A DNA stretch of 46,736 bases. Origin: a virus. The stretch covers positions 1 through 46,736 of IMG/VR virus record IMGVR_UViG_3300009085_000755; one strand, 5' to 3'. The notes under the pieces were generated by a model that was not told where the DNA came from, did not search any database, and saw only the letters and a list, made by a program, of their open reading frames with translations. The position numbers and the translations under genes were made by a program. This document shows positions 1 through 46,736 of this stretch, in pieces. How positions within the stretch are numbered: the stretch's first letter is position 1; each line of letters starts with the position of its first letter.

Positions 1-17
1 AGTTTCCCGCCCCCCAG
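1..17. repeat. 17-bp terminal direct repeat, left copy
   Basis: The first 17 bases are identical to the last 17 (46720-46736). This is what a circular genome cut open with a short overlap looks like. A true short terminal redundancy is less likely at this length. The reading frame opened at 46538 continues through the joint to a stop at 44-46, which agrees with a circle. Confidence 0.85.
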
Positions 18-71
18 CTCGGCATTTTCGCGCAAACGATGAGTGAATTTTGAGAACGGAATAACAGACGT

Positions 72-707
72 GTGGCAGAGATTTGGTTTTCAAAATCTGA
101 CGCTGCGAATTTGCTTTCAAAGGACGATGATTTTATTCGTCTGCAAATTTTGCCGCGACTTCTGCCAGCCGAAAAACGCAAACTGTCTCAGCGTGGCTCG
201 CCGTGGTCTCTACTCGGTTCGGCAACTGTCAGGGCGTATACGGAATGGCTTGCGGAGGTTGCAACCGGGGACCCGGCTGGATTCTCGTCTGCAAATTCTC
301 CAGCACTGGAGAGGCAACGAGAGGCCCGGGCGAGGATGCTGGAGTGGGAGCTTGCGGAACGCCAGAAGCACCTGATTTCCGTCGAATTGTTCAATCGCGT
401 GGCGATGGCGGCGTTCGCTCCGGTCAGGGAATTTGCCGAGCGGCAAATCAGGGCACACGGGAACGGCACGGCCGACGACTGGCGGGAGACGATCGAACGG
501 TTTACAAGGGCCATCGAAAGTGTTACTGGGCAATCCATCGACAGCAACGGAACGGGAGAGCCTGATCGGACTGCGGAACTTGCTGCGCCCGCAGCTTCCG
601 CTGTCGTTGGTCGAGTGGACGGAAGCCAAAATCCGCCTCCCGACGGGGCCGTATGCGGGCCGGCCGTATCGTCACAGTCGCCACCCGGTAAGCCGCCCGT
701 GGTTTGA
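72..707 (+). CDS. terminase small subunit (Nu1-like)
   Basis: Probable small terminase subunit, which recognises the packaging site and loads the large subunit. Called mainly from its place directly before the large subunit and from its build: an N-terminal part with a helix-turn-helix feel (SKSDAANLL near residue 6), then a charged helix around residues 82-105 (RARMLEWELAERQKHLI) like that of Nu1-type subunits. The last 45 residues are Ala/Pro-rich and low in complexity, because this stretch overlaps the start of the large-subunit gene in another frame. Start GTG 72 follows an ACGGA stretch at 56-60. An ATG at 39 is in frame but meets a stop after four codons. Length 211 aa is normal for the role. 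Confidence 0.6.
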   Translation: MAEIWFSKSDAANLLSKDDDFIRLQILPRLLPAEKRKLSQRGSPWSLLGSATVRAYTEWLAEVATGDPAGFSSANSPALERQREARARMLEWELAERQKHLISVELFNRVAMAAFAPVREFAERQIRAHGNGTADDWRETIERFTRAIESVTGQSIDSNGTGEPDRTAELAAPAASAVVGRVDGSQNPPPDGAVCGPAVSSQSPPGKPPVV

Positions 708-2484
708 GGCTCTGCAGTCGAGGCGCTGGCAGCGGTATGCGGTGACCGGGCCTGGCCAGAACGGCAAGAGCCTCTTGGGGTTCGTCATCCCCACGCTGTA
801 CACGTTGTTTGAACTTCGGGAAACCGTATTCGTCGGTATCCCCGATATGAGACTCGCTCAATTCAAATGGGAAAGCGATTTCTTGCCTTGCATCCAGTCG
901 AGTTTCCCAGATCAGCTTCGCACCTCGGGGGCCGGATCGAAGGGCGGGACGATCAAGGATAGCGTCCGGTTCGTTTGCGGTTCATCGCTCAAATTCATGT
1001 CGGCTGGCCAGGGAGACGCCGGCCTTGCCGGACCAACGACGCGAAACCTCGTGATGACGGAGATTGACAAGTACGATACCGCCGGGGAAGTTAGCAGGGA
1101 AGCCGATCCTATCCGACAGATGGAAGCCCGCACCAACGCCTTCCGCGACTTCGGCCGGCAGATTTTGATGGAATGCACGGTTTCGGTCCCCCACGGCCGC
1201 ATCTGGGAGACGATCACCAAGGACGGTACCGATTCACGGCTCCATCATCCATGCCCGTTTTGCGGCGTCTGGGCGACGTGGGAGCGTTCGCATTTAGTCG
1301 GCTGGTCGGAAGCCGCAGACGAGTTCACGGCTCGCGAGGCGGCCGGTTGGGCGTGTCCGTCGTGCGGTGAGATATTCGGGGACGATCGGCGGAAAGAAAT
1401 GCTCTCCAAGACTGTGCTTGTCCATCGCGGGCAAGAGGTGACTGCCGACGGCGCCGTAGTGGGACCGGAGCCTCGGACGGAGACGTTCGGCCTGCGATGG
1501 AGTGGATTCGACAATCCTTTTGTTAGCACGGGCCGGCTTGCTCAGGACGAGTGGAATACGGCCCGTGCCGTCAATCAGGATTCAGCAGAGCGGGCCGCCC
1601 GTCAGTTTGTGTGGGCTATCCCATACGAGCCGCCCGACATCGACCTGACGCACCTGGAGCCGGATGAGGTTGCGAGGCGACAGCACGAGACGAAGAAAGG
1701 CGTTGTGCCAGCCGAGTGCATCGGGATCGCGGTCGGAGTGGACACGGGCAAGCGGCGTCTCCATTGGTCAGCACACGCGATTCTCGTTGACGGTTCCGAC
1801 GTGGTTATCGACTACGGCTTGCAAAATACGGACTACGCAACACTAGGGACCACTCGCTCACTGATTGCAGCCCTGGAAACACTCAAAAGATATTGGGATG
1901 CTGGCTGGAGAGACGTGGGCGGCAAGCCGTGGAAGCCGTCGGCGGTGTGGATTGATTCTGGCTATGCCGAGCACCAGGCGGCGGTGTATGCGTTTTGCAA
2001 GGCTGCCGGGCACCAGACCTATCGACCAACGAAGGGCAATGGTGAAGGTGTCTACGGCGGCAACGGGCGGTACAACGCCCCGCGGCTCAAGAGCGACACG
2101 GTGCGGTACATCGGGAAGGGGATGCACGCCAACTGGCAGCGGGCACACGGTGTCTACCTGATGCACGTTGACGCCGACGCATGGAAAGCGGAGTTCCATA
2201 GCCGGCTGAAACTGACGGCAGAGGAACCGGGAGCAATCCGGTTGTACGCCGTCGCCGATGTTGCCGAACACGCCGACTGGTCGAATCACGTCACAGCGGA
2301 GAGACAGATAGACGTATGGAAGGAAGGCCAGCGGGCGGCGATCAAGTGGGAGCAACTGAGACGGGAGAACCACTGGCTCGACGCCGGATACCTCGGGACT
2401 GCGGCGGGCGAGTTCATCCGCGCTACAATGTCGCCGGGCGGGGTGCCGAACGAGATCCAATACGTCCCGTTGGCCGCGATGTAG
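520..2484 (+). CDS. terL: terminase large subunit (lambda GpA family)
   Basis: DNA-packaging motor of the GpA type: an N-terminal ATPase drives DNA into the prohead and a C-terminal nuclease cuts it. Seen: a GpA-like opening (SLVEWTEAKIRLP), Walker A GPGQNGKS (about residues 77-84), Walker B NLVMTEID (about 177-184), a two-CxxC zinc ribbon (CPFC, CPSC, about 244-290) and a nuclease core starting GVDTG near residue 406. The frame is open further upstream (TTG 433), but the first part has no family character. GTG 520, 10 nt behind AAGGG, is preferred (654 aa). This leaves a real overlap of about 190 nt with the small-subunit gene, so the exact start is uncertain. Confidence 0.92.
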   Translation: MLLGNPSTATERESLIGLRNLLRPQLPLSLVEWTEAKIRLPTGPYAGRPYRHSRHPVSRPWFEALQSRRWQRYAVTGPGQNGKSLLGFVIPTLYTLFELRETVFVGIPDMRLAQFKWESDFLPCIQSSFPDQLRTSGAGSKGGTIKDSVRFVCGSSLKFMSAGQGDAGLAGPTTRNLVMTEIDKYDTAGEVSREADPIRQMEARTNAFRDFGRQILMECTVSVPHGRIWETITKDGTDSRLHHPCPFCGVWATWERSHLVGWSEAADEFTAREAAGWACPSCGEIFGDDRRKEMLSKTVLVHRGQEVTADGAVVGPEPRTETFGLRWSGFDNPFVSTGRLAQDEWNTARAVNQDSAERAARQFVWAIPYEPPDIDLTHLEPDEVARRQHETKKGVVPAECIGIAVGVDTGKRRLHWSAHAILVDGSDVVIDYGLQNTDYATLGTTRSLIAALETLKRYWDAGWRDVGGKPWKPSAVWIDSGYAEHQAAVYAFCKAAGHQTYRPTKGNGEGVYGGNGRYNAPRLKSDTVRYIGKGMHANWQRAHGVYLMHVDADAWKAEFHSRLKLTAEEPGAIRLYAVADVAEHADWSNHVTAERQIDVWKEGQRAAIKWEQLRRENHWLDAGYLGTAAGEFIRATMSPGGVPNEIQYVPLAAM

Positions 2485-2492
2485 GGGGCAAG

Positions 2493-2711
2493 ATGGAACG
2501 AAAGGAAATCCCCGTGCAAACCTTGGGCGAAATGGCGGCAGAGACGATGCGAATGGAAGCGGCGTCGCAAAGAGGAATTGCTTGCCCTAATTGCGGTTGC
2601 CGAGATTTACGCGTCTGCAAAACAAAGCCGCACGATGGCGACATTGGACGGCGAAGAGAATGCAGATATTGCGGACAGAGAATCACAACAATGGAGGTTG
2701 CGGTATCGTGA
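2493..2711 (+). CDS. small zinc-ribbon protein
   Basis: 72-residue protein with a four-cysteine zinc ribbon: CPNC near residue 31, CRYC near residue 57 and a basic linker between them, ending in ITTMEV. This layout resembles NrdR/Ogr-type zinc ribbons that bind DNA, but no full match can be claimed. Start ATG 2493 follows AGGGGGCAAG. Its stop overlaps the GTG start of the GIY-YIG gene (GTGA). Position just after the terminase suggests a packaging-linked or regulatory role; this is inference. Confidence 0.65.
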   Translation: MERKEIPVQTLGEMAAETMRMEAASQRGIACPNCGCRDLRVCKTKPHDGDIGRRRECRYCGQRITTMEVAVS

Positions 2712-3076
2712 AATCAATCAATCGCCAACTAATTGCCGACATTGTTGGCAATCTCAAATGCATGTCGATACCGGAGGAAGAAGACCCGATATGCGGTGTC
2801 TATTTTTTGCTGCATGAAGGCGAAATCGTGTACGTCGGATTCAGCCGGGACATCCGATTTCGGATCATTGAACATTTCAGGCATTCAAGCAGGGGACGTG
2901 GCCGCAAATGGAAAGAAGGAATTGACCCGGTAAGCGCTAAGCGAAAGAAGTTTGACGAAGCACGGTACATCGAAATCCCGGACGCAAAAGACGTTTTCGA
3001 CTTGGAGCAGATTTTGATAGACGTTTTGAAGCCGAAGTATAATTCTTCGTTCATCGCCTATGGCAAGGGCCACTAA
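2708..3076 (+). CDS. GIY-YIG nuclease domain protein
   Basis: 122-residue single-domain GIY-YIG nuclease. Seen: the paired motif G30-V-Y32 and V41-Y-V-G44, followed by a serine, an arginine-rich helix (SRDIRFRIIEHF), and the family's closing block EQILIDVLKPKYN with the metal-binding Glu and terminal Asn. Start GTG 2708 overlaps the upstream stop. No DNA-binding extension is present, so it could be a free-standing homing-type nuclease or a packaging/recombination nuclease. Lying between terminase and the head-joining gene, it sits where phages often carry HNH or GIY-YIG nucleases that help cos-type packaging. Confidence 0.8.
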   Translation: MKSINRQLIADIVGNLKCMSIPEEEDPICGVYFLLHEGEIVYVGFSRDIRFRIIEHFRHSSRGRGRKWKEGIDPVSAKRKKFDEARYIEIPDAKDVFDLEQILIDVLKPKYNSSFIAYGKGH

Positions 3077-3144
3077 TACCCCCATAACGCAAGCCAGCCT
3101 AATTTTGCCCTTGCTCTCCTATCTTCCGCCGCTATCTTGACGGC

Positions 3145-3351
3145 ATGGCAGCCCCAACAACAGCCGAAGAAGCCCTGTTGCAAAACGCCATCGGACCAAA
3201 GCAGGCGATGGTAGGCAAGACGCAAATCACAGCCCATGACCTGAGCGAGCTTGCGGCGATCGCCAATCGCGAGCGGGCCAATACGGCGGTTGACGCGAAC
3301 GATTTTTTCGGCATCCGGTTCGCCCAATTCACGCCACCGGGGGCCGGATGA
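3145..3351 (+). CDS. gpW-like head-tail joining protein
   Basis: 68 residues, the same length as lambda gpW, and in the same place, between terminase and portal. It has the gpW layout: an N-terminal helix (EEALLQNAIG), a short beta turn (VGKTQIT), a second helix (DLSELAAIANRERA) and a disordered tail. gpW seals the portal after packaging. The ATG at 3145 has only a weak ribosome site. The end overlaps the portal start by 4 nt (ATGA), so the two are likely translationally coupled. Identification rests on position, size and pattern. Confidence 0.65.
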   Translation: MAAPTTAEEALLQNAIGPKQAMVGKTQITAHDLSELAAIANRERANTAVDANDFFGIRFAQFTPPGAG

Positions 3352-4829
3352 GCATTGCAACCGCCGTCAAGGCTCTGGTGCCAACGTATCTGCGAAGAGG
3401 CGGGAAGCCAAAGCCGCCAGCCGCGCAACCCGTCGCCGAATCCCCACCGCTGAAGGCATCCTACGACCTGGCCGGCGATGGAACATGGAACGCGAACCAT
3501 TGGGCTGTGAGCGATTCCTACGACGCCGACAGCGCGAACTCGCTATCTGTCCGTCAACGGCTTGTGACCAGGAGCCGGCAAGAGACCGCGAATAACGGCT
3601 ACGTCGATGGCATGACCACGACGCACGCCGATTACTTGATCCGCTCGGGGCCGACGCTGCAAGTTTTGACCGGAGCCGACGGATTCAACACGGCCGTGGA
3701 AACCGTCTGGCAGCAGTGGTCCGCAGCGATCCAACTACGCCGCAAACTCTGGGTGATGGCCCACGCGAAGGTTCAGGACGGCGAGCCGATCGGTATCGTC
3801 CGAGAGAATCCCCGGGTGCCGCACCCTGTGACGCTGGATATTGTGGTGTGTGAAACCGAGCAATGCCAGACGCCGATGCTGCCGTGGGACGAAGTTGGCT
3901 ACATCGACGGCATCAAGTTCGATCAGTGGGGCAACCCCGAACACTACGATTTGCTGCCGCATCACCCAGGATCGGCGTGGGGCTACTTGTCCGCCGAACC
4001 GGAGCACGTTCCGGCCGACTGGGTTCTCCATTGGTTTCTCGCCAAGCGTGGCGGGCAGCATCGGGGCGTGCCTGAATTGACGGCAACGCACAACCTCGGG
4101 GCGGCCGGGCGCCGGCATCGTGAAAGCACCCTGGCGGCCGGTGAAGCGGCGGCAAGTATTTCCGCAATCGTGAAGACGCAAGCCTCGCCGGACATCGTAC
4201 CGCGTTCGCTGGCCGCGCCGTGGTCATCGGTGCCGATGCAGAAAAACGCCTTCATCGCTCTCCCCGCTCTCTATGACATGATGCAGATGCGAGCCGAGCA
4301 TCCCAATGCGACCTACAACGAATTTCAGACGCGCATCATCGGGGAAGAGGGCCGCCCGCTGTCCATGCCTTACAGCGTTTCGGCGTGCGATCACAGCAAC
4401 GACTCATACGCCTCTGGCAAGTTGAATCACCAGCCGTGGTTTATCCGCATGGATAACGACCGGATGGACTGCAACGACTTGGTTCTGGACAAGGCGTTTG
4501 CGAAGTTCTGGCGGTTTGCGTGCCTCGCTTACGGGTGGAATGCTGATCCAGACAGGCCCCCGGCGCATCGCTGGGCATGGCCGCGGCACCCGGTGGCAGA
4601 CGTTGAGAGCGAAGCCAACGCGAACAAGACGAAGCTGAGCAGCGGGCAAACGACGTTGACCAGGCTCTACGACGATTACGGGCTCGACTACGAAACCGAG
4701 ATCGTACAGATGGCTGCGGACTTCGGATTCACCGTTCCTGAAATGAAAAAGCTGCTGGCACAAGCCATCTTCACCAACGGAAACCCGCTGCCGGGAGACA
4801 GGCCGCAAGCGGCTGGAGGTGTCACATGA
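3348..4829 (+). CDS. portal protein (lambda gpB family)
   Basis: Portal vertex subunit, 493 aa: the dodecameric ring through which DNA passes. Seen: the lambda-portal signature of a mixed alpha/beta core with WxxW-rich stretches (AVETVWQQWS), the conserved stem segment around GDEVGYIDGIKFDQWGNP (near residue 185-202) and the GVPELTATHNLG segment after a WFLAKRGGQHRG crown. Gene order terminase, gpW, portal, protease/capsid matches lambda. ATGA overlaps on both sides point to one transcriptional unit with coupled translation. Confidence 0.93.
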   Translation: MSIATAVKALVPTYLRRGGKPKPPAAQPVAESPPLKASYDLAGDGTWNANHWAVSDSYDADSANSLSVRQRLVTRSRQETANNGYVDGMTTTHADYLIRSGPTLQVLTGADGFNTAVETVWQQWSAAIQLRRKLWVMAHAKVQDGEPIGIVRENPRVPHPVTLDIVVCETEQCQTPMLPWDEVGYIDGIKFDQWGNPEHYDLLPHHPGSAWGYLSAEPEHVPADWVLHWFLAKRGGQHRGVPELTATHNLGAAGRRHRESTLAAGEAAASISAIVKTQASPDIVPRSLAAPWSSVPMQKNAFIALPALYDMMQMRAEHPNATYNEFQTRIIGEEGRPLSMPYSVSACDHSNDSYASGKLNHQPWFIRMDNDRMDCNDLVLDKAFAKFWRFACLAYGWNADPDRPPAHRWAWPRHPVADVESEANANKTKLSSGQTTLTRLYDDYGLDYETEIVQMAADFGFTVPEMKKLLAQAIFTNGNPLPGDRPQAAGGVT

Positions 4830-7096
4830 AAGCTGTATGCCCTGATTGCGGGTGTAAGTTCGAGGCGTTCGAGCAAGCATCAAAGCCGGACCATTGCACA
4901 TGCCACGAGCGGGATAGTTCGTTTGCCTGTGAATACTGTCACTCGCAAGGCATTTTCGGCCACATGGAAAAACTGCGAGCCGCGCACGACAAAATCGGGA
5001 TCAGCTGGACTGCTCCCGTGCTACTTGCCGCTGCCGAAGAGGGCCAGCCGCGCCGATGGTCCGCACGGGCGTACAACGGCGGGCCGATGCGAGTAACCTC
5101 ACCAAAACTCGACGCGCCGATGGTAGTGGACCTGACCGGCGTCACGTTCTCGCCATCGCTGGTTGCGAACCTGTTTCATGACGACCAGCGAATCGTCGGG
5201 CATGTCACCGACAAGCAGATTGCGGCCGGGGCACTGGACATGGCCGGCATCGTGAGCGGCGGCGGGCCGGATGCTGACCACTTCCTGAAGGCGTCCAGCG
5301 AGGGATTCCCCTGGCAGGCGAGTATTGAAGCAGACAACCTGCGAATCGAAAAACTGGCGGCCGGGAAGTCAGCACAGATCAACGGCCGGACGGTCACCGG
5401 ACCGGCTTACATCGCGAGGAAAGCAAACGTCTACGGTGTCGCGTTCCTCGGGCGCGGGGCCGATGAAGGAACCTCTGTCACACTTGCGGCCGGGGCCGCT
5501 TCACTTTTTGAGGAGAACGACATGGACTATTCCAAGTGGCTGGCGGCTCTCGGCTTCGACGATGAGACGAAGTTGACGGACGCACAGAAGGCGAAACTGA
5601 AGGCTAAGTATGACGGCGAGCAAGCCGACGCACTGAAGGCTGGGCATGACACCAACGCCCCCGCGTTCGACCTGGACGGGCTCAAGGTCGAGTACGCCAA
5701 GCTGGAGGCCGAACTCGAAAAGTTCGCGTTTGAGGCGGCCGGCAAAGTCTCGGCAGAGAAGTTGTCGGCGTTGAAGGCCGGGGCGATGCAAAAGGGCTTG
5801 ACCCTGAAGGCCAACGCGCTGGCCCAAGAGTGGGCTCCCCAGCGGTTCGCTATCGAGGCCATGCCCGTCGTGACGGAGTTGCGGCTCGACTTGATGAAAG
5901 CCGAGGCTCCCAAGGGGCCGGCGATTCACGCGAGCCACGCCGACTTGTCGAACGACGTGTTGTGCGCCGCGATGGCGAGCGAAGTCGGCCTGAACGTGGA
6001 GAAGGACTATCCCGACCAGGTTTTGCAGGCCGCACACACGCTGACGCGCCGCGGCCATTTCGGCATTCAGAAGTTGCTGCTGACGGCGGCCGCGCAGACC
6101 GGTTTCCCCGTTTCGCCGGGTGACCGAATCGACAACGGCAACTACTTCGACGTGATGCAGCACTTGGCTGTCAACACGCCGCTGAAGGCGTCCGCGAGTG
6201 TGCTGAGCGTGACGGGCATACTGTCGAACCTCGCCAACAAGTCGATTCTCGACGGCTTCCTCGGATCAGCTCAGTACAACCTGTGGCGGAAGATCGCTCG
6301 CATCGCCCGCGTGTCGGATTTCAAGACTCACACCTCGTATCGGTTGCTCGACAACATGGAGTACGAGGAGCTGAAGCCGGACGGCTCGATGCGAACCGGG
6401 ACGATCGGCGAAGAGAGCTTCACCCGCAAGGCCAAGACCTACGCGAAGATGTGGAGCTTCACCCGTGAGGACATCATCAACGATGACCTCGGGGCGTTCT
6501 CGGACATGAGAACGCGTCTCGGCCTGGGCGCGATCAAGAAGCTCTCGAAGCTCGCATGGCAGACGTTCATCAACAACTCGGCTTTCTTCACGGCGGCACG
6601 CGGAAACTACATCAGCGGCGCAACCACGAATCTCGGAACAGACCTCGTTGGTTTGGGGCTCGGCGTCAAGGCTTTCAATGCCCTGGCTTCGACCGCCGTT
6701 GCTCCGGCGACCGTCGGCGAGCGGATCGGCGGCCAGCCGTCGATGCTGTTGGTGCCCCCGGAACTCGCTCCGATTGGCCAGCAGATTTACAAGGACATCG
6801 GGGCCGTGGTGGTTTCCGGCGTGAACATCTACGCCGGCAAGTACGAGACCGTCGAAGTGCCTTGGCTCAGTGACAGCAACTACACGGGGTACAGCGCGAC
6901 CGCGTGGTACTTGCTCCGCAGCCCGGCAGAGATGGCCGCGATCGTGGTGTCCTTCCTGAACGGCGTCGAAAGCCCGACGGTCGAAGCCGCGGCGGCCAAC
7001 ATCGGCCGGCTTGGAATCGACATGCACGGCTACCATGACTTCGGAGTCAATCAGGAAGAGTGGCTGTCCGGCGTCAAGAGCAAGGGCTCGGCCTGA
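4826..7096 (+). CDS. fused zinc-ribbon / prohead protease / major capsid protein
   Basis: A 756-residue head protein made of four parts. Residues 1-45: cysteine-rich, zinc-ribbon-like (CPDC, CTC, CEYC). Residues about 85-225: protease-like, with NLFHDDQRIVGHV (His118) and PWQASIEA (Ser166) in the order of the HK97-type serine protease. Residues about 230-370: charged, helical scaffold-like region (KLTDAQKAKLKAKYDG). Residues about 380-756: capsid domain with the Mu gpT-like block SFTREDIINDDLGAFSDM. In most phages protease, scaffold and capsid are separate genes. Here a single chain would have to cut itself free. Start ATG 4826 overlaps the portal stop. Confidence 0.88.
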   Translation: MKAVCPDCGCKFEAFEQASKPDHCTCHERDSSFACEYCHSQGIFGHMEKLRAAHDKIGISWTAPVLLAAAEEGQPRRWSARAYNGGPMRVTSPKLDAPMVVDLTGVTFSPSLVANLFHDDQRIVGHVTDKQIAAGALDMAGIVSGGGPDADHFLKASSEGFPWQASIEADNLRIEKLAAGKSAQINGRTVTGPAYIARKANVYGVAFLGRGADEGTSVTLAAGAASLFEENDMDYSKWLAALGFDDETKLTDAQKAKLKAKYDGEQADALKAGHDTNAPAFDLDGLKVEYAKLEAELEKFAFEAAGKVSAEKLSALKAGAMQKGLTLKANALAQEWAPQRFAIEAMPVVTELRLDLMKAEAPKGPAIHASHADLSNDVLCAAMASEVGLNVEKDYPDQVLQAAHTLTRRGHFGIQKLLLTAAAQTGFPVSPGDRIDNGNYFDVMQHLAVNTPLKASASVLSVTGILSNLANKSILDGFLGSAQYNLWRKIARIARVSDFKTHTSYRLLDNMEYEELKPDGSMRTGTIGEESFTRKAKTYAKMWSFTREDIINDDLGAFSDMRTRLGLGAIKKLSKLAWQTFINNSAFFTAARGNYISGATTNLGTDLVGLGLGVKAFNALASTAVAPATVGERIGGQPSMLLVPPELAPIGQQIYKDIGAVVVSGVNIYAGKYETVEVPWLSDSNYTGYSATAWYLLRSPAEMAAIVVSFLNGVESPTVEAAAANIGRLGIDMHGYHDFGVNQEEWLSGVKSKGSA

Positions 7097-7114
7097 TAGT
7101 GAACGACTGAACAC

Positions 7115-7140
7115 AGGCGGCCGCACTTACGCGGCTGCCT
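7115..7140 (+). terminator. hairpin after capsid gene
   Basis: Ten-base-pair GC stem (one G-T pair) with a 6-nt loop, 7115-7124 against 7131-7140, followed by TCTT only. Without a proper T-run it is more likely a partial terminator or an mRNA-stabilising hairpin that sets the ratio between capsid and decoration protein. Confidence 0.5.
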
Positions 7141-7175
7141 TCTTCGACTGAAACTTTCTCAAGGAGAAATCGAAA

Positions 7176-8339
7176 ATGGCTCAGACCCCTGTTATTGTGA
7201 ACTCGACCGTTGGCGCGCCGACGATCGAATACCTCGCCACCGAAGACAAGACGGCCGGCGATGTGGTGGTTGTCGGCGACGTGGTTTGCGTGGTCAAGCG
7301 GGACATCGACTTTAGCGAGGACGCTCTCGGAACTGTGACCGACGGCCGCGGGGACGTTGACTGGTTGATGCCGCAAGACGCATCTATCAAGACGGGCGGC
7401 GACGCGCTCTATTGGAACGCGACTGGCGACCCGGTTGGAGGCACGGCCGGCAGCGGAGCGGCGACGACGACTGCCAACGCCAACTTGATTGGCTGGGTGG
7501 CTCCGTCACAAGCCAATGGGACCAACGCGACGGCCGCGACGGATTCCTACGTCCGCGCCATTCCGAATGCGTGCCGTCGGACGGCGACGATTGCCGGGGC
7601 CGTGACCGCCACGGACATCACGGCTTCCGATGCAAGCCTTGCGATTGCCGGTATCGCCGCGGCCCAAGGCGGTGCGATTACGATCACCGGTGGAACGTCC
7701 AGCACGGCAGCCAACGCGGGCGGGGCAATTACGCTGACGGGCGGCACGCCGGGCGCCGAAGGCGTCGGCGGTGCGTTGACCCTGACCGGCGGCGCCGGCG
7801 GTTCCACGAGTGGCGCGGGCGGCGCGGTGACGTTTGCAGCCGGGGCCGGAACTGCCGGCAACGCCAACGGCGGCGCGATGACGATCCTGGGCGGTAACGC
7901 GCACGGCTCCGGAACCGACGGCGTGCTGGGGCTCGGGACGTCGAACACGTCCGCGATCAACGTGGGCGCTGCAGGTGTTGTCACCTACGTCAACGGCAGT
8001 CTGCGAGTGAGTCATACGGTCACCCCGGTTGCCGCTGCTGGATCGGCCGTGGCCGACGCTGGGGCGCTGGCCGATGTGGTGATTACGCATATCACCAGCG
8101 ACGGCGCGACCAAGGGAGTCAAGTTGCCGGCGGTGCTGACGGCTGGCGTCGTGCGCATCGTGGTCAACAACAGCAGCACGGCGGCCGAGTTGTACGCCGA
8201 AAGCACCGGGACGATCAACGGTGCGGCCGCCGATGCCTCGATGGTGATTGCGGCTTCCAAGGGCGTGCTGTGTATCTCGACCGCGGCCAAGACATGGATT
8301 GCGTTCGACCTGCCAGCGCTGGCGTCTGCGAGCAGCTAA
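7176..8339 (+). CDS. DUF2190-like capsid decoration protein with Gly-rich repeats
   Basis: 387 aa. Residues 1-130 follow the DUF2190 pattern of head decoration proteins (EYLATEDKTAGDVVVVGDVV, then ALYWN and an IGWV strand). The middle (about 165-255) is a Gly/Ala/Thr-rich repeat of the form GGAxTLTGGxxG, six or so copies. The C-terminal 110 residues form a separate beta-rich domain (VTPVAAAGSAVADAG, VRIVVNNSS). The Gly-rich part could fold as a thin beta structure projecting from the capsid. Strong ribosome site AAGGAG at 7161, right before ATG 7176. Expected to be abundant, since it follows the capsid gene. Confidence 0.7.
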   Translation: MAQTPVIVNSTVGAPTIEYLATEDKTAGDVVVVGDVVCVVKRDIDFSEDALGTVTDGRGDVDWLMPQDASIKTGGDALYWNATGDPVGGTAGSGAATTTANANLIGWVAPSQANGTNATAATDSYVRAIPNACRRTATIAGAVTATDITASDASLAIAGIAAAQGGAITITGGTSSTAANAGGAITLTGGTPGAEGVGGALTLTGGAGGSTSGAGGAVTFAAGAGTAGNANGGAMTILGGNAHGSGTDGVLGLGTSNTSAINVGAAGVVTYVNGSLRVSHTVTPVAAAGSAVADAGALADVVITHITSDGATKGVKLPAVLTAGVVRIVVNNSSTAAELYAESTGTINGAAADASMVIAASKGVLCISTAAKTWIAFDLPALASASS

Positions 8340-8350
8340 GGAAAATCCAG

Positions 8351-8710
8351 GTGTCGTTTCTCAGTGACGGTGTTTCCTGGCTGGCAACGCAACTGCGAGA
8401 TGCAGCCGGGGAAACCGTCTCGATACGACGCGGGACGATTGCGACGGCCGGCATTACGGCCGTTGCCGATTCAGTGAATTACGAGGTAACGGACGATATC
8501 GGGATCGTTCAGAGGGTCCGTTACCGTGACTGGTTCATTGCGAAAGCCGATTACAAAATCTCTGCGGTGGCAGTGGTGCCCGTCCCCGGAGATCGTGTAA
8601 TCGGGAGCAATGCAACGGAGTGGGAATTGTCCCACGTCGGCAGGCGTGACTGTTACGAGGATTGGGACGGAATCACCTGGATTTTGCATAGCAAGAGGGT
8701 AAAAGCGTAA
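8351..8710 (+). CDS. head-tail connector / head-closure candidate
   Basis: 119 aa, no recognised family. The start GTG 8351 is set by TAAGGAAAA just upstream, which overlaps the stop of the decoration gene. Composition is beta-rich with SIRRG, RVRYRDWFI and PGDRVIG blocks, as in small head-closure or stopper proteins. Position between the decoration protein and the tail-completion genes supports a connector role by analogy with lambda FII or SPP1 gp16. No motif proves it. Confidence 0.5.
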   Translation: MSFLSDGVSWLATQLRDAAGETVSIRRGTIATAGITAVADSVNYEVTDDIGIVQRVRYRDWFIAKADYKISAVAVVPVPGDRVIGSNATEWELSHVGRRDCYEDWDGITWILHSKRVKA

Positions 8711-8711
8711 C

Positions 8712-9242
8712 GTGGCATCGAGAATGCAGCAAGTCGCCGATGCTCTTGTAGCGCAGCTTGAAATAGCTGAGGCGGCCGGCACGTTCTCGAAAGCGATCGT
8801 TTCGGAGCGGCAGTACGACACGAACCTCGCATTGGAAGACACAGGCATTATCAGCGTTATGGCGGTTCCCGTGCGGAGCAACCGGACGCGCAAAAGCCGC
8901 GGGACGTGGAACCGGGACGTGCTGCTTGACGTGATTGTGAGGAAGCGGTTTCCTCAGTCGGACTTCAACGCGGAAGGCGGGATTGATCGAGACCGTCTGG
9001 ACGAATACGTAGACCTGTTGGAGCAAATCGAGGACTACCTGGCGGACCCGGCAAACCACGCTCTCGACACGTACACCGATGCGATTTTCATCGAGGATGA
9101 CAGCAAGGAAGCTGAGAGCAGCATCACGCGAGAACTCGGCATCCGGTTCGCATGGCTGCCGGAGCATTTGACGGAGCTTCACCAGTACACCGGGATTTTG
9201 CGGGTGGCTTACCACGTCGAAGTGGAGTTTGCGGGGTTATGA
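8712..9242 (+). CDS. tail terminator / tail-completion candidate
   Basis: 176 aa. The N-terminal helix MASRMQQVADALVAQLE followed by alternating strands and a YHVEVEF ending fits the fold and length of tail terminator proteins (lambda gpU, HK97 gp10 neighbours), which cap the tail tube. The position, after the head-closure candidate and before an HK97 gp10-like protein, is the usual place. GTG start one base after the upstream stop. Called from order and pattern. Confidence 0.5.
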   Translation: MASRMQQVADALVAQLEIAEAAGTFSKAIVSERQYDTNLALEDTGIISVMAVPVRSNRTRKSRGTWNRDVLLDVIVRKRFPQSDFNAEGGIDRDRLDEYVDLLEQIEDYLADPANHALDTYTDAIFIEDDSKEAESSITRELGIRFAWLPEHLTELHQYTGILRVAYHVEVEFAGL

Positions 9243-9637
9243 TCGGCGCGACGGGCTCAGCACAATTCGACGCAAGGCCGATCGTGGAAGCGACTGAGCG
9301 AGCCTCGTACAAAAACATCGGGCACGCTCTGGCATCGATTCGCAAGACCGCGATTGCGAGCGTTGTGAAGTCGCCGAAGGCATCGACACCAGGCACGCCG
9401 ATTCATACGAAGTACGGATTTGCGAAGCGAGCGATTGGCTACCAGCGGAAAGACAAGTGGGGTGGCTATTCCGGCTTTGACTATCGCAAGATCGGGCCGG
9501 CGATGAGCGTTCACGAGCACGGCGGACGGCGGAAAAAACAGAGTTACCCAAAGCGGCCAACGATGCTACCGGCATTACTGAGCAACCTCGATAGGTTCGC
9601 TGAGAGTTGGCGCTATTCGATCGGACCAGGCACCTAA
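9239..9637 (+). CDS. HK97 gp10-like tail component
   Basis: 132 aa, ATG 9239 overlapping the previous stop (ATGA). The C-terminal half carries the gp10-like layout: GPAMSVHEHGG (the usual HExG-type stretch) followed by KRPTMLPALL, close to the familiar RPFMRPAL ending. These proteins join tail to head (lambda gpZ-like role). The N-terminal half has a basic helix (ERASYKNIGHALASIRKTA). Reasonable match, not tested by search. Confidence 0.6.
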   Translation: MIGATGSAQFDARPIVEATERASYKNIGHALASIRKTAIASVVKSPKASTPGTPIHTKYGFAKRAIGYQRKDKWGGYSGFDYRKIGPAMSVHEHGGRRKKQSYPKRPTMLPALLSNLDRFAESWRYSIGPGT

Positions 9638-9652
9638 CCAGGAGAGACAGAT

Positions 9653-10087
9653 ATGGCCGCTGCAACAATCAAACGAGGATTCGAGGGCAGGGTACTCATC
9701 GGCACGGCCGGGACCGTTGCCGCAACTCAGTTGGTCGAGAGGACTGACATCACCTACAACCTGGCCAGCGAGATGGCAGATTCGACGGCGGCCGGGGCCG
9801 GCACATCGCCGCCGCTGAAAACTTCAGAAGTCGTCGCGATCGCGGCGGAAATCTCTTGGTCGATGCTGAACAAGACGGAAGACGCGGCTACCATCAACTC
9901 GATGATCGACGCGGTTGTGTCTGGCACGCCGATGGCGGTCAAGATCATGCGGCACGCATCGGACACTAAGGCGTTTGACGGGGATTGTTTTCTCGACATC
10001 GCGTCGGCCATGCCTCTCAGCGAAAACCAGAAATTCGAGGTTAAGGCAACGCCATGCCGTCGAAGTCGCGCGCCCGTGTTCGCGTAG
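9653..10087 (+). CDS. major tail (tube) protein candidate
   Basis: 144 aa, strong ribosome site (AGGAGAGACAG) before ATG 9653. The chain begins with a short beta segment (GFEGRVLIGTAG) and VERTDITYNLASEMAD, then EISWSMLNK and FDGDCFLDIASAMPLSENQKFEVKATP; this resembles small tail-tube proteins that hold a beta barrel with one long loop. Its place before a second structural gene, terminator, chaperone and tape measure is the tube position. It could instead be the following gene. Confidence 0.55.
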   Translation: MAAATIKRGFEGRVLIGTAGTVAATQLVERTDITYNLASEMADSTAAGAGTSPPLKTSEVVAIAAEISWSMLNKTEDAATINSMIDAVVSGTPMAVKIMRHASDTKAFDGDCFLDIASAMPLSENQKFEVKATPCRRSRAPVFA

Positions 10088-10133
10088 TCCGCGGCGTTCG
10101 CTTTCACCGATCAACCAATAGGAGACCCGACCA

Positions 10134-10769
10134 ATGACAACAGCCCAAAGAATCAAGGGCTTCACGTTCGACAACGAATCATTTTCCAACAACCAAGTAC
10201 CGGTGGAGTTTACCGGGACGGTAGCCGTGCGAAAGCCGATTGCCGCTCTCGTTGCCGCACAGACCGGGACGCTTACAACGCGGACAAGCCACACTGAAGG
10301 CGTTGCTACGCTTACGACTGGTCACGGGATCGTCAATGGCAAAGTCGATATGTATTTTGCGGCCGGCGTGCGGTACGGCGTGGATGCGACTGTCGCCACC
10401 AACGCCGTCACATTCAGCGGCGGGGCCGGCGATAACCTGCCGACGGAAGGCGATCCTATCACGCTGGTTATCCCCACGGTGATCGAGGTGAATTTCGACG
10501 GCGACACGCTGGAAATCATCGGCATCTTCTATCGCAACACGTCGGACACCGGGGCCAAAGCCCACCTGTCCCTGATTGACGCCGGGGATGCGATTATCAA
10601 GGAACTGGACCTCGTTCACGAGACGGCGAACGGTGGACTCGATAACGTCTGGAATATCGAGGCCGGGGACACGAACGTATTCACGGGCAACCGGATTACG
10701 GACGGCACAGCATCCCACGATTCAACGTCGGCCGGGACACTGTACATCCTGGCCGGCATTTCGAGTTGA
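10134..10769 (+). CDS. structural protein, second tail-tube or tail-associated candidate
   Basis: 211 aa, beta-rich, no recognised family. ATG 10134 lies behind GGAGACCC. The middle has a segment with Thr repeats (TGTLTTRTSHTEGVATLTTG) and the end is Ig-like (TSAGTLYILAGISS). A strong terminator follows at once, which marks the end of a highly expressed block. This is usual after the tail tube gene, so either this gene or the previous one is the tube. Confidence 0.5.
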   Translation: MTTAQRIKGFTFDNESFSNNQVPVEFTGTVAVRKPIAALVAAQTGTLTTRTSHTEGVATLTTGHGIVNGKVDMYFAAGVRYGVDATVATNAVTFSGGAGDNLPTEGDPITLVIPTVIEVNFDGDTLEIIGIFYRNTSDTGAKAHLSLIDAGDAIIKELDLVHETANGGLDNVWNIEAGDTNVFTGNRITDGTASHDSTSAGTLYILAGISS

Positions 10770-10794
10770 TGCCGCGGTCCTTCGCGTGGCTCCG

Positions 10795-10840
10795 CGCCCC
10801 GTCGCGTTTTCCTTTCGGCGCGGCGGGGCGTTTTTGTTTT
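10795..10840 (+). terminator. strong intrinsic terminator after tail-tube genes
   Basis: Twelve-base-pair stem (10795-10806 against 10819-10830, one T-G pair) with a 12-nt loop and then TTTTTGTTTT. It separates the abundant structural genes from the chaperone and tape measure genes, which are needed in smaller amounts. Confidence 0.85.
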
Positions 10841-10871
10841 GCAACCGAAAGGAACCGAAAGGACGAAGGGA

Positions 10872-11354
10872 ATGCCATCATTTAAGACCGCAGACGGACG
10901 AGAGTATATCGTCCGTCTTGACGCCCCCAAGATCCGCGACATCCGCGCGGAACTGAGTCTTGACCTTGGGGCGCTAGACTTTGGCCCGACGGCTCAGCGA
11001 CTCGCCACGGACCCGGTGTTGCTGGTTGACACGCTGTGGATTCTCTGCCGGGAGCAATGCGGACATGCGAACGTGACGGCCCAGCAGTTTGGCGAATCGC
11101 TTGTCGGAGACGCTCTCGACCAGGCGGCCGATGCGTTGATTAAGGCCCGCGCGGATTTTTCCCCAGCCCGGATGAGATCGCTGATCCTCAAGACCCAAGA
11201 AACCAGCGACAGAATCCGGGCCAAAACGACGGAAATGGCGGCGGCGAGACTGGGCGATCCGGCAGTAGAGGAAAGGATTCTGAAGGCGGCCGAAACGAAA
11301 CTGATTCGGGAGATGGAAGAGGCTTTGACGCGGTTAGAGTCTGCTACGAGTTAG
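10872..11354 (+). CDS. tail assembly chaperone (G-like)
   Basis: 160 aa from ATG 10872 behind GAAGGG. An N-terminal beta part (TADGREYIVRLDAPKIRDIR) is followed by a mostly helical, acidic region. Its position directly before the tape measure gene and its build match lambda gpG/T-type chaperones, which keep the tape measure soluble while the tail tube forms. The gene ends TAG at 11352-11354. The -1 frame is open from 11144 to the end of the next coding stretch and contains no good start, so a frameshifted long form is expected. Confidence 0.65.
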   Translation: MPSFKTADGREYIVRLDAPKIRDIRAELSLDLGALDFGPTAQRLATDPVLLVDTLWILCREQCGHANVTAQQFGESLVGDALDQAADALIKARADFSPARMRSLILKTQETSDRIRAKTTEMAAARLGDPAVEERILKAAETKLIREMEEALTRLESATS

Positions 11355-11599
11355 CGGCGGTCTGTGGAGTTTCGCCGGCTGGCCTGACGCTGGCTGAGTT
11401 GTGGTGGATGCACGAGGCCGTCTGCCGAAACGAACGGTTGCGGCTGGTTGAAGCGGCGACGCTGCAAACCAGGAGCATGAACGAGCACGCCGTGAGCCTG
11501 TTCATCAAGTACGGCTGGCTCGGTGACGAGGCGAGCAATTTGTCGCCGCCTACGCCGGGGGAAATTGCGATGCTGAACAAGAGCTATGGGGGCGAGTGA
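11355..11599 (+). CDS. -1 frame extension of the tail assembly chaperone (T-like)
   Basis: Coding stretch in the -1 frame after the chaperone. It reads ELAAVCGVSPAGLTLAELWW and goes on for about 65 residues to a stop at 11597-11599. In this frame no ATG or GTG is found near its beginning; only TTG 11399, which would remove conserved-looking residues. A frameshift product, as in lambda gpGT, is the simplest reading. No classical X XXY YYZ heptamer was found in the shared window; a T5C4 run at 11157-11165 is the only unusual spot. Confidence 0.55.
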
Positions 11600-14034
11600 T
11601 GGCGAGAGACATTCCGGCCGGGCGAGCTTTCGTAGAATTGTTCGTGAAGAATGCTTCGCTGATGCGTGGCTTGCGGGACGCCAAGCAGCGGTTGGAATCC
11701 TTCGCGTCAACGGCTTCTCTTGTTGGCGGCTCTATGATGGCGGCCGGCGCCGGGCTTGCAGCGCCTCTCATGGCGTCGATGAATGCGTTCGGTGGCTTCC
11801 AGGATCGAATGCTAGGCATCGCCGCTTCGACCGGGGCGACAGCCGAACAACTGAAGGCGATTCAAGCGGCGTCGATGGGAATGAGCGAAGCACTTGGCAT
11901 CGGTCCTACTGCGGCCGCTGGCGGGATGCTGGAACTGCTTAAAGCCGGCATGGATCTGGAAACCGTTCTCAGCGGGGCCGGACAGTCGGCTATCGAGTTT
12001 TCTAAGATCGCCGAAATGGACGTTGCGGCGTCCGCCGTCGTGATGAGCGACGCGATGAACGCATTCGGTGTTGACGCAACCACGGCGGCAAATACGCTTT
12101 CGTCTGCTGCCGACGCAAGTAGTACATCCGTGGCCGGTATGGCGGAATCAATGGCGATGGCTTCCGCTGTCTCCGCTCTGGCGAATCAGTCTATCGGGGA
12201 CACGTCGGCGGCCCTGGCAATTCTCGCCAATCGCGGCCTAAAGGGGAGCGACGCGGGAACCTCTCTAAAGTCGATGCTGCTGGCACTCATGGCACCGTCT
12301 GCGATCGCTGAAAAAGCCTTGCAAGGGATCGGTATGTCTACCGATTCGTTCCGCGACGCCGAAGGAAAGATGGTGCCGTTGGTCGAGATCATCGGGAAGT
12401 TTAACAAGGCGACGGCGGGGCTTGACAAGGCAGCCAAAGACGACGCGATGAAACGCATTTTCGGGACGGATGCGATTCGCGCGGCGGCGATCCTGTCGGG
12501 GCAGGGAGTGGACGGGTTCAACGCGATGCGGCAAGCGATGGCGTCGGCGCTCCCGGTATCGGAGAAGTACGCCAAGCTCATGGCCGGCTGGGCGGGCACG
12601 ATGCAAAGCCTATGGGCGAGTATGGAGCGACTTGGCATCACCGTGGGCAATGCTCTGTCGCCAGCCATGCAGACGTTTGGGGCGAACGTAGAAAGCGTAC
12701 TTGGAAATCTGACTACATTCATCGGGCAGAATCAGCAGTTGGTCTACTGGATCGCCGGATCTGCGGCCGGGCTACTTGGAGTTGGTGCTGGGCTATTGAG
12801 TCTCGGCATAGCCGCACAAGCGGCGGCCGTCGGTGTTGGCTTGGTCCAGGCCGCGTTTGCGTTCATCCCTGCAACCGCTGCTGTCTTCGCAACACTCATG
12901 GGGCCGGGCGGGTTGATGCTTGTCGGACTGGCTGCCGTAACGGCTGGCTGGCTGCTGTGGTCAGACACAGGGCAAGCCGCTACATCGAACGTGCTGGGGC
13001 TACTGAAAGAGGCCGGTGCGTACCTCGGGGGCGAGTTTACGTTGCTGTGGGGAAATCTGAAAGCCATAGCGACCGATGCGATTGGCGGGATTGCGGCGGC
13101 TCTCAAAAGCGGCGATTTGGCAGCGGCTGGCGACATAGCGTTCAGGGGCATCGAGGCGGCTTTGCTTGCATCTAAGGTGCGGATGCTTTCGATTTGGGAT
13201 GACTTCAATACCGGCGTCAAGGATTCCTACGAAGGCGTATGGATCAAGTTGGCTGAAACGGCAGAGACGTACGCGCCGAAAGCAATTCAGCCGCTTGTCA
13301 GGTGGGCGAACGAAAACCGGGGAAGTGCGGCGGAACAGATGACCGAAGGCGGCGGTTCGTTCCTTCGCCGGTTCGCACCGAAAACAATCAAGCCGCTTGT
13401 GAATTGGGCACTGGATAAAGTCGAAGGCCAAGGGGCACAGTTGGACGCTGCAAAGGATCAGCTTCGCACGGCAGAAGAATCCGTGAGGCAAGCGGCCGAA
13501 CTAGCAAAGCAAACCCAGCAAGGCGCGGAGTATGCCGACGAGTTCGCTAAGGCAATGTCAAAAGCAGCGGAAGAAATGGGAAAGGTGGCTGTAATCAACA
13601 ACAGCGACCAATACGCGGCCGATTTTGCGACTGCGATGGACGGGGCATCGGCAGCAAATCAGAGCGATAGGTACGCAGCTGATTTTGCAACCGCGATGGA
13701 AAACGCTTCCACGGCATCGGACCCGCGATTGAGCGAAGGCATCGAACTTTGGAAAGGCTGGCTGGGATCTGCTAGGGACGCTGTACAGGGTGGCATCAAT
13801 ACCGTCGGCGGATTCTTCGACACGTCGAAAGGACAGCCGGTTGGAATACCGCCGTCTGGTGGCGTCTCCGGCACCTTCTCCGCAGCCGCAGCAATGGCAA
13901 TGGGCGGCGGGGCCGGCTCGCCCGGGGAACGCACAGCACGAGCGACGGAGAAGCTTTACCCGGCTGTTGTCCGCCAACAGAAAGAGCTTGAAAAACTGAA
14001 CAAGCAAATGGCGGAATGGGGGATTATCGTATGA
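11599..14034 (+). CDS. tape measure protein
   Basis: 811 aa; sets tail length (at the usual 1.5 angstrom per residue about 120 nm). Seen: the TP901-type core with repeated blocks such as SIGDTSAALAILANRGLKGS and AGTSLKSMLLALMAPS, residues about 90-330; hydrophobic membrane-like segments at about 380-455; then a helical tail with three copies of a YAxxFAxAM motif (residues about 640-700). ATG 11599 overlaps the previous stop (TGATG). A GTG lies one codon upstream. Confidence 0.93.
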   Translation: MARDIPAGRAFVELFVKNASLMRGLRDAKQRLESFASTASLVGGSMMAAGAGLAAPLMASMNAFGGFQDRMLGIAASTGATAEQLKAIQAASMGMSEALGIGPTAAAGGMLELLKAGMDLETVLSGAGQSAIEFSKIAEMDVAASAVVMSDAMNAFGVDATTAANTLSSAADASSTSVAGMAESMAMASAVSALANQSIGDTSAALAILANRGLKGSDAGTSLKSMLLALMAPSAIAEKALQGIGMSTDSFRDAEGKMVPLVEIIGKFNKATAGLDKAAKDDAMKRIFGTDAIRAAAILSGQGVDGFNAMRQAMASALPVSEKYAKLMAGWAGTMQSLWASMERLGITVGNALSPAMQTFGANVESVLGNLTTFIGQNQQLVYWIAGSAAGLLGVGAGLLSLGIAAQAAAVGVGLVQAAFAFIPATAAVFATLMGPGGLMLVGLAAVTAGWLLWSDTGQAATSNVLGLLKEAGAYLGGEFTLLWGNLKAIATDAIGGIAAALKSGDLAAAGDIAFRGIEAALLASKVRMLSIWDDFNTGVKDSYEGVWIKLAETAETYAPKAIQPLVRWANENRGSAAEQMTEGGGSFLRRFAPKTIKPLVNWALDKVEGQGAQLDAAKDQLRTAEESVRQAAELAKQTQQGAEYADEFAKAMSKAAEEMGKVAVINNSDQYAADFATAMDGASAANQSDRYAADFATAMENASTASDPRLSEGIELWKGWLGSARDAVQGGINTVGGFFDTSKGQPVGIPPSGGVSGTFSAAAAMAMGGGAGSPGERTARATEKLYPAVVRQQKELEKLNKQMAEWGIIV

Positions 14035-14813
14035 CGGTTTCCTACGAAGAATTTTACAAGGGCCGCGACTTCGATTTCCTCTCGCAAAAGATCGAAGTTC
14101 CTTTCGTCGTCACTGGTGTTTTTGACGAACTGGCCGCCCACAACGTGGCTCTGGCTTCCTCGTCCGCAGCTCGCAACGGACTCTGGCGAAACAACATCAA
14201 GGCAACCCACGAAGGCAACGGCTGCTGGCGTGGCACGGTATCCTACGGTCAGTTTCAACGCGCCGTCGGCAAGTGGAATCTGAACTTTGACACGACCGGC
14301 GGGACGCTTCACATCAAAGTCTCAAAAGCGTTACGTGCGAAGTACGGAACAGGTGCCCCATATACCGTTGGACAAGCCGGTCCGATCGGTGCCCACGACG
14401 GGCAAGTTGACGGCTGCGACATCATCATACCCGCGTTGAAACTCACCTGGACATTCCGTCACGCTCTCGGGGCCGTGCCGCTCTCACGCATCAAGCAACT
14501 GGCTGGGTTCACCGGGTACACCAACAATGACCAGTGGATGACGTTTGACGCGAACGAGCTTCTGTTTCTCGGCTGTACAGGGAGCATGGGCAGCGATACG
14601 GAAACGGACATCGCGTACAACTTCGCGGCCAGCCAAAACGTGACCGGGTTGACGATCGGCGACATCGGAAGCATCGCAAAGAAGGGGCACGACTACCTCG
14701 ACGTGATTTGGAAAGACGCCGTTGACACCGGGGCGGACGTGAAACAGGCCAAGTACGTCTACACGCATCGCGTCTATGATGAGACCGCATTCGCCACGCT
14801 GATGGGGTTCTGA
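14031..14813 (+). CDS. tail protein after tape measure (distal tail candidate)
   Basis: 260 aa, ATGA overlap with the tape measure gene. Beta-rich, with GNGCWRGTVSYGQF and a YTNNDQWMTFDANELLFLG segment. No family recognised. First gene after the tape measure, where distal tail or baseplate hub proteins usually sit; called on place only. Confidence 0.5.
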   Translation: MTVSYEEFYKGRDFDFLSQKIEVPFVVTGVFDELAAHNVALASSSAARNGLWRNNIKATHEGNGCWRGTVSYGQFQRAVGKWNLNFDTTGGTLHIKVSKALRAKYGTGAPYTVGQAGPIGAHDGQVDGCDIIIPALKLTWTFRHALGAVPLSRIKQLAGFTGYTNNDQWMTFDANELLFLGCTGSMGSDTETDIAYNFAASQNVTGLTIGDIGSIAKKGHDYLDVIWKDAVDTGADVKQAKYVYTHRVYDETAFATLMGF

Positions 14814-14815
14814 AC

Positions 14816-15583
14816 ATGCCGAATCCGAGCAAGGTCAAGCCGGGACAGAAAGCCATCGACGGGCGAACGTGGAACGGGCTCGTTGACATGCTCACCTGGT
14901 GGCAGCGGACCCACGCCAACGGCAGCGGCGGGGCTCCGGTGAACATGCCCCGCGAAACCGATCTAATTCGCATCCGCAACGATACCGGCGGCGCCTTGGA
15001 TAAGTTCTCCGTGTTGCAGGTGGACGAGTACCTGTTGACGGACTTCGACAAGCGGAGGCTTTTTTATGCAGGCACGAAGGCTGACCACGGCGCGGCGATG
15101 GTTGCTTCTCTACAATGGACTGCTGGCATTTCTGAAATCGTGGAGGCCCAGATAAGCGGCGTCGGGCCGGTGCTGGTGAACGTCGGTGCGACTTGGCATA
15201 GACGCGCACGGCCGACGAAAGACGCAACGGTACTTACCTCGGGGCTATTCGGGCCGTTTGAGATTTTGGGCACGCTAACGACGACGGGCGAGCAAGTTTG
15301 CGTCTGTCGGCATGGTCACAGCGACAACCGGGGCGTATTCTGCAAGACGACATCGGCTATCACAGCGGCAACTCTCACCAGCGGCCGGTTGACGCTCGGC
15401 AGCGGCACGGCAAAGATTCACGACCCGTATACAACCGCGACTCAGTACAGCGACTCGACCCACGAATTGACGGTGTACAACATGGCTGGCACGGCGGTGG
15501 CGACGGGCGGGTACGTTCAGTTGGTTCCTACAGACGACTGGTTTCCAGTGGTGAATATCGACCCATGCACGCAACCGGTGTGA
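14816..15583 (+). CDS. tail-associated structural protein
   Basis: 255 aa. Opens with a basic, polar segment (NPSKVKPGQKAIDGRTWNGL), then beta domains and a Thr/Ser-rich strand-turn region (TTSAITAATLTSGRLTLGSG). Family not recognised. It follows directly in the tail operon, so a minor tail or baseplate part is likely. Confidence 0.5.
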   Translation: MPNPSKVKPGQKAIDGRTWNGLVDMLTWWQRTHANGSGGAPVNMPRETDLIRIRNDTGGALDKFSVLQVDEYLLTDFDKRRLFYAGTKADHGAAMVASLQWTAGISEIVEAQISGVGPVLVNVGATWHRRARPTKDATVLTSGLFGPFEILGTLTTTGEQVCVCRHGHSDNRGVFCKTTSAITAATLTSGRLTLGSGTAKIHDPYTTATQYSDSTHELTVYNMAGTAVATGGYVQLVPTDDWFPVVNIDPCTQPV

Positions 15584-15590
15584 GGCGGCC

Positions 15591-16868
15591 ATGACAGCGA
15601 CGCTGCGAAACAAGCCGTCTAAGTGCTGCTGTTGCACGTGTGCTCTCGATACGTCGGTCACTTCGTTTGTCGCCGATGCCGGTTCATGGACCCGCAATAC
15701 GTCCCCTCTGAACGCCGTTACGACTTCATCCAATGCACGGCTACGAAGCTCGCAACCGTGGGCCGGCTGGAAAGCGATGAAAGTTACGGTCACACATTCA
15801 GCCGCGGGCGAGTGGGTGCAAATCGGCTTCACCAAAGACAGCGGCTACCAGGATCGCGTCTACATTCGCGTGCGGGCCGTCTCGGCAACAAAAACTCTGG
15901 AGATTGAATACCGCGAAACGATCGCTGGCACAGACTCTCTAATCGCTTCGCAATCGTTCACGACGGGATTCACCGTATCATCTCTGGATGCGGTTTGGTG
16001 GCTGATCTACGATCCTGATTACGGCACGATTACGGGTATCACAAACTGGGCCAGCGTCTACCGCAACTTGCGGGCCGATACGACTTGCACCGATGCGATG
16101 TACGCTTACGTCGGGACGGAAACGATCACCGAGACAACCACCGTCAATGAAGCGACCACGCGGCATTGCTACGCACAGACAGGCGACAACGAAGCATTCA
16201 CGGACCGCGCCCCGCACGAATGGGAAATAGACCTGAGCGGAGTTGCTCTCGGCAGTCAAGTTGTCGTGTGCCTCAAGCCACCGATCATGGGAGGAGGACC
16301 GGATACTCCGTACTACGGCTATCATGATTGGTACGACGAAATGAACGCGGTTCACGTGCCTTTCAGCGAGGGTGGATATGGGGCGCTGCCGTGGTGGCAA
16401 ATACGAGACACTTACACTTGGGATGAAGCAAATCTTGACTGCCGGGGCGCAGGGACAAGCGACCATATTTTAGAAGTGCGATGGCGAGTTACGGCGGGCT
16501 GGGTCAATGCTGCAAATTCACTGATCGCAACCTGCAGCCAGTTCAATCCTACGCCAATAGCCACGATGAACCCTGACTACGTTGACAAGCCGTGTTTGGT
16601 GCTGACGATTGAATTCGAGGGCACCGACAACAGTGCGGTTGTGTATCGCGCAACGTGGGCCGCGATTGTGCAGGACGATTGGGATTCCGTGTTTCCTGAT
16701 ACCGATTATTACAGCGGCGATGAACACGTAATGACGCCGAATATCTTTCCGGCCGTGTGTAACTTCGATTGGCGAACGATCAACAATCTCAAGATGACGT
16801 TCATCTGCGGCACCAACGCGGGCGTAGACTTCAGCGGTTCTGAACTGTACCTTACGGCCAAGCCATGA
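15591..16868 (+). CDS. minor tail protein with N-terminal CCCC cluster
   Basis: 425 aa, mostly beta structure with many Trp and Tyr (for example YYGYHDWYDEM), as in receptor- or glycan-binding tail proteins. Residues 13-17 carry a run of four Cys with a fifth after one Thr, an unusual feature that could bind metal or be modified. No signal peptide. The stop overlaps the next start (ATGA). Exact role unknown. Confidence 0.5.
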   Translation: MTATLRNKPSKCCCCTCALDTSVTSFVADAGSWTRNTSPLNAVTTSSNARLRSSQPWAGWKAMKVTVTHSAAGEWVQIGFTKDSGYQDRVYIRVRAVSATKTLEIEYRETIAGTDSLIASQSFTTGFTVSSLDAVWWLIYDPDYGTITGITNWASVYRNLRADTTCTDAMYAYVGTETITETTTVNEATTRHCYAQTGDNEAFTDRAPHEWEIDLSGVALGSQVVVCLKPPIMGGGPDTPYYGYHDWYDEMNAVHVPFSEGGYGALPWWQIRDTYTWDEANLDCRGAGTSDHILEVRWRVTAGWVNAANSLIATCSQFNPTPIATMNPDYVDKPCLVLTIEFEGTDNSAVVYRATWAAIVQDDWDSVFPDTDYYSGDEHVMTPNIFPAVCNFDWRTINNLKMTFICGTNAGVDFSGSELYLTAKP

Positions 16869-18085
16869 TTTGCGACTTCGACGACAGCCTGAAATGCCGA
16901 CGCTGCGGATACCAAGAGTCGAAGCGAGTACGGCGTGTGTGCGAGCAGGTGGAGCGCGCGGAGACCGTCACTGAGGCAGTGATTCTCTGCCTCCATCGTG
17001 GCCCCGTCATCGCCACTATCACGGGCCGCGTGGCCGGCTGCGGGTGTTCCGGTTCAGCGGTCGAAGTATATCAGTGCTCGCACTTTAACGAGCCCGTCAT
17101 CAAACAGGGCCGCCCCCCGTGTCTCGACACGCTGAGAGAGCAAGTACCGGGGGCAACTGGCCGGACGTGCCGAGAGTGTCTGGTGCCGACGCAATCCAAG
17201 CCGACGCTCCCTCTACGGTCGCTTTCCGCCGTCTCGTGTCTCGCGTTCGTGACGAGCTATTTCAATCCGCAGCGATCCGCAGCCCGCGAGAAGAATCTGG
17301 AGATATTCCGCGAACACGTCAAGACGCTGGGTATTCCGTTGTTTGTGGTCGAGGGGGGCACGCACGACGCCGTGCTGTGGCAGAAAGAGCGGCTACTCAA
17401 CAGGTGCATCGACCAACTGCCGGACGCCGTTGACGCGGTTGGCTGGCTTGATGCCGACGTGATATTTGCTCGTTCCGACATCCACGAGGCGATCCTGGAC
17501 GCGCTGATGCGTTGGCCGGTTATCCAGCCGTGGACAACTTGCGTGATGCTGGACGCGAGCGGGGGCGCCCAGAAATGGAACGGCAAAGACCTGATCCGCT
17601 CAATGGCCGCCACGAACAATGGCAAGCCTGGCAATGGGCACCCCGGAAGCAAGCACCCCGGCTTTGCCTGGGCGGCGCGACGGGACACGCTGACAGCAAT
17701 CAACGGGCTCTACGATCGGCACATTACCGGGAGCGGTGACACGTCGATGGTGCTCGGCTTCTATGGTGATTTCCAGAGCCGCTTTCTCGCCGAAGATCGA
17801 ATGAGTGCAGCCATGCGCGAACACTGGCTATCGTGGGCACGACAGGCCCATGAAGTTGTTCGCGGACAAGTCGGATTCGTGGAAGGCAAAATCAGCCACC
17901 TCTATCACGGGGAGATCGGCAACCGGCAATACCAGCAGCGATGGACGAAATTGGCGGAGATGAATTACGACCCTGGCCGGCACGTTCGCGTGGCAGAAAA
18001 CGGATCGCTCGAATGGACGCCGGACGCGCCGCGTGAACTCGTTGAGTACGTCGCCGATTATTTGTTGCACCAGCGGAAAGAGTAG
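16865..18085 (+). CDS. glycosyltransferase-like protein with Cys-rich N-terminus
   Basis: 406 aa. Residues 1-106 hold about a dozen cysteines (CRRC, CGC, CREC), zinc-binding in appearance. From residue 125 a GT-A-like fold begins: LAFVTSYFNPQ, then the DxD metal/nucleotide-sugar site in VGWLDADVIF (Asp196, Asp198), followed by KHPGFAWAARRD and RFLAEDR. This would transfer a sugar from an activated donor. Lying at the end of the tail operon and directly before a methyltransferase, it may decorate virion proteins or a host receptor. The substrate cannot be read from sequence. Confidence 0.7.
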   Translation: MICDFDDSLKCRRCGYQESKRVRRVCEQVERAETVTEAVILCLHRGPVIATITGRVAGCGCSGSAVEVYQCSHFNEPVIKQGRPPCLDTLREQVPGATGRTCRECLVPTQSKPTLPLRSLSAVSCLAFVTSYFNPQRSAAREKNLEIFREHVKTLGIPLFVVEGGTHDAVLWQKERLLNRCIDQLPDAVDAVGWLDADVIFARSDIHEAILDALMRWPVIQPWTTCVMLDASGGAQKWNGKDLIRSMAATNNGKPGNGHPGSKHPGFAWAARRDTLTAINGLYDRHITGSGDTSMVLGFYGDFQSRFLAEDRMSAAMREHWLSWARQAHEVVRGQVGFVEGKISHLYHGEIGNRQYQQRWTKLAEMNYDPGRHVRVAENGSLEWTPDAPRELVEYVADYLLHQRKE

Positions 18086-18087
18086 CC

Positions 18088-18636
18088 ATGCGGGAATTCA
18101 AAAAAGACGACTGGGTGACGAAAAACGTCCGTTATTGGAAATCGTGGATCGGCAACCTCGCGGGCGAGCCGGGGATCTGCGGGCTGGAACTCGGGGCCTA
18201 CGAGGGGCGATCGGCGTGTTGGTGGGCGGAGAACATTTTGACCGGGGAAGGGGCACGGCTCATTACCGTTGACGTGTGGTGGAACCTGGACGAGGTGTAC
18301 CAGCGGTGTCTCGCGAACGTCGCCGGGCTCCCGGTGGAGGTTCGGCGGACGAGCACGCGGCGAGCCCTGGCGGATCTGCTGGTTGACGGCCGGCAGTTCG
18401 CGTTCGTTTACGTCGACGCCGACCACCACGCGGCGTCTGTGATCGATGACATGTGCGGCGCGTGGCAGGTACTCGCGCCAGGTGGCGTGATGATCTGCGA
18501 CGACTATGGCTGGACGAGCCGAATCCGCTCGACGCCCCCGCACGTCGCGATTGACGCCTGGCTGGACTGCCACCGGGATCGGATCGCAGGCTACGAGACA
18601 GGGGAGCGGCAGGTAGCGATTTGGCGACCGGCTTAG
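18088..18636 (+). CDS. class I SAM-dependent methyltransferase
   Basis: 182 aa, Methyltransf_24 type. Seen: motif I GLELGAYEGRSACWW, an acidic end of strand 2 (ITVDVW), motif II-like FVYVDADHHAASVIDD, and post-motif LAPGGVMICDDYGW. Such enzymes methylate sugars or small molecules. With the glycosyltransferase-like gene upstream they could make a methylated sugar on a tail or surface structure (inference). The last four bases overlap the end of a gene on the other strand. Confidence 0.82.
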   Translation: MREFKKDDWVTKNVRYWKSWIGNLAGEPGICGLELGAYEGRSACWWAENILTGEGARLITVDVWWNLDEVYQRCLANVAGLPVEVRRTSTRRALADLLVDGRQFAFVYVDADHHAASVIDDMCGAWQVLAPGGVMICDDYGWTSRIRSTPPHVAIDAWLDCHRDRIAGYETGERQVAIWRPA

Positions 18637-18752
18637 ACCGCGACGGCCAGCAGCAGCGGGATCAGGATCAGGCAACCCAGCAGGATTAGCAGACAGCCGC
18701 AGCCCATGAGCGAACTACCGCAACCATGAGCCGCTTTTTCCATACTTGCCAT
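18633..18752 (-). CDS. small membrane protein, 39 aa
   Basis: Reads MASMEKAAHGCGSS, then one hydrophobic helix of about 22 residues (GCLLILLGCLILIPLLLAVA). A strong GGGAGGG ribosome site lies before ATG 18752. Convergent with the methyltransferase gene, overlapping it by 4 nt. Last gene of the leftward operon. Four cysteines near the membrane may be acylated or bind metal. Could act at the host membrane, for example in superinfection exclusion; this is a guess. Confidence 0.6.
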   Translation of the reverse strand: MASMEKAAHGCGSSLMGCGCLLILLGCLILIPLLLAVAV

Positions 18753-18829
18753 TCTACCGCCCTCCCGTTGCGTCTCCCGCGTTCCAACACCCGCCCGCGT
18801 AATTACAGCCGGCCAGATGTTGCGTGCGT

Positions 18830-19039
18830 CTAGCGGCGTACCAGCCGCAACGCGTCGTGCATCGCTTCCAGGACCTCACCCAGCGCGCAATGGGACGCCG
18901 CCGACAGGCTGACCATGTGTGAGATCATCCGAACCGTTGCCGCTGTGGCCCGCTCGATTTCGTCCGGCGACATGCCCGCGGCGAGTAGCTCGTACTTCGC
19001 ACGGTATTCTTCGTACAGCAGTCGATAGTCTGGCATCAT
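18830..19039 (-). CDS. hypothetical protein of leftward operon, 69 aa
   Basis: Start ATG 19039, behind GGGAGGGG, overlapping the stop of the ribbon-helix-helix gene (TGA at 19036-19038). Predicted helical throughout: a Tyr/Glu-rich opening (DYRLLYEEYRAKYELL), then MSPDEIERATAATVRM and an amphipathic helix to the end. No family recognised. Coupled to the RHH-like gene, so it may be its partner. Confidence 0.55.
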   Translation of the reverse strand: MMPDYRLLYEEYRAKYELLAAGMSPDEIERATAATVRMISHMVSLSAASHCALGEVLEAMHDALRLVRR

Positions 19040-19287
19040 CCCCTCCCCGCTACGGCGTCCCGGAGCCGATCCGGGGACCGGGACAGGATGGACCGCAGGC
19101 CGGCTACCGCAATATCCGACGCGGTGCAACCGATCTGGTCAGCCGCGTTTCGAGCCTGCAAAATCAGGTCTGCCGGGGCTGAAATCGAAAACGGCTGGCA
19201 GATTTTCCCGTCACCCGCCCCGTATTTTCGCGGTTTCCCGCCTTTGTTTTTCGCGGAGGATACCGCGTTTTCCTTGGGTTTTCGCAT
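19036..19287 (-). CDS. ribbon-helix-helix-like DNA-binding protein
   Basis: 83 aa. A basic, disordered start (KNKGGKPRKYGAGDGK) leads to FSISAPADLILQARNAADQIG and SDIAVAGLRSILSR, which gives the beta-strand and two-helix order of RHH/CopG proteins. ATG 19287 follows GGAGGAC. The promoter in front faces an early (+) operon, and palindromes cover both -10 regions. It is therefore a good candidate for an autoregulating repressor of the switch. Confidence 0.6.
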   Translation of the reverse strand: MRKPKENAVSSAKNKGGKPRKYGAGDGKICQPFSISAPADLILQARNAADQIGCTASDIAVAGLRSILSRSPDRLRDAVAGRG

Positions 19288-19309
19288 GGTTTCCAGTCCT
19301 CCAAAAGAA

Positions 19310-19338
19310 ATCTTACAATAATCTTCGGTATTTTGCAA
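19310..19338 (-). promoter_or_regulatory. leftward sigma70 promoter for the RHH operon
   Basis: On the minus strand: TTGCAA (-35, 19333-19338), 17 nt, TAAGAT (-10, 19310-19315). The predicted start is close to 19303, leaving a leader of about 16 nt with GGAGG. The -10 sequence is the same as that of the rightward promoter. Confidence 0.6.
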
Positions 19339-19375
19339 GATACTTGTTGACACCGACCGAAGTATCTTATAAGAT
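19337..19375 (+). promoter_or_regulatory. rightward promoter with nested palindromic operators
   Basis: TTGACA (19347-19352), 17 nt, TAAGAT (19370-19375). A 9-bp inverted repeat (AAGATACTT 19337-19345, AAGTATCTT 19360-19368) surrounds the -35 element, and a perfect 12-bp palindrome ATCTTATAAGAT (19364-19375) covers the -10. Binding here would block the early (+) operon that starts at 19420. Confidence 0.7.
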
Positions 19376-19419
19376 TTGGGAAGTGGATGACAAACGCAAC
19401 GCAACGAAAGGGGACGACA

Positions 19420-19665
19420 ATGAACGCCGAACAACGCAAGCACCTGGAAGCCGTCAGAATCAGCCCGGTCGCCTCGATCGAAGTCCGGGGATCGGAAGTG
19501 GACGGGATCATCTGTGTCGCCAGCCGGTACGCCAAGTTCGTCACAGCCAGCTTTTTCAACTCGGATCGGCCGAGTTTTTTTGGCGGCCAGTACGCGACGG
19601 TCGAGGAAGCCAAGGTCGCCGCGCTGAAGGGCCGACAAGCCAAGGGCGAATGGGTCGATTGCTAA
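19420..19665 (+). CDS. hypothetical early protein, 81 aa
   Basis: First gene behind the rightward promoter. ATG 19420 is preferred to ATG 19387 because it lies 8 nt behind AAAGGGG. Small alpha/beta protein: SIEVRGSEVDGIICVASRYA, then an aromatic stretch (FFNSDRPSFFGGQYA) and the helix EEAKVAALKGRQAK. No known family. Likely an early host-takeover or switch protein. Confidence 0.6.
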   Translation: MNAEQRKHLEAVRISPVASIEVRGSEVDGIICVASRYAKFVTASFFNSDRPSFFGGQYATVEEAKVAALKGRQAKGEWVDC

Positions 19666-19727
19666 CCTCCACCACGAACCGGCCGGGACCGCACCCGCCC
19701 CACGAACCGAAAGCAAGGGGAAACAAA

Positions 19728-19916
19728 ATGACGACGAAGGAAGCAATTCGAGAACTGAGCTACCGCGACGGAGTAGAGTATCACCACGACTTCGGCGGCG
19801 TGAACGGGCAGCGGTTATGGTGGCTGAATCCGCAGGGGTTGACCTGCGAAATGCACGTCCAGGACTTGCCGCTGTATCTGTACGAGCGGCTCGGGATCGA
19901 AGTAACCGAAGACTAA
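19728..19916 (+). CDS. hypothetical early protein, 62 aa
   Basis: ATG 19728 follows AAGGGGAAAC. Compact aromatic protein (YRDGVEYHHDFGGVNG, QRLWWLNPQG) with an acidic end. Not recognised. The leader before it and the next leader share the words CACGAACCGGCC, so the intergenic regions seem to have been duplicated along with small genes. Confidence 0.6.
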   Translation: MTTKEAIRELSYRDGVEYHHDFGGVNGQRLWWLNPQGLTCEMHVQDLPLYLYERLGIEVTED

Positions 19917-19959
19917 CCACCACGAACCGGCCAACCGGCCACGAAAGGGAACCTAGACG

Positions 19960-20055
19960 ATGTGGTACGCAATTTTCAACGACGGCAGCGAGCATTGCAC
20001 TGGAGTAACCGACATCGACGCGGCCGACGAAGCCGCCGAAGATACGGACGGATGA
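19960..20055 (+). CDS. hypothetical small protein, 31 aa (possibly frameshifted)
   Basis: ATG 19960 behind CGAAAGGGAACC. Reads MWYAIFNDGSEHCTGVTDID and ends in an acidic stretch. Directly after the stop, the +1 frame carries on in a protein-like way (see 20056-20149), so this may be the first half of a 60-odd-residue gene. Confidence 0.5.
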   Translation: MWYAIFNDGSEHCTGVTDIDAADEAAEDTDG

Positions 20056-20149
20056 TGCCGGGACAGTGGCGTACCTCAAGGAGGTACTGGCCGCCCTCGT
20101 CGGCGACCTGGAAGCCCGGGCGATGATTGCAGACGCTTGCGACGATTGA
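20056..20149 (+). other. coding-like continuation in the +1 frame
   Basis: Reading from GAT GAT at 20051 gives DDAGTVAYLKEVLAALVGDL and then EARAMIADACDD before TGA at 20147-20149: an amphipathic helix with sensible composition. The only start in this frame is GTG 20066, with no clear ribosome site. Either the gene at 19960 is broken by one base, or +1 frameshifting joins the parts, or it is a separate 27-residue gene. Confidence 0.35.
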
Positions 20150-20163
20150 AGGGAAACTGACCG

Positions 20164-20409
20164 ATGACCGAGAGAATCGAGCGATGTGAAACGTGCCGCT
20201 GGCTAGAGTGCGATACCAGCGTCACGTGCCTCGATCACTGCCACCGACATGCGCCTCCGGCCTACGTGTGCGCGCCCGGCGAACCGGTTCGGGAGGCGGC
20301 TTGGCCCGTCGTCGCGCTGTCCGACTGGTGCGGCGAGTACCAACCTACCCCGCCCGCGGCGGCAACCAGCCACGCGGCCGGTAGTGTTTGCGGTCCAGGT
20401 AATACCTGA
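20164..20409 (+). CDS. small Cys/His-rich protein
   Basis: 81 aa. Two CxxC-like groups (CETCRW near residue 8; CLDHCHRHAP near residue 22) and a closing SDWCGEY give a zinc-binding look that recurs in small phage proteins. ATG 20164 follows GGGAAACTGACC. The 3' end overlaps the integrase gene on the other strand by 65 nt, so the last 20 residues may not be constrained. Function unknown. Confidence 0.6.
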   Translation: MTERIERCETCRWLECDTSVTCLDHCHRHAPPAYVCAPGEPVREAAWPVVALSDWCGEYQPTPPAAATSHAAGSVCGPGNT

Positions 20410-21157
20410 CCATTTCCGGGGACCGGTGGCCGAGGTACTCCCGCGCGGCGTCTACTCCATGCTCGACAGCAACCCACGTCGCCCCCGTGCGGCGGAGCTG
20501 CTGCAGGCCCCCATGATCATTCACCCCGGCAATCTGCCGGACACGAGCCCATACCTGCCGGTACTTCCTTGGCCCCCACGGGCAGGCGAGCGGGTGGGCG
20601 CCGGGCCGGGTGAGGATTCTCTTGACCGTTTCCGGCCGCAAGCGGGGCTCGTGCGCGTACCCTGTTTTCCGCTGCCGTAGCCGGATGACTTCCCCGATTT
20701 GCTCCCGAGCGAGCCCCTGCAGGTCACCTTTTCGGATTCCCGCCTCGTATCCGGCAGCAATCAGCGTCCCGAGGTATTCGCCTTCCGGCCCGCCAATCTG
20801 ATCGCAGGCCGCCAGCAGCCGCCCCACCTCGTCCGGCGTCCAGGCTACGGGCTGCGGATCTGGCGCCCGTTCGCGCCGGACTTCGCCGGGCGGTTTGCAG
20901 TAGCCACGCCTGGCCGCGAACCGCCAGAGGCAGAGAATCCGTGTCCGATGGCCCGCCAGCGTGGCGGCTTTCTGTTGCGGTTCCAGCGATTCCAACCACT
21001 GGCTGACAACCAGGTCGGTCAAGTCGCTGGCGACGGCGCCGCGGCCAAGGTGGGCCGTGAACAGGGCGACGGTGCGGCGCATCAGGTACGCCGCGCCGGA
21101 TGACAGGGGCCGGACGGTTTGGTATTCGGCTCGGATTCGCTCAAGGGTGCAACTCAT
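20345..21157 (-). CDS. int: tyrosine recombinase (integrase)
   Basis: 270 aa. N-terminal SAM-like core-binding domain (residues about 1-95), then the catalytic domain: Arg142 in YEAGIRKGDLQGL, Lys164 in RQRKTG, Arg222 in LQQLRRTGATW, His244 in YLGHRSPEMV and Tyr253 in RYYLD. The usual His of box II (HxxR) is Gln219, an accepted variation but worth noting. Integrates phage DNA at attP. An attP core matching the 3' part of a tRNA-Gly gene lies 66 nt upstream of its start. ATG 21157 is chosen over TTG 21163. No separate excisionase was recognised. Confidence 0.92.
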   Translation of the reverse strand: MSCTLERIRAEYQTVRPLSSGAAYLMRRTVALFTAHLGRGAVASDLTDLVVSQWLESLEPQQKAATLAGHRTRILCLWRFAARRGYCKPPGEVRRERAPDPQPVAWTPDEVGRLLAACDQIGGPEGEYLGTLIAAGYEAGIRKGDLQGLAREQIGEVIRLRQRKTGYAHEPRLRPETVKRILTRPGAHPLACPWGPRKYRQVWARVRQIAGVNDHGGLQQLRRTGATWVAVEHGVDAAREYLGHRSPEMVRYYLDRKHYRPRGWLPPRAG

Positions 21158-21159
21158 GG

Positions 21160-21185
21160 GCAACCAAACGTAGCACGCTGGTTGC
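21160..21185. promoter_or_regulatory. inverted repeat between integrase start and attP
   Basis: Perfect 7-bp inverted repeat GCAACCA (21160-21166) and TGGTTGC (21179-21185) with 12 nt between. It sits on the first bases upstream of the integrase gene, fitting an arm-type integrase site or an operator for int. Confidence 0.45.
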
Positions 21186-21222
21186 TTCCATGCTGCGGAA
21201 AAAGCAGTCCGTTTTAGGGAAT

Positions 21223-21269
21223 CTAGCTTCCCAAGCTGGATGTCGAGGGTTCGAGTCCCTTCGCCCGCT
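21223..21269 (+). other. attP core: 3' part of tRNA-Gly(CCC)
   Basis: Contains an intact anticodon arm (CTAGC 21223-21227, loop TTCCCAA with anticodon CCC at 21230-21232, GCTGG 21235-21239), a T arm (GAGGG, loop TTCGAGT, CCCTT, 21245-21261) and the acceptor 3' strand CGCCCGC (21262-21268) with discriminator T. The 5' half of a tRNA (D arm and acceptor GCGGGCG) is missing upstream. This is the normal form of an attP that restores the host tRNA after integration. Confidence 0.85.
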
Positions 21270-21298
21270 CCTTCAACTAATTTTGCGAGGTCGAAGAA

Positions 21299-21550
21299 AT
21301 GACAACCGCCGACGTTTACTTTCAGATCATGGCCGAATTAAGCGGCAAAACCGTGGAATTTCTGCGGGCGACATGCCCGGTCGAGATTTCAGAACAGCCG
21401 CTTTCAGATGAGAAAGCGGCTGATTTATTGCTGAAACTTCGCGCCGAAGGCCCCGGAATTGTCAATTGGGGCCTGGCTGGGCTGAAACGCGCGCAGGATC
21501 GTGCGGGCCGCCAACCAGCAGCGATCCGGCCCACTCCTGGAGAATCGTGA
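21299..21550 (+). CDS. hypothetical protein, 83 aa
   Basis: ATG 21299 behind GAGGTCGAAG. Mostly helical (DVYFQIMAELSGKTVEFLRA, DEKAADLLLKLRAEGPG). No family recognised. Lies between attP and the repressor. The last 30 codons overlap a short gene on the other strand, so one of the two may be shortened or unreal. Confidence 0.5.
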   Translation: MTTADVYFQIMAELSGKTVEFLRATCPVEISEQPLSDEKAADLLLKLRAEGPGIVNWGLAGLKRAQDRAGRQPAAIRPTPGES

Positions 21551-21608
21551 TTTCGAAATCGGACAAGCCGGCAGAACGAAGGAACGCGAGGAAGTTGGTC
21601 GGTTCCAT
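21462..21608 (-). CDS. hypothetical leftward small protein, 48 aa
   Basis: ATG 21608 has a good GAAAGGG site 9 nt upstream. Reads MEPTNFLAFLRSAGLSDFEI then ITILQEWAGSLLVGG: a compact helical protein. Overlaps the 3' end of 21299-21550 in antisense by 89 nt. It would lie in the same leftward transcript as 21854-22018 and the integrase. Confidence 0.4.
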   Translation of the reverse strand: MEPTNFLAFLRSAGLSDFEITILQEWAGSLLVGGPHDPARVSAQPGPN

Positions 21609-21649
21609 TTGAAAAACCCTTTCGTCGGAAGGTGAAAAACGGGTGAAAA

Positions 21650-21913
21650 ATGCCACAAATCCCAGACAATCATCGCAACATCAAGCCAATCGGCAGGGGG
21701 TGTTTTGAAACGACCTGCAAAGCCTGTGGTGACGTTTCTATCGTGGGCCCCGGTGACGATTTGTTCGGTGAAGTTGACAAGCAATCGATCTTCTGGCCGC
21801 TGTGCTCCAAGTGCTACGACGGCCCGCGCGGCACGCGTCAGCAGGTCGATGACCTACTTGGCCGGCGCGAAAGCAAGGACACGGGCGACCATGACGGACC
21901 CGCCGTCGGGTAG
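21650..21913 (+). CDS. small zinc-ribbon-like protein, 87 aa
   Basis: Two CxxC pairs (CFETTCKACG near residue 18, CSKCYDG near residue 52) with about 30 residues between them, a typical zinc ribbon. ATG 21650 follows a GGGTG. The last 20 codons overlap a leftward gene. Function unknown. Confidence 0.5.
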   Translation: MPQIPDNHRNIKPIGRGCFETTCKACGDVSIVGPGDDLFGEVDKQSIFWPLCSKCYDGPRGTRQQVDDLLGRRESKDTGDHDGPAVG

Positions 21914-22018
21914 ATCGCGGACTTCCTGGATCCGGGCGTGGTAGCGGCCGGGGGCGGTGACAGCGGCGCCGGATTTGTCGATCAACTGGACGGCGGCGGT
22001 GGATTTGGATTCGGACAT
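21854..22018 (-). CDS. hypothetical leftward protein, 54 aa
   Basis: Reads MSESKSTAAVQLIDKSGAAV and continues with RYHARIQEVRDLPDGGSVMV and ARVLAFAPAK. Start ATG 22018 has AAAGGTG upstream. It is the first gene left of the palindromic promoter at 22079-22110, whose leftward half would transcribe it. Unrecognised; could be a Cro-like partner, an excision factor or an anti-repressor. Confidence 0.5.
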   Translation of the reverse strand: MSESKSTAAVQLIDKSGAAVTAPGRYHARIQEVRDLPDGGSVMVARVLAFAPAK

Positions 22019-22078
22019 TTGCACACCTTTCGTGAAACGTGAAACTGGAAATCGGAACGGACGGGGAACAACGGCGGG

Positions 22079-22110
22079 TATTGTACACTTGCCCTACCTG
22101 TAGTACAATA
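22079..22110. promoter_or_regulatory. palindromic two-way promoter/operator, copy 1
   Basis: TATTGTAC (22079-22086) and GTACAATA (22103-22110) form a perfect 8-bp inverted repeat 16 nt apart. On both strands it spells -35 TTGTAC, a 17-nt gap, and -10 TACAAT. Rightward -10 ends at 22109, so transcription would begin at or next to the ATG (22116) of the HTH gene, giving an almost leaderless message like lambda PRM. Leftward it would feed 21854-22018. Confidence 0.7.
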
Positions 22111-22115
22111 GGAGC

Positions 22116-22361
22116 ATGAAACCAATGAAACGCGAACAGGCTTTCGTTGCCACACTGCGGCGCGAGATCCAAACCGGCACCATCACGAAGTTCGGCCTTG
22201 CCAAGACGGCCGGAATTTCACGCTCGCACTTGGACAAGATCCTTGCTGGGGATTGCCGGCTGTCATTGGAACTTGCGGACACCCTGGCAGACGCCATCGG
22301 CCAACCACTGGAAGAAATGATTGCCGACAAATCGAATCAGCGCGAAGCAGTCGCCGTCTAA
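22116..22361 (+). CDS. small HTH repressor (Cro/C1 type)
   Basis: 81 aa with one helix-turn-helix: TKFGLAKTAGISRSHLDKIL (residues about 25-44) is the recognition unit, followed by the usual ELADTLADAIGQPLEEMI dimer helix. No C-terminal cleavage domain, so it is not a RecA-cleavable CI; more like Cro or a Xre-type C1. GGAG lies just upstream of ATG 22116, but would be outside a transcript made from 22079-22110; ATG 22125 is a possible alternative. Two matching operators frame the gene, so it very likely represses itself and its neighbour. Confidence 0.82.
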   Translation: MKPMKREQAFVATLRREIQTGTITKFGLAKTAGISRSHLDKILAGDCRLSLELADTLADAIGQPLEEMIADKSNQREAVAV

Positions 22362-22378
22362 AAAACTTTCATCCCATC

Positions 22379-22406
22379 TTGTACTCCTGCCCTACCTATA
22401 GTACAA
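22379..22406. promoter_or_regulatory. palindromic promoter/operator, copy 2
   Basis: 25 of 28 positions match copy 1 (differences only at positions 7, 9 and 20). TTGTAC (22379-22384), 17 nt, TACAAT (22402-22407) is again a rightward promoter. Leftward the -10 is weaker (TACAAG). A terminator begins at 22410, so transcripts made from here would stop within about 35 nt. Confidence 0.65.
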
Positions 22407-22409
22407 TAC

Positions 22410-22447
22410 GCCCGTCGCAAGGAAATCTTGCGGCGGGCATTTTTTTT
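22410..22447 (+). terminator. strong intrinsic terminator behind repressor gene
   Basis: Twelve-base-pair stem (22410-22421 against 22427-22438, one T-G pair) with a 5-nt loop, then T8 from 22440. Ends the repressor message and insulates the DNA-metabolism operon. Confidence 0.88.
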
Positions 22448-22707
22448 GGCCTTCGACCTGCGAGTGCTTTGCACGTTGACCAGCTAGGCCATTTCTTCCC
22501 GTCGCCGATTCTTCCGAGCGACAACGCCCGACGCGGGTTCTACCCGTGGCTGCGGGCTGCCTGGGGTTGAACGTCGAGGCCCCCAACCGCCGAAAGGCCG
22601 TTGCATTTACCGGCAAACCAGCCGGGCATGATTCACCAGGAGCCGCAGGACTGCGGCACGTAAATGGATTGGCTCCAACGTTTCCACCAGTTTCGAGGTG
22701 CGCGCCC
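22448..22707 (+). other. leader region without recognised gene; hairpins and two tiny ORFs
   Basis: About 260 nt before the next gene. Seen: a perfect hairpin GCCGCAG-GA-CTGCGGC (22642-22657), an enclosing repeat GGAGCC (22639-22644) / GGCTCC (22671-22676), and two very short reading frames placed end to start: 22628-22663 (11 codons plus stop) and 22664-22711 (15 codons plus stop). The second ends over the ATG at 22708. The layout suggests a leader with coupled translation; no known RNA class was recognised. Confidence 0.35.
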
Positions 22708-23043
22708 ATGAAAGCAGCAACCGCATTGAACGGGGTTCACAGGCTCAAGCTGGCGTTCGTCAGATTGCCAGCCGTCGAAGCCGGGCCCGGGCAAGATCCG
22801 TCTGGCCAGCAGGAATTTGCAATCGCCAGCGGTCTGCCGATTCCCGAAACGCGGCAAGGTGCCCCGTGCAAGTATCCCTGGGACAAGCTCGCCGTCGGGG
22901 ATTCGTTTTTCATCCCTGGCAAGACCTCGCAGACGATCAGCCCGGCCCGCCAGTCGGCAGAGCACACGCGAGGCACGAAGTACGCAAGCCGAACCGTCGA
23001 AGAAAACGGCGTGCGCGGCGTGCGGGTGTGGCGGATCAAGTAA
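22708..23043 (+). CDS. hypothetical protein with YPW...VGDSFF motif
   Basis: 111 aa. The C-terminal half (CKYPWDKLAVGDSFFIPGKT, then KYASRTVEENG and a VRVWRIK end) resembles a small domain seen in many phages next to recombination genes, whose function is not known. ATG 22708 lies behind GAGGTGCGCGCCC. The same leader word stands before the next gene (23062-23073). The frame is open upstream to 22546, but that part looks non-coding. Confidence 0.6.
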   Translation: MKAATALNGVHRLKLAFVRLPAVEAGPGQDPSGQQEFAIASGLPIPETRQGAPCKYPWDKLAVGDSFFIPGKTSQTISPARQSAEHTRGTKYASRTVEENGVRGVRVWRIK

Positions 23044-23073
23044 CGATCACTATTTTTGTTTTGAGGTGCGCGC

Positions 23074-23196
23074 ATGGACCCTCGCCTACACGACGAACTT
23101 GGTCGGCATCTGACCGCACTGAAACGCGAGTTGTGGCGGCTGATAATCGTGGTGTACGGATTGGCATCAGCAGCCGCTTGGTGGTTGCTGTGGTGA
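23074..23196 (+). CDS. 40-residue membrane protein
   Basis: MDPRLHDELGRHLTALKREL, then WRLIIVVYGLASAAAWWLLW: a charged helix followed by one membrane span with a Trp-rich end. ATG 23074 behind GAGGTGCGCGC. A short membrane protein in the early region could be an exclusion factor or help membrane-bound replication. No family known. Confidence 0.55.
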   Translation: MDPRLHDELGRHLTALKRELWRLIIVVYGLASAAAWWLLW

Positions 23197-23289
23197 TACT
23201 TCTTCTGCCGCCAGCTTGTAGCCAGCGGCAGAACCCAGTTCGGCCCGACCCGCGACGGATTCAGGCGGCCGGGCCGGCTGGTGTTTTTC

Positions 23290-23394
23290 GGGACCGTGGC
23301 GCAACTGGCAGACGCGCGCCAAACGCACTGAGCCGCTGCAGCGGAGGAACTCGGACGATTGGCGATGTTGCAGGTTCGATGCCTGCCGGTCCCA
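23290..23394 (+). tRNA. tRNA-like element with enlarged anticodon arm (tRNA-Leu-like ends)
   Basis: 105 nt. Acceptor GGGACCG (23290-23296) pairs perfectly with CGGTCCC (23387-23393), discriminator A. D arm GCG/CGC (23299-23301, 23313-23315) around a Leu-like loop with TGG. T arm GCAGG/CCTGC (23370-23386) around TTCGATG. An anticodon stem CGCCA (23317-23321) pairs with TGGCG (23360-23364), but 38 nt lie between instead of 7. These hold a second stem CTGAG/CTCGG and a hairpin CCGC-TGCA-GCGG. No U33 or plain anticodon loop is seen. It may be an interrupted tRNA, a tRNA-mimic RNA, or a decayed gene. CCA is not encoded. Confidence 0.5.
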
Positions 23395-23410
23395 CTGGAC
23401 GGAGCAAACA

Positions 23411-23584
23411 ATGCGACACAACCACCTGCGAACGGTACCCCAACGCAAAAAGACCCACCGTGGCAAGCCGTCTGCGGTGGCAGGGCGCAAACGACACCAG
23501 CACCAGTGGGCCGGGGTTGTGCGGCCGGTGCCACGGGTGCGGACGGTGTGCTTGGCCTGGACTGTGACGACGGCTGAAGGCTGA
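23411..23584 (+). CDS. small basic protein, 57 aa
   Basis: ATG 23411 with GGAG nearby. Very rich in Arg, His and Lys (QRKKTHRGKPSAVAGRKRHQ), then a hydrophobic end. Nucleic-acid binding is possible. It is short and of low complexity, so it may be chance; kept because it follows the tRNA-like element with a ribosome site and fills the gap to the exonuclease gene. Confidence 0.35.
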   Translation: MRHNHLRTVPQRKKTHRGKPSAVAGRKRHQHQWAGVVRPVPRVRTVCLAWTVTTAEG

Positions 23585-23608
23585 TTAACCCACGAAAGGA
23601 ACTGACAG

Positions 23609-24376
23609 ATGATCGCATTTGATATTGAAACGGGACCGCTACCAGACGACGACCTTCGCCAGCTTTTTGAGCCGCCGCCGCTCCCGCCGATGCCGGGTGA
23701 ATTCGACCCGTCGGCAGTTAAGGTCGGCAACCTGAAGGACGCCGCAAAAATCGCGGAGAAAATCGAATCTGCCAAGCAGGCTCACGCCGCCGCCGTCGCC
23801 GGTTACGACGCCGACGTTGACCGGGCTGCTGTCGCCGCATGGGAAGAATTCCGCGATCAGGCCCCGCTTTCCGCGTTGACCAGCCGCGTGCTGGCCATCG
23901 GGTACCGCAGCGAGAAGGCCGCGGTGATCGCCCACATCGATTCTGAGGCGTTCGGCGGCAACGAAGCGGCCCTGATCGAGCAATTCTGGGGACGGTATCG
24001 CAAGGCCAAGAGTGACCGCCGCAACATGGTCGGCCACAACATTGCCGGGTTTGATCTGCCGTTTCTGATCCGCCGATCCTGGCTGCTGGGCATCGACGTG
24101 CCCGACGGGATTTTCGATCCGAATTGGCGATACATCGACCGCACGTTCATCGACACCATGCAACGCTGGCAGGCCGGCAACTACCGGGATCAATTCGTCG
24201 GCCTGGATCGGCTCGGCAAGGCATTGGGGCTGGGCGGCAAGACGGAAGGAATCGACGGCGCCGACTTCCACAAGCTGTATTTCGGAACGCCGGAAGAGCG
24301 GGCCACGGCGTTGGAATACGCGATCCGCGACGTCGACCTGACATGGATGGTTGCCCAGCGGCTGGGGATTGTGTGA
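23609..24376 (+). CDS. 3'-5' exonuclease (DEDDy, PolB-like)
   Basis: 255 aa. Exo I FDIETG at the very start (Asp5, Glu7), exo II GHNIAGFDLPFL (about residue 142), exo III YAIRDVDLT (Tyr-x3-Asp, near the end). These are the metal ligands of DnaQ/PolB-type proofreading exonucleases, without a polymerase attached. ATG 23609 behind AAAGGAACTGACAG. The stop overlaps the next start (TGATG). Likely acts on 3' ends in recombination with the RecT-like protein downstream. Confidence 0.85.
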   Translation: MIAFDIETGPLPDDDLRQLFEPPPLPPMPGEFDPSAVKVGNLKDAAKIAEKIESAKQAHAAAVAGYDADVDRAAVAAWEEFRDQAPLSALTSRVLAIGYRSEKAAVIAHIDSEAFGGNEAALIEQFWGRYRKAKSDRRNMVGHNIAGFDLPFLIRRSWLLGIDVPDGIFDPNWRYIDRTFIDTMQRWQAGNYRDQFVGLDRLGKALGLGGKTEGIDGADFHKLYFGTPEERATALEYAIRDVDLTWMVAQRLGIV

Positions 24377-24510
24377 TGTGGGGCGTATTCTCAAAACACG
24401 GCTATCTTCTCGGATCGTTTCGCAACGTGGCGTACGCGATACAGGCGCTCTACCGCTGGCGCGATGCGTCGGACATCCGAGAAATTCACGAAGGGAGCAT
24501 GGAGCGATGA
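24376..24510 (+). CDS. hypothetical protein, 44 aa
   Basis: Coupled at both ends: ATG 24376 overlaps the exonuclease stop, and its own stop overlaps the RecT-like start (ATGA). Reads MWGVFSKHGYLLGSFRNVAY then AIQALYRWRDASDIRE. Aromatic and amphipathic; probably a small partner protein. Unrecognised. Confidence 0.6.
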   Translation: MWGVFSKHGYLLGSFRNVAYAIQALYRWRDASDIREIHEGSMER

Positions 24511-25655
24511 ACGAACTGTCAGTATATGAACGAATGCCAGACCCTCTACGGGCGATTGAAGTGCTCGGCGAAATCGTAGCCAAGAGCAGGATCTTTAATT
24601 GCGAAAGCATCGAGCAGGGCAAGATCATGGCCTGGGAATGTCTCGCCCGCCGAACCCCGCCGCTGCAACTCAAGGAAACGTATCACCTCATCAACACCGG
24701 GCAGGGGGCCGCTCTCACCATGCGTGCTGACGCGATGCTAGCCGGCTTCCTATCGATCGGCGGGCGGCACAGGATCTTGCAACGCGACGGGGACCGGGCG
24801 GCGGTCGAGTTGTCCCACGCTGGCCAGACGGTGGCATTTGAATGCACTTACGCGGACGCGAAAGAGGCCGGACTGACTGAAGGCAAGAAAGGTGAGAAAG
24901 AAAACTGGAGCAGCCCGCGGCAACGGATGCAAATGCTGTGGGCTCGGGTTATCAGCGATGGAGTTCGCGCGATGGCCCCGCAGGTGTGTGCAGGGAAGTA
25001 CACCCCGGAGGATTTCGGCCAACGGATTGGCGACGATGGAGCGAGTGGAGTGATTGACGGGGAGGCCGTCAGCTACGTGGTCGAGAGTTCGGCGCCGACG
25101 GCGGCGGTGGAATCCGCCAGGATGGAGCCGGCCGGGACGGAACCGGCTGGAAAGGATACCGGCAACGCGGCGCCGGACTCGGCCACGAAGGAATGCACGT
25201 CCGCCCAGCGACGGCAGATAACCGATCTGTTTGAGCAACTCGGCCTGACGCTGGAACAGCGGTCAATGGTGCTGACGAAGCGAGGCGTTTCTTCTCTGCG
25301 GTCTCTCACGTTCGGCCAGGCGTCTGAACTACTGACCAACCTGGAGCGGAGGGCCGCGGAGCAAGAGCAATCCAGGCAGCCGGCCGAGGTCTATCAGGCT
25401 CCCGTCGCCGGGCCGTGCTCGCAGGGGCAGATTGACGAACTGAAACGGGATTTACTGCCGGCGCTATCACAGAGCGACCAAGAACTCTACCAGAAGCTGC
25501 ACGCGAAGTTGAAGGCGTTTGGCAAAATTCGCGATTTGAGTTTCGAGCAGGCCCGCGCCCTGATTGAACAAGTCAAAGCGAAAAACCTGGAGGCGTTCTT
25601 TGCCGCCAGCTTGGTCAAGGGATCGCCGTCGAATCAGGACGACATCCCTTTCTAG
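24507..25655 (+). CDS. RecT-like single-strand annealing protein with SSB-type tip
   Basis: 382 aa. Core at residues about 35-170: MAWECLARRTPPLQL, LTMRADAMLAGF, then SSPRQRMQMLWARVISDGVRAMAPQVCAG with KYTPEDF. This is the order in RecT-related proteins of phages. After a long linker comes a helical domain (CTSAQRRQITDLFEQLGL and a repeat-like CSQGQIDELKRDLL). The chain ends SNQDDIPF, the same acidic tip that bacterial SSB uses to recruit partners. The last codons form a slippery CCCTTTC before the stop, and the -1 frame stays open (see 25652-25792). Confidence 0.78.
   Translation: MNELSVYERMPDPLRAIEVLGEIVAKSRIFNCESIEQGKIMAWECLARRTPPLQLKETYHLINTGQGAALTMRADAMLAGFLSIGGRHRILQRDGDRAAVELSHAGQTVAFECTYADAKEAGLTEGKKGEKENWSSPRQRMQMLWARVISDGVRAMAPQVCAGKYTPEDFGQRIGDDGASGVIDGEAVSYVVESSAPTAAVESARMEPAGTEPAGKDTGNAAPDSATKECTSAQRRQITDLFEQLGLTLEQRSMVLTKRGVSSLRSLTFGQASELLTNLERRAAEQEQSRQPAEVYQAPVAGPCSQGQIDELKRDLLPALSQSDQELYQKLHAKLKAFGKIRDLSFEQARALIEQVKAKNLEAFFAASLVKGSPSNQDDIPF
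25646..25652 (+). other. candidate -1 slippery site CCCTTTC
   Basis: C CCT TTC in the reading frame of the RecT-like gene, followed at once by TAG (25653-25655). It satisfies X XXY YYZ. Slipping back one base gives CCC TTT CTA and enters the open frame up to 25792. The motif also arises naturally from the codons for Ile-Pro-Phe, so chance is possible. Confidence 0.5.
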
Positions 25656-25792
25656 TTCGTCCGCTCGTTGATCGCTACGGGCGGGAGAAAGTTATTCAGG
25701 CTTGGGAGAGGATTCACGGCTGCCCGCTCTCCTGGGCCAACGATCCGAGAGAAGTTTTTGCGGTAGCCGAAACACTCAACACGAAGGGATAG
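25652..25792 (+). CDS. -1 frame extension of the RecT-like protein
   Basis: 46 codons reading LVRPLVDRYGREKVIQAWER, then IHGCPLSWANDPREVFAVAE and a short tail, stop TAG at 25790-25792. The composition is that of a real helical domain, not of a shadow frame. The -1 frame holds no ATG, GTG or TTG between its upstream stop (in the 25550s-25560s) and this stretch, so independent start of translation is unlikely. It may form the C-terminus of a longer annealing protein without the free DDIPF tip. Confidence 0.5.
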   Translation, partial: LVRPLVDRYGREKVIQAWERIHGCPLSWANDPREVFAVAETLNTKG

Positions 25793-25797
25793 GAATC

Positions 25798-26469
25798 ATG
25801 GCTCTTGAATTTGACGCACCAGACAATTTCGACCAGGAAGGCAACGGACTGCGCGAGGCCGGCAAGTATCACTGTGTGGTCTTGGCCGTCGAGGAGAATC
25901 CGACGAACAAGGACGGCAAGCTGATCGACAACGCCGTGTTTCGGGCATCGCTGGCGGTGCTGGACGGCACGACGCCGGGCCAGAAGGATAAGCAGTTCGA
26001 CTTGATTTTCTTTGCGCCGAAGATGACACACAAAGACCGCGGGGAAATGGCGAAAAAGAAGATCTGGTTTTTCGCCAGCAGCATCGGCTGTGGTTCGATC
26101 GTCAACGGCCGGATGGTGCTCGACTTCGCGCAGGCCGTGGGCCGGCAGACGTGCATGGACATTGAGATCCAGGAGCGGAAATACAAGGACAACAACGAAG
26201 CGGAGAAGGTTGCGCATGAGCCGTCTCTCATTTACTGCAACGTCTACCACGTCGATGACCCTCGGGTGAAGGATTGGCCGAAAGACGCTGTTTCGCTGAG
26301 TCTGTATTCGCCTGAACTGCGGAAAAAGCCGGAAGAGTTCGCCGCTGCCACGAAGAAAGCAGACGGCAACGGCAACGGCAACGGCGGAACGGCTGGCAAG
26401 ACCGCACCGAAGCAACCGCAGCAGCCGGCGAAACCGTCTGGCGCAGCTTTCAACGTAGACGAATTGTAG
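25798..26469 (+). CDS. DUF669-like single-stranded DNA-binding protein
   Basis: 223 aa. ATG 25798 follows GGATAGGAATC. Residues 1-150 show the DUF669/phage SSB-like pattern: AGKYHCVVLAVEENPTNKDG, then KQFDLIFFAPKMTHKDR and an OB-fold-like order of strands. A disordered linker (GNGNGNGGTAGKTAPKQPQQ) leads to an acidic tail FNVDEL. This linker-plus-tip build is that of SSBs. Next to RecT-like and RecD2 genes it should coat ssDNA. Confidence 0.72.
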   Translation: MALEFDAPDNFDQEGNGLREAGKYHCVVLAVEENPTNKDGKLIDNAVFRASLAVLDGTTPGQKDKQFDLIFFAPKMTHKDRGEMAKKKIWFFASSIGCGSIVNGRMVLDFAQAVGRQTCMDIEIQERKYKDNNEAEKVAHEPSLIYCNVYHVDDPRVKDWPKDAVSLSLYSPELRKKPEEFAAATKKADGNGNGNGGTAGKTAPKQPQQPAKPSGAAFNVDEL

Positions 26470-26640
26470 AGCGTGCTCCCTTTCGTGGGCCGGTCGGCGC
26501 TCGTGTCGCTCACACCGCACGGCGCCGGCCGGATTTCGACTAACACCGCCGCCCGGCTATCCGCAGGATCCCATCTGAGGAATAGGGGCTCACAGGACAC
26601 GGGCTCGGTCGGGCGGCGGTTTTTCTCTCTTGGTGATTTG

Positions 26641-26901
26641 ATGACGCGACAACCAGAAGCATCTGCAGACGCGATGATCCGTTGGGGCGGTGACTACGAC
26701 GCCCGTTGCGTAGAGAGACTGTCAACGTTTGAGCAATGGGGCATCTCTGACGCGAAAGCCGGCTTGCCGATGCTGCGGACATTCGGCCACCTGGGGACGG
26801 GCTACTCGTCAGCGGAAGGCACGCGATACGAAAAAGGGTATCGGTCGATCCTGAGCGTGACCGAAGAGGCGGAAATGCTGAGACAGAAGAGGTTGTTCTA
26901 G
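26641..26901 (+). CDS. hypothetical protein, 86 aa
   Basis: ATG 26641; the frame is open further left, but the 170 nt before it (26470-26640) are not protein-like. Reads MTRQPEASADAMIRWGGDYD and LPMLRTFGHLGTGYSSAEGT. The stop overlaps the GTG of the RecD2 N-terminal gene (TAGTG). No family recognised. A weak ribosome site makes the start somewhat uncertain. Confidence 0.5.
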   Translation: MTRQPEASADAMIRWGGDYDARCVERLSTFEQWGISDAKAGLPMLRTFGHLGTGYSSAEGTRYEKGYRSILSVTEEAEMLRQKRLF

Positions 26902-27926
26902 TGGCGGCTCTAACCGAAATCTCTGGCATCTTCATCCGCGAATTCCAGCGGTGGGACGCGACGGCCATGCTGTCGGTTGAGATGCCAGTGCAAACTGGAC
27001 TGGCCGAGGTTATGGGAGAGCAGATGCAGACCGACGTAACCGTGAAGCTGGATTGCGACCCAGGCGAACTGCTGCCGGACCAGGAGTATCGGTTTATCGG
27101 CCAGTGGCGGGATCATCGAAAATACGGCCGCCAGTTTCACGCTTCCTCGTTCGCCTTGATCCAGCCCCACACCCGGCAGGGCGTTATCCGATACCTCGTA
27201 CACGCTGGCCAGGGGTTGCGATTCGGCCTGGTGCGCGCCGCCGCTCTCTATGACGAATGGGGGCAAGACGCGGTGCGGATCGCCCGCGAGAAGCCGGCAG
27301 AAGTTTGCCAACTGCTGGCCAGCCGTCGGCTTCAATTTGACCACGCCGCGGCGGTGAACTTGTCAACACGGCTCGGTGACGACGCGGCCCTGGAAGCGAC
27401 CACGCTGGACGTCCTCGACCTGCTGACCGGGAGAGGCTTCCCAAGAGCGACGGTGCGCGACGTGGTGAAGGAATGGGGGGCCGACGCCGCACAGAGGATC
27501 AGACGCGACCCATACAAATTGATGAAGTTCCGGGGGTGCGGATTCAAGCGGTGTGACGCGATGTGGATTGAGCTGGGGCTGCCACCGGGCCGGTTGAAGC
27601 GGCAAGCACTGGCGGCATGGTACGCGATTCACAGTGACACTGACGGGCACACCTGGTATCCAGCCACGGTGGCTGAGCGAGCCATCCACGCGAACGTTGG
27701 CGGGGCTGATGTGGACACGGTGAAGGCCATGCGGCTGGCGAGACTTGGGGGCCGGCTGGCAGAAGTGCAGACGGACGGACGAGGGGCGATTTATCGGCAA
27801 CCCAACGGCAATGGGCAAGGGGTTGGGATGCGATGGGTTGCTGAGAAAAGAGCGGCGGAGAATGAACGGGAGATTGCGGAGATCGTCGCAGGAGCGATGG
27901 GGGAGGGAGTGAAATGGCCGGCTTAA
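26901..27926 (+). CDS. recD2: RecD2-like helicase, N-terminal part
   Basis: 341 aa. Seen: an OB-like start (EISGIFIREFQRWDATAMLS, DQEYRFIGQWRDHRKYGRQF) and then the helix-hairpin-helix-rich region of RecD2 (RDPYKLMKFRGCGFKRCDAM). It holds what lies before the motor in RecD2 and no Walker motif. The next gene, starting in another frame with a 13-nt overlap, holds the motor. The two likely form one enzyme, split at the domain border. Confidence 0.78.
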   Translation: MAALTEISGIFIREFQRWDATAMLSVEMPVQTGLAEVMGEQMQTDVTVKLDCDPGELLPDQEYRFIGQWRDHRKYGRQFHASSFALIQPHTRQGVIRYLVHAGQGLRFGLVRAAALYDEWGQDAVRIAREKPAEVCQLLASRRLQFDHAAAVNLSTRLGDDAALEATTLDVLDLLTGRGFPRATVRDVVKEWGADAAQRIRRDPYKLMKFRGCGFKRCDAMWIELGLPPGRLKRQALAAWYAIHSDTDGHTWYPATVAERAIHANVGGADVDTVKAMRLARLGGRLAEVQTDGRGAIYRQPNGNGQGVGMRWVAEKRAAENEREIAEIVAGAMGEGVKWPA

Positions 27927-29251
27927 CCTCCCACCAATCCGCCGAACTTCGCCGCGCTACCTCCGGCCCGATCGGGATCCTCGGGGGCGGACCAGGGACC
28001 GGTAAGACGTTCACCGTCGCCTGCCTCGTCGAATCGCTGGCCAGCACGGTCGGGCTCGACAACATCTGCATCGGGGCCCCGACGGGCAAGGCCGCTGTGA
28101 GAGTCACGGAGGTAATGCAGAAAGCCGGGCTGCCGATCCGGGCTCGGACGTGGCATAGCATCTTGCGTGGCGGAACGGATTCTGGGTTCGAGTTCGACCG
28201 GAAGAACCCGCTGCCGTTTTCCGTGCTGATCGGTGACGAATCCTCAATGGTGGATACCGATTTGATGGCCGGCATTCTCCGAGCCCGCCCGCGCGGCTGC
28301 CTTTGCTTGCTTGTGGGCGACGTCCATCAATTGCCGCCCGTGGGCGGAGGTGCCCCCCTGCGAGATTTTATAGCCAGCGGCCTTCCCTACGGCGAACTAA
28401 CCGAAATCAAACGCAACAGCGGCGGCATCGTGGAAGCGTGCCACGCGATACGACAGGGCAAGCCGTGGGAGTGCGGGGACAATCTGAAGCTGGTTGACAG
28501 GCAAAGCCCGGAATTTCAAATCAAGGCCATGTTGGAAACGATACACCAGCAGGGTACGTACACATCTCCACTCGACCCGATCAACGACGTTCAGGTGCTG
28601 GCCGCCGTCAACGAGAAATCACCGCTGGCCAGAAAGACGCTCAACGCGATTCTGCAGGGAGAGTTGAACGCAGGCGGACAGAAGGCCAGCGGCAACCCGT
28701 TCCGCGTTGGCGACAAAATCGTCTGCTTGAAAAACGGCCGTTACAAGGCCTTGGAATACGACGCCGCGAACCCCGACCTGGATGCGAACGAACGGGACGA
28801 GGTTTATGTCGCGAACGGAGAACTCGCCCGCGTGCTGGACGTGGAACCGGGTAGCACGACGGCCCGGCTGGAGAATCCGACCCGCGTGGTGAGAATCCCG
28901 CGCGGCGGCGGAGATGCCAGCCAGGCGGAAGGCGAAGGCGGAGAGCAGGCGGCGGAATCAGGGGCCGGCTGCAATTGGGATCTTGGGTTCTGCCTTTCGG
29001 TCCACAAATCGCAGGGCAGCGAGTGGCCGATCGTTATTACCATGCTCGATGACTACCCCGGCGCTCGCATGGTCTGCAGCCGCGAACTTCTCTATACGGC
29101 CATCAGCCGGGCCAAGGATCGGCAATACCTGATCGGCCGGAAGGCCACGGCAGATGCGATGGTGAGTAGGCCAGCGATTTGGAAAAGGAAAACGTTTTTG
29201 CGGGAGCGGATTTTGATGGAACGGGCCAAGCTGGAGATTGCGGAATTATGA
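27914..29251 (+). CDS. recD2: RecD2-like helicase, motor part (SF1B)
   Basis: 445 aa. Walker A GGPGTGKT (residues 25-32), Walker B IGDESSMVD, motif III VGDVHQLPPVG, RKTL-type motif, and motif VI LLYTAISRAKD. The SF1B order of RecD-type 5'-3' helicases is complete. ATG 27914 behind GGAGTGAAATGG, overlapping the N-terminal gene by 13 nt. A charged, Gly/Glu-rich insert (about residues 330-350) is unusual. The stop overlaps the ERCC4-type nuclease gene (ATGA). Confidence 0.92.
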   Translation: MAGLTSHQSAELRRATSGPIGILGGGPGTGKTFTVACLVESLASTVGLDNICIGAPTGKAAVRVTEVMQKAGLPIRARTWHSILRGGTDSGFEFDRKNPLPFSVLIGDESSMVDTDLMAGILRARPRGCLCLLVGDVHQLPPVGGGAPLRDFIASGLPYGELTEIKRNSGGIVEACHAIRQGKPWECGDNLKLVDRQSPEFQIKAMLETIHQQGTYTSPLDPINDVQVLAAVNEKSPLARKTLNAILQGELNAGGQKASGNPFRVGDKIVCLKNGRYKALEYDAANPDLDANERDEVYVANGELARVLDVEPGSTTARLENPTRVVRIPRGGGDASQAEGEGGEQAAESGAGCNWDLGFCLSVHKSQGSEWPIVITMLDDYPGARMVCSRELLYTAISRAKDRQYLIGRKATADAMVSRPAIWKRKTFLRERILMERAKLEIAEL

Positions 29252-29892
29252 CCGAACCACTGAGCACCCACGAAGCCTTCATTACTTCGTCGCCGCACTA
29301 CGGCGCGAAACTCTGCCCCGTCGCCAAGGTGGTCAAGCCGGTTCACCTGAAATGGCGGATCGTCATCGACACTGCCGAGAACCAACCGTTTACGTTCACC
29401 AACATCCGCGCCGACGCAGCCCAGCAGTACCGGCCGATCCAGGTAGAGACGGTTCGGCGGTGCTTGGGGAGGCATCCGCGGAGTTACGGTGATTACTCTC
29501 TGGAGTCGGTTGCCGACGATGGCCGTTTTCTTCCTTTCAACTGGTGCTACGTCGAGCGCAAGTCATTAGAGGATTGCCAATCCACGCTGATGGGGTTTGC
29601 AGACGGCCACCGGGCACGCTTCGAGTCCGAACTACAGAACCTGCAATCCGTCATCCGCGCCGGCGGGGCCGCTCTGGTGGTTGTCGAGTGCGATCTATGC
29701 GAATTGTTGGCCACGGTGCCGCCGGGTACGACGAAGCCGGCCGCCGTGGTTGCGAAGGGGCTCCACCGATCCGTGGTCAGTCTGTGGAGAGAGTACGGGG
29801 TGCCGTGGGCATTCTGCGGAAGCAGGCGGCTGGCGGAAATTACGACGTTTCGGTTTTTCGAGAGTTTCTGGAAGCATCGGGGGAAGGAATGA
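29248..29892 (+). CDS. ERCC4-type nuclease
   Basis: 214 aa. An XPF/ERCC4 nuclease core: IVIDTAEN (first Asp), VERKSLEDCQSTLMG (the ERKxxxD signature) and ALVVVECDL. No helicase or HhH domain is attached. Cleaves branched or flapped DNA in a metal-dependent way. The gene overlaps both neighbours by ATGA. With RecD2 and RecT-like proteins it suits branch processing during recombination-dependent replication. Confidence 0.82.
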   Translation: MTEPLSTHEAFITSSPHYGAKLCPVAKVVKPVHLKWRIVIDTAENQPFTFTNIRADAAQQYRPIQVETVRRCLGRHPRSYGDYSLESVADDGRFLPFNWCYVERKSLEDCQSTLMGFADGHRARFESELQNLQSVIRAGGAALVVVECDLCELLATVPPGTTKPAAVVAKGLHRSVVSLWREYGVPWAFCGSRRLAEITTFRFFESFWKHRGKE

Positions 29893-30098
29893 GCACCCCC
29901 ATCCGCGAAACCTGGACGCTTGACGGCGCGCTAGTTGAGACCGTCCCGTGCTCCAATCTGCCGATGCGCAATATGTGCTCGTATTGCGTCTTGCGTGGCA
30001 CGGCGTGCTACGAGCGGCGGGACGTGTCGTGCCATGCGGATTCGAGGCCGGACGGCGTGGACGTTGTGTTTCGTGCGGTTGAAAGGAATCGACTGTGA
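29889..30098 (+). CDS. small Cys-rich protein, 69 aa
   Basis: MSTPIRETWTLDGAL followed by a cysteine pattern (CSNLPMRNMCSYC, TACYERRDVSC), six Cys in 30 residues, likely a zinc site. The first eight codons closely match those of the next gene (MSPIRESW), as if the 5' end had been duplicated. Overlaps both neighbours. Confidence 0.55.
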   Translation: MSTPIRETWTLDGALVETVPCSNLPMRNMCSYCVLRGTACYERRDVSCHADSRPDGVDVVFRAVERNRL

Positions 30099-31117
30099 GC
30101 CCCATCCGCGAATCCTGGACATCAGCCGACGGGCCAACGCTAAAAGCCCCGTTCCCGTATTTCGGCGGCAAGAGCGCCGTCGCCGATCTGGTTTGGCAGC
30201 GGTTCGGAAGCGTCCGCAATTACGTAGAGCCGTTTTTCGGAAGCGGGGCCGTGCTGCTAGCGCGTCCGCAGCCGTTTGAAGGCGTGGAGACGATCAACGA
30301 CGCCGACGGGCTTGTAGCGAACTTCTGGCGGGCCGTGGCGGCTGATCCTGACGGGGTGGCTTTCCATGCGGATTGGCCGGTGAACGAGAACGATTTGCAC
30401 GCCAGGCACGCTTGGCTGGTAGGGCGGAAAGACGCGCTGCAGGCACGGCTAGAAGGCGACCCGGAATTCTACGACGCGAAAATCGCCGGCTGGTGGGTCT
30501 GGGGAACGTGCTGCTGGATTGGCTCGGGATTTTGTTCGGGTCAAGGCCCGTGGCAAGTGGTGGAGGTTGACGGCGCGCGGCAGCTTGTCCACCTGGGGGA
30601 CGCCGGGAGGGGCGTGAACCGGCAGCTTGTCCACCTTGGCAACGCCGGACCAAACAAGATCCTGCGCGATGGCGTTGACGTTTACTCTTGGATGCAGGAT
30701 CTATCCGACCGCCTTGCCCGCGTCCGTGTTTGCTGTGGCGATTGGTCCCGTGTCTGCGGGCCTACCCCAACCGTCAAGCAAGGGCTGACCGCCGTTTTCC
30801 TCGACCCGCCGTATGGGGACGCCGCAAACCGAACCAAAGACCTGTACCGCAAGGACTGCCTGCAGGTTGCCAACGAAGTCCGCGAGTGGTGCATTGCCAA
30901 CGGCAGCGACAAGCGGCTTAGAATCGCTCTCTGCGGTTATGAAGGCGAACACGAAATGCCGCCGACGTGGGAATGCGTTGCGTGGAAGGCCAGAGGCGGC
31001 TACGGATCGCAAGGAAGCGGCGGTAACGAGAACGCGGCCAAGGAGCGAATTTGGTTTTCGCCGCATTGCGTGAACACTGAGGTAGAAAAGTTTCCCCTGT
31101 TTTCTTTTTCAAAGTAA
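30095..31117 (+). CDS. DNA adenine methylase (Dam/D12 class)
   Basis: 340 aa. Motif I YFGGKSAVA (residues 22-30) with FFGSGAV, and motif IV D237-P-P-Y240: the order of class D12 N6-adenine methyltransferases. Methylates adenine in a short site on DNA, which could shield phage DNA from host restriction or mark replication. Between them, RQLVHLG(D/N)AG occurs twice 11 residues apart (about 164-183), a small tandem duplication. GTG 30095 overlaps the upstream stop. Confidence 0.9.
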   Translation: MSPIRESWTSADGPTLKAPFPYFGGKSAVADLVWQRFGSVRNYVEPFFGSGAVLLARPQPFEGVETINDADGLVANFWRAVAADPDGVAFHADWPVNENDLHARHAWLVGRKDALQARLEGDPEFYDAKIAGWWVWGTCCWIGSGFCSGQGPWQVVEVDGARQLVHLGDAGRGVNRQLVHLGNAGPNKILRDGVDVYSWMQDLSDRLARVRVCCGDWSRVCGPTPTVKQGLTAVFLDPPYGDAANRTKDLYRKDCLQVANEVREWCIANGSDKRLRIALCGYEGEHEMPPTWECVAWKARGGYGSQGSGGNENAAKERIWFSPHCVNTEVEKFPLFSFSK

Positions 31118-31134
31118 GGAAGGATCTGATTCAC

Positions 31135-32310
31135 ATGGCACTGTTAGAACTTGAGGCCCCCAGCACCGAATCCCTGCAGTCTCACGCCGCCCACGCCGCC
31201 AGCGGCTTGCGGCTCACCAACCCGGAAGCGGAAATGGCGGTTGACCTGCTAGACGCCGATGCGACCGGAGACGAGCAGTGGGAAGGGGCGAAAACAATCA
31301 CCGTGCGGCTGGTTAAGGACGTTTCCGACGACATGGCCGGATTCGAGGGGAACACCGGAGACACGTTCGATGCGTACATTGACGCTGACGGCAACACGTG
31401 GATTCCGTTGGCCACGGAGGACATCTTCCTTGAGGCGGAAGAATTCGAGGTTGTGGAACCGCTGAGCAGCCAGGAAGAGACGGCCCCCGTCGCCGCTGAG
31501 ACGATTCCGCCCGTAGCTGAGACGATTCCGCCAGCGGTCGAGACGCCGACGCCGCAGGTACAGCCGCAATTACCGCCCATCGCCATACACTGGGACGCGC
31601 ACACACGCCGCCGGGCCGATTACCTGCGCGAGAAAGACGTGCTCCAGGAGCAAATCAGCGCGTTGATGATTGAACAGGCAAAGCTGAAAGAGCAGGCCAA
31701 GCGGTGCAAGAAGGAGGCGGAGGTATACATCGAGCAGTTGAACGAGCTGATTGAAAATTGGGAGAACCCGGCGCCGTCGGCGGACACGTCCCCCGTGCCG
31801 ACCGGAACGGCTGGCGGGTGTGTGCCGACGGGGCACGATCAGGCTGCGACCGACATCACGCAATCCGAGCCCGCCAGCTCGCCGGATTCTCCCGCGTTGG
31901 AGATGGCCCAGAAGCCGCGCACTGAAGCCCAGACACAGGCCGCCTATCGTCGCACCCTGGAATCATCCCCCATCAGCCAGTTGGGAATCAGCGAGGCCCT
32001 GCAAGAGAAGCTGACCGAGGCCGGTGCGGAAAATCTCTGGACGCTGGAACAACTGCGGTCGGAAGTCTCGCTCGGGAAAGCGAAATGGCCGAAGGGAATC
32101 GGGGTGGCCAAGGTGACGGCGATCGAAGACGCAATCATGGGTTGGATGAGCCGGAATTCGGCAAGCTGGGATCCAGTACAAGGCGGCAACGACGCGGCGG
32201 AGCAGCAGCAGGACGCGGAGCTGGCCGCCGACGTGGCGGAAAGCCAGCCGCCGATGCCGGAAGCGGCTGCAGCCAAGCCGGAAGTCTCGACCGACACCGA
32301 CGACCTGTAG
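31135..32310 (+). CDS. coiled-coil / helix-hairpin-helix protein
   Basis: 391 aa. Residues 1-110: acidic beta domain. 120-145: repeat of ETIPPVAET type. 160-205: strong coiled coil (REKDVLQEQISALMIEQAKL). 275-345: a HhH domain (SPISQLGISEALQEKLTEAG with WPKGIGVAKVTAIED), of the kind at the end of RNA polymerase alpha or topoisomerases. Ends acidic. It may bind DNA and link partners in the recombination or replication set; family not recognised. Confidence 0.6.
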   Translation: MALLELEAPSTESLQSHAAHAASGLRLTNPEAEMAVDLLDADATGDEQWEGAKTITVRLVKDVSDDMAGFEGNTGDTFDAYIDADGNTWIPLATEDIFLEAEEFEVVEPLSSQEETAPVAAETIPPVAETIPPAVETPTPQVQPQLPPIAIHWDAHTRRRADYLREKDVLQEQISALMIEQAKLKEQAKRCKKEAEVYIEQLNELIENWENPAPSADTSPVPTGTAGGCVPTGHDQAATDITQSEPASSPDSPALEMAQKPRTEAQTQAAYRRTLESSPISQLGISEALQEKLTEAGAENLWTLEQLRSEVSLGKAKWPKGIGVAKVTAIEDAIMGWMSRNSASWDPVQGGNDAAEQQQDAELAADVAESQPPMPEAAAAKPEVSTDTDDL

Positions 32311-32362
32311 ACCGTAGCGGTGTATGGCTCGATCGGGTACCAGATGCACGGGCTGCCGAAAA

Positions 32363-32584
32363 ATGAGCGAAAAACGCAAGCCAGAAATCGCTATCGTTGC
32401 CAAAAAACAGGGCAAGAAAACGATCCGCGTTGAGCTATTTCGAGCCCGGCTCTGGAATGAAAAGTTTTGCCGCGGCGAATTGGACCGCTATCGCATCCGT
32501 GTCAATCGCAAATGGACGAATGGGGATAAAGCCTACACCGTGAGCGAGGTCATGCGTCAGTTGCGGTCTTGGATCGTTTCGTAA
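32363..32584 (+). CDS. small basic protein, 73 aa
   Basis: Basic protein (KPEIAIVAKKQGKKTIRVEL then FRARLWNEKFCRGELDRYRI) with a beta-rich core. ATG 32363 is chosen; ATG 32324 in the same frame adds 13 residues with CTGC and cannot be excluded, as neither has a clear ribosome site. Directly before the primase-helicase, it may be a replication accessory factor. Confidence 0.5.
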   Translation: MSEKRKPEIAIVAKKQGKKTIRVELFRARLWNEKFCRGELDRYRIRVNRKWTNGDKAYTVSEVMRQLRSWIVS

Positions 32585-32626
32585 ACACCACCAGCAGTCC
32601 GCCAGCCGGAATGGAAGCCGTCAACA

Positions 32627-35197
32627 ATGCCAGCCCGATACGACCCCGCCGACGTGAAATCCAAAGCCCGCGGTCGTTGGGCCGAAATCCTCGCCAGCGT
32701 GGCCGGCATTCCGGCTGACTGCCTGGACGGTGATCACCACCCCTGCCCACGTTGCGGCGGGGCTGACCGGTTCCGATTTACCGACCGGGACCGGGACGGA
32801 TCACTGATTTGCAACGCCTGCGCTCGCAGGCAATGCGGGGACGGGATCGGGGCCGTCCAGTGGGCTCTGGGGCTGGAAAACAATTTCCCTGAAGCCTTGG
32901 CCCGCGTGGCTGAATACGTTGGGGCACCCGAGGCGGCTACAGGATCGCACCACGGCAACGGGAAGCCGGCCGCGGGGCCGTCGACGTCCTCCAGCCGCCA
33001 GACGAAGCCGGGGACGGACCCCGGAAAAGACCTGCAGGCCCTGCCGTGGTCGGAAACGCTGGCCACGCTCTGGGCAGCCCGCAAGCCGCCGATCCGCCCG
33101 GCCGCGATTCTCGCCGCCGGGGGCCGGCTGGCACGCTACCGCAGACAATTCACCGTGGTTGATCTGCCTGTAATCGGGGCTGACGGGAGCGCCGTCGGCC
33201 ACGCCGTCTACAACGCGACGGGCGGGACGCTGCCGAAATACGACAAGCAGGGGAAGCTGATCGGGCAAGTCAAAAAAGCAAAAACGACCTGGGGGACAGC
33301 ACCAGGGCTGATCGGCCGACTTCCAATATCTGGCCAGACGGGGCCGATCTGGAAGGTCGAGGGGCCAAGCGACGTTCTTGCTTTTTTGTCCTGCCAGGAT
33401 CTGCCGGCCGACGTGGCCGTGGTCACAAACGCGAGTGGGGCAGGCCAGCATCCGGACGCATGGATACTCGAGCTAGCCGCCGGCCGCCAGGTGCTGGTAA
33501 TCGGGGACGCCGACAAGCCCGGCGACGAGGGCGCAGCCACCTGGGCGGCTGAATTCGCCCGCCACGCTGCAGAGGTCCGCCAGGTTCGTCTTCCCTTCCC
33601 CGTGACCGATACCCACGGGCAGGATTTACGCGATTGGCTCGCCGCGGGGCACGGGTACGCGGATTTGCTGCAGTTGGCCAGCCAGGCGGCAATCGTTCAG
33701 CCGTCGGATGTTCCAGCGGCCGCCAGCGGCGTGCTGGAAGCCGATGACGATCCGCATAGGCTCGCCAGGGTGAATCTGCAGCGGTACGCGGAGCTGACCG
33801 GTGGCCGGACCATCAAGTGTTGGCGGTCGGAATGGTACACCTGGAAGGGTAACCGCTACGTCAAGATTCAAGAGGACGAATTCCGGGCCAAGGTGTCTTT
33901 TGCGATCAAAGAGGAATTCGACCGGCTGAACTTGGACGCGCAGGAGCGGTTCCGACGTGGCCAGGAAGCTGGGGTAATCAAGGCCGACGAGGAGCCGCCC
34001 AAGGCCCGCAAGGTGCTTCCGGGGCTCGTCACCAGCGTACTGCAGGCCACCGCCAGTCTAGTTTCCGTGTCCGGAGAAATCGAGATCGGAACTTGGCTTC
34101 CGACGCGGGAACGGAAGAACCTGCTGAGCTTCAAAAACGGATTGCTGGACATCGACAAGCTGCTGGTCGACGCCGATCAAGCGGAATGCTTCTTTCCCAA
34201 CACGCCGGACTGGTTTTCGACAATCAGCATCCCTTACGACTTCGACCCGACAGCCAAATGCCCGATGTTTGAAGCAGTCCAGGAATTCAACCTCGATCTG
34301 GACCCGGAGAAGCTGAAGGTCTTGCAAGAATGGGCCGGATACGTGCTGACGCCGGACACCGGAGAGCAAAAGTTCTTGATCCTGGAAGGGGAAGGATCGA
34401 ACGGCAAATCCGTCTACGTGGCTGCCGTCACAGCAATGCTTGGCGAGGACAACGTTTCAACCGTCCCCCTGGAAGTCTTCGGGGAACGGTTCGCCCGGGC
34501 CGAGACCCTCGGGAAGCTGCTGAATGCGGCGGCGGACTGCGGAGAGCTGGACAAGGTTGCTGAGGGCTACCTCAAACCGTTCACGTCCGGGGACCGCATG
34601 TTTTTTGACCGTAAGGGCGTGCCCGGGCTGAACTGCCGTCCAACGGCCCGCCTGATGGTAGCTGTCAACCAGCGGCCGCGATTCTCCGACCGTTCCAGGG
34701 GCATTTGGCGACGCATGAAACTCATCAAGTTCGACGTGGAGATCACTCGCGAGAAACGCATTAAGGGGCTCGACAAGATCGAATACTGGCAGCGATCCGG
34801 GGAACTGCCGGGCATCTTGAACTGGGCGTTGCGTGGTCTTGCCAGGTTGCGGGCTCAAGGCGACTTCACAGAGTGCGAATCCGAGAATCAGGAAATCGAG
34901 GATTACAAAGAGGAAGTGAATCCGGCAAGGTCATTTTTGAATCAGTACGTCGAAGAATCTGACTCCGGAGCAATTCCTTCAGCGCTGATTTACTCGATTT
35001 ACAAAACGTGGTGCGGAGAAAACGGATATCACCCGCTCGCTGAGCGAAGTTTCGGAAAAGAGGTAAAACGGAAATTTCCAAAAATCAATCGGCGGAAAAT
35101 GGGAAATCGCCAGCATCGTTTTTGGGAATACTACGGAATTCAGTTTTCGCAGGAAGAAATTTCAGGAAAATCAACGTCTGAAATGCTGTTTTCTTGA
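32627..35197 (+). CDS. primase-helicase (zinc, TOPRIM, SF3 D5-type)
   Basis: 856 aa. Zinc finger C40-x2-C43 and C62-x2-C65; TOPRIM-like WKVEGPSDVLAF and GDADKPGDEG (near residue 293); then D5_N-type region and an SF3 helicase with Walker A GEGSNGKS (about residues 588-595), an acidic Walker B stretch (NAAADCGELD) and motif C RLMVAVNQRPRF. This makes primers and unwinds DNA at the origin, as in P4 alpha and related phages. An AT-rich segment with repeated GTGTCC follows directly. The ATG at 32627 has a weak ribosome site. Confidence 0.93.
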   Translation: MPARYDPADVKSKARGRWAEILASVAGIPADCLDGDHHPCPRCGGADRFRFTDRDRDGSLICNACARRQCGDGIGAVQWALGLENNFPEALARVAEYVGAPEAATGSHHGNGKPAAGPSTSSSRQTKPGTDPGKDLQALPWSETLATLWAARKPPIRPAAILAAGGRLARYRRQFTVVDLPVIGADGSAVGHAVYNATGGTLPKYDKQGKLIGQVKKAKTTWGTAPGLIGRLPISGQTGPIWKVEGPSDVLAFLSCQDLPADVAVVTNASGAGQHPDAWILELAAGRQVLVIGDADKPGDEGAATWAAEFARHAAEVRQVRLPFPVTDTHGQDLRDWLAAGHGYADLLQLASQAAIVQPSDVPAAASGVLEADDDPHRLARVNLQRYAELTGGRTIKCWRSEWYTWKGNRYVKIQEDEFRAKVSFAIKEEFDRLNLDAQERFRRGQEAGVIKADEEPPKARKVLPGLVTSVLQATASLVSVSGEIEIGTWLPTRERKNLLSFKNGLLDIDKLLVDADQAECFFPNTPDWFSTISIPYDFDPTAKCPMFEAVQEFNLDLDPEKLKVLQEWAGYVLTPDTGEQKFLILEGEGSNGKSVYVAAVTAMLGEDNVSTVPLEVFGERFARAETLGKLLNAAADCGELDKVAEGYLKPFTSGDRMFFDRKGVPGLNCRPTARLMVAVNQRPRFSDRSRGIWRRMKLIKFDVEITREKRIKGLDKIEYWQRSGELPGILNWALRGLARLRAQGDFTECESENQEIEDYKEEVNPARSFLNQYVEESDSGAIPSALIYSIYKTWCGENGYHPLAERSFGKEVKRKFPKINRRKMGNRQHRFWEYYGIQFSQEEISGKSTSEMLFS

Positions 35198-35201
35198 TTT
35201 C

Positions 35202-35353
35202 GTGTCCTATGTGTCCTGTGTGTCCAGTCTACTCTATCACCTCGTATGAGAATCAATCAAGAAAATAAATAATAAAAAAATAAGAAGTATATGTGTATGG
35301 GTCATAGGTTATAGGGGTATGGTGTCCCAAGGACTCATGGGACAATGGGACAC
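35202..35353. other. candidate replication origin: iterons and AT-rich segment
   Basis: GTGTCC occurs three times at exact 9-bp steps (35202, 35211, 35220), once more at 35322, and inverted as GGACAC at 35348-35353. Between lies a stretch of almost pure A and T (about 35246-35299), the richest in A+T of the window. Position right behind the primase-helicase gene supports an origin; a repressor-bound promoter is the alternative. Confidence 0.5.
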
Positions 35354-35403
35354 AAGGATTTTTTCTATGGGACTGCTTTCAAATTTGATCGGAGAGGGAA
35401 AAA

Positions 35404-35748
35404 ATGGAATTTCAAAACACGAAGCCGAGTCTCGCGAAGTGCAAATTTTGCGGAACGCTCACAAATTGGAGAGATCGCAGGACGGAATTCTGCAGGGCGA
35501 AAGTTGCCGAGATTCCGGAAAACAGAATCAACGAAATCATGCCGGCTTGCGGGAAGTGTATGACGCAAGTGATTCACGTTTGGAAGGGGCGGCGGTTCCT
35601 TGCTCTGGTTGCGGATCTTGCCTCTACTGGTTCGACCGTTACGGCGGCGGCCCTCACTGCCACCGTTGCCGAGACTGGCCTTCCTATGCCGTCGTCGCCA
35701 GGATCGCAGCCGTCGTCGCCGGACCCGACGGAACAACCTCCTGGCTGA
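35404..35748 (+). CDS. small zinc-ribbon protein
   Basis: 114 aa from ATG 35404 behind GGAGAGGG. CKFC near residue 14, CRAK near 30 and CGKCMTQV near 50 give a zinc site; VIHVWKGRRF follows. Beyond residue 66 it overlaps another coding frame and becomes Thr/Ser/Pro-rich, so its true end may be shorter in function. First gene after the candidate origin. Confidence 0.55.
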   Translation: MEFQNTKPSLAKCKFCGTLTNWRDRRTEFCRAKVAEIPENRINEIMPACGKCMTQVIHVWKGRRFLALVADLASTGSTVTAAALTATVAETGLPMPSSPGSQPSSPDPTEQPPG

Positions 35749-35957
35749 CTCTGTGGCCGCGGGACGAGTCGGAAGCCGTACAAGAGGCTCCGGACGCGTC
35801 CTGCCCCCATAGGCGCTCGCGGAAACGGGTAGTGTGGCCGGCGGCGGATCGCGGGAATATCCTCGTAGCGGATTTGGAACGGTGGCAGGAATCGGAAGAG
35901 TTCAACGAATGTCTGGCATGCGGGGAGTGGATTTTGGAATCGGAAATCGGAAATTGA
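35580..35957 (+). CDS. Cys-rich protein overlapping the previous gene
   Basis: About 125 aa. CSGCGSCLYWFDRYGGGPHC and then CRDWP give a zinc-binding block, later SCPHRR and ECLACGEW. Reads in the -1 frame relative to 35404-35748, with which it shares 169 nt. The only start near is TTG 35580, without a good site, so frameshift fusion with the upstream gene is possible. The C-terminal half is clearly protein-like. Confidence 0.45.
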   Translation: MEGAAVPCSGCGSCLYWFDRYGGGPHCHRCRDWPSYAVVARIAAVVAGPDGTTSWLTLWPRDESEAVQEAPDASCPHRRSRKRVVWPAADRGNILVADLERWQESEEFNECLACGEWILESEIGN

Positions 35958-35984
35958 AATTTTGAAAACGGAAGGAACCGAAAA

Positions 35985-36164
35985 ATGAGCAGATTGGTTT
36001 TGACGCGGACTGAGAATCAGAAAATCGTGGCTGATGGACCTGTTACGATTCGCGTTGTGCGGATTCGCGGCAACCGGGTGACGCTGGCCTGCGAGGCAGA
36101 GCGGGAGACCGTGATTCTGCGCGGAGAAGTGGAGCGAAAGGAGCCGGACCGTGAAGACGCATAG
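35985..36164 (+). CDS. csrA: CsrA-like RNA-binding regulator
   Basis: 59 aa matching CsrA over its whole length: MSRLVLTRTENQKIVADGP, then VTIRVVRIRGNRVTLACEAE, and RETVILRGEVER with the key RNA-contact Arg of strand 5 (Arg44 in E. coli; here in LRGEV). The N-terminal LTR needed for RNA contact is present too. CsrA dimers bind GGA motifs in leaders and change translation. Good site GAAGGAA. A phage copy could reprogram host or phage mRNAs, most of whose leaders here contain GGA. Confidence 0.9.
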   Translation: MSRLVLTRTENQKIVADGPVTIRVVRIRGNRVTLACEAERETVILRGEVERKEPDREDA

Positions 36165-36495
36165 CGGCTCAATCAGCATCCCGCGCCGAACCTGCCAGAT
36201 CCCGAGCGAAACGCAACTGCGAAAACAGATGGGGGCGATTACCATATCCGCCGCAGAGCTTGCCGAGCGTGCGGCTATCGAGTGGGCACACGATCACGAT
36301 ACCAGTGTCGCGCATGCACCGACGGAAGCGGAACTGGACGCCGAACGGAAAAAGCGGGCTGGACTCTGCCCGCGCTGCGGAAAGCTGATCGGCAACGTGG
36401 AGCGGTGCCCGATTTGCAAGTCCGTGCTGTGGAAAGAGACTCGCGAGAAAGTCGCCGCTGCCAATCGCCACCGTTTTTCTCCCGGTTCGTCTTGA
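36151..36495 (+). CDS. zinc-ribbon protein after csrA
   Basis: 114 aa, GTG 36151 within the end of csrA (14-nt overlap). N-terminal part basic and helical (RRTCQIPSETQLRKQMGAIT, EAELDAERKKRAG), C-terminal zinc ribbon CPRC-x10-CPIC. Might bind DNA or RNA; the overlap suggests coupling to csrA. Not recognised. Confidence 0.6.
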   Translation: MKTHSGSISIPRRTCQIPSETQLRKQMGAITISAAELAERAAIEWAHDHDTSVAHAPTEAELDAERKKRAGLCPRCGKLIGNVERCPICKSVLWKETREKVAAANRHRFSPGSS

Positions 36496-36562
36496 CGGAT
36501 GCTGCTTCTGGACGATTTTATCCGTTGCGGGAAAAAACTTTCCAAAATCTTTCGTTTCAGTG

Positions 36563-36590
36563 TTGACTATCGGTTGACCGATGGTATAAT
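36563..36590 (+). promoter_or_regulatory. sigma70 promoter with central operator
   Basis: TTGACT (36563-36568), 16 nt, TATAAT (36585-36590). Between them stands a perfect palindrome ATCGGT-TG-ACCGAT (36569-36582), a typical repressor site. Transcription would start near 36597, 40 nt before ATG 36636. The RHH-like protein at 37371 is a possible regulator. Confidence 0.75.
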
Positions 36591-36635
36591 TAGGGCAGTG
36601 GTGAGAACAAAACACGAAACGAAAGGGAAACGAAA

Positions 36636-36782
36636 ATGACGAACCAAAACGTTTACTACCTGGGACTCGAAGACGGTTACGCGGACAACGTGTGCATGGA
36701 TGTTGACATGACGCCGCAAGCCGCCTACGCCTACCGTAAGGGATTCCGCGAAGGCCAGAAGGCCCGCAAAGACGGAAACTGA
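36636..36782 (+). CDS. hypothetical protein, 48 aa
   Basis: Reads MTNQNVYYLGLEDGYADNVC and a charged C-terminal (YRKGFREGQKARKDGN). ATG 36636 lies behind GAAAGGG. First gene behind a strong promoter. Small and soluble; could be a host-takeover protein. Too short for the usual search limits. Confidence 0.65.
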   Translation: MTNQNVYYLGLEDGYADNVCMDVDMTPQAAYAYRKGFREGQKARKDGN

Positions 36783-36798
36783 CCAACGAAAACAACAC

Positions 36799-36824
36799 GG
36801 GCCGGGACCTCAACCGGCCCTTTG
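36799..36824 (+). terminator. short hairpin after 36636-36782
   Basis: Stem GGGCCGG (36799-36805) and CCGGCCC (36814-36820), 8-nt loop, followed by TTTG. Partial terminator; weak T-run. Confidence 0.45.
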
Positions 36825-36836
36825 CGGAGGCCGGCA

Positions 36837-37031
36837 ATGCAATTCAGCAAGCGGGAAATGCAACGGCGGACAATCGTCTTCGCTCTGCAATCGCGGATAA
36901 CTGACATCGTTGGCGAATTCGTGACCGATGGGCCGGACGGGATCACGTTTATCGAGGTTATCGCGTGCCTACACGAAGCGATGGGGCGAAACATCAAGGA
37001 ACTTTTGCGGGACGAATGGAAGGACTGTTGA
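36837..37031 (+). CDS. hypothetical protein, 64 aa
   Basis: ATG 36837 behind GCGGAGG. Helical: QFSKREMQRRTIVFALQSRI then ITDIVGEFVTDGPDGITFIE. No family known. Sits in the operator-controlled block between 36636 and 37592. Confidence 0.55.
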   Translation: MQFSKREMQRRTIVFALQSRITDIVGEFVTDGPDGITFIEVIACLHEAMGRNIKELLRDEWKDC

Positions 37032-37032
37032 C

Positions 37033-37374
37033 ATGGGCAATCCTCGTTGGACATCGAAGCCGCCGGTACAGCGGCACGCAAACGCAAGTTCTCAGCGCGT
37101 TCGGGAGTTGATGCGGATCTATTCGCGGCCCGACAAGTTCCCAGACGTGCGACCGCTCAAAGTCGGCATCGAATGCGGTCTATTCGTTCGCGTTGGCCCG
37201 CTGTACCACGCCGACAAGACAACCTCATGGCACCTTTGGGACCGCATGGAGAGCGGGACGTTTTTTCACGAGTTCGACCTGGACAACGGGCACCGCGTTT
37301 GCTTTCATTCGTCGATGCTTGACGCCGCTGCAAAGGTCATGCTTGACTACGGCAAATTCGTGGTGATCGCATGA
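37033..37374 (+). CDS. hypothetical protein, 113 aa
   Basis: ATG 37033, one base after the previous stop. Basic N-terminal (KPPVQRHANASSQRVRELMR), then a beta-rich core with HADKTTSWHLWDRMESGTFF. ATGA overlap with the next gene. Not recognised. Confidence 0.55.
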   Translation: MGNPRWTSKPPVQRHANASSQRVRELMRIYSRPDKFPDVRPLKVGIECGLFVRVGPLYHADKTTSWHLWDRMESGTFFHEFDLDNGHRVCFHSSMLDAAAKVMLDYGKFVVIA

Positions 37375-37592
37375 CCTGGAAACTCCTATCCGTGAAAATC
37401 CCGCCCGAACTCCAGATCGCTCTCGACCGGCAAGCCAACGTGCCCCAATTCATTCGCCAGACGCTCGCCACGGCTCTAGGTGTCGAATATCAAGAGCGGT
37501 TGCCGGGACTCGCCAGCGCAACGCCCAAGACGCGGAAACGGGTATCCAAGGCCGGGGTGAAAGCCCGCAAGGATTCTTCCGACGTGTCTTGA
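37371..37592 (+). CDS. RHH-like DNA-binding protein
   Basis: 73 aa. The strand LLSVKIPPELQIALDRQAN leads to VPQFIRQTLATALGVE, the short strand-helix-helix of CopG/Arc-like proteins, and ends in a basic tail (KTRKRVSKAGVKARK). Could bind the palindrome in the promoter at 36563-36590, its own operon promoter. ATGA overlap with the gene before it. Confidence 0.5.
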   Translation: MTWKLLSVKIPPELQIALDRQANVPQFIRQTLATALGVEYQERLPGLASATPKTRKRVSKAGVKARKDSSDVS

Positions 37593-37696
37593 CATTTCCG
37601 CGTTTCTCGGGTTGAATCTCGGTTACTCGGATTGCAGGCCGCGACCCGCACAGCTCGCAATGACGCGAGCGACCTAACACGTGCGGAGTTTGCGCC

Positions 37697-38488
37697 ATGG
37701 CCACAAACAGCCGATTGCGACCGATTGCCGGGGACCGATCCAAACGCGACATTCTCCGAATCGCGTCCTACCGCCTGCCGATCCTCTCGGCTGTTTTTTT
37801 TCTTCTGATGCTGGCCGCTCCGCTGTTCGCGCAGTCGCCCAAGGCGGTGATAACGGGCCCTCGCGATTCACGCCCCGGTGCCCTGGTGGTCCTCGATGCG
37901 AGCGAATCCACGGGGACGGGCCGGCTCTGGCTGTTGGCTGTCTCGCCCGAGGAAACCTCGTTCCTGCCTGTCGAGAGCGGCTTGAAATGCATCTTTGCGA
38001 GCCCCACGCCGGGCGTGTACACGTTCGTTTTGGTGGTTGCCGGCACGAATGCCAACGGCGGCGCCGCGGCCGACATGGCCACGCACACGATTACGCTGCG
38101 GGGCGGAACAATCCCGCCGCCCACGCCGCCCCCGGTTGTCGTGACGCCGGACCCTATCCTGCCCCCGTCGCAACTGACGGGGGAAGCTTACCTAATCGTG
38201 ATCCGCCGCAACGAGGACTTGACCGCCGACGAGGCCGCTGTGCTGGTGAAAATGAGATCATGGGTTGATAACCAGCTCGGCAAGGTTCAGCAGTTGGAGT
38301 TTCCGCCCGATGCTGACGACGGCGCCGTCAAAAGCTACCTCGCAAAACTCCCGGCCGGGGCGGAACTGCCCTACGTGTTCTTGGCTCGCCCGCGCAAGGA
38401 CGGCAAGGGGGCGGCCGTGATTTGGAACGGCGAGTTGCCGGCCCGGGCCGAGGATCTGCAAGCCAAAGTATTGGAGCTGGCCCTATGA
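37697..38488 (+). CDS. exported protein with PKD-like domain
   Basis: 263 aa. A signal peptide (basic start, then SAVFFLLMLAAPLFAQS) with likely cleavage after AQ near residue 47. Residues 50-135 look PKD-like: GPRDSRPGALVVLDASEST, PGVYTFVLVVAGT. A Pro-rich linker (PPPTPPPVVVTP) leads to a C-terminal alpha/beta domain (GEAYLIVIRRNEDLTADEAA). Overlaps the papain-like gene by ATGA, so both are made together. Could hold the enzyme at the cell envelope. Confidence 0.6.
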   Translation: MATNSRLRPIAGDRSKRDILRIASYRLPILSAVFFLLMLAAPLFAQSPKAVITGPRDSRPGALVVLDASESTGTGRLWLLAVSPEETSFLPVESGLKCIFASPTPGVYTFVLVVAGTNANGGAAADMATHTITLRGGTIPPPTPPPVVVTPDPILPPSQLTGEAYLIVIRRNEDLTADEAAVLVKMRSWVDNQLGKVQQLEFPPDADDGAVKSYLAKLPAGAELPYVFLARPRKDGKGAAVIWNGELPARAEDLQAKVLELAL

Positions 38489-39288
38489 CGATCCCCCGCA
38501 AGTTCATTGACGTCGATTTCACAGTCATCCCCTCCGATCAATCGACGGGGCTTATCGAGCAACCACCCGAGGAACTGCTGGCGTCCTTCGGTGCGATTCC
38601 TTGGTATGACGAGATTTGCGCGTCCGACATGGTGCCAAAGGATCAATGGAAAACCCGCGCCGCTGCGATCCGTGACGACCTGCGGCGCACGGTCGCGCAA
38701 ATCTACAGCCAAGGCAAAACGTCGGCTTGCGTCGGCTTCTCTGCGGCCCAAGCGTGTGAAACTACGTTCACCAGAACATACGGCATCAAGCACCGCGTGG
38801 CGCTCTCCGGCATGAGCGTCTATGATCGAATCGGCAATTCGCTGATGAGCGGCGCGTACATCCCTGACGGTATTGCGTGCTTGCAAAAAGACGGACCGCT
38901 GCCGTTGGACACGCCAGAAAATCGGGCCAAGTATCCGGTGTGCTTCCCGGGGCTCAGCTACAAATGGAAGCGGCCGTCCGGATGGGAGGATGTGGCAGCG
39001 ATGTTCAAGGTCACGAAGGCTGCAAAGGCATCCGGAAAGGAAATGATTGCATCCGCGATGCTGAAAAAACGCACTGGCATCTACGGCCGGTCTCGGCACG
39101 CCGTGCCCCCGGTATACCTCGACTTCGACGGCAACAGCCCGATGCTGGCCTATGCGAATTCGTGGGGAGACTGGGGAGATGAAGGTTTCGGCTACGACTC
39201 CGAGCGTGTGTTCTCGGACCTGATTCTTTACGTGATTTTGGAAGTCGCCGTCCGGCCGGACCTTGGATTGCCGGCTGTTGCGGCCTAA
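38485..39288 (+). CDS. papain-like cysteine protease
   Basis: 267 aa. The C1A catalytic layout is complete: Gln76 and Cys82 in QGKTSACVGFSAAQ (spacing of six, as in papain's oxyanion Gln and Cys), His205 in GRSRHAVPPV and Asn225 in AYANSWGDWGDEGFGY. No signal peptide. Cuts proteins. In a block of exported and membrane proteins, it might act on the host envelope at lysis, or on virion proteins. Papain-like enzymes are rare in phages, which makes this placement notable. Confidence 0.85.
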   Translation: MTIPRKFIDVDFTVIPSDQSTGLIEQPPEELLASFGAIPWYDEICASDMVPKDQWKTRAAAIRDDLRRTVAQIYSQGKTSACVGFSAAQACETTFTRTYGIKHRVALSGMSVYDRIGNSLMSGAYIPDGIACLQKDGPLPLDTPENRAKYPVCFPGLSYKWKRPSGWEDVAAMFKVTKAAKASGKEMIASAMLKKRTGIYGRSRHAVPPVYLDFDGNSPMLAYANSWGDWGDEGFGYDSERVFSDLILYVILEVAVRPDLGLPAVAA

Positions 39289-39304
39289 CGAGGAGGGTAT
39301 TTCG

Positions 39305-39688
39305 ATGGGTTTGCTCAGTGACTTTTGCGGCGCCGTTCAAGGCCGCATGAAGCGTTACGGGTTCGACATTTCCACGCTGTTGGACACGCTGTTGCCGATG
39401 CTGGTGGAGATGCTGGAAGGCTGCTTCGACAAGTCGTCCGACCTGGAATCGTTCGCCAGTGGCAAGCGTACTCCGAAACAGATGGTCGGCTTGCGGCTGC
39501 GGTGCCGTGCGACCGTGGTGGAGCTGAAGGATGCCAACGGCCGGCAAGCCATCCGGGGTATCGGCCGCATTGCGTCGGCTACCAGCGACCTGCAGAAAGC
39601 GATCCTGGACGAGTTGGAAGATCGCGCCGGCAAAGCGACCGGGCCGGACATCTGGCAGCAAGCGCTGGACGAGGCCGCCGCGTTCTGA
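39305..39688 (+). CDS. hypothetical protein, 127 aa
   Basis: ATG 39305 behind GAGGAGGG. Helical N-terminal (DISTLLDTLLPMLVEMLEGC), basic middle and an acidic helical end. No motif recognised. Lies between the papain-like protease and an exported protein. Confidence 0.5.
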   Translation: MGLLSDFCGAVQGRMKRYGFDISTLLDTLLPMLVEMLEGCFDKSSDLESFASGKRTPKQMVGLRLRCRATVVELKDANGRQAIRGIGRIASATSDLQKAILDELEDRAGKATGPDIWQQALDEAAAF

Positions 39689-39734
39689 TTTTCGTTTCCC
39701 GTTTCTGTTCACAATTTCTGAGGAGGTTCGACCG

Positions 39735-40091
39735 ATGAAACCAGTTCTGTTTTTCCTGTGCCTGTTTGCCCTGCTGACGCTGGGCATGTCCTGCTACTGT
39801 ATCGCCGCCGACGGCCCGCCGCCGATCGCCGTTGACGTGTTTGCGCTGGACTCGCCCGTCTTGCTGACCGCGGGGGCCGTGTGTTCCGGGCCGGCGTGTA
39901 GATCCGCTGGATTGCAAGCCGGCCAACCGCTCAGAAACACGGGACGCGTGGCCTTGGCACCGCTAAGAGTAGGCCGCGCCGTGATTGCAGCCAGACCGCT
40001 ACGCCGCTTCGGATCCGCTATTCGAGATGCCGCTCCAGGCCGCAGGTTGGCACGGGCCGCTTTCGCGCCGGTTCGGTGGCTGCTGCGATGA
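39735..40091 (+). CDS. exported small protein, Arg-rich C-terminus
   Basis: 118 aa. Signal peptide MKPVLFFLCLFALLTLGMSC (lipoprotein-like, with Cys20 as possible acyl site) and then an Arg/Ala-rich tail (RVGRAVIAARPLRRFGSAIR). ATG 39735 behind GAGGAGG. The form resembles an outer-membrane spanin or a small lytic lipoprotein; this is a guess from shape. Confidence 0.5.
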   Translation: MKPVLFFLCLFALLTLGMSCYCIAADGPPPIAVDVFALDSPVLLTAGAVCSGPACRSAGLQAGQPLRNTGRVALAPLRVGRAVIAARPLRRFGSAIRDAAPGRRLARAAFAPVRWLLR

Positions 40092-40303
40092 TTCTGCCCC
40101 GCCAGACGCCGCCGGTGTCTCACGTGTCCTTATGCCTTCGCGTAAGGCCGGCGGCGCGGCCCGTCGGTTACGCTGTTGGCCGATCATTCGGATGCTGTAG
40201 CCGGCTGGCATGGACGCCGGCCGGGCTGCAGTGTGAGGGGCGGATTATCCACGGGACGGTTTACGAGGTTGCAGCGACCAGGAAACAGGAACGGAATCCG
40301 TGA
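40088..40303 (+). CDS. hypothetical protein, 71 aa
   Basis: ATGA overlap with the exported protein at its front and GTGA overlap with the next gene. Cys/Arg-rich (SFGCCSRLAWTPAGLQCEGR). Not recognised and of odd composition; kept because of the tight coupling on both sides. Confidence 0.4.
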   Translation: MILPRQTPPVSHVSLCLRVRPAARPVGYAVGRSFGCCSRLAWTPAGLQCEGRIIHGTVYEVAATRKQERNP

Positions 40304-40740
40304 CAGAAATTGCCGCCCTGATCCGTGAGCTTGGTGTCCCAACTGCCGGCTTCGTTGTGCTTGGTGTCGTACTCTATAAAATCGGGACGATCTGCGGAAA
40401 GCTGCTGATTGACGCATGGGCGGCCAAGGACACAAAGCTCGTTGAACTAGAGAAGAGAATCGAGCAGGTACAGAACGGCCAACGCGCGGCCCTTGAGCAA
40501 CGTCTCGACGCGAGCATAGAGCAGGCCCGACTGAGCGGCGAGCAACAGGAAAAGACAAACGACTGCCTTTACAAGCTGGGATTAGCGTTTCACCATTTTG
40601 CAGAAAACCGGCCCTGCCTTCACGACTCCGATCTGGTGATCGTAAACGACGCCACGCCCTCGCCCGACGACAAGACGCTGAGGGTGATTGCACGCAAGAA
40701 AGTCAGGGACGCGAAACGCACAGAGACCGCGGAGGGGTGA
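40300..40740 (+). CDS. one-span membrane protein with coiled coil (holin/spanin candidate)
   Basis: 146 aa. One membrane helix at residues 13-35 (VPTAGFVVLGVVLYKIGTI), followed by a coiled coil (LVELEKRIEQVQNGQRAALE, residues about 47-85). N-out/C-in helix plus coil is the shape of BhlA-like holins and inner-membrane spanins. GTG start overlaps upstream stop. It is the only clear membrane candidate for lysis in this region. Confidence 0.45.
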   Translation: MTEIAALIRELGVPTAGFVVLGVVLYKIGTICGKLLIDAWAAKDTKLVELEKRIEQVQNGQRAALEQRLDASIEQARLSGEQQEKTNDCLYKLGLAFHHFAENRPCLHDSDLVIVNDATPSPDDKTLRVIARKKVRDAKRTETAEG

Positions 40741-40743
40741 ACC

Positions 40744-40977
40744 ATGTGTGAAGGATGCCCACTGCAATCGCTGGCCGACTTCTTTTCGTGTGCTGAGACC
40801 GACTTGCATGTCTGGCACCAGAAAGCAAATCAGCCGGATAGGGTAATGCTGTCCGTGACGCACGACGGAGAGCAGTTTGCGGTAACGGACGAAACATGCC
40901 GAGGGGCCGTGGCGAAACTGTTGCAGGAAATGGATTCCAAACGAGTTGGGGACATGATCCCGGTACTAGTGGACTGA
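40744..40977 (+). CDS. hypothetical protein, 77 aa
   Basis: ATG 40744 behind GGAGGGG. Two Cys near the start (CEGCPLQ) and mixed alpha/beta afterwards (HVWHQKANQPDRVMLSVTHD). Ends just before the adhesin gene. No family recognised. Confidence 0.5.
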   Translation: MCEGCPLQSLADFFSCAETDLHVWHQKANQPDRVMLSVTHDGEQFAVTDETCRGAVAKLLQEMDSKRVGDMIPVLVD

Positions 40978-41027
40978 CGAGACCGATAGCGACCGCTGCC
41001 GTCGTGGCGGCGGGGGAGAGGGGATTG

Positions 41028-43361
41028 ATGGCGAAAGCCGGGGCAAGTTCAAAATTTGAGACTAGGCCGGGCTCTGACGAGTTCCGGTTGTCGAACGTAG
41101 ACGGCCGGGCTACCGTGGACGTTGGCCAGCCGTCGAAATTCGCCGGCAAGCTCGGTCCCGGATGGCGTTCCGAAAAGTGGGGCGGCAGGGCGTGGATGCA
41201 GGTCAGCGGGCATGACGTGAAATTGAACCGGGCCGGCACGCTGAAAACGGACTCGAAACGCGGCGAGGTTTACGAGTGTGAGTGCCTGCGGAAAGTCAAA
41301 GGGCGAGACCGGGCAGAGCGGCACATCATCCTGCCGGGGAGCACAGAGTATCAGATCGAATGGGACACGCTCGCCGACGTGCCGGACACCGGCTACGTCG
41401 ATTTGGCGCTGGAGTTCAGCGGGGATCTAACGTGGCACAAGCAACTTGCGTTGACGCAAGAGCAAATCGACGGCGGGGCAGTCCGGCCAGAGAACGTACT
41501 CAACTCCTATGCGGTCTTTGGTCCTTTATCTGGCCGATACTTACGAGCGGACGGCTCGGAGATTATCAACTATGAGAACGGCAAATTCTGCCACCTGTAC
41601 CGCTCGTGTTTAATCGACGCCAATGGAAACCGCTGCTGGCTGGATCAGACTGCCCCGATGACGGGGCCAAACCGTTTGCGGGTTGCTCTCGATCTTGCAT
41701 GGCTGCGAGATGCCACGTTCCCCGTGACTCTTGACCCGACGTTTGGTTACACGTCGGAAGGGGCATCTGAGCTAACGCTCGGAAGAGATTACCAATTTGT
41801 TTGTGGTCCGTTTGCGCCAGCAAGCGATGGTGACGCCTCGTCAGTTTCGCTCTATTGCAGAACCACGTCCGGCGAAAATGCAACATTTGGGATTTTTAAC
41901 TCCACGGCGAGTACGAAGTTACGAGACACCGCCGGGTCTGCTGTTGGCACGACGACAGCACTTCACACGAAAAACCTAGATAGTGTTTTGGCGGTTACGA
42001 GCGGGACAAACTACTATCTAGGCGCTGGGTCTGCGGCTACGGCTGTAACAGCTTTCTACGTCAAGTACGACAGTGTTTCTGGCATATACATTGGGAGGGA
42101 CTTTTCAACAAGTTACGTTGACGGAACTCTGCGAGATAACGGAGTTGGAGCGACTGAAAACAGCTACAAAGTTTCCATTTACGCGACGTACACTGAAGAA
42201 GCAGAGCCTCCTGCTGATCCTGGATGGACTGTAGATGGTATCGCGTTCACGAAGCGGAAGAAGATTACGATCGCTAACACGAACGTCGGAGAGACGTTGA
42301 CGGACTTTCCGCTGTTGGTTCAGATTTCCGCAGACGCAAACATCGGAGCCGTGTGCCAATCGGATGGAGACGATCTGAGATTTACGGACGCCGCTGGCAC
42401 ACTATTGTCCGCAGAAAAGGAATCGTTCTCGGTTTCCAGCGGGCAAGCGACCGGGATCTTCTGGGTGAAGGTCGGGAGCATTTCGCACACGGCCGGAACT
42501 GACATCTATTGTTATTACGGAAACTCTGGAGCATCGGCACAGGCAGCACCGAGCGGAGTTTGGAACTCTGGATACAAAGGCGTCTGGCACGGTAAGGACG
42601 CTACAACCAGCACGATTGCGGACAGCACGGCAACAGCGGCAACCGGCACGAAGACAGCGGCAAACGAGCCCGTGGAAGCCGCTGGAAAAATCAATAAGGC
42701 GCAGAGCTTCGACGGGTCAAACGACATCATCGACGTTGGCGATATTGCGGCGTTCCAGATGGAGCGCACGGACTCGTTCACGTTTCAGGCATGGATCAAA
42801 ACGTCTCACGACGGCTTTAACCGAATCTGGCACAAGTCGAAAGGTTCGTCGCCATACAGCGGGATTTGGTTTGGCAAGTACAGCACGAACAAAGCCTACT
42901 GCGAACTGTACGACGCTGAGGGCGATCGGATCGGGCGACTTGGTGCGACGAGCATCAATGACAATGCGTGGCGGTTGATCCACGCGACGTACTCAGGAAG
43001 TTCGGCGAGCAGTGGAATCAACCTCTATGTCGATGGGGTTGACGACGACACCTCGGACTCGGCTGGAGGCACGTTCAATAGTTCGATCAAATATGCGGTG
43101 TCGGCAAAAATTGGAGCCGACACCGCAGGCGGACGCTGGAACGGACTGATTGGCGAGATTCGCGTTTCCAACGTCGTCCGGTCTGCCAACTGGATTCATT
43201 TCGAGTGGCACAATCAATCTGACTCTGGTGGAAATCTGACGTGGGCGACCGAGGAAATAAACACGTCGCTGCTATACTGGATGCGAGGCAGTAAGCGTGA
43301 TGTTGGATCGCGGTTATCTGGTATTATTGGACAACGAAGAAGCACCCTCATAGGGAGATAA
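41028..43361 (+). CDS. DUF2341-LamG adhesin / tail fibre protein
   Basis: 777 aa. Residues 1-300: beta-rich virion part. About 400-510: DUF2341 (KRKKITIANTNVGETLTDFP, DGDDLRFTDAAGTLLS), then YCYYGN. About 545-750: LamG/concanavalin-like domain (INKAQSFDGSNDIIDVG, DSFTFQAWIKTS, GRWNGLIGEIRVSN). Such pairs bind glycans on cells or surfaces. ATG 41028 behind GGGGGAGAGGGG; an upstream in-frame start is not needed. Likely receptor-binding or surface-fixing protein of the virion. Confidence 0.72.
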   Translation: MAKAGASSKFETRPGSDEFRLSNVDGRATVDVGQPSKFAGKLGPGWRSEKWGGRAWMQVSGHDVKLNRAGTLKTDSKRGEVYECECLRKVKGRDRAERHIILPGSTEYQIEWDTLADVPDTGYVDLALEFSGDLTWHKQLALTQEQIDGGAVRPENVLNSYAVFGPLSGRYLRADGSEIINYENGKFCHLYRSCLIDANGNRCWLDQTAPMTGPNRLRVALDLAWLRDATFPVTLDPTFGYTSEGASELTLGRDYQFVCGPFAPASDGDASSVSLYCRTTSGENATFGIFNSTASTKLRDTAGSAVGTTTALHTKNLDSVLAVTSGTNYYLGAGSAATAVTAFYVKYDSVSGIYIGRDFSTSYVDGTLRDNGVGATENSYKVSIYATYTEEAEPPADPGWTVDGIAFTKRKKITIANTNVGETLTDFPLLVQISADANIGAVCQSDGDDLRFTDAAGTLLSAEKESFSVSSGQATGIFWVKVGSISHTAGTDIYCYYGNSGASAQAAPSGVWNSGYKGVWHGKDATTSTIADSTATAATGTKTAANEPVEAAGKINKAQSFDGSNDIIDVGDIAAFQMERTDSFTFQAWIKTSHDGFNRIWHKSKGSSPYSGIWFGKYSTNKAYCELYDAEGDRIGRLGATSINDNAWRLIHATYSGSSASSGINLYVDGVDDDTSDSAGGTFNSSIKYAVSAKIGADTAGGRWNGLIGEIRVSNVVRSANWIHFEWHNQSDSGGNLTWATEEINTSLLYWMRGSKRDVGSRLSGIIGQRRSTLIGR

Positions 43362-43363
43362 GC

Positions 43364-43807
43364 ATGGGACGCATGGTAATTGCTCCGTTTCGATCGGTGG
43401 CTATCGGTTCAGACGCCACGCAAGACCTTTGGTCGCTCATGGCGGCCGCGACAAACAAACTCATTCTGCACGGCTGGGAGATCACCAGCGATGCAATCGC
43501 GGCGACGCTTTTAGAATGCACGCTGTTGCGGTTGTCGACTGTTGGCTCAGGTGGCGCGACGGCAACGGAGGTAATGCTCAACACCGATGACGGGGCTATC
43601 ACTGGGGCGGTTCGCACAGGTGACACGACCCCCGGAACGCCTGGCGATGTTCTCATGGGCTTCGCTTGGGAGCAACTCGGCCCGCTGGGCATGATCTACA
43701 CGCCGGAGATGCGGCCCGTTATCGAGGTCAGCACGGGGATTGCTCTTGTCTGCGACACGGCCGATGCGTTTGAGATGAGCGGTTGGGTCTGCTGGGAAGA
43801 GATCTAA
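43364..43807 (+). CDS. virion-associated protein
   Basis: 147 aa, beta-rich and compact (IAPFRSVAIGSDATQDLWSL, EMRPVIEVSTGIALVCDTAD). ATG 43364 behind GGGAGATAAGC. Family not recognised. Between an adhesin and a repeat protein, it is likely a structural piece of the same host-contact set. Confidence 0.5.
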   Translation: MGRMVIAPFRSVAIGSDATQDLWSLMAAATNKLILHGWEITSDAIAATLLECTLLRLSTVGSGGATATEVMLNTDDGAITGAVRTGDTTPGTPGDVLMGFAWEQLGPLGMIYTPEMRPVIEVSTGIALVCDTADAFEMSGWVCWEEI

Positions 43808-45211
43808 ATGCGTCACGTCTTTCGACGGCCATTCACTGGCTACGACTTGCGACGATTGGCAGCGCGTAATGCGTGGCTGCTGACGCAGGGTAGTAGCGCG
43901 CCGGTGAGTGGCACGGCGACGTGTACCGGGAGCAACGGCGTCGTCACGTCCGCGGGAACCGTGCTGGTTGCCGGGGCAGCAGCGTGGACTGGGGTTAGCG
44001 GTTCGGCGGCAGCGGCCGGCTCGGTAACGGTGGTCGGCTCTTGCGTTGCGGCCGACAGCAGCGGGGCCGTGGTCGCCTCGGGCGTCTGTGCGATTGCTGG
44101 CACGTCGGCTTGCGTCGGTGCGAGCGGATCAGCGGTGGCGACAGGGACCGCTCTTGCATCGGGTTCGGCAGCGGCAACCGGAAGCAACGGCGCGGCGGCA
44201 GTATCGGGCACGGTGTCAATCGTTGGCACGGCAGCGGGGGCCGGGAACAACGGCATCACGTCGGCGACCGGGACGTCCAGTATCGTCGGATCGGTCACAG
44301 CGGCCGGAACGTCGGGCAGTGTAGCGGCGGCTGGTGTTGTGCTGGTGAGTGGGGCGAGCGAAGCCTCGGGCAGCAACGGGCACGCGGCGGCAACAGGCGT
44401 CGTTGGCGTGTCCGGCAACGCGGCAGCAAGCGGTGAGAGCGGGCAGACAGCAGCGGCCGGGGCGGTCCTGGTGACGGGCTCCGCGTCGTGCCTGGGGGCC
44501 AACGGCAGCGTCTCGGCGACCGGGGGCGTGTCCGCCGTCGGCTTCGCGGTGTGCGTTGGGACGAGCGGGGCGGCGTCTGCCGTCGGCACGGTGAGCGTGG
44601 CCGGGGCGTGCGCAGCATCGGGGACGAGCGGAGTATCGTCGGCAGCCGGTAGCGTGCTGGTCACCGGGCAGGCCGCTTGTGAGGGCAGTAACGGTACGGT
44701 GGCCGCGACAGGTGGCAGGCCGATAGCCACGGGCGCCGCGGCGTGCGTGGGGACCAACGGGAGCACAACAGCCTCAGGCGTGGTGCTGGTTGCCGGTTCG
44801 GCTGATTGCCGGAGTACGACGGGCTCAGTTTCAGCCCCCGGTACAGTTGCGGTTGCGGGGGCTTGCGAAGCGGCCGGGGCCAACGGGGCGGCCGTCGCAA
44901 GCGGGGCTGTAGCTGTCACAGGTGCGGCATCTTGCGAGGGGGCCAACGGGACAACTACGGCAGCGGGGACGCACTACACAGCGGGCCGAGCCGCTTGTGC
45001 GGGGCTCAGTGGCGCAGTGAGTGCGACGGGCACGGTGAGCGTCAATGCTGTCTGTACGTGCCGGGGAGAAAGCGGTAGAGTATTCTCTCTGGGGGCCGTT
45101 CTGATAAGCGGCTCAGCGGTGTGCCAGGGGACTAATGGAATCGTGGTCGCGTCCAGTGGTGCGGGCGGCTCACTGATTATCGAGCACCATTCTCTGTTAC
45201 TTGCAATTTAG
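43808..45211 (+). CDS. 21-residue repeat protein (beta-solenoid-like)
   Basis: 467 aa. A basic N-terminal (MRHVFRRPFTGYDLRRLAAR), about 20 tandem repeats of 21 residues from residue 35 to 454, and a hydrophobic end (IIEHHSLLLAI). Each repeat has a G-x-A-x-C/A-x-G-x-N/S-G core, a short Ala/Ser run, then G-x-V-x-V. A fold with one strand pair per repeat (beta-solenoid, fibre-like) is plausible. Almost only Gly, Ala, Ser, Thr and Val; Cys at a fixed place in about half of the repeats. Confidence 0.7.
   Translation: MRHVFRRPFTGYDLRRLAARNAWLLTQGSSAPVSGTATCTGSNGVVTSAGTVLVAGAAAWTGVSGSAAAAGSVTVVGSCVAADSSGAVVASGVCAIAGTSACVGASGSAVATGTALASGSAAATGSNGAAAVSGTVSIVGTAAGAGNNGITSATGTSSIVGSVTAAGTSGSVAAAGVVLVSGASEASGSNGHAAATGVVGVSGNAAASGESGQTAAAGAVLVTGSASCLGANGSVSATGGVSAVGFAVCVGTSGAASAVGTVSVAGACAASGTSGVSSAAGSVLVTGQAACEGSNGTVAATGGRPIATGAAACVGTNGSTTASGVVLVAGSADCRSTTGSVSAPGTVAVAGACEAAGANGAAVASGAVAVTGAASCEGANGTTTAAGTHYTAGRAACAGLSGAVSATGTVSVNAVCTCRGESGRVFSLGAVLISGSAVCQGTNGIVVASSGAGGSLIIEHHSLLLAI
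43910..45169 (+). repeat. 20 x 63-bp coding repeats
   Basis: Twenty diverged 63-bp units in frame (one unit 66 bp, near 44730), encoding the 21-residue repeat. DNA identity between units is low, but residue pattern is kept, so the units are old or under protein-level selection. They also create a long antisense open frame on the other strand. Confidence 0.75.
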
Positions 45212-45223
45212 GAGTTTCGACAG

Positions 45224-45610
45224 ATGGCTATCACACATTCGGAAGCCGCAAAAAAGGCTTCGACCGACGCGATTACGGCACTTGTGAACGCGGGCGACGC
45301 GGCCGGCTATTTCACAATTTGCGACGGGGCAAGCGTGCTGGCGACGATCACGTTTTCCGACCCAGCCTTTGGTGCGGCCGATGCTGACGGGGTTGCGACG
45401 GCGGATACGACGCCGGCACTTTCCGCAGCGGCGGGCGCAGCCGGCGACGCGGACAACTTCAAGGTCTACGACTCCGATGACACGCTGATTTTCTCGGGGA
45501 CGATCACAGCGACAGGTGGCGGCGGGGACATGACGCTGGATAACGTGTCCATCGCCAGTGGCCAGACCGTCACCATTTCCTCGTTCACCTACGACGCTGG
45601 CGAAGCGTAG
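45224..45610 (+). CDS. Ig-like virion protein
   Basis: 128 aa. Helical start (HSEAAKKASTDAITALVNAG), then a beta sandwich (YFTICDGASVLATITFSDPA) and an ending typical of Ig-like folds (DMTLDNVSIASGQTVTISSF). ATG 45224 lies behind GGAGTTTCGACAG. Likely a fibre or decoration part; no family name can be given. Confidence 0.5.
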   Translation: MAITHSEAAKKASTDAITALVNAGDAAGYFTICDGASVLATITFSDPAFGAADADGVATADTTPALSAAAGAAGDADNFKVYDSDDTLIFSGTITATGGGGDMTLDNVSIASGQTVTISSFTYDAGEA

Positions 45611-45623
45611 TCCAGAGGCTCCC

Positions 45624-46538
45624 ATGCAAATCACAGCCGGGTCAACCGACGTTTCGATTTCGATCTATGCTCGCTCCAGCACGGGCGCGGCTCTGACCGG
45701 AAAAGTTGCTGCCGATTTCGCTCTCACGTATCGACGCGCGGGAGCGAACGTGTCAATCTCGTTGTCGAACCTAACAGCGCTGACGGACGCGCACACAGAC
45801 GGCGGGATTCTCGAAGTCGGCAACGGAGAGTACCGGCTGGATTTGCCCGACGCGTCTTGTGCGGCTGGGGTGAATCAGGTTAGTGTTGGCGGGACTGTTG
45901 CCGGGGGTGTTGTGCTGGGATATCCGATTGCACTCACCAGCACGACTGGAGTTGGCCCGCACGCCGTGACGATCACTGTTGACGACGGGGCAACGCCTAC
46001 GCCCGCGAAAATCGAGGGGGCTCGGGTATCGCTCACCAAGGGCGCGATTGTGCGAACGGGCACAACGTCTGCTCTGGGCGACATCGCGTTTGGTGTGGAT
46101 GCTGGTACGTGGACGCTGGCGATCACGGCCGATGGGTACAATCAGAAAACGGCAACGCTGGTTGTGGGTGCTGCGATCGCAAGCACGCAATCGCTGGTGG
46201 CGACAACGAGCACGCCGAGCACCAGGCCGGGGACTGTAACGGTACGCTGGACTGTCATCGACGACGCCGACTATCTGCCCTGTGGCGCCGGTGAGGGCAC
46301 GATGCAGATCAGGCTCAAGGCCGGGCCGGGAACGGCCGGATTTTCGTGGGGCAAGGATGCCCGTTCTGCAACCACGGATGCGAACGGCGTGGTGCAATTC
46401 ACCGAAGTGCCGCAAGGATGCACGTTGCTGGCGAAATTGGGGGCGTCAACGTCGGCTGGCGAGTGGTTCGAGGTGACGATTGCGAGCGACGCAACGAGCC
46501 CGTATGACGCGGGGGAGATACTGGGGAGCGTGCCGTGA
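45624..46538 (+). CDS. Ig-like / carboxypeptidase-regulatory-like virion protein
   Basis: 304 aa with repeated beta domains: VDVSISIYARSSTGAAL-type start, then a middle block (ARVSLTKGAIVRTGTTSALG, GTWTLAITADGYNQ) of the carboxypeptidase-regulatory kind, and a C-terminal block with DANGVVQFTEVPQG. Such domains occur in tail fibres and adhesins. ATG 45624. The stop overlaps the next possible gene (TGATG). Confidence 0.6.
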   Translation: MQITAGSTDVSISIYARSSTGAALTGKVAADFALTYRRAGANVSISLSNLTALTDAHTDGGILEVGNGEYRLDLPDASCAAGVNQVSVGGTVAGGVVLGYPIALTSTTGVGPHAVTITVDDGATPTPAKIEGARVSLTKGAIVRTGTTSALGDIAFGVDAGTWTLAITADGYNQKTATLVVGAAIASTQSLVATTSTPSTRPGTVTVRWTVIDDADYLPCGAGEGTMQIRLKAGPGTAGFSWGKDARSATTDANGVVQFTEVPQGCTLLAKLGASTSAGEWFEVTIASDATSPYDAGEILGSVP

Positions 46539-46736
46539 TGCTACCAACCGGAGCGAGCAAACGGGGTGACAGGCGCATCGGGACGCGGGACGCGAGCGGC
46601 GATTGTGGGGCAACGCGGGAATCGTGGATATGTTCGTTTGATTCAAAGCGGACAAGCGGATGCAGAACAATCAGGACAACGGCCCCCGGTTATCGGGTCC
46701 TTGGTACGCAAGCACCGCAAGTTTCCCGCCCCCCAG
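46538..46736 (+). CDS. possible small gene across the circle joint
   Basis: ATG 46538 overlaps the previous stop. Reads MLPTGASKRGDRRIGTRDAS and goes on without stop to the window end; joined with bases 18-46 it ends TGA at 44-46 (75 codons in all). Rich in Arg, Thr and Gly, so weak as protein, but the reading frame across the joint supports circularity. It would lie directly before the small terminase gene. Confidence 0.35.
   Translation, partial: MLPTGASKRGDRRIGTRDASGDCGATRESWICSFDSKRTSGCRTIRTTAPGYRVLGTQAPQVSRPP
46720..46736. repeat. 17-bp terminal direct repeat, right copy
   Basis: Identical to bases 1-17. See the left copy; joining the copies gives a circle of 46719 bp. Confidence 0.85.

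Follow-up and report, generated by a model that had tools for sequence, protein, structure and literature searches.

Candidate programmed -1 frameshifting at the 3' ends of annealing protein genes in little-known phages

The gene for a RecT-like annealing protein in a viral contig (IMG/VR record IMGVR_UViG_3300009085_000755, positions 1 to 46,736; the whole stretch of 46,736 nucleotides is hereafter termed the window) ends in a slippery heptamer, beyond which the -1 frame stays open. Does this gene encode one protein or two? Here we compare the locus with its homologues, and the comparison makes it very probable that programmed -1 ribosomal frameshifting yields two proteins from it.

Slip site and reading frames of the window locus

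The RecT-like gene (24507-25655; the locus is hereafter W) ends in GAC GAC ATC CCT TTC TAG, and its 0-frame protein in ...NQDDIPF. Within ATC CCT TTC TAG (25644-25655), the last base of ATC together with CCT TTC forms the heptamer C_CCT_TTC (25646-25652). The heptamer is in the right phase for tandem -1 slippage and is adjoined by the stop codon (25653-25655), exactly as an earlier note on this DNA had it. The -1 frame is open from stop to stop (25568 to 25792). After the slip it reads CTA GTT CGT and continues for 46 codons (25652-25789) to TAG (25790-25792). That this frame has no start codon of its own, also claimed earlier, is likewise exact: ATG, GTG and TTG are missing over its whole length, and so is CTG. 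The ATG of the next gene (25798) lies five bases past the stop of the extension. Among the open reading frames of at least 80 amino acids in the window, the RecT-like gene is the single one that combines a heptamer at the stop with an open -1 extension. The elements of the locus are as follows.

24507..25655, + strand: RecT-like single-strand annealing protein (predicted), 0-frame product of 382 aa, stop TAG at 25653-25655
25638..25652, + strand: codons of the SSB-like tip, DDIPF (from sequence)
25646..25652, + strand: slippery heptamer C_CCT_TTC, abutting the stop on its 5' side (from sequence and homologue comparison)
25653..25655, + strand: 0-frame stop codon TAG
25657..25688, + strand: predicted stimulatory hairpin of -16.3 kcal/mol; core stem of 9 bp (25660-25668/25677-25685), 7 nt past the heptamer
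25652..25792, + strand: -1 frame extension, 46 codons (LVRPLVDRYGREKVIQAWERIHGCPLSWANDPREVFAVAETLNTKG) and stop, predicted three-helix domain (from frame, alignment and AlphaFold)
25798..26469, + strand: DUF669/phrog_378-like single-strand DNA-binding protein, 223 aa, tail NVDEL (from weak profile matches)

Recurrence of slip site and extension in related loci

In an alignment-based scan, relatives of the N-terminal domain numbered in the hundreds; we fetched 80 of them and read their 3' ends. Later scans with a clade-specific motif and with the extension were continued until no new contigs appeared. Fifteen loci, drawn from different metagenomes and each interrupted at the stop codon, have the extension in the -1 frame (W, L006, L007, L008, L016, L092, L094, L097, L098, L099, L100, L103, L118, L119 and L120). 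L006 and L007, the closest to W, carry GGGAAAC directly before TGA and then a homologous -1 extension; L103 is a stretch in a Planctomycetota MAG. In L119 and L120, the same extension follows, in the -1 frame, a different annealing protein, a Sak4-like AAA ATPase. The ATPase of L120 has a match to AAA_24 (E = 9e-18) and a weak one to Sak4-like annealing proteins, whereas that of L119 matches AAA_24 only weakly.

An HMM of the extension recovered the 15 loci plus L122, L091 and L054/L080, and found no in-frame fusion of the extension to an annealing protein. In L122 (AAA_24, Sak4-like) the extension is in the +1 frame, as it is in the more distant L054/L080 and L091, where it has a possible start of its own. 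The L122 junction (3430-3640) reads TCG AAA AGT TAG, with no ATG, GTG or TTG between junction and domain; it could mark a +1 frameshift on AAAA or else an indel in the sequence. The L091 junction (4925-4960), GGG CCC TTT TGA T, resembles stop-codon +1 sites, and an ATG follows shortly downstream. Scans of viral contigs with the single sequences of the W protein, the extension and the helicase returned nothing, and extension queries against isolated phages and plasmids gave chance-level matches only. A search of 392 Planctomycetota and 396 Acidobacteriota genomes yielded a single true extension (L103), besides a weak match of doubtful standing (L142).

An in-phase X_XXY_YYZ heptamer ends exactly at the stop in 8 of the 15 extension loci: CCCTTTC in W; GGGAAAC in L006, L007 and L092; AAAAAAC in L094, L098 and L099; and CCCTTTT, followed by TGA, in L120. 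The fraction rises to 12 of 15 within 30 nt, with GGGAAAC one codon before the at-stop position in L097, and CCCTTTC, CCCAAAC and AAAAAAC 30 nt earlier in L008, L100 and L119, respectively. No canonical heptamer accompanies the -1 extension of L016, L103 and L118. In L119 (3400-3490), a second AAAAAAC-TGA lies within a short tandem duplication immediately before the slip site. A heptamer at the stop is absent from all 74 homologues that lack the extension (Fisher p = 9e-8 against 8/15), and 5 of the 74 have one within 60 nt, compared with 12 of the 15 extension loci (p = 1e-8); the in-phase background in the bodies of these genes is 0.14% of codons. L098 and L099 are near-identical close relatives and thus not independent, and W had prompted the search; with W and one of that pair removed, 6 of 13 loci still have the heptamer at the stop. 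In W and in 11 of the 14 homologous loci, an in-phase heptamer lies inside the overlap of the two frames, even in L092, where this overlap spans only 10 nt. On these sequences, the association of heptamer and extension is not a matter of chance. The slippery site is present in both of the sisters W and L006 in different letters (CCCTTTC vs GGGAAAC), as selection on slipperiness predicts.

To look for stimulatory signals, we scored at each locus the best simple hairpin whose start lay 4-9 nt past the heptamer, with 150 control positions within the same gene for reference. Over 12 loci the hairpins exceed the controls (combined p = 1.2e-6); that of W is unexceptional on its own (p = 0.15). A version of the test limited to even stem lengths gave a combined p of 0.017 and missed obvious hairpins. 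Neither hairpins nor junctions can be aligned between phages. An SD-like sequence upstream of the slip site is modestly enriched (combined p = 0.008), most clearly in L094, L098 and L099.

The slip signal and the domain thus appear, from sequence, to recur in at least 12 related, little-known phages. The earlier note had proposed that frameshifting gives two forms of the protein, and the recurrence of extension, heptamer, spacing and hairpin in homologues strongly supports this. It had also suggested looking in aligned homologues for conservation of extension and heptamer: both recur among the 15 loci, the heptamer with its letters varied and its slipperiness kept. The two findings that it had named as contrary, homologues that lack the extension and homologues in which the extension has its own start, are both partly present, the first in most annealing-domain homologues and the second, with a possible start and in the +1 frame, in L054/L080 and L091. 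Neither accounts for the slippery sites of the close relatives.

Other readings of the extension

The main task of the frameshift might be to toggle the exposure of an SSB-type tip (DDIPF), a model that follows from the two forms of the earlier note, one with the tip exposed and one with an extra domain. DDIPF is indeed present in W, and DDxPF occurs at three of the -1 sites built on CCCTTTY: as the terminal DDIPF of W, as the terminal DDPPF of the Sak4-like ATPase in L120, and as DDVPF 10 residues before the protein end in L008. The heptamer accounts for PF and not for DD, so SSB mimicry is possible in these three loci, and in the SSB of phage HK620 deletion of the NDYPPF tip strongly lowers Sak4 stimulation (PMC5928155). 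However, W and L120 are the only extension carriers with a terminal tip; most of the carriers end in GN, KN or GK and keep the frameshift all the same, so the tip cannot be its general reason. The phage SSB also has an acidic tail of its own. Comparison of window positions 26400-26469 with the next gene in L006, L008, L016, L091 and L098 showed acidic-hydrophobic tails on these SSB-like (DUF669) proteins (NVDEL, DLNDL, DLDNL, DLSSI, DMDDL and DLDEL), possibly a partner-binding tip in their own right. A tip switch as the main purpose is therefore unlikely, and we retain it as a local possibility that does not explain the frameshift.

On a second reading there is no fusion: the extension would be a small gene in its own right, translated through stop-start coupling, with a non-canonical start that overlaps the stop (the CTG in CTGA). 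The CTGA overlap is found in L006, L007, L008, L092, L094, L099, L103 and L118, in L103 and L118 without any heptamer, and in the distant L054/L080 and L091 the domain has a possible start of its own. No such start exists in W (CTAG), L098 (CTAA), L097, L100 or L119, and W and L119 have no start at all, CTG included; in none of the 15 extension frames does an ATG occur over the 60 nt before the stop or on the way from the stop to the domain. In L119, moreover, the conserved domain begins before the 0-frame stop. As coupling also leaves the slippery heptamers and their phase unexplained, we regard it as quite improbable.

Could the extension be a decaying remnant, or an assembly or sequencing indel, the true gene being a single fused frame or the short form? 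Most annealing-domain homologues lack the extension, and a single record might contain an error, but the same -1 arrangement occurs in 15 loci from different metagenomes with the break always at the stop, and no intact in-frame fusion was found with the extension HMM. Between L098 and L099, the extension has 13 substitutions in 58 codons, distributed 0/1/12 over the codon positions, and 10 of the 12 changed codons are synonymous, a pattern that points to purifying selection on the -1 frame. Selection on the extension of W itself is visible mainly as the retained motif, since its differences from L006 fall at all three codon positions (18/14/29) with no clean synonymous excess. For the family, these findings refute a remnant, pseudogene or assembly error, and we give that reading very little credence. 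Joining of the frames by transcriptional rather than ribosomal slippage, which the runs of at least six A in the AAAAAAC sites of L094, L098, L099 and L119 and the T run of L120 might suggest, we reject as the least credible reading of all, because CCCTTTC and GGGAAAC contain homopolymers of at most three, too short for polymerase slippage, and because phase and hairpin placement fit ribosomal slippage.

Architecture, proposed role and setting

Taken alone, the W protein matches RecT-like PHROGs weakly (E = 0.011 and 0.038), and its assignment as a RecT-like annealing protein, with predicted activity, draws on its relatives and its predicted fold. A tblastn search with W matched gp34 of Verrucomicrobia phage P8625, annotated as RecT-like (E = 8e-18), and relatives match phrog_561, the RecT-like annealing proteins (L095, E = 1e-14; another, 1.5e-5). 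The earlier note's "RecT-like" thus stands by way of these relatives. AlphaFold, run with 28 sequences, gave a confident N-terminal domain (pLDDT 82-98 per block), and the best Foldseek match of the structure was RecT of phage A118 (7ub2, probability 0.97, E = 0.066). Near the top were also the Red-beta C-terminal domain with lambda exonuclease (6m9k, probability 1.00) and with an SSB peptide (8tfu/8tg7, probability 0.99). With every E-value above 0.05, these matches are good leads and not proof. The predicted domains are as follows.

24534..25001, + strand: RecT/Red-beta-like DNA-binding N-terminal domain, residues 10-165 (AlphaFold; Foldseek 7ub2, probability 0.97, E 0.066)
25200..25376, + strand: first C-terminal helical domain, residues 232-290, candidate Red-beta-CTD-like docking domain (AlphaFold, Foldseek)
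25422..25619, + strand: second C-terminal helical domain, residues 306-371 (AlphaFold)

The C-terminal domains may thus resemble the Red-beta domain that binds SSB tips; no sequence-profile link between them and Red-beta was found, so this likeness comes from predicted structure. The extension is predicted by AlphaFold to form three helices (mean pLDDT 92), and an alignment of 17 members has the rough pattern WP..L..LV..YG...V...GL..LGYPPTW.....E...V..AL. It has no significant match in Pfam, PHROGs, PDB sequences, PDB folds or viral fold libraries, and we predict it to be a previously undescribed domain. It sits after C-terminal domains common to RecT-like and Sak4-like carriers, the first helical domain (232-290) being shared by W and the Sak4-like carriers. 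As these shared domains resemble the Red-beta docking domain in predicted structure, the portable unit may comprise a docking domain, a frameshift and a second docking domain.

Comparison of the loci shows a slip site, a coding extension and their co-occurrence across phages and in two annealing-protein families; slippage in cells, its efficiency and its function we infer. In the programmed frameshifting that we favour, most ribosomes would terminate at TAG and release the 382-aa annealing protein. A fraction would pause at CCC-TTT-C, held there by the stop codon that occupies the A site and by the hairpin that lies 7 nt further on; tRNA-Pro and tRNA-Phe would re-pair one base back, and reading would resume with CTA GTT CGT. 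The long product would have 428 aa and end in an additional domain of three helices. With such extended subunits in the minority, each annealing ring or filament would bear a few docking modules and recruit a partner with them, perhaps a host protein, the RecD-like helicase or the phage SSB of the adjacent gene. Red-beta forms oligomeric rings and helical filaments (PMC8034648), which makes a fixed minority of extended subunits a plausible way to provide few partner sites per complex; by analogy, such a role is plausible as in gpG/gpGT or gamma/tau. In the W phage, the short form would also expose the SSB-type tip that the long form buries. Our broadest proposal, to which we give somewhat less than even weight, is that a three-helix docking module moves between unrelated annealing proteins (RecT-like and Sak4-like), mostly attached by frameshifting so that a set fraction of subunits bears it, while some short forms show an SSB-mimicking tip instead: one gene with two partner-recruiting ends.

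To our knowledge, the frameshifts described in tailed phages belong mainly to the genes of tail chaperones and structural proteins. The lambda tail assembly chaperones gpG/gpGT are made by programmed -1 frameshifting (Xu, Hendrix and Duda 2004, as cited in passages of PMC5009743 and PMC6316719). There, as we propose for W, an X_XXY_YYZ site close to the 3' end of the gene adds a C-terminal extension to a minor form of the protein; in both cases the site is kept across divergent phages while the heptamer varies. However, gpG/gpGT is a tail morphogenesis gene, whereas the gene here is one of DNA recombination, the small domain is unrelated, and the heptamer mostly abuts the stop codon. The frameshift of dnaX (tau/gamma), including a predicted reversed case with a stop directly after the shift site (passages of PMC5009743), also brings two versions of a protein of DNA metabolism together in one oligomer, as is proposed here, and has an SD-like sequence upstream and a stem-loop downstream; dnaX, by contrast, encodes a cellular clamp loader, uses A_AAA_AAG and has no homology to the W gene. 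Promiscuous Ig-like domains, which -1 or +1 frameshifts append to structural proteins of phages (same source, in part), are likewise portable, occur on unrelated proteins and use either direction, but they concern structural proteins and an Ig fold rather than recombination proteins and a three-helix domain. The frameshift cases in those passages of PMC5009743 are tail, capsid, IS and dnaX.

Like RecT and Red-beta (phrog_561; 7ub2; 6m9k), W appears to combine an N-terminal annealing domain with a C-terminal docking-like domain; unlike them, it would carry two helical domains in its C-terminal part, a third module added by frameshifting and, optionally, an SSB-like tip. We found no report of frameshifting on annealing proteins or phage recombinases in the open-licence literature; the mechanism is already known, and the gene class and the domain are, within that literature, new. 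Conservation of the probable frameshift on two unrelated recombination-protein families suggests that, in an annealing complex, a fixed minority of the subunits has to bear an extra domain; the same literature gave no sign that such a requirement had been considered. Annealing proteins are the engine of recombineering, and an unannotated stoichiometric partner domain is therefore of practical interest.

Further along the window, a RecD2-like helicase (26901-29251) is split into two ORFs with a 13-nt overlap, an OB/HHH part (26901-27926) and a helicase part (27914-29251), the latter with its own ATG and an SD-like sequence. The helicase is also split in L006 and is a single ORF in L016 and L091. 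A tyrosine integrase (20345-21163, - strand) and a repressor-like HTH protein (22116-22361, + strand) are also encoded in the window, from which the phage looks temperate.

Follow-up and report, generated by a model that had tools for sequence, protein, structure and literature searches.

A papain-like protease in a recurring gene cassette of planctomycete phages and its possible role in host lysis

How does a tailed phage open its host when its genome holds no recognisable peptidoglycan hydrolase? The question is raised by a phage genome of 46,736 bases, the entire linear IMG/VR record IMGVR_UViG_3300009085_000755, which we analysed in full and refer to as the window. A preliminary description of its sequence had proposed that a papain-like protease might replace the usual endolysin in a host whose envelope is largely protein. 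We found no paper on the lysis genes of planctomycete phages, and none that described phage exit from bacteria without normal peptidoglycan. It is also disputed what keeps the planctomycete wall together. We propose that the region at 37.7-40.7 kb is a lysis cassette of planctomycete phages, in which the papain-like protease would replace the endolysin and cut envelope proteins, aided by a thioredoxin in some relatives. In our judgement, this reading is about as likely as not.

By Pfam, the window carries in order the genes of a tailed phage, namely terminase large subunit, lambda-type portal, capsid, tape measure and replication genes, followed by the protease region (Table 1). Portal and capsid lie at 3.3-7.1 kb, and the protease at 38.5 kb. 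On the minus strand at 20345-21163, a 272-aa open reading frame (ORF) has tyrosine-recombinase-like C-terminal residues (LRRTGATW, LGHRS, YY) and is 56% identical to a similarly placed ORF of a related phage, G016. An integrase PHROG was matched among the window ORFs; therefore, the phage is probably temperate. A RecD2-like helicase is encoded at 26901-29251 as two overlapping genes, the OB/HHH part followed by the helicase core, and G016 also has two overlapping genes homologous to this split helicase. Directly 3′ of the terminase, at 2591-3076 (+), is a GIY-YIG endonuclease-domain gene, possibly for a homing endonuclease.

Table 1. Genes in and next to the protease region of the window
Product	Position	Strand	Features
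Exported or anchored partner protein	37697..38488	+	263 aa; hydrophobic signal/anchor at 19-37; 4-nt overlap (ATGA) with the protease gene
Predicted papain-like (C1A fold) cysteine protease	38485..39288	+	267 aa; ATG start; no signal peptide; PF00112, AlphaFold, Foldseek
Protein with no assigned role	39305..39688	+	127 aa; strong Shine-Dalgarno
Protein of no family	39735..40091	+	118 aa; signal-peptide-like N terminus
Protein of holin-like architecture	40300..40740	+	146 aa; N-terminal TM segment (7-25) and coiled coil
Small protein	40744..40977	+	77 aa; small positional counterpart in G016 (37684-37965); cassette membership uncertain
DUF2341 and Laminin_G_3 (ConA-like lectin) protein	41028..43361	+	PF13385 E 1.2e-14; PF10102 E 4.7e-10

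The preliminary description had called the 267-aa protein papain-like from four residues, Gln76, Cys82, His205 and Asn225. These are where it placed them (...YSQ76GKTSAC82VGFS..., ...GRSRH205A..., ...YAN225SWGDWGDEG), in the C1A order Gln, Cys, His, Asn with the Gln six residues before the Cys. The Pfam family PF00112 (Peptidase_C1) matched residues 67-112 with an E-value of 3.8e-4 and 21.0 bits. Because this score narrowly passes the curated cut-off of 20.7 bits, sequence alone is thin evidence for a papain identity. For the counterparts in two related phages, the Pfam score was 27.3 bits in G006, and PF00112 gave no match in G016. A scan for the Q..C..H..N motif in 4179 ORFs of the window and its relatives, with some ORFs occurring in more than one locus, detected the window gene and these two counterparts only. 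When eight phage proteases with 20-33% identity to the window protein were aligned, just 11 columns were invariant, and all four catalytic residues were among them. Single-sequence searches of IMG/VR, GTDB contigs and phage records with the protease gave no confirmed relative, and a search with a degenerate papain pattern gave no match.

Structure prediction, which the preliminary description had suggested as a check, returned a papain fold. The AlphaFold model, built from the eight-sequence alignment, had a pLDDT of 74.4 and a pTM of 0.76, with low confidence at residues 1-40; an earlier model from three divergent sequences (pLDDT 33) was set aside. Foldseek matched the model to papain-family structures in the PDB at probability 1.0. 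In structural alignments, the model gave a Z-score of 19.7 with xylellain (3ois_A; rmsd 2.7 over 208 residues), 19.0 with Der p 1 and 18.1 with pro-papain. The window protein is thus modelled as an enzyme of papain fold, with a conserved active site in an otherwise divergent sequence. With the MEROPS C1A/PF00112 enzymes (xylellain, Der p 1, cathepsins and papain) it shares the fold (Z 17-20), the Gln-Cys-His-Asn order and the NSWG motif. It differs from them in its low identity (~13-22% in structural alignments), in having neither a recognisable propeptide nor a signal peptide, in the replacement of the Trp after the catalytic Cys by Val, and in being phage-borne, inside a cassette of membrane proteins.

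The gene upstream had been described as coding for an exported PKD-like protein coupled to the protease. Export and coupling were borne out by the signal/anchor and the gene overlap, but the PKD domain found no support in Pfam, where the best match was FN3-like (E 0.33). We read the C-terminal ~90 aa of this partner, from its sequence, as a putative thioredoxin-like domain without CxxC, for which Pfam gave no match. This C-terminal part aligns with the partners in G016, G421, G424, G233, G355 and G423. The signal-peptide and membrane proteins that had been noticed downstream are there, as the 118-aa protein and the 146-aa protein with its single TM segment. TM-plus-coil proteins were also found in the cassettes of G016, G233, G355, G421, G424 and G006. 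Pfam assigned no holin family to the TM proteins of the cassettes, and in PHROGs the sole match was weak and had no assigned function. For the 127-aa protein, a search for relatives gave none; near its position, other cassettes hold a small C-tail-anchored membrane protein. The DUF2341/Laminin_G_3 protein is likely a virion adhesin that marks the edge of the cassette and lies outside it; G016 carries a related gene.

Is this arrangement peculiar to the window? Related phages were collected by portal alignment, G006 and G016 among them with papain-motif proteins, and seven further phages or prophages by searches of planctomycete genomes and IMG/VR (G233, G355, G421, G423, G424, G455 and G528). 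The cassette is present in the window, in G016 and in all these seven, and in a looser form in G006, G349 and G311. It recurs in about ten otherwise different planctomycete viruses, both phages and prophages, with differing terminases and portals. Four elements recur: the protease itself; immediately 5′ of it, a partner that is exported or anchored in the membrane; a small protein with a C-terminal tail anchor; and a protein that combines one N-terminal TM segment with a coiled coil. As in a lysis cassette, small membrane proteins are thus encoded beside the enzyme, and in conserved order, in the window and eight relatives. The G016 copy is in the syntenic place with the same gene order, and the 4-nt overlap of partner and protease genes is common to the window, G016, G421 and G424.

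In G233, G355, G423 and G455, an exported CxxC thioredoxin is encoded 3′ of the protease (PF13098, E 2.5e-9 in G423); no CxxC thioredoxin was found in the window cassette. In the same four, the cassette is directly upstream of the terminase, which is the next large gene. Their structural genes were unrelated to those of the window by blastp. Unrelated structural genes around a shared cassette indicate that the cassette moves between phage backbones.

Two other features of these genomes were seen. Between portal and terminase, G423 (19658-23461) and G455 (2930308-2934129) have an opposite-strand ORF of 1267-1273 aa, 52% identical between the two and missing at that place in G355; it is possibly an accessory gene. 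One protein of G016, G421 or G423 has an Acb2/Tad1 hairpin domain by Pfam (E 1.4e-6), which hints at an anti-defence sponge in that phage.

A search for a hidden endolysin with profile models agreed with the preliminary description, which had recognised no peptidoglycan hydrolase in the window. Pfam detected none in 50 ORFs of the window, and none was among the best 25 of the 29 PHROGs matches to 36 window ORFs. In three carriers, G016, G423 and G421, the Pfam families of 79 proteins, listed in full, also included none. In related phages without the papain gene, no peptidoglycan hydrolase was recognised among 25 of the 30 Pfam families listed. The absence alone proves little, because it extends to these phages without the protease, whose lysis enzymes may just be unrecognised.

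The hosts of the cassette provide another line of evidence. The window protease query matched two of the 392 genomes that were drawn from across one phylum. PF07596 occurred at 41-129 copies per genome in five of six checked genomes of this phylum, and in none of 14 control genomes; a passage of PMC8567305 gives at least 41 PF07596-type genes per Planctomycetales genome. From these copy numbers, we infer that the phylum is Planctomycetota. The penicillin-binding transpeptidase domain PF00905 was present in 377 of the 392 genomes, and both carriers were among the 15 without it. The chance of this for two genomes is about 0.14% (15/392 x 14/391), a figure that applies to independent events, which the two related carriers are not. 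When 241 genomes in the family of G233 were searched, two more close copies were found, in G455 and G528, so that all four close bacterial copies (G233, G355, G455 and G528) are in one planctomycete family. For this reason, the association with hosts is not made of independent events. PF00905 was missing in 34 of 35 tested genomes of the family, including all four carriers; in the lone positive, the match was partial and lay at the end of a contig.

The absence of PF00905 in this family resembles a family-level loss. No MurG above the cut-off was found in G233, G355 or G002. Both MurG and penicillin-binding proteins (PBPs) are present in G349 and G311, which have more distant papain-plus-thioredoxin cassettes. 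G002, the bacterial genome with a relative of the window portal, belongs to the carrier family. Judging from these two genes, protease and portal, the window phage, which probably infects planctomycetes, may have its hosts in that family.

Published work is in dispute on whether planctomycetes are free of peptidoglycan. Jeske et al. reported peptidoglycan in four planctomycete strains, R. baltica among them (PMC4432640). PMC8567305, with reference to Mahajan et al. 2020 and other work, describes peptidoglycan genes as absent in most Planctomycetales, and places YTV proteins, which are rich in cysteine, in wall preparations of planctomycetes. In Planctopirus limnophila, mur genes were dispensable (PMC10632474).

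How might the cassette work? The absence of a signal peptide from the protease, together with the adjoining membrane proteins, gives a holin-endolysin layout. The protease would be made in the cytoplasm and released through the inner membrane by at least one small membrane protein, for which the TM and coiled-coil protein of the window and, in relatives, the C-tail-anchored protein are candidates. Once released, it would cut proteins of the envelope in hosts whose family is without the PBP transpeptidases needed for normal peptidoglycan. Its presumed helpers in the periplasm are the exported partner, whose gene is translationally coupled to that of the protease, and also, in several relatives, the exported CxxC thioredoxin. 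Plausibly, they may activate the protease, or may reduce cysteine-rich proteins of the wall or present them to it. A more general form of this proposal is that phages of PBP-less planctomycetes swapped the endolysin for a protein-cutting papain enzyme, paired in several lineages with an exported thioredoxin, against a protein wall that is rich in cysteine and may be linked by disulfides. We advance this form tentatively and consider it somewhat less probable than the lysis cassette itself. Disulfide linkage of the wall is our own suggestion and does not appear in the passage of PMC8567305.

Of the original idea of a protease replacing the endolysin in a host with a protein envelope, the papain fold, the conserved module in the usual lysis position, the lack of a recognised endolysin and the PBP-less family of the closest copies are now in place. 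Lysis as the outcome, the protein substrate and the release by a holin, along with the thioredoxin step, are what we infer.

Known phage cassettes of holin, endolysin and spanin resemble this one in having a soluble enzyme without signal peptide, clustered small TM and exported proteins, and often an adjacent terminase. The window cassette differs in that its enzyme is a C1A-type protease without a peptidoglycan-binding or known peptidoglycan hydrolase domain, and in that its candidate holins are not recognised by HMM. PeiW and PeiP of methanogen phages and prophages are pseudomurein endoisopeptidases, cysteine peptidases that open a non-murein wall. They are comparable as cysteine peptidases of prokaryotic viruses directed against a non-murein wall, but their target is pseudomurein and their peptidase family is different.

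The main rival is that the protease is a papain-fold peptidoglycan endopeptidase that cuts peptide cross-links, the ordinary target of an endolysin. CHAP and NlpC/P60 enzymes cut such cross-links in peptidoglycan, and a papain fold could in principle do so. Alicyclobacillus phage MMB025 speaks for this rival: its 753-aa protein annotated as endolysin (L111:3881-6142) holds a Peptidase_C1 domain (residues 39-225) fused to peptidoglycan-directed domains (Rv2525c glycoside-hydrolase-like and PG_binding_1), with an Ig-like domain in the same chain. The likeness is that a papain C1 domain occurs in an annotated lysis enzyme; the planctomycete phage proteases, in contrast, are free-standing, and Pfam found no peptidoglycan hydrolase or wall-binding domain in the window protein. 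Structure matches in BFVD include phage proteins named 'Peptidoglycan binding-like' and N-acetylmuramidase. On the host side, the peptidoglycan reported in some planctomycetes (PMC4432640) and the PBPs and MurG of the G349 and G311 carriers speak for an endopeptidase, but in the family with the closest copies PF00905 is missing from 34 of 35 genomes tested, and MurG was below the cut-off in the three members tested. In addition, Gln-Cys-His-Asn with NSWG is the arrangement of the protein-cutting papains of C1A. We regard an endopeptidase as unlikely.

Two further explanations are less likely than the endopeptidase. The protease might be part of the virion or associated with the tail, opening a protein surface layer at entry; its gene would be grouped with those of the neighbouring adhesins. 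The cassettes of the window and G016 are indeed immediately 5′ of LamG/DUF2341 and collagen-like fibre genes, but those of G233, G355, G423 and G455 adjoin the terminase and holin-like proteins rather than fibres, and the protease has no tail-domain fusion; we give this explanation a small chance. Smaller still is that of an accessory (moron-type) module of protease and thioredoxin that alters the host surface from a prophage, for example in superinfection exclusion. It would suit the patchy distribution, the 20-40% identity between phages, and carriers that are prophages and a probably temperate phage. The same gene order and overlapping genes in several phages, in which no separate lysis genes were found, point to a core function instead, and the protease has no signal peptide. 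A prohead maturation protease, suggested by little besides its being phage-encoded, was rejected as very improbable because one carrier lineage has its own prohead protease (one PF04586 Peptidase_S78 among the 79 proteins of G016, G423 and G421, assigned to G423 by gene order), and because the papain gene lies at a distance from the capsid gene in all genomes seen, and in the window from the portal gene too.

If the lysis-cassette reading is true, the lysis system of a bacterial virus is aimed at a proteinaceous wall instead of peptidoglycan. Since carrier prophages sit in sequenced planctomycete genomes (that of G455 is in a 6.5-Mb contig), the question is directly testable. A phage enzyme evolved against the planctomycete wall would represent a mechanism of lysis for which bacteria offer no known example. 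Such an enzyme would also be a probe of the wall, since its substrates would reveal which proteins bear the load.
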